Shown here piece by piece: positions 1 through 20,232 of a stretch of 20,232 nucleotides of DNA. Positions within the stretch are counted from its first letter, which is position 1. Each line of letters opens with the position of its first letter. A program made the translations under genes and the position numbers. The stretch covers positions 1 through 20,232 of IMG/VR virus record IMGVR_UViG_3300042988_001110; one strand, 5' to 3'. The notes beneath the pieces were generated by a model. The model was not told the origin of the DNA and made no database searches. It saw only the letters and a program-made list of their open reading frames with translations. The stretch comes from a virus.

Positions 1-14
1 GTTCGCATGTACGG

Positions 15-1517
15 TCACAAGCCAGACCGCGCAATATCAAGGTCGTCCCTGATGGGAGGGTCCCGAATAAAAGTTCCGGTAACATTAAGGCCGGTTTTTG
101 CCCCTGCTTCGCCGGTAACATGCACAAAGTTGAACCTGAGCGCGTCTGAGCGTCCCACGTCAAAGCTTCGCAGCAGTGCGGGATGAATAATCCAGCGGGG
201 AAGCTCCAAAAAGTACGTCTGTGGCAGTTTTTTGTCAAAGGGCGTTGGCTCCGATGGAGTCACATATTCTGTAAAGCTCCGGTCCTGCTCAATGTCAAAT
301 CCTGTTTGTATCTGCTTAGGTCGATAAACTTCGTCAACGAGTCCGGAGCTAAAAGGCAGTTGACGGCATACAAGTGTGGGGTATACTCCACCTGTATAGT
401 TCGTCCTGAGAGCCGTGTACATTTCGTTGACGGACGGATTCAGGAACTGCTGGAACGTAGCCCACGCCGTACGCTGACCAGTAAACGTCGGTGGCGTCGG
501 CAAAAACGTTCCAAGTTGAGGCGTTTGGGTATAGTGAGACTTGCTGTCGGTCACTCTGTTGGCCCCATCCGGCTGGAATACCGCCCCCTTGGCGTCAAAG
601 ACAAACCCATCGCTCTCTAGCGGCGTTCGGTTTTTAGAAGAAACGTCAATGCTGTCTGAGTATTTTTGCACTCCATGTATAACCTCAAGTAGGTCGGAGT
701 AGGCTAGCAGCCCGTGGGGCTTTGTTCCCGACCTAACTCCGAAAACCTTCCCTACAGATTCCGGAATGGCGAAGCTAAAGGGATTATCCATTCCTTCGGT
801 CACTCTGGGGTTATCGGACAAAAGCTGCAAGTTCTTGGGAATGCCCTTGCCGTAAAAAATCTCCAGAAGAAGGGGGATTATTTTGTTGACGGTGACGCCT
901 TCTCCGTCGCTCGCGATTACGTTGTTGATGTTGAGCCCGTAACGCTGTAGCCAGTCCGACATTATTCCGACTTGATTAATGGCTAGATTGGGCTCAAAGT
1001 ACATGCTGCCGTCGAATTCCAGAAAACCACCACCGCTGACAAAGTAAAGAGACTGCTTGGTGCCGGATGGGGTCACGCGAAACTGCTTGCGCACACTTGA
1101 GACTCTACCAAAAAACTTGAGTCCGTCGTCGAATCCATTGCAGGGGTCCCCCTTGTCCAGTCTTGCAAGCACACTGGCGGACGTCTCGGGGTCTTGGTTC
1201 ATCCAGACAAACATGAAGTCGCCCGGAAGCACCTCGCTAAGGTAATTTTTTCCGGGGCGCAGGGAGACTTGCGCCGTGGATACGTGGTTTGTTTTTGAGG
1301 AAGTGACGCTTGCAGAAAACACATCTTCCAGTGCGAACAAGGGGGCCCGCATCGTCGATGTGTCCTTGGGGTTCGTACTTATCGCGCCGCCGCGCTTTCG
1401 GGAGTACGTAACGGGTTTTTTGAAGCGAAAGAACGCAACAACGCAGCTTGCGTTGGTTGTCACCCGGTCAGGGTTTTGTGTGTCTGTGAATCCGGAGAGG
1501 ACGTCGTAGGTTCTCAT
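15..1517 (-). CDS. Baseplate hub / tail hub-like structural protein
   Basis: The protein has 500 aa and its start overlaps the stop of the tape measure gene by 4 nt (ATGA), so the two are translationally coupled. The first ~150 residues alternate short beta-type stretches with phrases such as LSEVLPGDFMFVWMN and LKFFGRVSSVRKQF. This resembles the N-terminal half of phage hub proteins (gp27 / late control D-like folds), where the ring opening is built. A gene directly after the tape measure in a contractile-tail phage is usually a baseplate or hub component, which agrees. The C-terminal half has no motif I recognise. No signal peptide or membrane segment is visible. A minus-strand ATG at 8-6 might begin the next gene, but too little is left in the window to judge. 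The structural role is well supported by context; the exact hub assignment is inference. Confidence 0.6.
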   Translation of the reverse strand: MRTYDVLSGFTDTQNPDRVTTNASCVVAFFRFKKPVTYSRKRGGAISTNPKDTSTMRAPLFALEDVFSASVTSSKTNHVSTAQVSLRPGKNYLSEVLPGDFMFVWMNQDPETSASVLARLDKGDPCNGFDDGLKFFGRVSSVRKQFRVTPSGTKQSLYFVSGGGFLEFDGSMYFEPNLAINQVGIMSDWLQRYGLNINNVIASDGEGVTVNKIIPLLLEIFYGKGIPKNLQLLSDNPRVTEGMDNPFSFAIPESVGKVFGVRSGTKPHGLLAYSDLLEVIHGVQKYSDSIDVSSKNRTPLESDGFVFDAKGAVFQPDGANRVTDSKSHYTQTPQLGTFLPTPPTFTGQRTAWATFQQFLNPSVNEMYTALRTNYTGGVYPTLVCRQLPFSSGLVDEVYRPKQIQTGFDIEQDRSFTEYVTPSEPTPFDKKLPQTYFLELPRWIIHPALLRSFDVGRSDALRFNFVHVTGEAGAKTGLNVTGTFIRDPPIRDDLDIARSGL

Positions 1518-3910
1518 TGCGGGTTCTTCCTATCTAGCAATGTTTTTGCGACGGCCTTAACAATTGCCGCCCCCGCAGGTCCCGAAAAAACCTGCTTGAG
1601 CGTCGCGGAGGCTCCGGTTTGGTTAATCGCCTCTTGGACGGCCGGGGTGATACCGGCCAATGCAGAAAAGGCAACCACAACATCTTCAATTGAGTCTTCT
1701 AGCTTTCCAAAGCTACCTACTAGTCCTCCCAGTCCTTTGTTGTCTCCGAAGGCTGCATTCAGGTCGCTCAAGAAGTCACCGACCAAAGCACCGCTCTGTC
1801 TGATTTGGTCGGCCTGAGCCTTGAGCTTCGCCTTGGTCTCGTCATCGAGACCGCCGCCCGGTCCCGACCTCGCTCCAGTTCCGTTGTAGTCCAGTCCCGC
1901 CAGAACCTTCGTCAAGCCGATTCCGGCCTCTTCGCCCTGTCCGGACGCCAAACCAAAGAAAGACCCAATCGCGTCGGCTTCGCCGCCCTTACCGGACTTG
2001 TAGAGTTTTGTGAGGTACTTGTCTACGGAGAGGCCGGACTCCCGGTACCCCCGAATTGCACGGGACATGGGGTCATCGGAATTCTGGTCAACAAACCGCT
2101 CCATCACACTAGACAGGGACCCAGAAAGCTGCTTGCGAGCCATTTCGGGGGTAATTCCAAGGGCGGATGCAGTCTTTGTAAGATTACCCCTTGCGGCATC
2201 TGTCATTTGCTTAAAATCCATCCCAGCGCCCAAGTAGTCTTGGGCGTACGTGCTGCCGTTGGGGTTCAAGCCGATTGCGTTGATAATGTTTCTACCGGCT
2301 TGATATGTGTCAAGGCTCCCGCCGACAACACTAGACCCCAATCCAACACCAGCCAGAAGCTGCTGCACCTGATTGAAATCGCCTACTCCTCCCCCGAACG
2401 AAAATCCCGGCCCTTGGGCGGCATTCAGAATTCCGATACCACTTGTGGTGCCGCGAACATCAAAGCCCGAACCCAAAACACCCTGCCCCAAAGCCAACCC
2501 TGCCGCCGTGTCAATTTTTCCGCCGAGCGCGAGCATGGCAGCAGCGGCACTTCCACCACCGGACCTCTCGGCAGCGGCAAGCAGCGGAGCATACCCGCCA
2601 TATCCGACGGCGTTAGCGGCCATGATGGCGTCCGAGTGCCTAGACGCAAACCTAACTCCAGCTAGATTTCGAGCCTGAACCGTTGCGGCGTCGGCGTCGG
2701 CGTTAGAGTACCCTCGCTCGTGCAGGGCGGCCGTCCTTTCGGTGAACGTGTCTCTGACCAATGCCTTTCCGGTTATAGGGTCAGTAAGCGTCAGTGCTCC
2801 ACCAACCTTTTGCTTGTAGTACCCGCTTCCGCGAATTCTGGAGGCGGAAACGCGCTCGGCACGCGAGGACTCCGCAAAGTCATACGCCCTTCCTAGGCCT
2901 TCTGTGTATCGCGTGTCCTCCCCGGCGACCTGTATGATTTCTCGCATTCGCTCCATCTTGCGATTGTCTGTCGCTAGGGTTGTGGCAGACGCAATGTCCC
3001 CCTTAAGCATACCTAGCGTGGACTGGAGGTCGTCTGCCCCTTGGCGGTCGCCTCCAAGGCGGGCAAAGAGCTTGGCCTTTTCAGTGTCGCCCAGAGTGGC
3101 GATGTATCTCAGTTTTAGCTGGTCGGAAATGTCAGCGTTGCGAGTCTTTGACAGCATCGGGGAAAGTAGGTTTCCACGAGCAGCAATGTTCGTGCTGTTT
3201 GCTTCGGTGACATTGCTACCCACCGAATAGATGGTACTGGCCCCCTTGACGCCTGCGGCGATTCCAGCAGTAATGGCAGCCGCAATTGGACCGGCTGCAC
3301 CCATTGCCGACTTGGCCGTCGCAAACAGCGACTTTCCGCCACCGAAGTTGGGTGAAGCCGGGAACGTAGCTCCAAAGGCAGGGTTCTGCATCTGGTAGTT
3401 CAGGTCGTGGAGCGACTGCACGGACTCCATGCCCTGTGCTCGCTGGCTCGAAAGCTGCATCATTGCTTGTGCGGAGTTCGCCTTTTGGGCCTCGGTCTTG
3501 AGCCCGGAGTACCGGTCTTGAAGTAGCTTGATTTTGCGGTCGAGTTGTTCCACACTCTGAATCTGTGCCCTGAGGCTGGATGCAGCGGCATCCTGCATAG
3601 CCTTCATGGTGTCAGTGCCGGTCTTGGCAAGGGCCTTGAACGCGTTGACGTCCTTGAGGATTGCCCCGCTGAGCCCTGTCCCGCCCATGTTGACGTTTGC
3701 GATGCCGCCAGCAGAACGCCCCTGAGTCTGCTGGGCAGATGGCACGCCCTTCCCGACGTTAGCCCCACCGAACAAGCCTCCACCGGCTTGCTGGAGAGTC
3801 TTGGCCAGTTTCTGGGCCTCGGTCTGGAGTTCGCCCAGTGCGCGCTTAACTCTTTGAAATGACTGGTCGTCCAGTACGAATTGAAACTTTAGCTCTTTGC
3901 CTTGGGCCAT
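1514..3910 (-). CDS. Tail tape measure protein
   Basis: The protein has 798 aa and sits between the chaperone-position genes and the hub-like gene, the standard tape measure place. Residues about 10-45 and 110-165 are charged, heptad-like coiled-coil segments (for example VKRALGELQTEAQKLAKTLQ). Residues about 200-230 form an Ala/Gly-rich hydrophobic stretch like the membrane-inserting segments of tape measures. The long middle is rich in Ala and Gly, and the end is again hydrophobic. In the family this protein sets tail length and is ejected with DNA; 798 residues would suit a tail of very roughly 120 nm if mostly helical (inference). The ATG start has a strong AGGAG site 7 nt upstream. No lysozyme or peptidase motif was seen. 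Confidence 0.85.
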   Translation of the reverse strand: MAQGKELKFQFVLDDQSFQRVKRALGELQTEAQKLAKTLQQAGGGLFGGANVGKGVPSAQQTQGRSAGGIANVNMGGTGLSGAILKDVNAFKALAKTGTDTMKAMQDAAASSLRAQIQSVEQLDRKIKLLQDRYSGLKTEAQKANSAQAMMQLSSQRAQGMESVQSLHDLNYQMQNPAFGATFPASPNFGGGKSLFATAKSAMGAAGPIAAAITAGIAAGVKGASTIYSVGSNVTEANSTNIAARGNLLSPMLSKTRNADISDQLKLRYIATLGDTEKAKLFARLGGDRQGADDLQSTLGMLKGDIASATTLATDNRKMERMREIIQVAGEDTRYTEGLGRAYDFAESSRAERVSASRIRGSGYYKQKVGGALTLTDPITGKALVRDTFTERTAALHERGYSNADADAATVQARNLAGVRFASRHSDAIMAANAVGYGGYAPLLAAAERSGGGSAAAAMLALGGKIDTAAGLALGQGVLGSGFDVRGTTSGIGILNAAQGPGFSFGGGVGDFNQVQQLLAGVGLGSSVVGGSLDTYQAGRNIINAIGLNPNGSTYAQDYLGAGMDFKQMTDAARGNLTKTASALGITPEMARKQLSGSLSSVMERFVDQNSDDPMSRAIRGYRESGLSVDKYLTKLYKSGKGGEADAIGSFFGLASGQGEEAGIGLTKVLAGLDYNGTGARSGPGGGLDDETKAKLKAQADQIRQSGALVGDFLSDLNAAFGDNKGLGGLVGSFGKLEDSIEDVVVAFSALAGITPAVQEAINQTGASATLKQVFSGPAGAAIVKAVAKTLLDRKNPQ

Positions 3911-3930
3911 CTGTAAACTCCTGTTTTGTC

Positions 3931-3938
3931 TAGATTAC
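3931..3938 (-). promoter_or_regulatory. GTAATCTA motif before tape measure gene
   Basis: On the minus strand this reads GTAATCTA. It overlaps the TAA stop of the 174-aa gene and lies about 20 nt before the tape measure ATG. TAATCT could act as a -10 box, but no sigma70 -35 box precedes it. The same motif precedes other leftward genes. Confidence 0.3.
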
Positions 3939-4459
3939 CGGAAGGACGCGGGGTCCACTTTTTTGACGGGGCCCGACGACCCTTCCAGCAAGGCAGCCAT
4001 TTCCTCGGGGTCTACTTCCTGAAACGTGATTTCCACGTCAGGTTCAACGACGGGGAGAGTCGTTTCAGGAAGAGAGGGGACTTGACTGAGGAGTTCTGCG
4101 GGATTGTGAACAGGAACAATTGGCACGGGCTTTGCCTTGGCGGCGGCTTCAGCCTGTCGAGCAAAGGCTTCGTCGGCGGCAGCTTCGTTCTCTTCGGCGT
4201 CGATACGGGCACGGCGCTCTTCGGGCGTTTCCAGTGCCATCGAAACATAAGTTTGAAGCTCTTCTGGGGGCATACCGTGGTAGCGTTCCTCAAAGAACGC
4301 CAGCCAGATATCTTCGATTGGCACGTCATTTGCTACAACGTGCAGTGGCGTGTGAAAAGTCTTTGAATACCAACGGGTTACAAACCGCAGGTTGCTCTCG
4401 GCATCTGGCTTGGTTGCCCCTTTCAGGGCAATCAAATTGAGAGCGTCAAAAGTATTCAT
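3935..4459 (-). CDS. Putative tail assembly chaperone, second of pair
   Basis: The protein has 174 aa and lies directly upstream of the tape measure gene, where phages place the second tail assembly chaperone (like lambda gpT or the T4-type equivalents). Its start overlaps the preceding stop as TAATG. Residues 1-75 look like a compact helical domain with aromatic residues (VTRWYSKTFHTP, IEDIWLAFFEERYHGM). Residues 80-120 are a charged Ala/Glu/Lys-rich helix, and the remainder is acidic and proline-rich. Chaperone pairs are often joined by a programmed -1 frameshift. I see no good slippery heptamer near the junction, so here the overlap probably allows reinitiation. The assignment rests on position rather than recognised sequence; a cytoplasmic assembly role is inference. 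Confidence 0.5.
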   Translation of the reverse strand: MNTFDALNLIALKGATKPDAESNLRFVTRWYSKTFHTPLHVVANDVPIEDIWLAFFEERYHGMPPEELQTYVSMALETPEERRARIDAEENEAAADEAFARQAEAAAKAKPVPIVPVHNPAELLSQVPSLPETTLPVVEPDVEITFQEVDPEEMAALLEGSSGPVKKVDPASFR

Positions 4460-4833
4460 TACGCCTTCAGTGCTTCGGCGGCCTTCTTGGCACGGTTTTC
4501 GAGGTCTGTAGCGAGTTGAGCCGTAACCTTCATGATTTCGTCAAAGACAGCCGCAACGGGCTCGTCGTCCAGCAGGTCCACGCCGTTGGAGTTTTCGTTC
4601 CACCAGCTAGGCCCCTTGACGACAAACGCTGCGCAAGTGCTCAAAATATATGCGTTTCTCTGCATGGGCTCGGGAGCGGTCTCGGGCTTCGAACCCAGTA
4701 GCTCCCGGCGCAGTTCGTCGCGACGCAGTGCCTGCATGTGGCTAAGGCGCTTGCGGATTGTGAAGCTGCCCGCATAGTTCTCTCCGCTGGCAGCAGTGAC
4801 GTTAATGCTGAACGACGATTCGTTGCTTGACAT
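4459..4833 (-). CDS. Putative tail assembly chaperone, first of pair
   Basis: The protein has 124 aa from the ATG at 4833, which I prefer over an in-frame start 16 codons upstream because an AAGGAA ribosome binding site lies 8 nt before it. Residues about 5-45 look like a beta-rich then helical segment (NVTAASGENYAGSFTIRKRL), followed by helices with a WWNEN patch. A C-terminal helix ends in Lys/Ala-rich sequence. It is the first gene of the leftward group ending in the tape measure and hub, and the small-gene pair before a tape measure is typical of tail assembly chaperones. Its stop overlaps the next start (TAATG). Function is assigned from position only. Confidence 0.5.
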   Translation of the reverse strand: MSSNESSFSINVTAASGENYAGSFTIRKRLSHMQALRRDELRRELLGSKPETAPEPMQRNAYILSTCAAFVVKGPSWWNENSNGVDLLDDEPVAAVFDEIMKVTAQLATDLENRAKKAAEALKA

Positions 4834-4869
4834 TGTTTTGTTCCTTGGTAGGCTAAAAGGTTTAGGCGC

Positions 4870-4878
4870 ATTGTAGCA
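4870..4878 (-). promoter_or_regulatory. Possible extended -10 promoter for chaperone/tape measure genes
   Basis: The minus strand reads TGCTACAAT, an extended -10 form (TGn plus TACAAT). Transcription would begin about 30 nt before the ATG at 4833. The -35 position (CTACGG at 17 nt) is poor, so confidence is low. Confidence 0.3.
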
Positions 4879-4895
4879 CACTGGAACCTAGACCG

Positions 4896-4903
4896 TAGAT
4901 TAC
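4896..4903 (-). promoter_or_regulatory. GTAATCTA motif before chaperone gene
   Basis: This is the same minus-strand octamer as before the tape measure and sheath genes, here about 63 nt before the ATG at 4833. It is flanked by a short inverted repeat (CCGTA / TACGG). Possible late-gene signal; inference only. Confidence 0.25.
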
Positions 4904-4910
4904 GGCCCCC

Positions 4911-4939
4911 TTGACGGTAGGTCACCCAACCTGTATAAG
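4911..4939 (+). promoter_or_regulatory. Sigma70-type promoter, TTGACG-17-TATAAG
   Basis: The -35 box TTGACG (4911-4916) and -10 box TATAAG (4934-4939) are separated by exactly 17 bp. The spacer contains AGGT and ACCT as an inverted repeat, possibly an operator. It drives the 98-aa gene through a 32-nt leader and opens the whole rightward block. Near-copies occur at 5871 and 6655. Confidence 0.85.
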
Positions 4940-4971
4940 CAGCCCCACCTCGCAGTCACCCGGAGAATAAA
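4940..4971 (+). promoter_or_regulatory. Conserved 5' leader with CTCGCAGT box and RBS
   Basis: The 32 nt between -10 box and ATG contain CCTCGCAGTC and then a CGGAGA ribosome binding site 6 nt before the start codon. The leaders at 5294-5328 and 7976-8007 share this plan, and the one at 7976 has the identical length. Confidence 0.55.
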
Positions 4972-5268
4972 ATGAACGCGATTGTCTCGATTGGGCGTAA
5001 CGTTGGCGGCTTCCCCATGCTTGCCGACCGCTGGGCCGAGTTCCAGAAGGCCACGCAGCGGGCCGTCGGTGAGTTCTCGCTCCAGACTTACTTCACGGGA
5101 CTGGGAGGTGGCGTGTACCTCGGCAAGTACGAGGACGCCATGACCGTGATTTTCCGAGTCTCGGAGCACCACCGCGACGCCCTTGAGGCCGCTCTGGCCA
5201 AGGTCGCCAAGGAGTTCGACCAAGATTGCATCGCGGTCACGTACGGTGACCCGAAGTTTGTTGGTTGA
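4972..5268 (+). CDS. Small protein of unknown function, first early gene
   Basis: The protein has 98 aa and no recognised family. It begins IVSIGRNVGG, has a Gly-rich centre (FTGLGGGVYLGKYED), a strand and helix (AMTVIFRVSEHHRDALEAAL), and ends with FDQDCIAVTYGDPKFV. This is a plausible small alpha/beta fold. No signal peptide or membrane helix is seen, so it is probably cytoplasmic. It has a strong promoter at 4911 and a good GGAG site. Its TGA stop lies inside the -35 box of the next promoter. First position behind a strong promoter suggests early expression (inference). Confidence 0.75.
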   Translation: MNAIVSIGRNVGGFPMLADRWAEFQKATQRAVGEFSLQTYFTGLGGGVYLGKYEDAMTVIFRVSEHHRDALEAALAKVAKEFDQDCIAVTYGDPKFVG

Positions 5269-5293
5269 CGTGCGGCCCTAGGTATTATACAAG
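5265..5293 (+). promoter_or_regulatory. Promoter for metallopeptidase-like gene
   Basis: TTGACG at 5265-5270 contains the TGA stop of the 98-aa gene. The -10 box is TACAAG at 17 bp or TATACA at 15 bp. It is followed by a leader (5294-5328) matching the one at 4940, with TTCGCAGTC and ACGGAGAA before the GTG start. Confidence 0.7.
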
Positions 5294-5328
5294 CAATCCA
5301 ACTTCGCAGTCGCCACGGAGAACAAAGC

Positions 5329-5874
5329 GTGCTCAAGTATTACAAGGAAGAGAACGAGCGGTACGGAACGATGGGTAGCATCACGGTCGAGACCGCCGAA
5401 CTCGCCCTTCAAAAGGCGTACCACCGGTTCAATCTTCCGCGCGTGAAGTTCGTGGTGAACAAGCGGAAGCGGAACTGGAGTCATTACAAGGCGGGGCTGA
5501 ACATGTACCGGCCCCTCGGCCGCCTCGCGCCTGCAATCGGCGTTCCGACCATTGAAATGGCCCCGTCCATGATGACGTGGGCTACCGTCCTGCACGAGCT
5601 TGGCCACCACGTCCACACCGTCAGGTTCAACGACGCCGTGGTCAAGAAGGCGATTGCGGCGGGGGTCAAGGTGTTCGACACCACCACGGGGGGCCGCCGC
5701 GACTTCCAGATTTGGGGCATCAAGAACGTCAAGCGTGAGCACGTCCACGGGGCCACCCACCGCCGCATCATGCAGGAACTCGTGGACTTTTTCCTCTCCG
5801 AGGGCATGATTACGGTCAAGCCGACGTACCTCCAAATGGCTCCCACTGAGACCCCGGCAGCGACTGCTACTTGA
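5329..5874 (+). CDS. HExxH zinc metallopeptidase-like protein
   Basis: The protein has 181 aa from a GTG start with an ACGGAGAA ribosome binding site. Residues 86-94 read ATVLHELGHH, so H89, E90 and H93 form a HExxH zinc site typical of gluzincin/minigluzincin peptidases. The preceding IEMAPSMMTWATVL and the later cluster H138, H140 and H144 before RIMQELVDFFLSE may supply further ligands or a structural site. The N-terminal third (ELALQKAYHRFNLPRVKFVV) resembles the helix-strand lead-in of such domains. There is no signal peptide, so it acts in the cytoplasm, perhaps cutting a host protein during takeover (inference). The substrate is unknown. Phage HExxH proteins of this size are often annotated only as hypothetical. 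Its TGA stop lies inside the next promoter. Confidence 0.75.
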   Translation: MLKYYKEENERYGTMGSITVETAELALQKAYHRFNLPRVKFVVNKRKRNWSHYKAGLNMYRPLGRLAPAIGVPTIEMAPSMMTWATVLHELGHHVHTVRFNDAVVKKAIAAGVKVFDTTTGGRRDFQIWGIKNVKREHVHGATHRRIMQELVDFFLSEGMITVKPTYLQMAPTETPAATAT

Positions 5875-5899
5875 CGGTAGGTCCTCCAACCTGTATACA
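5871..5899 (+). promoter_or_regulatory. Promoter for leaderless 74-aa gene
   Basis: TTGACG, 17 bp, TATACA. The spacer matches that of the 4911 promoter at 15 of 17 positions, including the AGGT/ACCT inverted repeat. Only 8 nt lie between the -10 box and the ATG at 5908, so transcription should begin at or next to the start codon. The -35 box contains the preceding stop. Confidence 0.85.
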
Positions 5900-5907
5900 C
5901 TGTACCC

Positions 5908-6132
5908 ATGAACAAGACGCTCGCGCAGTTGCTGGACGAAAAGCAGGCTCGGGACGAGAACGGGATGTGGGTCCCCGCCAACGGGGGCACGGAGGTCCCG
6001 TTTACGACGCGTAGTGGGCGTCGTTTGCAGTATTGCTGGCAGCCCTCGACGGGCAAGCACGCGTATCTGGACATGGGTACCGATTTCATTCTCACCGACG
6101 AGGAAGCTCGTCTTGCACTGGGGACGTTCTAA
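5908..6132 (+). CDS. Small protein of unknown function
   Basis: The protein has 74 aa. It reads LAQLLDEKQARDENGMWVP, then a polar Gly-rich section, then LQYCWQPSTGKHAYLDMGTD and FILTDEEARLALG. It looks like a small soluble alpha/beta protein and I cannot assign a function. There is no Shine-Dalgarno site; the promoter at 5871 implies a leaderless mRNA. Its stop overlaps the next start as TAATG, so the next gene is probably translated by coupling. Confidence 0.75.
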   Translation: MNKTLAQLLDEKQARDENGMWVPANGGTEVPFTTRSGRRLQYCWQPSTGKHAYLDMGTDFILTDEEARLALGTF

Positions 6133-6548
6133 TGGCACGGGTCATGAAGCGGGCGAGTCTGATGGCCATCAAGCAGGCGGTGGCCAAGGCCGTTGGGTTT
6201 CGTCCGGAGTCAATCGAGGCCGGGGAGCGGGAGTACGCCCACGACCCGCGAGCGTACGGCTTTAACGTCCTGAAGTGGGCCCCTGACGCCGACCTTAGCG
6301 ACCTTTCCGAGGTTGACGAAGCATTCTTGCAGGACCTCGACTACACCGACGGTGTCATGCTGGACCTGTACGTGAATTCGGGCGACGGGCTCTCCACCAA
6401 CGTGACGCTGATTCTGGCGTCGGACTTCAGCGTCGTTGCGGCGTACGACAGCGTCACCGACGAGGGCATGGAGTTCGATTTGTGGTGGACGCAGGGGCAG
6501 ATGACCCACGCCGACCTCCGCTACGCAATTCGGAACTTCGTAGATTAA
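6132..6548 (+). CDS. Acidic protein of unknown function
   Basis: The protein has 138 aa from the ATG overlapping the previous stop (TAATG); the frame is open upstream but that region belongs to the preceding gene. A short basic N-terminus (MARVMKRASLMAIKQAVAKA) is followed by a strongly acidic body with VNSGDGLSTNVTLILASDFSVVAAYDS-type beta strands and a Trp pair (DLWWTQG). No membrane segment or catalytic motif is seen. It forms a two-gene unit with the 74-aa gene under the 5871 promoter. Acidic phage early proteins are sometimes inhibitors or DNA mimics, but nothing here proves that. Confidence 0.75.
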   Translation: MARVMKRASLMAIKQAVAKAVGFRPESIEAGEREYAHDPRAYGFNVLKWAPDADLSDLSEVDEAFLQDLDYTDGVMLDLYVNSGDGLSTNVTLILASDFSVVAAYDSVTDEGMEFDLWWTQGQMTHADLRYAIRNFVD

Positions 6549-6568
6549 AGTACGCAAGGTAAGGGCAA

Positions 6569-6658
6569 ATGACCGAAATTCAGCTACTAAAATACGAAAA
6601 TGCACTGCTCAGGATGCTCTGCAACATTCTGGGTAACAAAAATACAAAGAGAGCTTGA
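6569..6658 (+). CDS. Possible 29-aa microprotein
   Basis: A 29-codon frame starts MTEIQLLKYENALLRMLCNI and ends in a basic NKNTKRA tail. It would form one amphipathic helix. An AAGGTAAGGG sequence 4-13 nt upstream could be its ribosome binding site. Its TGA stop lies inside the -35 box at 6655, the arrangement seen after four other genes of this block, which supports it being translated. It is short, so it could still be chance. Confidence 0.45.
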   Translation: MTEIQLLKYENALLRMLCNILGNKNTKRA

Positions 6659-6683
6659 CGGTAGCCCAACCAGCCTGTATAAG
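6655..6683 (+). promoter_or_regulatory. Promoter for leaderless zinc-motif gene
   Basis: TTGACG, 17 bp, TATAAG. The spacer matches the 4911 promoter at 13 of 17 positions but lacks the full AGGT/ACCT inverted repeat. The ATG at 6691 follows the -10 box by 7 nt, so the mRNA should be leaderless; no Shine-Dalgarno site is present. Confidence 0.85.
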
Positions 6684-6690
6684 CACTCCC

Positions 6691-7941
6691 ATGAACGCGA
6701 CCTACACCATCAACGAGACCGATGTTGCGCAGTTCCACAAGCTGGTCGAGAACGCGAACAAGAAGGCGGCGAAGGTGGGCGCGACCCCCTACACCGTGAC
6801 GGTCGGCAAGCCGTTCGCGCGGGAGTACATGCACCGCAACCGTCGCTACACGGAAATTGTGGTGGAGGTCACGATTGTGGGCACCACCCCCAAGTTCAAC
6901 GGGTGGAAGCTGGTCGGCGTGGTGAGCCCCCTCAAGACGGACTCGGGCGAGCTTCTGCCCCTCGTGACGACGGTCCCCGGCGAGCACGTCAAGACGGCCG
7001 CGCAGAGCCGTGACCCGCTGTGGTGCGACCACTGCAAGGTCCGCCGTGACCGCCTCGAAAGCTTCATCGTGGCCCACGAGGACGGCTCGGAGAAGCAGGT
7101 GGGCCGTAACTGCCTCAAGGATTTCTTGGGCGACGACCGCATGTCCCCGGCCGGTCTGGCGGGCCTCATGAACACCCTGTCGGCCATCAGCGACAAGGTC
7201 ACCGAGTGGCACAAGGGGCCCCGCCAGTTCTCGGCCACCAGCCTCAACCTCGTGCTGGCGTGCAGCATTTCGGCCATCCGCGCGTACGGCTGGGTGTCGA
7301 GCAAGGAAGCGTACGTCACGGGCAAGACGGCGACCAAGACCCGCGTGAACGAGATTCTGTACTCGTTCGTCGCCGCGCCGGACTGCTCGGACCTCACGGC
7401 CGATGCCGCCCACGAAGAGGTCGTTCGCTGGGGCTACTCCCACAGCGCGGCCAACCTCCCCACGGCTGCGGACTTCGCTAAGGCCTCGGAATACCGCAAC
7501 AATCTCTCGGTCATGCTGGACGAAGAGCCCGAGGGCAACGAGTACATGGACGCCCTGCGCCTCCTGAACTACGTCGGTGCGGTCAACCCGAAGGCCATGG
7601 GTATCGCGGCGAGCATCGTGGCGACCGTGGACCGTAAGATGGGTGTCGAGACCAACCCCATCAAGGCCATCCTGACGAAGGCTCAGGCCACCAGCAAGCA
7701 CGTTGGCGAGCCCAAGAAGCGCATGGAGTTCTCGGGGGTTACCTTCATCGAGAACTTCCAGACCTCGACTGGCATGACCGTTGCTACGTTCGTGACCGCC
7801 GACGGCAACGTGCTCAAGGCGTTCAGCCACCAGACCCTGAACCCCGGCCAGAAGGTCAACCTGAAGGCCACGGTGGTCCGCCACGACACCTTCAAGGGCG
7901 CGAACCAGACTGTGGTGAACCGCCCGGTGGTGACGAAGTAA
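6691..7941 (+). CDS. Zinc-motif and OB-like nucleic-acid-binding candidate
   Basis: The protein has 416 aa from the ATG 7 nt after the -10 box; the frame extends 12 codons further upstream but into the promoter. Residues about 111-146 read WCDHCKVRRDR, then ESFIV, then QVGRNCLKDFLG, giving C112, C115 and C141 as likely metal ligands with a fourth unclear. The C-terminal ~70 residues (GQKVNLKATVVRHDTFKG, then NQTVVNRPVV) look like an OB-type beta barrel. I recall this combination in uncharacterised phage and plasmid proteins, but no function is established. The N-terminal ~100 residues are alpha/beta with basic patches. Nucleic acid binding is inference. It is the largest early gene besides rtcB and has a dedicated strong promoter. 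Confidence 0.75.
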   Translation: MNATYTINETDVAQFHKLVENANKKAAKVGATPYTVTVGKPFAREYMHRNRRYTEIVVEVTIVGTTPKFNGWKLVGVVSPLKTDSGELLPLVTTVPGEHVKTAAQSRDPLWCDHCKVRRDRLESFIVAHEDGSEKQVGRNCLKDFLGDDRMSPAGLAGLMNTLSAISDKVTEWHKGPRQFSATSLNLVLACSISAIRAYGWVSSKEAYVTGKTATKTRVNEILYSFVAAPDCSDLTADAAHEEVVRWGYSHSAANLPTAADFAKASEYRNNLSVMLDEEPEGNEYMDALRLLNYVGAVNPKAMGIAASIVATVDRKMGVETNPIKAILTKAQATSKHVGEPKKRMEFSGVTFIENFQTSTGMTVATFVTADGNVLKAFSHQTLNPGQKVNLKATVVRHDTFKGANQTVVNRPVVTK

Positions 7942-7946
7942 TTGAA

Positions 7947-7975
7947 TTGACATGGGGCGGGGGGCATGAGATAAG
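7947..7975 (+). promoter_or_regulatory. Promoter TTGACA-17-GATAAG for membrane-protein pair
   Basis: A consensus -35 box (TTGACA) and GATAAG -10 box are spaced 17 bp, starting 5 nt after the previous stop. It drives the two small membrane protein genes through the leader at 7976. Confidence 0.7.
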
Positions 7976-8007
7976 GCTCCCCGCCTCGCAGTTGAAAGGA
8001 AAACAAA
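7976..8007 (+). promoter_or_regulatory. Conserved 5' leader with CTCGCAGT box and RBS
   Basis: This is a 32-nt leader of the same length and plan as 4940-4971: CCCCGCCTCGCAGT, then a GAAAGGAAAA ribosome binding site before ATG. The promoter spacers differ, so the leader is conserved apart from its promoter. Confidence 0.55.
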
Positions 8008-8169
8008 ATGAAGAATCTTTTTGGGGGTGTGTCGGTCGTAGCCCTGTTTGTCGTTACCGTCGCCGTGGCCTTGCTGGTCGGTCCGGTGCTGGTCATGTAC
8101 CTTTGGAACTGGCTCATGCCCACCTGTTCGGGCTGCCCGAAATCGGCCTTTGCGAAGCGTTCGGGTTGA
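8008..8169 (+). CDS. Small membrane protein, apparently frameshifted
   Basis: As read, this encodes 53 aa with a good GAAAGGA site. It starts MKNLFGGVSVVALFVV with one strong membrane helix (residues ~8-32) and LWNWLMP at residues 32-38. The remaining 15 residues (TCSGCPKSAFAKRSG) do not fit a membrane protein. The next gene has LWNAAMPALGLPELG at the same place, and GLPEIG is encoded here one frame back (8121-8219). One missing C in the CCC run near 8119-8121 would explain this. The intact form would have about 70 aa and two membrane helices. Small proteins with a WNWLMP-(L)FGLPEI core occur in many phages and bacteria (from memory); their function is unknown. Confidence 0.55.
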   Translation: MKNLFGGVSVVALFVVTVAVALLVGPVLVMYLWNWLMPTCSGCPKSAFAKRSG

Positions 8170-8219
8170 CAGTCCTGTTCGGCATTTTCACTGGCGGCGG
8201 TTACAGCAGCACCAAGTAA
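8121..8219 (+). pseudogene. Out-of-frame C-terminal half of the small membrane protein
   Basis: This frame, one base back from the preceding entry, reads HLFGLPEIGLCEAFGLTVLF and ends at TAA 8217-8219, 11 nt before the next gene's ATG. It aligns with GLPELGFFQSLCLLWLAETLF of the neighbour. No start codon or ribosome binding site serves it separately. Sequencing error, real mutation or translational frameshifting are all possible; there is no standard slippery heptamer. Confidence 0.6.
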
Positions 8220-8230
8220 AGGAAAGACAA

Positions 8231-8422
8231 ATGGACGAAAAAACGCAGGACACCGTAGCCATTCTTGTCACCGCTGTTGCCATTTCGGTGCTTCGCGGCT
8301 GGGCCACAATGATTCTCTGGAATGCGGCAATGCCAGCTTTGGGGCTTCCGGAGTTGGGCTTTTTCCAGTCCTTGTGCCTGCTGTGGTTGGCGGAAACGCT
8401 GTTTATCCGCGAAAAGGCTTGA
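8231..8422 (+). CDS. Small membrane protein, paralogue of the preceding gene
   Basis: The protein has 63 aa from an ATG with a GGAAAG site 6-8 nt upstream. The sequence is MDEKTQDTVAILVTAVA, a membrane helix, then MILWNAAMPALGLPELG and a second hydrophobic helix (SLCLLWLAETLF) with a basic end. Two helices suggest a hairpin in the inner membrane. It is a tandem paralogue of the frameshifted gene before it and is probably co-transcribed from 7947. Its TGA stop is inside the next -35 box. A role in envelope modification or superinfection blocking is conceivable but unsupported. Confidence 0.7.
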   Translation: MDEKTQDTVAILVTAVAISVLRGWATMILWNAAMPALGLPELGFFQSLCLLWLAETLFIREKA

Positions 8423-8446
8423 CGGACGACCAACAAAAAAGATAAA
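8419..8446 (+). promoter_or_regulatory. Promoter for HD hydrolase gene
   Basis: TTGACG is followed after 16 bp by GATAAA (or after 17 bp by ATAAAA). The ATG at 8456 lies 8-9 nt downstream, so the leader is 0-3 nt at most. The TGA stop of the 63-aa gene is embedded in the -35 box. Confidence 0.7.
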
Positions 8447-8455
8447 ACGCTATCC

Positions 8456-8995
8456 ATGAACCCCAACGACCTTATCGGTTTCGCCAGAGACTTCGCATCC
8501 ATCACCCACGCCCAGACCGGCCAGACATACGACGGAAAGCCCTATTCCGCACATCTGGAGGACGTGGTAGAGGTGTTGATGCGGTTTGGCGAGACCGATA
8601 AGGTCACGCTGGCGGCGGGGTACCTCCACGACGTTGTGGAGGACGCCGGGGTGAAGATTTCGACCATCGAGGACCTGTTCGGCCCGAAGGTCGCGACGCT
8701 GGTGGGAGCCCTGACGGACGAGCCCGGAGCGAACCGGAAAGAGCGCAAGGCTGCGACTTACCCCAAGATTCGTGCCACCCCCGGTGCCGTCATGCTGAAG
8801 CTGGCGGACCGAATCGCCAATCTCGAAAACGGTCTCAAGACCAAGAACAAGCGCATGGTTCTGATGTATTCCAAGGAACACTTTGGGTTCGAAATGGCTC
8901 TGCGTCGCCTCGACGACCCCGAAATCGTCCACCGTATGTGGAACCACGCGGCGCATTTGATGGTCCGTGCGGCAACCGAACTGGAGATTCGCTAA
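8456..8995 (+). CDS. SpoT/Mesh1-type HD hydrolase (ppGpp hydrolase-like)
   Basis: The protein has 179 aa, about the size of stand-alone Mesh1-like (p)ppGpp 3'-pyrophosphohydrolases. The HD metal and catalytic motifs are present: H33 in KPYSAHLEDVV, H58-D59 in GYLHDVVEDAG with E62-D63, and D118 with N122 in KLADRIANLENG. FGPKVATLVGAL is the conserved helix between them. No synthetase domain is attached. The expected reaction is removal of the 3'-diphosphate from ppGpp or a related metabolite, which would lower the stringent response during infection (inference). Other HD phosphohydrolase substrates cannot be excluded. The gene starts directly at its own promoter and its stop overlaps the next start (TAATG). 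Confidence 0.85.
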   Translation: MNPNDLIGFARDFASITHAQTGQTYDGKPYSAHLEDVVEVLMRFGETDKVTLAAGYLHDVVEDAGVKISTIEDLFGPKVATLVGALTDEPGANRKERKAATYPKIRATPGAVMLKLADRIANLENGLKTKNKRMVLMYSKEHFGFEMALRRLDDPEIVHRMWNHAAHLMVRAATELEIR

Positions 8996-9549
8996 TGAAG
9001 ACCTGCATGATTGGCAATACCCGCATGGAACTGGAAGACTGGGGCGGCGTTCTCCGATTCCGGGCCGACCCCCTCGTCCGCGCCGTTATCCAAGACTTGG
9101 ACGTCAACAGGTTCACTCTTCGGTTCCTCAGGAGTCAGGGTACCGCAAACGAGATTTCCGTTGAGCAATTCCTTGTCTTTTTGGCGCGGGGAGGGCGCAG
9201 TGTTTCCGGACTCCGAGACACAGAAGACTCGCTCGTCGGAATGAACGAGTCCATTTTTGGAGAAAACGCGCCCTCGATTATCGGGCCCATCGAGGAAAAC
9301 GAGGACCCGATGGTGCCAAGGAACGTTGGCGGCATTTCGATTCGTGTGTATGGGTTGCCGAGGGCGGGCAAGACCACAGTCGCACTGCTAATCGAAACTA
9401 TGCTTTGCAAGTTGGGGGTTCGTAGCGTATCCTTCACGGACCCGGACAATCTACCGAGCGATGTACTGGACCGCCTTGAAGACAACGCTGCCGAGACGTT
9501 GAACAAAAAGAACATTGTCATCGAAGAAGTTTGCCTTAAGAAGGGCTAA
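8995..9549 (+). CDS. Small P-loop NTPase-like protein
   Basis: The protein has 184 aa from the ATG overlapping the previous stop. The C-terminal ~70 residues contain a strand and Walker A motif SIRVYGLPRAGKTTVALLIE (G120-T127), a helix, GVRSVSFTDPD, and a final strand NIVIEEV that may be the Walker B position. The domain is far shorter than usual kinases or ATPases, so it may be a minimal P-loop protein of the kind common in phages. The first ~110 residues (RMELEDWGGVLRFRADPLVR onward) are unrelated to anything I recognise. It is coupled with the HD hydrolase upstream and rtcB is 1 nt downstream, so the three form one transcript. Nucleotide binding is likely; the substrate is unknown. Confidence 0.7.
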   Translation: MKTCMIGNTRMELEDWGGVLRFRADPLVRAVIQDLDVNRFTLRFLRSQGTANEISVEQFLVFLARGGRSVSGLRDTEDSLVGMNESIFGENAPSIIGPIEENEDPMVPRNVGGISIRVYGLPRAGKTTVALLIETMLCKLGVRSVSFTDPDNLPSDVLDRLEDNAAETLNKKNIVIEEVCLKKG

Positions 9550-9550
9550 T

Positions 9551-10837
9551 ATGAACTACGAAGTGACCAAGGACGAATCTGGTGTCCCCATCAAGTCTTG
9601 GACCAAGGGCGTTCCTTTCGAAGACGAAGCTCGCGCTCAGCTAATCCGCGCTTCCAAGCTCCCCTTCTTGTACAGACACATTGCCGTTATGCCCGATGTT
9701 CACGGCGGGAAAGGCTGCACTATCGGGTCCGTGATAGCAACGCGCAAAGTGCTGGTGCCCGCTTTTACGGGCGTGGATATTGGATGCGGGATGGTTGCAG
9801 TCAAGACCGACCTCAAGGCGTCAGACCTGCCTGACGACCTCTCGGGACTGCGAACGGCCATTGAAGCCGCTGTTCCCCACGGTGGCCCCGGAGAAGTCGG
9901 TTCGTGGGATGCCATGGGGCCGGATTACCCCCGGTATCGCGACCTGTTCACCCAGTACAAGACGTTGGTTGACAAGCACCCAGAAATCGAGTCTTCGTAT
10001 CTGGTCCGCCAGATGGGTACGCTAGGCACCGGTAACCACTTTGTTGAAGTTTGTCTTGACGAAGGAAAGTGCTCGTGCGACGGCGGCTCGGTTGACACGG
10101 GAATCGGATTCGAAAAGTGCGACGATTGTTCGGGAACCGGAACTCGGGACCCCTCAGTCTGGGTCATGCTGCACTCGGGGTCTCGCGGACCCGGCAACCG
10201 CATCGGCAGCTTTTTCATCGAAAAGGCCAAGGAGGAAATGCGTCGGTGGTTTGTTAACCTGCCCGACCAAGACCTCGCCTACCTGCCTGAGGGCTCGCAG
10301 TATTACAGCGACTATGTAGCTGCCGTTTCGTGGGCGCAGGATTACGCGATGAAGAACCGCGAAACCATGCTCGAAAACACGTTGATGGCAATCACCCACA
10401 CCCTTGGTCGTACCACCAAGACCTTTGGTGATACGGCAGTCAACTGCCATCACAATTACATAGCCCTCGAAAACCACTTCGGGGACAACGTTTGGGTGAC
10501 GCGTAAGGGGGCCGTACGTGCCCGTCTGGGCGACCTCGGAATCATTCCGGGTTCGATGGGCGCACGGAGCTACATCGTTCGCGGGCTGGGCAACAAGGAC
10601 AGTTTTACGTCATGTTCTCACGGGGCTGGCCGCAAAATGTCCCGCGCCGAGGCGAAGCGTAGGTTCACGCTGGCCGACCATGCGGCGGCTACTCAGGGTG
10701 TGGAGTGCCGCAAGGACTCAACGGTCATTGACGAAACCCCCGGAGCTTACAAGGATATCGATACCGTCATGGCGGCTCAGTCCGACCTTGTCGAGCCTGT
10801 CGCCATCCTGAAGCAGATTCTTTGTGTGAAGGGTTGA
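9551..10837 (+). CDS. rtcB: RtcB RNA ligase with Cys-rich insertion
   Basis: The protein has 428 aa from the ATG 1 nt after the previous stop; bacterial RtcB has about 400. Family motifs are all present: MPDVHGGKGCTIGSV (48-61), GVDIGCGM with metal ligand C79, GTGNHFVEV with H163, MLHSGSRGPGNRIG with H208, NCHHNY around 298-303, and SCSHGAGRKMSR with the GMP-accepting H357. RtcB joins 2',3'-cyclic phosphate (or 3'-phosphate) and 5'-OH RNA ends using GTP and Mn2+. Residues ~172-200 are an insertion with C174, C176, C190 and C193, including DnaJ-like CDDCSGTGT, a possible zinc site. Infection use would be repair of tRNA or rRNA cut by host nucleases (inference). Its TGA stop is embedded in the next promoter. 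Confidence 0.97.
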   Translation: MNYEVTKDESGVPIKSWTKGVPFEDEARAQLIRASKLPFLYRHIAVMPDVHGGKGCTIGSVIATRKVLVPAFTGVDIGCGMVAVKTDLKASDLPDDLSGLRTAIEAAVPHGGPGEVGSWDAMGPDYPRYRDLFTQYKTLVDKHPEIESSYLVRQMGTLGTGNHFVEVCLDEGKCSCDGGSVDTGIGFEKCDDCSGTGTRDPSVWVMLHSGSRGPGNRIGSFFIEKAKEEMRRWFVNLPDQDLAYLPEGSQYYSDYVAAVSWAQDYAMKNRETMLENTLMAITHTLGRTTKTFGDTAVNCHHNYIALENHFGDNVWVTRKGAVRARLGDLGIIPGSMGARSYIVRGLGNKDSFTSCSHGAGRKMSRAEAKRRFTLADHAAATQGVECRKDSTVIDETPGAYKDIDTVMAAQSDLVEPVAILKQILCVKG

Positions 10838-10862
10838 CGGGCGGCACCTCAAATGATAGAAA
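10834..10862 (+). promoter_or_regulatory. Promoter for leaderless 75-aa gene
   Basis: TTGACG contains the rtcB stop codon. TAGAAA lies 17 bp downstream (or GATAGA at 15 bp), and the ATG at 10869 is only 6 nt beyond. The -10 box is weaker than in the other copies, but the geometry is the same. Confidence 0.6.
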
Positions 10863-10868
10863 GTCGGA

Positions 10869-11096
10869 ATGAGCTACTTCAAGTGCGGTGACCGAGTGGA
10901 ACTGAAGGAAAACTCAATCTACGCCCCGTATTTCAGTGTTCCTACGGGGGTTGTCGTGGGGTACGCAACGATGCAGTCGGGGGTTCCCTGCGTGCTTATC
11001 GACATGGACGAGCGAGCCAAGTCACTGGGGGCGTCGATTTCCGTAGTTTTTACCCGCCACCTCGTGGTTCCGATGGACACTGTCAAGCCCCTGTAA
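10869..11096 (+). CDS. Small SH3-like protein of unknown function
   Basis: The protein has 75 aa: FKCGDRVELKENSIYAPYFS, then PTGVVVGYATMQSGVPCVLI and FTRHLVVPMDTVKPL. The opening GDRVELKE and the GxVVGY step resemble small SH3-like barrels, which in phages often bind nucleic acid or a host partner. This is a fold impression, not a recognised family. There is no Shine-Dalgarno site; the start follows the promoter directly. Confidence 0.65.
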   Translation: MSYFKCGDRVELKENSIYAPYFSVPTGVVVGYATMQSGVPCVLIDMDERAKSLGASISVVFTRHLVVPMDTVKPL

Positions 11097-11100
11097 TCTA
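11093..11100 (+). promoter_or_regulatory. GTAATCTA motif before structured RNA
   Basis: This plus-strand copy of the octamer found before leftward late genes overlaps the stop codon of the 75-aa gene. If TAATCT acts as a -10 box, transcription would start near the beginning of the folded region at 11102. No good -35 box is visible. Confidence 0.25.
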
Positions 11101-11101
11101 G

Positions 11102-11195
11102 TCCGCAGTCCCGGCCCTGTGGGACTCCGAGATAGCCCTATCTGGAAGGGGTAGGCGAGCTAATCTCGGGCCCACAGGCCCTAAGGTGGTGCGGA
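11102..11195 (+). ncRNA. Strongly folded 5' leader or structured RNA
   Basis: Three nested inverted repeats fit one stem: TCCGCA (11102-11107) with TGCGGA (11190-11195), CCTGTGGG (11116-11123) with CCCACAGG (11171-11178), and CCGAGAT (11127-11133) with ATCTCGG (11163-11169). A small hairpin lies inside (about 11136-11142 with 11150-11156). The last stem base touches the ATG at 11196, and the AAGGTGG ribosome binding site (11183-11189) lies in the internal loop. There is no U-run, so it is not a standard terminator. It may regulate translation of the next gene or be an independent RNA. I match it to no known riboswitch or tRNA. Confidence 0.6.
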
Positions 11196-11399
11196 ATGGA
11201 TAACGACATAGATTTGTTGCACTTTTGCATTAAGCAGGGCGTGAGTGAACACCGCGACCTGCGAGAGTTCACCACGGAGCTAAGGTCTTTGTTTCTGGAG
11301 GCGGTTATGGCCCTCGAAAACGAAGACAAAGCTTCGGAATTGCTGGAAAAATTCAACAAAGCCAAGGAAAAGCACCCGTGCTCCGTCTCGTTCAAGTGA
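11196..11399 (+). CDS. Small helical acidic protein of unknown function
   Basis: The protein has 67 aa with predicted helices throughout: DNDIDLLHFCIKQG, RDLREFTTELRSLFLEAVMA and ASELLEKFNKAKEK. No membrane segment is seen. Its AAGGTGG site, 6 nt before ATG, is enclosed by the folded region upstream, so translation may be controlled there. The end of the gene overlaps the next start. Function unknown. Confidence 0.65.
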   Translation: MDNDIDLLHFCIKQGVSEHRDLREFTTELRSLFLEAVMALENEDKASELLEKFNKAKEKHPCSVSFK

Positions 11400-11749
11400 C
11401 GCCCGATGATGTTGGAATCCTGATTGACCTTGTGGACATTTCTGACGGTGTGTCAGAGAAAGAGGCCATTTTGACGGCCCTTCGCCAGCTTGGGGGGTTC
11501 TTCAAGAAGAACCCGGATTCCAAGGGGGCACGGCTGACAATCCCGTTTGACCACTACGGGATGCTTCGAAAGGTCGTGGACGCTCCGTTCATGCCTGCTG
11601 ACGCGGAAATCCGTGGTATTCCGTTTGACCGTTACCTCGCTATGTGCGCCAGACTGGACCGAATTCGGTCGGCGTTCGATGCTCCTGAGGTTCTGGACCC
11701 CTCGTTTTTGTTTTACGGCAAGGCTCCCGACAGTTCGTACTTGAACTAA
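11378..11749 (+). CDS. Protein of unknown function
   Basis: The protein has 123 aa from GTG 11378, chosen because AAGGA lies 9-10 nt upstream. An alternative GTG at 11396 overlaps the previous stop (GTGA) but has no ribosome binding site. The sequence has helix-rich segments (SEKEAILTALRQLGGFF, FDRYLAMCARLDRIRSAF) and ends FLFYGKAPDSSYLN. No motif recognised. It is translationally coupled to the 67-aa gene. Confidence 0.65.
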   Translation: MLRLVQVTPDDVGILIDLVDISDGVSEKEAILTALRQLGGFFKKNPDSKGARLTIPFDHYGMLRKVVDAPFMPADAEIRGIPFDRYLAMCARLDRIRSAFDAPEVLDPSFLFYGKAPDSSYLN

Positions 11750-11769
11750 CGCCACTGATTTGATATAGT
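11741..11769 (+). promoter_or_regulatory. Promoter for RNase HI gene
   Basis: TTGAAC, 17 bp, TATAGT; the -35 box overlaps the last two codons of the preceding gene. The ATG at 11779 is 9 nt after the -10 box, giving a leader of about 2 nt. Confidence 0.7.
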
Positions 11770-11778
11770 CTTCAAATC

Positions 11779-12315
11779 ATGGCAAAGCTGATTAGCATCT
11801 ACAGCGACGGTTCCAGCGGCGGCGACTCAAAGGGCGCAATCGGCTGGGGCTTCATCGTGACGGACTGGGAAGACATTCTCGGTGCGGGGTCTGGCGGCGA
11901 GGTCGCTGGCACGAACAACGCTGCCGAGCTTTCCGGAGCCATTGCCGGTCTCCGTTTTGTTTTCGAGCACAAGCTCCACGAGGGCAACCTTGTGGAACTG
12001 GTGTCGGACAGCACCTACACTCTCGGGCTGGCCTCGGGGAACTTCGACCCCCAAAAAAACGTTGAACTGGCGGCCGAAATCCGTAGGCTGGCCATTCTGA
12101 CGGGTGCCCGAACCAAGTGGATTAAGGGGCACTCCAACGACATTTTCAACGACAAGGCCGACGAACTCGCTAAGGCCGCTCGTGATAAGATGTGTCCCGA
12201 CCCCAAGAAGAAGCGTCGCCACCGTCGGAGGGAGGAAAGACGCGCCAAGCGAGCAAAAGTCAAGGCCTTCCTCCGAGGCGAAATCTGGCGAGAACCCCTG
12301 AAAATCGAAAGGTAA
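11779..12315 (+). CDS. rnhA: Ribonuclease HI with basic C-terminal tail
   Basis: The protein has 178 aa. The RNase H fold spans residues ~1-135 with catalytic acidic residues D10 (IYSDGS), E50 (NNAAELSGAI), D77 (LVSDSTY) and D125 (DKADELA), plus KGHSN (H118) before the last one. It cuts RNA in RNA-DNA hybrids, in phages typically removing primers or degrading transcripts on DNA. Residues ~142-162 are an extremely basic tail (PKKKRRHRRREERRAKRAK) not found in E. coli-type enzymes, probably binding nucleic acid. It has its own promoter with almost no leader, and the ClpP-like gene follows after 4 nt. Confidence 0.95.
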   Translation: MAKLISIYSDGSSGGDSKGAIGWGFIVTDWEDILGAGSGGEVAGTNNAAELSGAIAGLRFVFEHKLHEGNLVELVSDSTYTLGLASGNFDPQKNVELAAEIRRLAILTGARTKWIKGHSNDIFNDKADELAKAARDKMCPDPKKKRRHRRREERRAKRAKVKAFLRGEIWREPLKIER

Positions 12316-12319
12316 CAAA

Positions 12320-12976
12320 TTGAAGACCCAAATCCTCGGTATGCCCCCCGGAATGACGACTGACGACGAAGCAGACCCTATTTGGGTCAATGATTTCGAC
12401 GCCGAAGCAGCCAAAAAGTTCGCAAACGCTCTTTTTGCGGCCAGCAAGAAGAACCCCGGAGAGCCCATTTTGGTGTATATCAATTCGGGCGGCGGTGACG
12501 TGTCGGGATTGCTGACCATGATGAGTGCCATGGACAGCGTCCCCAACGATATCATCACTGTTGCCATGGGTTTTGCCATGTCGGCCGGGGCTTTCCTGCT
12601 GGCCCACGGGTCCGCACGGTTCGCCAGCCCTCACGCCCGAATCATGGTGCATAAGGTGCAGGCTGGGGCGTTCGGAAACCTCGACGATATCCTCAACGAG
12701 TCGGAAATGCTCGTGAATCTCAACGGATACGTCCTTTCGGTCTTCGCCAAGGACTGCAAAAAGTCCTCTGCCGAGGTCGAAAAGAGCCTTTCCGGAACCA
12801 AGCGTGAGGTCTACATGGACCCCATGCAGGCAAAGGCGTACGGAATGATTGACCACGTCGGCGTTCCTGTGGTAAATGCTCTGGGTGCCCAGCAGCAGTA
12901 TCAGATTTCCGTGCTGAGTGCCGAAACCCCCGTCGAAGTCAAGACCAAGGAAGCCAAGAAAAAGGCCAAAAAGTGA
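12320..12976 (+). CDS. ClpP-like serine protease
   Basis: The protein has 218 aa from TTG 12320, which has an AAAGGT site 5-7 nt upstream; the first ATG is 7 codons later. The ClpP/crotonase fold is clear: ILVYINSGGGDVSGLL, then GFAMSAGAFLLAHG with nucleophile S88, IMVHKVQAGAFG with H111, and AYGMIDHVG with D178. The expected activity is ATP-dependent peptide hydrolysis with a host Clp chaperone, or stand-alone processing. In phages such enzymes usually mature the capsid, but this one sits far from capsid genes, among RNA enzymes. The Lys-rich C-terminus (TKEAKKKAKK) is unusual. No signal peptide, so cytoplasmic. Its stop overlaps the next start (GTGA). Confidence 0.9.
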   Translation: MKTQILGMPPGMTTDDEADPIWVNDFDAEAAKKFANALFAASKKNPGEPILVYINSGGGDVSGLLTMMSAMDSVPNDIITVAMGFAMSAGAFLLAHGSARFASPHARIMVHKVQAGAFGNLDDILNESEMLVNLNGYVLSVFAKDCKKSSAEVEKSLSGTKREVYMDPMQAKAYGMIDHVGVPVVNALGAQQQYQISVLSAETPVEVKTKEAKKKAKK

Positions 12977-13653
12977 TTGCTTACCTGACAATCCACGGAA
13001 GTCACGCATACGGGCTCAACGGCCCCAAGTCAGACGTTGACCACCGTGGGTTTTTCCACCTGACCCCCGAACAGTTCTTTGGGCTCAAGGGAGGTCCGGA
13101 ACAGGAAGAGTCAAACGACGGGCAGGTTGACTTTGTAGCGTGGGAATTCCGCAAGTTTGTACGGCTTGCGGCGAACTCCAACCCCAACGTCATCGAAACC
13201 CTGTTCACCGACGATAGGGACGTCCTTATCCGAGGCAGGGCAGGTGTCACGCTGCGCCTGAATGCCGCAAAGTGGTTCCTGAGCAAGAAGGTCGAGACCA
13301 CTTTCGGCGGCTACGCCATGGGGCAACTCAAGAAGCTGTCGAAGAATCTGGACAAGTGGGAAGACCCCGGAGTCCGTAAAGACGCCATGCATTGCGTGCG
13401 CCTGATTTACATGGCACAGGAAGTGCTGGAAACCGGCAAGCTCACTGTCAAGTTCACCCGACCCGAACAGACCAATTTCATGCTTTCCATTCGGCGGGGC
13501 ATTCTCAAGCCTGTCCCCGTGTTCCAGTGGGCCGAGCAGCAGCTTGACACCCTGAAAGCATTCAGGCAGAATAGCCGCCTACCCGAAGAGCCACTCCACA
13601 ACGAAATTGAGGCTTTTGTCTATGCCCAACAGCGACTCCAATATGGACTTTGA
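12973..13653 (+). CDS. RlaP-type nucleotidyltransferase, RNA repair candidate
   Basis: The protein has 226 aa from a GTG overlapping the previous stop. The polymerase-beta type active site is at the N-terminus: TIHGSHAYGLNGPKSDVDHR, with GS at 9-10 and D21/D23 as metal-binding aspartates, followed by GFF. This fits the family described as RNA-repair-associated nucleotidyltransferases (RlaP; COG3541-type). A C-terminal helical domain contains GYAMGQLKKLSKNLDKWED and KDAMHCVRLIYMAQEVL, typical of that family. Members are linked by genome context to RNA ligases, as here with rtcB. Adding nucleotides to damaged RNA ends before ligation is inference. There is no helicase or ligase fusion. Confidence 0.85.
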   Translation: MIAYLTIHGSHAYGLNGPKSDVDHRGFFHLTPEQFFGLKGGPEQEESNDGQVDFVAWEFRKFVRLAANSNPNVIETLFTDDRDVLIRGRAGVTLRLNAAKWFLSKKVETTFGGYAMGQLKKLSKNLDKWEDPGVRKDAMHCVRLIYMAQEVLETGKLTVKFTRPEQTNFMLSIRRGILKPVPVFQWAEQQLDTLKAFRQNSRLPEEPLHNEIEAFVYAQQRLQYGL

Positions 13654-13918
13654 ATTCATGGTGGCGTTGAAGTTCCTGACAAGTCCCAAGACCGCTCAGG
13701 AACTTCGTCGCAGCGTTGGCAAGTTCTATGACTCACCGGAACCAATGCAGTCGGTGGGCGGGCTTCTGCTGAAAATGGAACAGGCCCGACTCATTTCGAA
13801 GTCGGGCCTGCCTGCCAAGTACGTGGCAACCACGGCCGGTGCAGCCATGTGCGAGCAGTTTGAGCTTGGAATGGCCCGGTATCGCTCTGTGTTTAGCGGT
13901 ATTACGGCAGAGAGCTAA
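13622..13918 (+). CDS. Small winged-helix candidate
   Basis: The protein has 98 aa from ATG 13622, supported by GAGG 9 nt upstream; another ATG at 13643 has no such site. MVALKFLTSPKTAQELRRSV looks like helices 1 and 2 of a winged helix, and GGLLLKMEQARLISKSG with KYVATTAGAAM the recognition helix and wing, as in PadR/MarR-like folds. It could be a regulator of the block. It overlaps the nucleotidyltransferase stop and converges with the leftward protease gene, overlapping it by 17 nt. DNA binding is inferred from the pattern only. Confidence 0.65.
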   Translation: MPNSDSNMDFEFMVALKFLTSPKTAQELRRSVGKFYDSPEPMQSVGGLLLKMEQARLISKSGLPAKYVATTAGAAMCEQFELGMARYRSVFSGITAES

Positions 13919-14501
13919 CGGGGACCACGGAATCGATAGCCCCGACCTCAAGGGCTTCGTCGGTTCCCATCCACCAATCCCCGTCCGCAATCTTTGCGGA
14001 AATCTGAGCCGAGGTAAGTTTCATCTTGGCGGCGCACTGACCCACCATTGCTTTGTTGTAGGTGTCAATCTGCTTTTGAAGTGCCTTGATGTTGGAGGCT
14101 TTGATGGCTCCAATCAGGGTTACTTGATGCATCATCAGGGATGACCGTGGGGTCATTGCCCGTACATCACAGCTTTGTAGGACGTAGAACGCCATTGAGG
14201 CAGCCTGACCGTCTACAATGCAGATAACGGGCACGGGAGAGGCCTCAATGGCCTTTGTGAGGGCAAAACCGGCATCTACCTCGCCACCTTCGCTGTCGAT
14301 TTCGAGGAAAATGGCGGCCGGTCGGGTCGTCATTGTCGAAAGCGCCGAAAGAGCAGCGGCAAGCGGGCCTACTGACTGGGCAGTAATTTGCCCCGACAAA
14401 TTGGCTTTTACCGGTGGGCCGAATGTAGCGGGGGGTGTAGCTGGCCCCCCTGCCATTGTTACGCAGGAGCACAGCAGCAGCATCAATCCAAAAGTTCTCA
14501 T
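13902..14501 (-). CDS. Secreted ClpP/SppA-like serine protease
   Basis: The protein has 199 aa, with an AAGGGGG site 7 nt before ATG. It starts MRTFGLMLLLCSCVTMAGGP, a signal peptide with cysteines (C11 or C13) that could serve as a lipobox. The mature part has the ClpP fold: AIFLEIDSEGGEVDAGF, DGQAASMAFYVLQ with S102, SLMMHQVTL with H125, and VGAIDSV with D190. It is therefore a second, exported ClpP-like enzyme, probably in the periplasm or membrane-anchored. It lies on the leftward strand in a rightward block and overlaps its convergent neighbour by 17 nt. Possible roles are envelope protein cleavage, lysis or superinfection control (inference). Confidence 0.85.
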   Translation of the reverse strand: MRTFGLMLLLCSCVTMAGGPATPPATFGPPVKANLSGQITAQSVGPLAAALSALSTMTTRPAAIFLEIDSEGGEVDAGFALTKAIEASPVPVICIVDGQAASMAFYVLQSCDVRAMTPRSSLMMHQVTLIGAIKASNIKALQKQIDTYNKAMVGQCAAKMKLTSAQISAKIADGDWWMGTDEALEVGAIDSVVPVSSLP

Positions 14502-14512
14502 TGAGAACCCCC

Positions 14513-14541
14513 TTGTAATTGCAGATTACCGCTGGTATAAG
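14513..14541 (+). promoter_or_regulatory. Promoter for Cys-rich protein gene
   Basis: TTGTAA, 17 bp, TATAAG, with the same TATAAGC -10 context as the promoters at 4911 and 6655. It lies in the divergent region before the ATG at 14570, which has GGGGGT 7-9 nt upstream. Confidence 0.6.
14523..14530 (-). promoter_or_regulatory. GGTAATCT motif before secreted protease gene
   Basis: The minus strand reads GGTAATCT about 22 nt before the ATG at 14501, the same arrangement as before the sheath and tape measure genes. It overlaps the rightward promoter at 14513, so the two directions may compete. Confidence 0.3.
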
Positions 14542-14569
14542 CGGGCATCTTCGATTGGGGGTACGACAA

Positions 14570-14821
14570 ATGGCCGACAAACCCGATATTAGCTTCATGC
14601 TGCGCCACGGAATGCGGATTGTCGGCATTTCGGGGGGTTGCTCGGTGTGCGGGAGCCCCTGCCACCCGGCGACCTCGGAGACCGTTGGCGGGCACCCCAT
14701 GTGCGGCCCGTGCGTGCAGAGCATGATGCAGGGGCTGCGCGAGTGCGCCCACCCCAACCGCAAGTGCTCGGGAGTTCCGTTCTATGTCCACGCCCGACCA
14801 CCACCGCCAGCCACTGAGTAA
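14570..14821 (+). CDS. Small zinc-finger-like Cys-rich protein
   Basis: The protein has 83 aa. GGCSVCGSPC (C24, C27, C31), HPMCGPC (C45, C48) and ECAHPNRKC (C59, C66) give seven cysteines plus histidines, likely one or two zinc sites of treble-clef or ribbon type. The end is Pro-rich. Cytoplasmic; possibly binds nucleic acid or a host protein. Its start follows the 14513 promoter with a weak GGGGGT site. Confidence 0.65.
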   Translation: MADKPDISFMLRHGMRIVGISGGCSVCGSPCHPATSETVGGHPMCGPCVQSMMQGLRECAHPNRKCSGVPFYVHARPPPPATE

Positions 14822-14844
14822 TCCTCTCCAAGAGGCCCTATACT
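14815..14844 (+). promoter_or_regulatory. Possible promoter for leaderless 139-aa gene
   Basis: TATACT at 14839-14844 lies 8 nt before the ATG at 14853, and the stop-to-start distance (31 nt) equals that of the leaderless genes elsewhere. The -35 region (TGAGTA/GAGTAA, overlapping the stop) is poor. Confidence 0.4.
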
Positions 14845-14852
14845 GCTTTCAA

Positions 14853-15272
14853 ATGAGCGGTATGGGGCCTCTGTGGGACGAACTGGGGCCAACTGGTGCG
14901 AGCTTTTACGACCCCCAAGGGGGATGGGTCCCGGAAAATACTACACGGACCTACACGGAAATACTACAGGGCGGCGGGAGAAATACCTACCCCAGAGCGG
15001 ACGGCAGTGTAATTGTGGGGTACCGTCCCATTTTGAGGTGGCGTGTAGAGATATGGGATATTTGGGACCTTGAAGAAGAAGGCGTGAGTATCCACTTCGA
15101 TGCTGCCCACGAAAACAGCGAATGGGTGTTCGGCAACCTAGAGGCCGAAAGCAGCCACACACCGTTCAATGAGGAGATTCTTCTGGGTCAGGGCTGGACT
15201 CGGGAATCGCAATCTTGGCTTGCACGGCAGCCCCCGCCTTTGGACTTGGAGGCGTGGTTGCCGGGGTTGTAG
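14853..15272 (+). CDS. Protein of unknown function
   Basis: The protein has 139 aa from ATG 14853, chosen because TATACT lies 8 nt before it as in other leaderless genes here. An in-frame ATG at 14784 with GGGAG upstream would add 23 residues. It is Trp- and acid-rich (GPLWDELGPTGASFYDPQGG, RWRVEIWDIWDLEEE, SEWVFGNLE), probably a beta-rich soluble protein. No motif recognised. Its 3' end overlaps the leftward membrane protein gene by 107 nt. Confidence 0.6.
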   Translation: MSGMGPLWDELGPTGASFYDPQGGWVPENTTRTYTEILQGGGRNTYPRADGSVIVGYRPILRWRVEIWDIWDLEEEGVSIHFDAAHENSEWVFGNLEAESSHTPFNEEILLGQGWTRESQSWLARQPPPLDLEAWLPGL

Positions 15273-15516
15273 CCTTTGCGGAGGTCCACTTTGCAGCAAT
15301 GTTACCTACAATAACCATGCCGCAAATAGTCACTACAGAGCCTGCGAAAATTTCGTACAGGGGGCGAACTGCCGCCACGTCAATGGCCTTGACCATCCCG
15401 TAATACAAAATGCCGATGGCACCCGCCGCAAACCACATCTTGCGGGAGCGCCAACCACCGTCGCGCCACGCCTTTTGGCGGGCGTCGTCTGGCTCCTTAG
15501 TTTCCAAACAAGCCAC
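15166..15516 (-). CDS. Small membrane protein, holin-like candidate
   Basis: The protein has 116 aa from a GTG that overlaps the upstream gene by 20 nt; the start is uncertain because no well-spaced ribosome binding site is present. After a charged start (KAWRDGGWRSRK) come two hydrophobic helices, MWFAAGAIGILYYGMV and IFAGSVVTICGMVIVGNIAA, then a Pro/Ala/Thr-rich tail ending in acidic residues. Size and layout fit a holin or other small inner-membrane lysis protein, and the upstream neighbour is a coiled-coil/membrane protein of similar size. The holin call is inference; no endolysin gene lies in the window. Confidence 0.55.
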   Translation of the reverse strand: MACLETKEPDDARQKAWRDGGWRSRKMWFAAGAIGILYYGMVKAIDVAAVRPLYEIFAGSVVTICGMVIVGNIAAKWTSAKATTPATTPPSPKAGAAVQAKIAIPESSPDPEESPH

Positions 15517-15838
15517 CTACAAACTTGACGATTTCGTTGCCGAACTTTGCCCCGAATACACCGGCCATGGCAGCAATGCCCGGTAGGGCAAGCTTTTTGG
15601 CGAGGTCAATTCGCTTCTGGGCAGCCGCCGCCTTGATTTCAAACGGCTGAAGTCGGGCATCGAACTTTGCTTGGGTTTCCGCAAAGGTAGTGTGAGCCTT
15701 GACCATGTCGTCAAAGCCCTTGTCTACCTTTTCGGCCAGCACCTGCTGACTGACGACTACTCGCTCCGAAGATGCGGCTAGATTCCGCATTGTTTCTTCA
15801 AGGCTAAGCAGCCGCCCGTCCTGAGTTTCCTCGCTCAT
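15497..15838 (-). CDS. Coiled-coil protein with C-terminal hydrophobic segment
   Basis: The protein has 113 aa with GAGG 6 nt before the ATG. Residues ~10-80 are coiled coil (LLSLEETMRNLAASSERVVV, VLAEKVDKGFDDMVKA), followed by LALPGIAAMAGVFGAKFG and IVKFVGGLFGN, hydrophobic enough to insert in a membrane. The plan resembles XhlA-type lysis accessory proteins, which pair with holins, and the next gene is holin-like. A tail-associated role cannot be excluded, since it follows the tube gene by 11 nt. Confidence 0.6.
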   Translation of the reverse strand: MSEETQDGRLLSLEETMRNLAASSERVVVSQQVLAEKVDKGFDDMVKAHTTFAETQAKFDARLQPFEIKAAAAQKRIDLAKKLALPGIAAMAGVFGAKFGNEIVKFVGGLFGN

Positions 15839-15849
15839 GGCCTACCTCG

Positions 15850-16323
15850 TTACGGGAGTGTCGAGCTACCAACAGGTTCAGCGTTCTCGGTGTCTTCGTC
15901 GCTAACCAGAATACCCTTGAAGCTTACCGAAATTTCTTCAAGCTGACGGGCATTGATTGTTGTTGAAAAGCCCGTGGGACGCACGTTGCTGATTTTGGCA
16001 ATCAGTTGGTTGGTTTGACGGTCATACACTGCCAGTTGCAGGTATTCGTGGTTCAGCAGGGTCTGGAGGGCCGGAATGTGCGCCCCCTTGTGCGGTCCCT
16101 GTCCGACCACCCGGAAGCCAGACGCACTGACGTTGACTGTTTCCTGAGCGGTATAGACCGTTTCGTCGGCAGAGTACCGACCCAGCAGGAACACGTCCTG
16201 TACGTCGAATGCCAAGCCGTAGCTGATTGAGTTAAACAGACCTACAACACCGGCAGTGCCAGTGTTTGGGTCTGCGATGATTACTTGGCAGCGAGCGCCA
16301 TGGACAGTTTTCGGGGGCGACAT
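15850..16323 (-). CDS. Putative tail tube protein
   Basis: The protein has 157 aa. It is beta-rich with VQDVFLLGRYSADETVYTAQ, VNVSASGFRVVGQGPH, LQLAVYDRQTNQLIAKISNV and ISVSFKGILVSDE, consistent with the small beta-barrel tube proteins of contractile tails. Position after the sheath gene supports this, as sheath and tube genes are normally adjacent; here only a homing endonuclease gene separates them. Its GGAT ribosome binding site lies inside the end of the endonuclease gene, 3 nt of which separate stop and start. It would form the inner tube through which DNA passes. Confidence 0.65.
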   Translation of the reverse strand: MSPPKTVHGARCQVIIADPNTGTAGVVGLFNSISYGLAFDVQDVFLLGRYSADETVYTAQETVNVSASGFRVVGQGPHKGAHIPALQTLLNHEYLQLAVYDRQTNQLIAKISNVRPTGFSTTINARQLEEISVSFKGILVSDEDTENAEPVGSSTLP

Positions 16324-16326
16324 TGA

Positions 16327-16872
16327 TTATCCAATCCTTGCAAAATGAAGTCCACCGGCCGTCTTTCGCTTCCCTGCGACGACCTTGCCGATGTGCTTCT
16401 TGTCGATGTTAAGTTTACTTGCGGCGTCTGCAATCGACTCAAACGCTCGTCCTGTGTTGTCTACAATGGGCGTACGCCCCGGCTGGTTCTGCTTGTTTCT
16501 GTAAACCTCACCGGGTGTTCTTTTCCTGCCTTTTTGGGCAGAAGAGATTGCCTGCTTGTGGGACTCGGTAAGTCTGTACCCTGTCGAGCCCTCTCCCCCG
16601 TCTGTCGTGTTGACAAGGCGGCACCCAATAGACCGGAAAAAAGATATCCAATATTTTTCCGCAAGCCGTGCGTCGGACTCGCACCCGAGGATTTGAATTA
16701 CTTGGAATGTCGGAGGAGCCGAAAGAGAGCGGAGCCAGTTATTTTTGTAGTTCCGCTCTCTTTTTATGGAAGAGGGCTGGATATGCGCAAGAAAACGCGT
16801 ACGGGGATTCTTTGCGGTGGAGCCGATGTACCGCAACTCTCCGTTGTTATCGAACAACCCGTATACGTACAC
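16327..16872 (-). CDS. GIY-YIG homing endonuclease
   Basis: The protein has 181 aa from GTG with GGAG 6-7 nt upstream. The GIY-YIG domain shows YVYGLF (3-5 as VYG), RYIGST (15-17), R26, E72 in LAEKYWISFF and VNTTDGGEG. Residues ~100-118 (TESHKQAISSAQKGRKRTPG) are a NUMOD3-type DNA-binding repeat. The end (NTGRAFESIADAASKLNI with GKVVAGKRKTAGGLHF) is a NUMOD1-like helix-turn-helix. Such enzymes cut DNA lacking the insertion and copy themselves by recombination. It sits between sheath and tube genes as a free-standing element, not inside an intron. The local sequence is richer in A/T than its neighbours, suggesting recent transfer. Confidence 0.92.
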   Translation of the reverse strand: MYVYGLFDNNGELRYIGSTAKNPRTRFLAHIQPSSIKRERNYKNNWLRSLSAPPTFQVIQILGCESDARLAEKYWISFFRSIGCRLVNTTDGGEGSTGYRLTESHKQAISSAQKGRKRTPGEVYRNKQNQPGRTPIVDNTGRAFESIADAASKLNIDKKHIGKVVAGKRKTAGGLHFARIG

Positions 16873-16884
16873 GCTATTCTCCGA

Positions 16885-19395
16885 TTAGGCCGACTGCTGG
16901 ACAGGCGACACAAGGAAGTCGATTACAATGAAGTCAATCGAGGTTGCGAGCTTGATTTCTACCGAAACAAGCATGACGTTTCCGCTGATGCGAATCTGGG
17001 CGTTCTTGTAACCCTTTTTGGCGTCATCCGACGGAGCAATCAACTTCAGGCGCAGGAAGTCGGCCATGATTTGGTCGAGGTACGTCAGGGCGACCTGTGC
17101 CGAAATGTCGGCTACCGACTGGCCAGTGAAGGCCTGCTCCATGCGCTGGCCAGTGGTCAGAGCAATCGTGTCGGCGGCGTAAACAGCCTGCATGCTGTTG
17201 AAGACAAAGTTGTCGTCGGTGCCGTATGTGGTTTGGTCAGACACCCAAACAAAACCACCAGTGCGGCTCTTGCGCAGGGGCATGAGGCCAGCAATCAGGG
17301 CGTTTTCCATCTGGCTATCCGACTTGGCGTTGAAGTCGCCTGCCGTGTGGGTCAGACCAGAAATAACGACCTTCTTGTTTGTGATGGACTTGTAGAAACC
17401 AGCACACTGCATCGAGCCTGCCTTGACGGCCGCCATCCAAGGCTGGAAGGTCTGGATTGCTCCGGTCGAGTCCAAATCCTTGACGTTCTGGAATGTCATT
17501 CCGACGCGCCAGTGAGCGGTGTTCGAAGCCGCTTCCTGCTGGTCGGCAAAGGCAGCCTCGATGCTGGAGATTGCCTGACGGCTCTTGCGGGCCTTGAAGG
17601 CACTCATGGCGAGGACGTGGGCCTTGGTCGCAGCGTTGATATCTGCGATTGTGTAAGTCGAGCCCGAATCCGTGAGGCCGTCGGCAATGTCGGCCGTTGC
17701 GTCACGGCTGAACAGAGGAATTACAAAGTTGCCTTCGACTTGTTCCAGAGCAGCCAGAGCAGCAGTGACCGCCGCGTTTGTCGTAGCGCCACGCAGGCCG
17801 CCCGACAGGAATGTGGTAGCGGTTACGGCAGGCAGACCGGCATCGGGACGGGTCTCGGGGTCGCCCATCTGGACAAGCTGCGAGCCCGAAACTGCGTCGA
17901 ACATCCGGTAAGCGTCAATCTTGATACGGCAAGGCTGTACGGTGCCGAACTGACTGGTGAGGCCCTGAGCCGACACGCGGTCAAGTGCAGTGGGAGGCAG
18001 GAAGCCCAGTGTTGCGGTACCGACCGACGCGCTGTATCCGGCCTGTGCGTTGATGTAGTCCGCGAGGGCCTGAATGGTTGCGAAGCTGGAAAGAGTCAGC
18101 GACAAGCCAGCCGAGGTCGTCAGCAGGGTGTCAGTGATTGTCAGAGTTGCGTCAGAGCCCGTGAAGCCAACCTTGAGGGCGATTTCACCGCCTTCAGTGA
18201 AGGTCTCGTTGCGGCTATCCAGAGCGCGCGAAACAGTCAGCGTAGCTTCCGATTCGGCAGCCGAGGTCAGCAGAACAGGAGTTGCCGACTTGCTCACCCA
18301 CGAAACGGCAGTGGTCGTTCCGAGGTTGAAGGCACAGCGCGACAGCAGGTCGGTGCCCGAGGTCAGTTCTGCGATTTCCAGTGCCTTGCCGCGACCGGGA
18401 ACAACACTTCCGGTCGAAACCGAAACCGACACGGGGCTGTAGGCCGCAACGTCAGTCACAGCAGCGACAATAACAGGAGCCGCAGTAGCCACAGGGGCAG
18501 TGACGGTCCCCGCTACTGCGCCTGTACGGCCAGCGTCCGAGACCTTGGTTGCCGTGATGACAAGCGACGTTGCGTTTGTGATTACGTACGCGCCAACGTT
18601 GTCGTCGGCGGTTCCGCCAGCGGGGTCACGCAGCAGCGCGGGTGCCGAGGCAGGAATGATAAGCGTATCGCCAGCGGTAGGGGTCACTGCCCAAGCAACC
18701 GAACGCGTTGCGGTGATTGTGTTTCCCGAAACAACTGCGATTGCGACAGTACCGGCAACAGTCAAAATGTTGCGGTTTACGCCACCGGCAACCGTTACGC
18801 CAGCCGCAGCCGACAGGTCAGTTACAAAGCTGTTGGGTGCGCGGTTAGCAGCCACGTTGACTGTCGAAGCTGCGCCACCATTCACACGAACGGCAACGTC
18901 AACAGTACCGACGGCGGGGATGTACGTAAACGTTCCTGTAGTGGGCAGAACTTCAGCGGCAGCCGCCGAAACGGCAATGCTTGTCTGGTTACCGTTGGAG
19001 CCGAACGAACGGTCGAACAGGGTGGTGTAGGCCGTCGAGGGGCCGAGCTTGAGAACAGCAGCCGAAGCCTTTTCGCCGTCGTTGGTCTTCACGAGCACTG
19101 CACGGGTAAACGACCCGGTAATTCCCGTGTCGTTCGAAGCTGCGATTGCAGAACGGAACGCGTCAACGATGGGGCCGGAACCGTACTTGGCCACTACGTC
19201 AGCCAGTTGGTCGGGGCCAAATGCGTTGGTTTCGAGGTCCTCTTCTGCCGACCAGTGCGCACCGGCAGCAGCTTCACCGACCAGCATCAAAACGCCGGTC
19301 GTGGCAAGGCCCCCCGGAGCAGTCTGAACAGTGTACCTCGGGTAAGCACCCGGAATGCGGAGCGTACCGGAAGTTGTGTCGTATCGCTTTGCCAT
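16885..19395 (-). CDS. Tail sheath protein with Ig-like insertion
   Basis: The protein has 836 aa, larger than many sheaths. The first ~130 residues (RIPGAYPRYTVQ, ATTGVLMLVGEAAAG) and the last ~350 (AFADQQEAASNTAHWRVGMT, SGLTHTAGDFNAKSDSQMEN, RISGNVMLVSVEIKLATSID) match the sheath pattern of an N-terminal arm, a polymerising core and a C-terminal strand shared between subunits. Residues ~140-400 are Thr/Val/Ala-rich beta repeats resembling bacterial Ig-like domains, probably displayed on the tail outside. The sheath contracts to drive the tube through the envelope. AGGAG lies 9 nt before ATG. Antisense frames over it are long but are shadows of codon bias. Confidence 0.85.
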   Translation of the reverse strand: MAKRYDTTSGTLRIPGAYPRYTVQTAPGGLATTGVLMLVGEAAAGAHWSAEEDLETNAFGPDQLADVVAKYGSGPIVDAFRSAIAASNDTGITGSFTRAVLVKTNDGEKASAAVLKLGPSTAYTTLFDRSFGSNGNQTSIAVSAAAAEVLPTTGTFTYIPAVGTVDVAVRVNGGAASTVNVAANRAPNSFVTDLSAAAGVTVAGGVNRNILTVAGTVAIAVVSGNTITATRSVAWAVTPTAGDTLIIPASAPALLRDPAGGTADDNVGAYVITNATSLVITATKVSDAGRTGAVAGTVTAPVATAAPVIVAAVTDVAAYSPVSVSVSTGSVVPGRGKALEIAELTSGTDLLSRCAFNLGTTTAVSWVSKSATPVLLTSAAESEATLTVSRALDSRNETFTEGGEIALKVGFTGSDATLTITDTLLTTSAGLSLTLSSFATIQALADYINAQAGYSASVGTATLGFLPPTALDRVSAQGLTSQFGTVQPCRIKIDAYRMFDAVSGSQLVQMGDPETRPDAGLPAVTATTFLSGGLRGATTNAAVTAALAALEQVEGNFVIPLFSRDATADIADGLTDSGSTYTIADINAATKAHVLAMSAFKARKSRQAISSIEAAFADQQEAASNTAHWRVGMTFQNVKDLDSTGAIQTFQPWMAAVKAGSMQCAGFYKSITNKKVVISGLTHTAGDFNAKSDSQMENALIAGLMPLRKSRTGGFVWVSDQTTYGTDDNFVFNSMQAVYAADTIALTTGQRMEQAFTGQSVADISAQVALTYLDQIMADFLRLKLIAPSDDAKKGYKNAQIRISGNVMLVSVEIKLATSIDFIVIDFLVSPVQQSA

Positions 19396-19420
19396 TTTTG
19401 TAAATCTCCTGAATGTTTGT

Positions 19421-19428
19421 TAGATTAC
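19421..19428 (-). promoter_or_regulatory. GTAATCTA motif before sheath gene
   Basis: Minus-strand GTAATCTA lies about 26 nt before the sheath ATG, in a short spacer that closely resembles the one before the tape measure gene (both keep the octamer, a C/A-rich stretch, and CAGGAG). Possible late promoter -10 region. Confidence 0.3.
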
Positions 19429-19431
19429 CAC

Positions 19432-20232
19432 TTACTTGGCGCTAGGCTTGGTAATCGCGTTAGGGGCGACGGCCGAAGGACGCGCGGGCACTGTCGTGGT
19501 TCGGACGGTCTTGTCGCCTTCTGTGTTGTCTTTGCTCGCCCCTGCTGTGGGCAGGTGGGCTCCAGCGGGCTTTACGGCGGGTCGAGGGACCAGAACCGGC
19601 GACCGAGGAAGCGAGGGCTTGGGCGCAATGGCGGTCTTGCTGGGGCTTGTTGCTGTCATGGCCGTCAACGAGGCGGGGGAACTGTCTGGGGCTCCAGCGG
19701 CAGCCAGACCGGCCCCAGCAGGCTTGCGGGCGGGGATGGGCTGCGTTACGCTACCGGCCTTAGCGAGGTCTTCGGACTTGCCGAGCCGCCCAAAGATGCC
19801 GGGACGGCGAATTGCGTGGCCTGTGGTTGCAGCAGGGGGCGTAAAGTCAGCAAACTGAGCAGCCCGTGCTTCGTGCTGAGCGGGCGTAGGAGACGGAGGA
19901 AGAGGGGCAGCGGCGGCGGGCTTGGCCTGTCTCGACCCGTCAATCATTGCATGGACCTTCATTTCCGGAGTCAGTACAGTCTTGTCGAGTTCTTCCTTGA
20001 CAACGGGAGCGGTGGCTGGCTTTGATGTAGGTACATGTGTACCCATGTTCTTGCCACCGGGCGGCTTTGCCATGGGAGGCTGGGCAGACTTAATCACACG
20101 ACCCGGACCGGCACCTGCAACGGCCGCCTCAATAGCGCCTGTATTGCGAGCAACCGTCCGCTGCTGTGCTTGGGTCTTAAGCCCCGCCACATACCCTCGC
20201 TGATGACTATTGAGTCCGTAGTCCGCAGGGTG
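19432..20232 (-). CDS. Ala/Pro-rich low-complexity protein, partial
   Basis: The frame is open to the right edge of the window, so the true start may lie outside; a GTG at 20190 with GAGG a few nt upstream would give 252 aa. The preceding codons (DYGLNSHQRGYVAGLKTQ) look like continuous protein, which favours a longer gene. The sequence is dominated by Ala, Pro, Lys, Thr and Ser (KPAAAAPLPPSPTPAQHE, PRPAVKPAGAHLPTAGA) and is probably disordered, with a short TGHAIRRPGIFGRLGKSED segment. It lies upstream of the sheath gene, so a virion or head-tail connector role is possible. I do not recognise it. Confidence 0.6.
   Translation of the reverse strand, partial: HPADYGLNSHQRGYVAGLKTQAQQRTVARNTGAIEAAVAGAGPGRVIKSAQPPMAKPPGGKNMGTHVPTSKPATAPVVKEELDKTVLTPEMKVHAMIDGSRQAKPAAAAPLPPSPTPAQHEARAAQFADFTPPAATTGHAIRRPGIFGRLGKSEDLAKAGSVTQPIPARKPAGAGLAAAGAPDSSPASLTAMTATSPSKTAIAPKPSLPRSPVLVPRPAVKPAGAHLPTAGASKDNTEGDKTVRTTTVPARPSAVAPNAITKPSAK

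Follow-up and report, generated by a model that had tools for sequence, protein, structure and literature searches.

Four genes of the window, the whole 20,232-base viral stretch (57% GC) analysed here, appear to be preceded by TTGAC-type sigma-70 promoters that would start RNA at or near the next ATG and yield leaderless mRNAs, with the overlap between these promoters and preceding stop codons arising from the motif itself together with close gene packing. We give this reading a probability of about 0.82. It is built on sequence, spacing, family-wide enrichment and a comparison of orthologs, and the transcription start, the use of sigma-70, leaderless translation and timing are deduced from these.

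Judged by its protein homologies, the window comes from a relative of Myxococcus phage Mx1. The minus strand carries structural genes, including one for a tail sheath (phrog_279) that is 49% identical to its counterpart in Mx1 and 54 to 56% identical to those of other relatives, and further structural genes are also homologous to those of Mx1-related phages. From 4972 onward, the plus strand carries small non-structural genes, rtcB and genes for RNase H, a Clp-like protease and an RlaP-like nucleotidyltransferase. Related viral contigs of about 170 kb exist, and the comparison covered the large relatives G001, G003, G011, G021, G022, G026 and G031 (165 to 172 kb) and G019 (132 kb), six shorter contigs (G002, G016, G018, G029, G030 and G036) and Mx1 itself (OR576727). 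Window genes were delimited by hand; the genes of the relatives are our own calls, made by a caller that has no promoter information and rewards Shine-Dalgarno sites, and they are therefore biased against leaderless starts. A search of viral contigs with the protein of gene 6691-7941 returned no close relatives, and orthologs were found only through the whole relatives. A pattern scan of viral contigs with an extended core (TTGACGGTAG...TGTATA) was discarded, the 28 loci found all being below 50% GC and probably due to chance.

An earlier note on this DNA had proposed a family of promoters whose −35 box contains the stop codon of the gene before, and what it reported of the individual sites was borne out. 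On the plus strand, the TGA within TTGACG at 5265, 5871, 6655, 8419 and 10834 is the in-frame stop of the preceding open reading frame in all five cases (Table 1), one of these frames (6569-6658) being just 29 amino acids long and possibly not a gene, and at 11741 the box TTGAAC is immediately followed by a TAA, the stop of the gene that ends at 11749. Plausible −10 boxes are found 17 to 18 bp from the −35 box at all six sites (TACAAG at 5288, TATACA at 5894, TATAAG at 6678, ATAAAA/TAAAAC at 8442/8443, TAGAAA at 10857 and TATAGT at 11764). The context T-TGA-C is present at 6 of the 10 plus-strand genes that end in TGA, against about 4% from family-wide base rates (P about 8e-7). The sixth of these stops, at 8166, has no −10 box, showing that T-TGA-C alone is not sufficient for a promoter, and TTGACG as a word means little, since it is common in the window (39 copies, mostly within genes; 14 expected). 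Both observations agree with the view that a common word coincides with stops by chance and that there are no promoters here, to which the spacing and the ranking of starts described below speak directly. Two further members of this promoter set, TTGACG at 4911 and TTGACA at 7947, have no stop inside; on the sequence evidence, we regard the TTGACG boxes as probably real sigma-70 promoters.

Table 1. Putative promoters of the window and the genes beside them (coordinates are window positions).
Feature	Position	Strand	Remarks
Leadered promoter	4911..4939	+	TTGACG, 17 bp, TATAAG; in a divergent intergenic region, no stop overlap
Small gene, no assigned function	4972..5268	+	Shine-Dalgarno CCCGGAGAATAAA-ATG; weak phrog_11722 match; ends in the 5265 promoter
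Leadered promoter	5265..5293	+	−35 box TTGACG holds TGA 5266-5268 of gene 4972-5268
Gene, no assigned function	5329..5874	+	28% identity to a G003 gene; ends in the 5871 promoter
Predicted leaderless promoter of gene 5908-6132	5871..5907	+	−35 box holds TGA 5872-5874 of gene 5329-5874; −35 to ATG 37 nt
Predicted leaderless gene	5908..6132	+	52-56% identity in G001-G003, alignment from residue 2; N terminus conserved
Predicted leaderless promoter of gene 6691-7941	6655..6690	+	−35 box holds TGA 6656-6658 of ORF 6569-6658; −35 to ATG 36 nt
Predicted leaderless gene	6691..7941	+	phrog_2319 (unknown function), E 1.7e-49
Leadered promoter	7947..7975	+	TTGACA, 17 bp, GATAAG; starts 5 nt past TAA of gene 6691-7941
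Predicted leaderless promoter of gene 8456-8995	8419..8455	+	−35 box holds TGA 8420-8422 of gene 8231-8422; −35 to ATG 37 nt
Predicted leaderless gene, HD-domain phosphohydrolase	8456..8995	+	PF13328, phrog_990
Predicted leaderless promoter of gene 10869-11096	10834..10868	+	−35 box holds TGA 10835-10837 of rtcB 9551-10837; −35 to ATG 35 nt
Predicted leaderless gene, 75 aa	10869..11096	+	No match in PHROGs search
Weak candidate leaderless promoter of RNase H gene 11779-12315	11741..11778	+	TTGAAC...TATAGT; TAA of the preceding gene right after the −35 box

The distance from TTGACG to the next start codon had gone unremarked in the earlier note. Counted from the first T of the box to the ATG, it is 35 to 37 nt at 5871, 6655, 8419 and 10834 (Table 1), and since a −35 box, a spacer of 17 to 18 bp, a −10 box and a further 6 to 8 nt reach the A of the ATG, the four genes look leaderless; at each of them both boxes are present, with a spacer of 17 or 18 bp and the ATG at about +1. 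Across the window and 14 relatives of Mx1, we observe TTGAC 35 to 37 nt before called starts 120 times (9.9 expected). Seven control five-letter words show no excess at this distance, and in unrelated phages (26 loci, 636 genes) TTGAC is so placed once, against 2.4 expected. Most family members show the peak; G018 and G030 do not, and in Mx1 the peak stands at 50 to 60 nt instead.

When the family sites are aligned, they display a TAGAAT-like −10 box, a spacer of mostly 17 to 18 bp, a discriminator of mostly 6 to 7 nt (range, 5 to 8) and, with the A of the ATG at +1, a C at −1 in 79% of sites. TAGRRT-type −10 boxes are usual in high-GC bacteria. C at −1 followed by A at +1 is a common context for start sites. 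The start codon is ATG in 126 of 132 members of the leaderless class, and Shine-Dalgarno-like words precede 29 of 126 leaderless-class starts (23%) versus 951 of 1,566 other starts (61%); before 5908, 6691 and 8456, no Shine-Dalgarno site is visible. Given discriminators of 5 to 8 nt, start sites could precede the ATG by a few nucleotides, and the promoters might then be real while the mRNAs carry leaders of about 3 to 8 nt or are processed, with no leaderless translation. We consider this unlikely, as leaders of such length leave no room for a Shine-Dalgarno site, a feature that is indeed scarce in this class, and as a C at −1 followed by an A at +1 agrees with initiation at the ATG itself.

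A scoring model trained on 105 promoters from the relatives, and on none from the window, was applied to 1,886 candidate window starts and ranked the four genes first, in the order 6691 (rank 1), 10869 (rank 2), 5908 (rank 3) and 8456 (rank 4); the fifth-ranked start falls well below them and belongs to no gene. The four top sites score 16.0 to 17.3, and shuffled sequences reach at most 15.0 (20 trials). Because shuffled sequences score that high, weaker single sites are unproven, and the 11741 site (score 6.9, rank 16) lies within the noise. With the window genes ranked blindly in the first four places, and with a spacing peak that is absent in unrelated phages, an explanation of the TTGACG sites by chance is hardly credible.

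On the leaderless reading, the non-structural genes would be driven by host-type sigma-70 promoters (TTGAC, a spacer of 17 to 18 bp and a TAnnnT-like box), and at 5871, 6655, 8419 and 10834, where the ATG stands 6 to 8 nt past the −10 box, RNA would begin at the A or within a few nucleotides of it, producing a leaderless mRNA. Such a gene would need about 36 bp upstream, and in a packed genome its promoter would abut or overlap the preceding 3' end. An upstream frame that enters the promoter would stop at the TGA of TTGAC in one of its three phases, would often stop in a second at the TAG or TAA with which the −10 box begins, and in the third would stop wherever a stop happens to occur. Motif sequence and packing would thus generate the stop overlap with no separate regulatory device. 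The spacers of about 30 nt described in the earlier note would likewise follow from the length of the core promoter, with +1 falling on the first base of the next ATG; they are present ahead of the four genes (31 to 33 nt) and not behind the 5265 site, where 60 nt separate the stop from the GTG at 5329 and the leader has the Shine-Dalgarno sequence ACGGAG.

Gene ends merged with promoters, another proposal of the earlier note, recur in related phages. The preceding gene overlaps 64 of 108 codirectional leaderless promoters and has its stop in the −35 TGA in 23 of them, which makes this the commonest single stop offset; in Mx1, the stop TGA lies inside TTGAC at 8 of 35 codirectional promoters. 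Such figures could mean that selection acts on the stop within the −35 box itself, coupling stop choice to the promoter, for instance by halting upstream translation there, and T-TGA-C is indeed found at stops at double the rate calculated from its parts (81 of 985, against about 40). Among the overlapping genes, however, the share of the −35 TGA (23/64, or 19/59 with the window excluded) does not differ from one third (P = 0.69), the value expected because a gene entering TTGAC in that phase must stop there. Another 11 upstream genes end at the TAG or TAA opening the −10 box, and 15 end 0 to 7 nt ahead of the −35 box. In the window, five of the six overlaps use TGA (P = 0.018 against one third), above the level of the relatives, which is weak evidence, picked after the fact. 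The idea that the TAG of the −10 box is favoured as a stop was rejected, G being the third base in 28 of 51 sites with overlap and 24 of 48 without; this equality indicates that the −10 stop triplet reflects promoter preference, and it also argues against selection for the stops themselves.

Two further observations bear on such selection. Upstream frames without a built-in stop (phase 0) are depleted (5/51, P = 0.0016). Of 110 promoters, 46 close all three frames, compared with 28.5 after the non-motif bases are shuffled. An A follows the ATG in 67% of cases, and either this preference or the rules of gene calling on overlaps could be a partial cause of both the depletion and the frame closure, which leave room for what may be mild selection for early stops. 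A fuller version of this idea, in which the leaderless promoter also serves as a stop cassette, with the −35 TGA, the −10 TAG and ATGA closing all three frames and with selection keeping these stops since incoming translation would disturb leaderless initiation, seems to us quite improbable.

Orthologs show that the promoter is conserved and the overlap is not. Leaderless spacing is held at 11 orthologous promoters whose proteins share 26 to 56% identity. For gene 5908-6132, a leaderless TTGAC is present in all four relatives where the gene was found (G001, G002, G003 and G019); in three of them the neighbouring gene is divergent and no upstream gene ends in the promoter, and G019 alone has the TGA overlap. 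Gene 6691-7941 has orthologs with a leaderless TTGAC in G001, G003, G011, G016 and G029, with overlap only in the last. In G031, the ortholog of 8456-8995 carries TTGACA 35 nt before its start, and the upstream gene stops shortly ahead of the box, with no overlap, and the RNase H ortholog of G019 has TTGACG at 36 nt, also without stop overlap; for 10869-11096, no ortholog was found among the relatives. The comparison with related phages that the earlier note had suggested, taken on its sequence side, thus speaks against the embedded stop, as 9 of the 11 promoters retain both boxes and the distance to the ATG without any overlap with a stop. Its proposal that stop-codon choice is part of promoter function finds no support in a TGA share that equals the frame expectation, nor in an overlap that is kept at 2 of 11 orthologous promoters, and we judge it distinctly unlikely that these stops were selected as such. 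Stop-codon choice is most likely a by-product of compaction, and the case is a caution that letters common to a stop codon and a promoter need not be regulation.

Leaderless phage promoters are of an already known kind. For the Cluster O mycobacteriophages (Corndog and relatives), PMC4351075 gives a predicted leaderless placement of SigA-type promoters; three promoters are so placed there, compared with about 120 predicted sites in the window and 14 relatives here, in a different phage family, and the Mx1-related sites often lie inside the end of the preceding gene, both sets being predicted from sequence. According to the AR9 paper (PMC5312081), phage transcripts are often leaderless. In PMC2784483, a stop codon shares bases with the expression signal of the next gene because spacers are short, as here, but the shared signal is a Shine-Dalgarno or ribosome-binding site between codirectional genes and not a promoter box. 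Within a literature covered in part, no paper was found that treats stop codons inside promoter boxes systematically.

Another close comparison is Mx1, the only cultured relative, whose announcement, in its available text, does not discuss promoters (PMC10720576). Like the window, Mx1 has TTGAC, a spacer of about 17 bp and a TAGnnT-like box; unlike the window, it has no class at 35 to 37 nt, its start codons standing 50 to 60 nt past TTGAC behind a leader with a Shine-Dalgarno site, a point that counts against the leaderless reading. Leaderless mRNAs are probably the means by which a large, mostly uncultured family related to Mx1 expresses many of its non-structural genes, with Mx1 itself being leadered, and the two form a natural comparison of expression modes. 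The leaderless reading would also improve the annotation of gene starts in Mx1-related genomes, and it turns an odd stop-codon coincidence into a testable prediction.

Leadered promoters are predicted in the window as well. The core at 4911 is nearly identical to those at 5871 and 6655, and the start codons served by the 4911, 5265 and 7947 promoters lie 61 to 64 nt away and have a Shine-Dalgarno site; a structure check of the leadered 5' UTRs revealed nothing unusual. The leader of 4911, CCTCGCAGTCACCCGGAG, resembles Mx1 leaders, and that of 7947 reads CCTCGCAGT, then GAAAGGAAAACAAA-ATG 8008. A leader word, CTCGCAGT or TTCGCAGT, is common to 4911, 5265 and 7947, and the Mx1 leader word CCTCG(C/A)A is found in the same place at 4911 and 7947.

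In the leadered genes, which have a Shine-Dalgarno site, we observe that this site is preceded by a word, CCTCGCAGT or TTCGCAGT, common to the window and Myxococcus phage Mx1; the proteins of the two are only about half identical. The word is also raised in the related viral contigs G031 and G011. Among the predicted leaderless genes, the homolog of the window gene at 6691-7941 is apparently two genes in a further related contig, G003 (97944 and 99306), each with its own predicted leaderless promoter.

On the minus strand, a GTAATCT motif lies 27-69 nt upstream of the starts of mostly structural genes, and TAATCT before starts is enriched in G001 and G003 relative to a reversed-word control. 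The motif is a candidate late promoter. One Mx1 protein has a sub-threshold match to sigma-70 region 2.

Features of the window and their positions
Feature	Position	Strand	Remark
Leader word	4911-4971, 5265-5328, 7947-8007		
GTAATCT motif	3932-3937, 4897-4902, 14523-14528, 19422-19427	-	
Long, stable hairpin	11097-11195	+	99-nt intergenic stretch
GIY-YIG homing-type endonuclease	16327-16872	-	NUMOD-like domain

The hairpin (-53.8 kcal/mol, z -3.9) had no Rfam family. Genes for RtcB ligase, RNase H and an RlaP-like nucleotidyltransferase cluster at 9551-13653, an RNA-repair-like group, and the endonuclease gene separates the gene for the tail sheath from the neighbouring structural gene.
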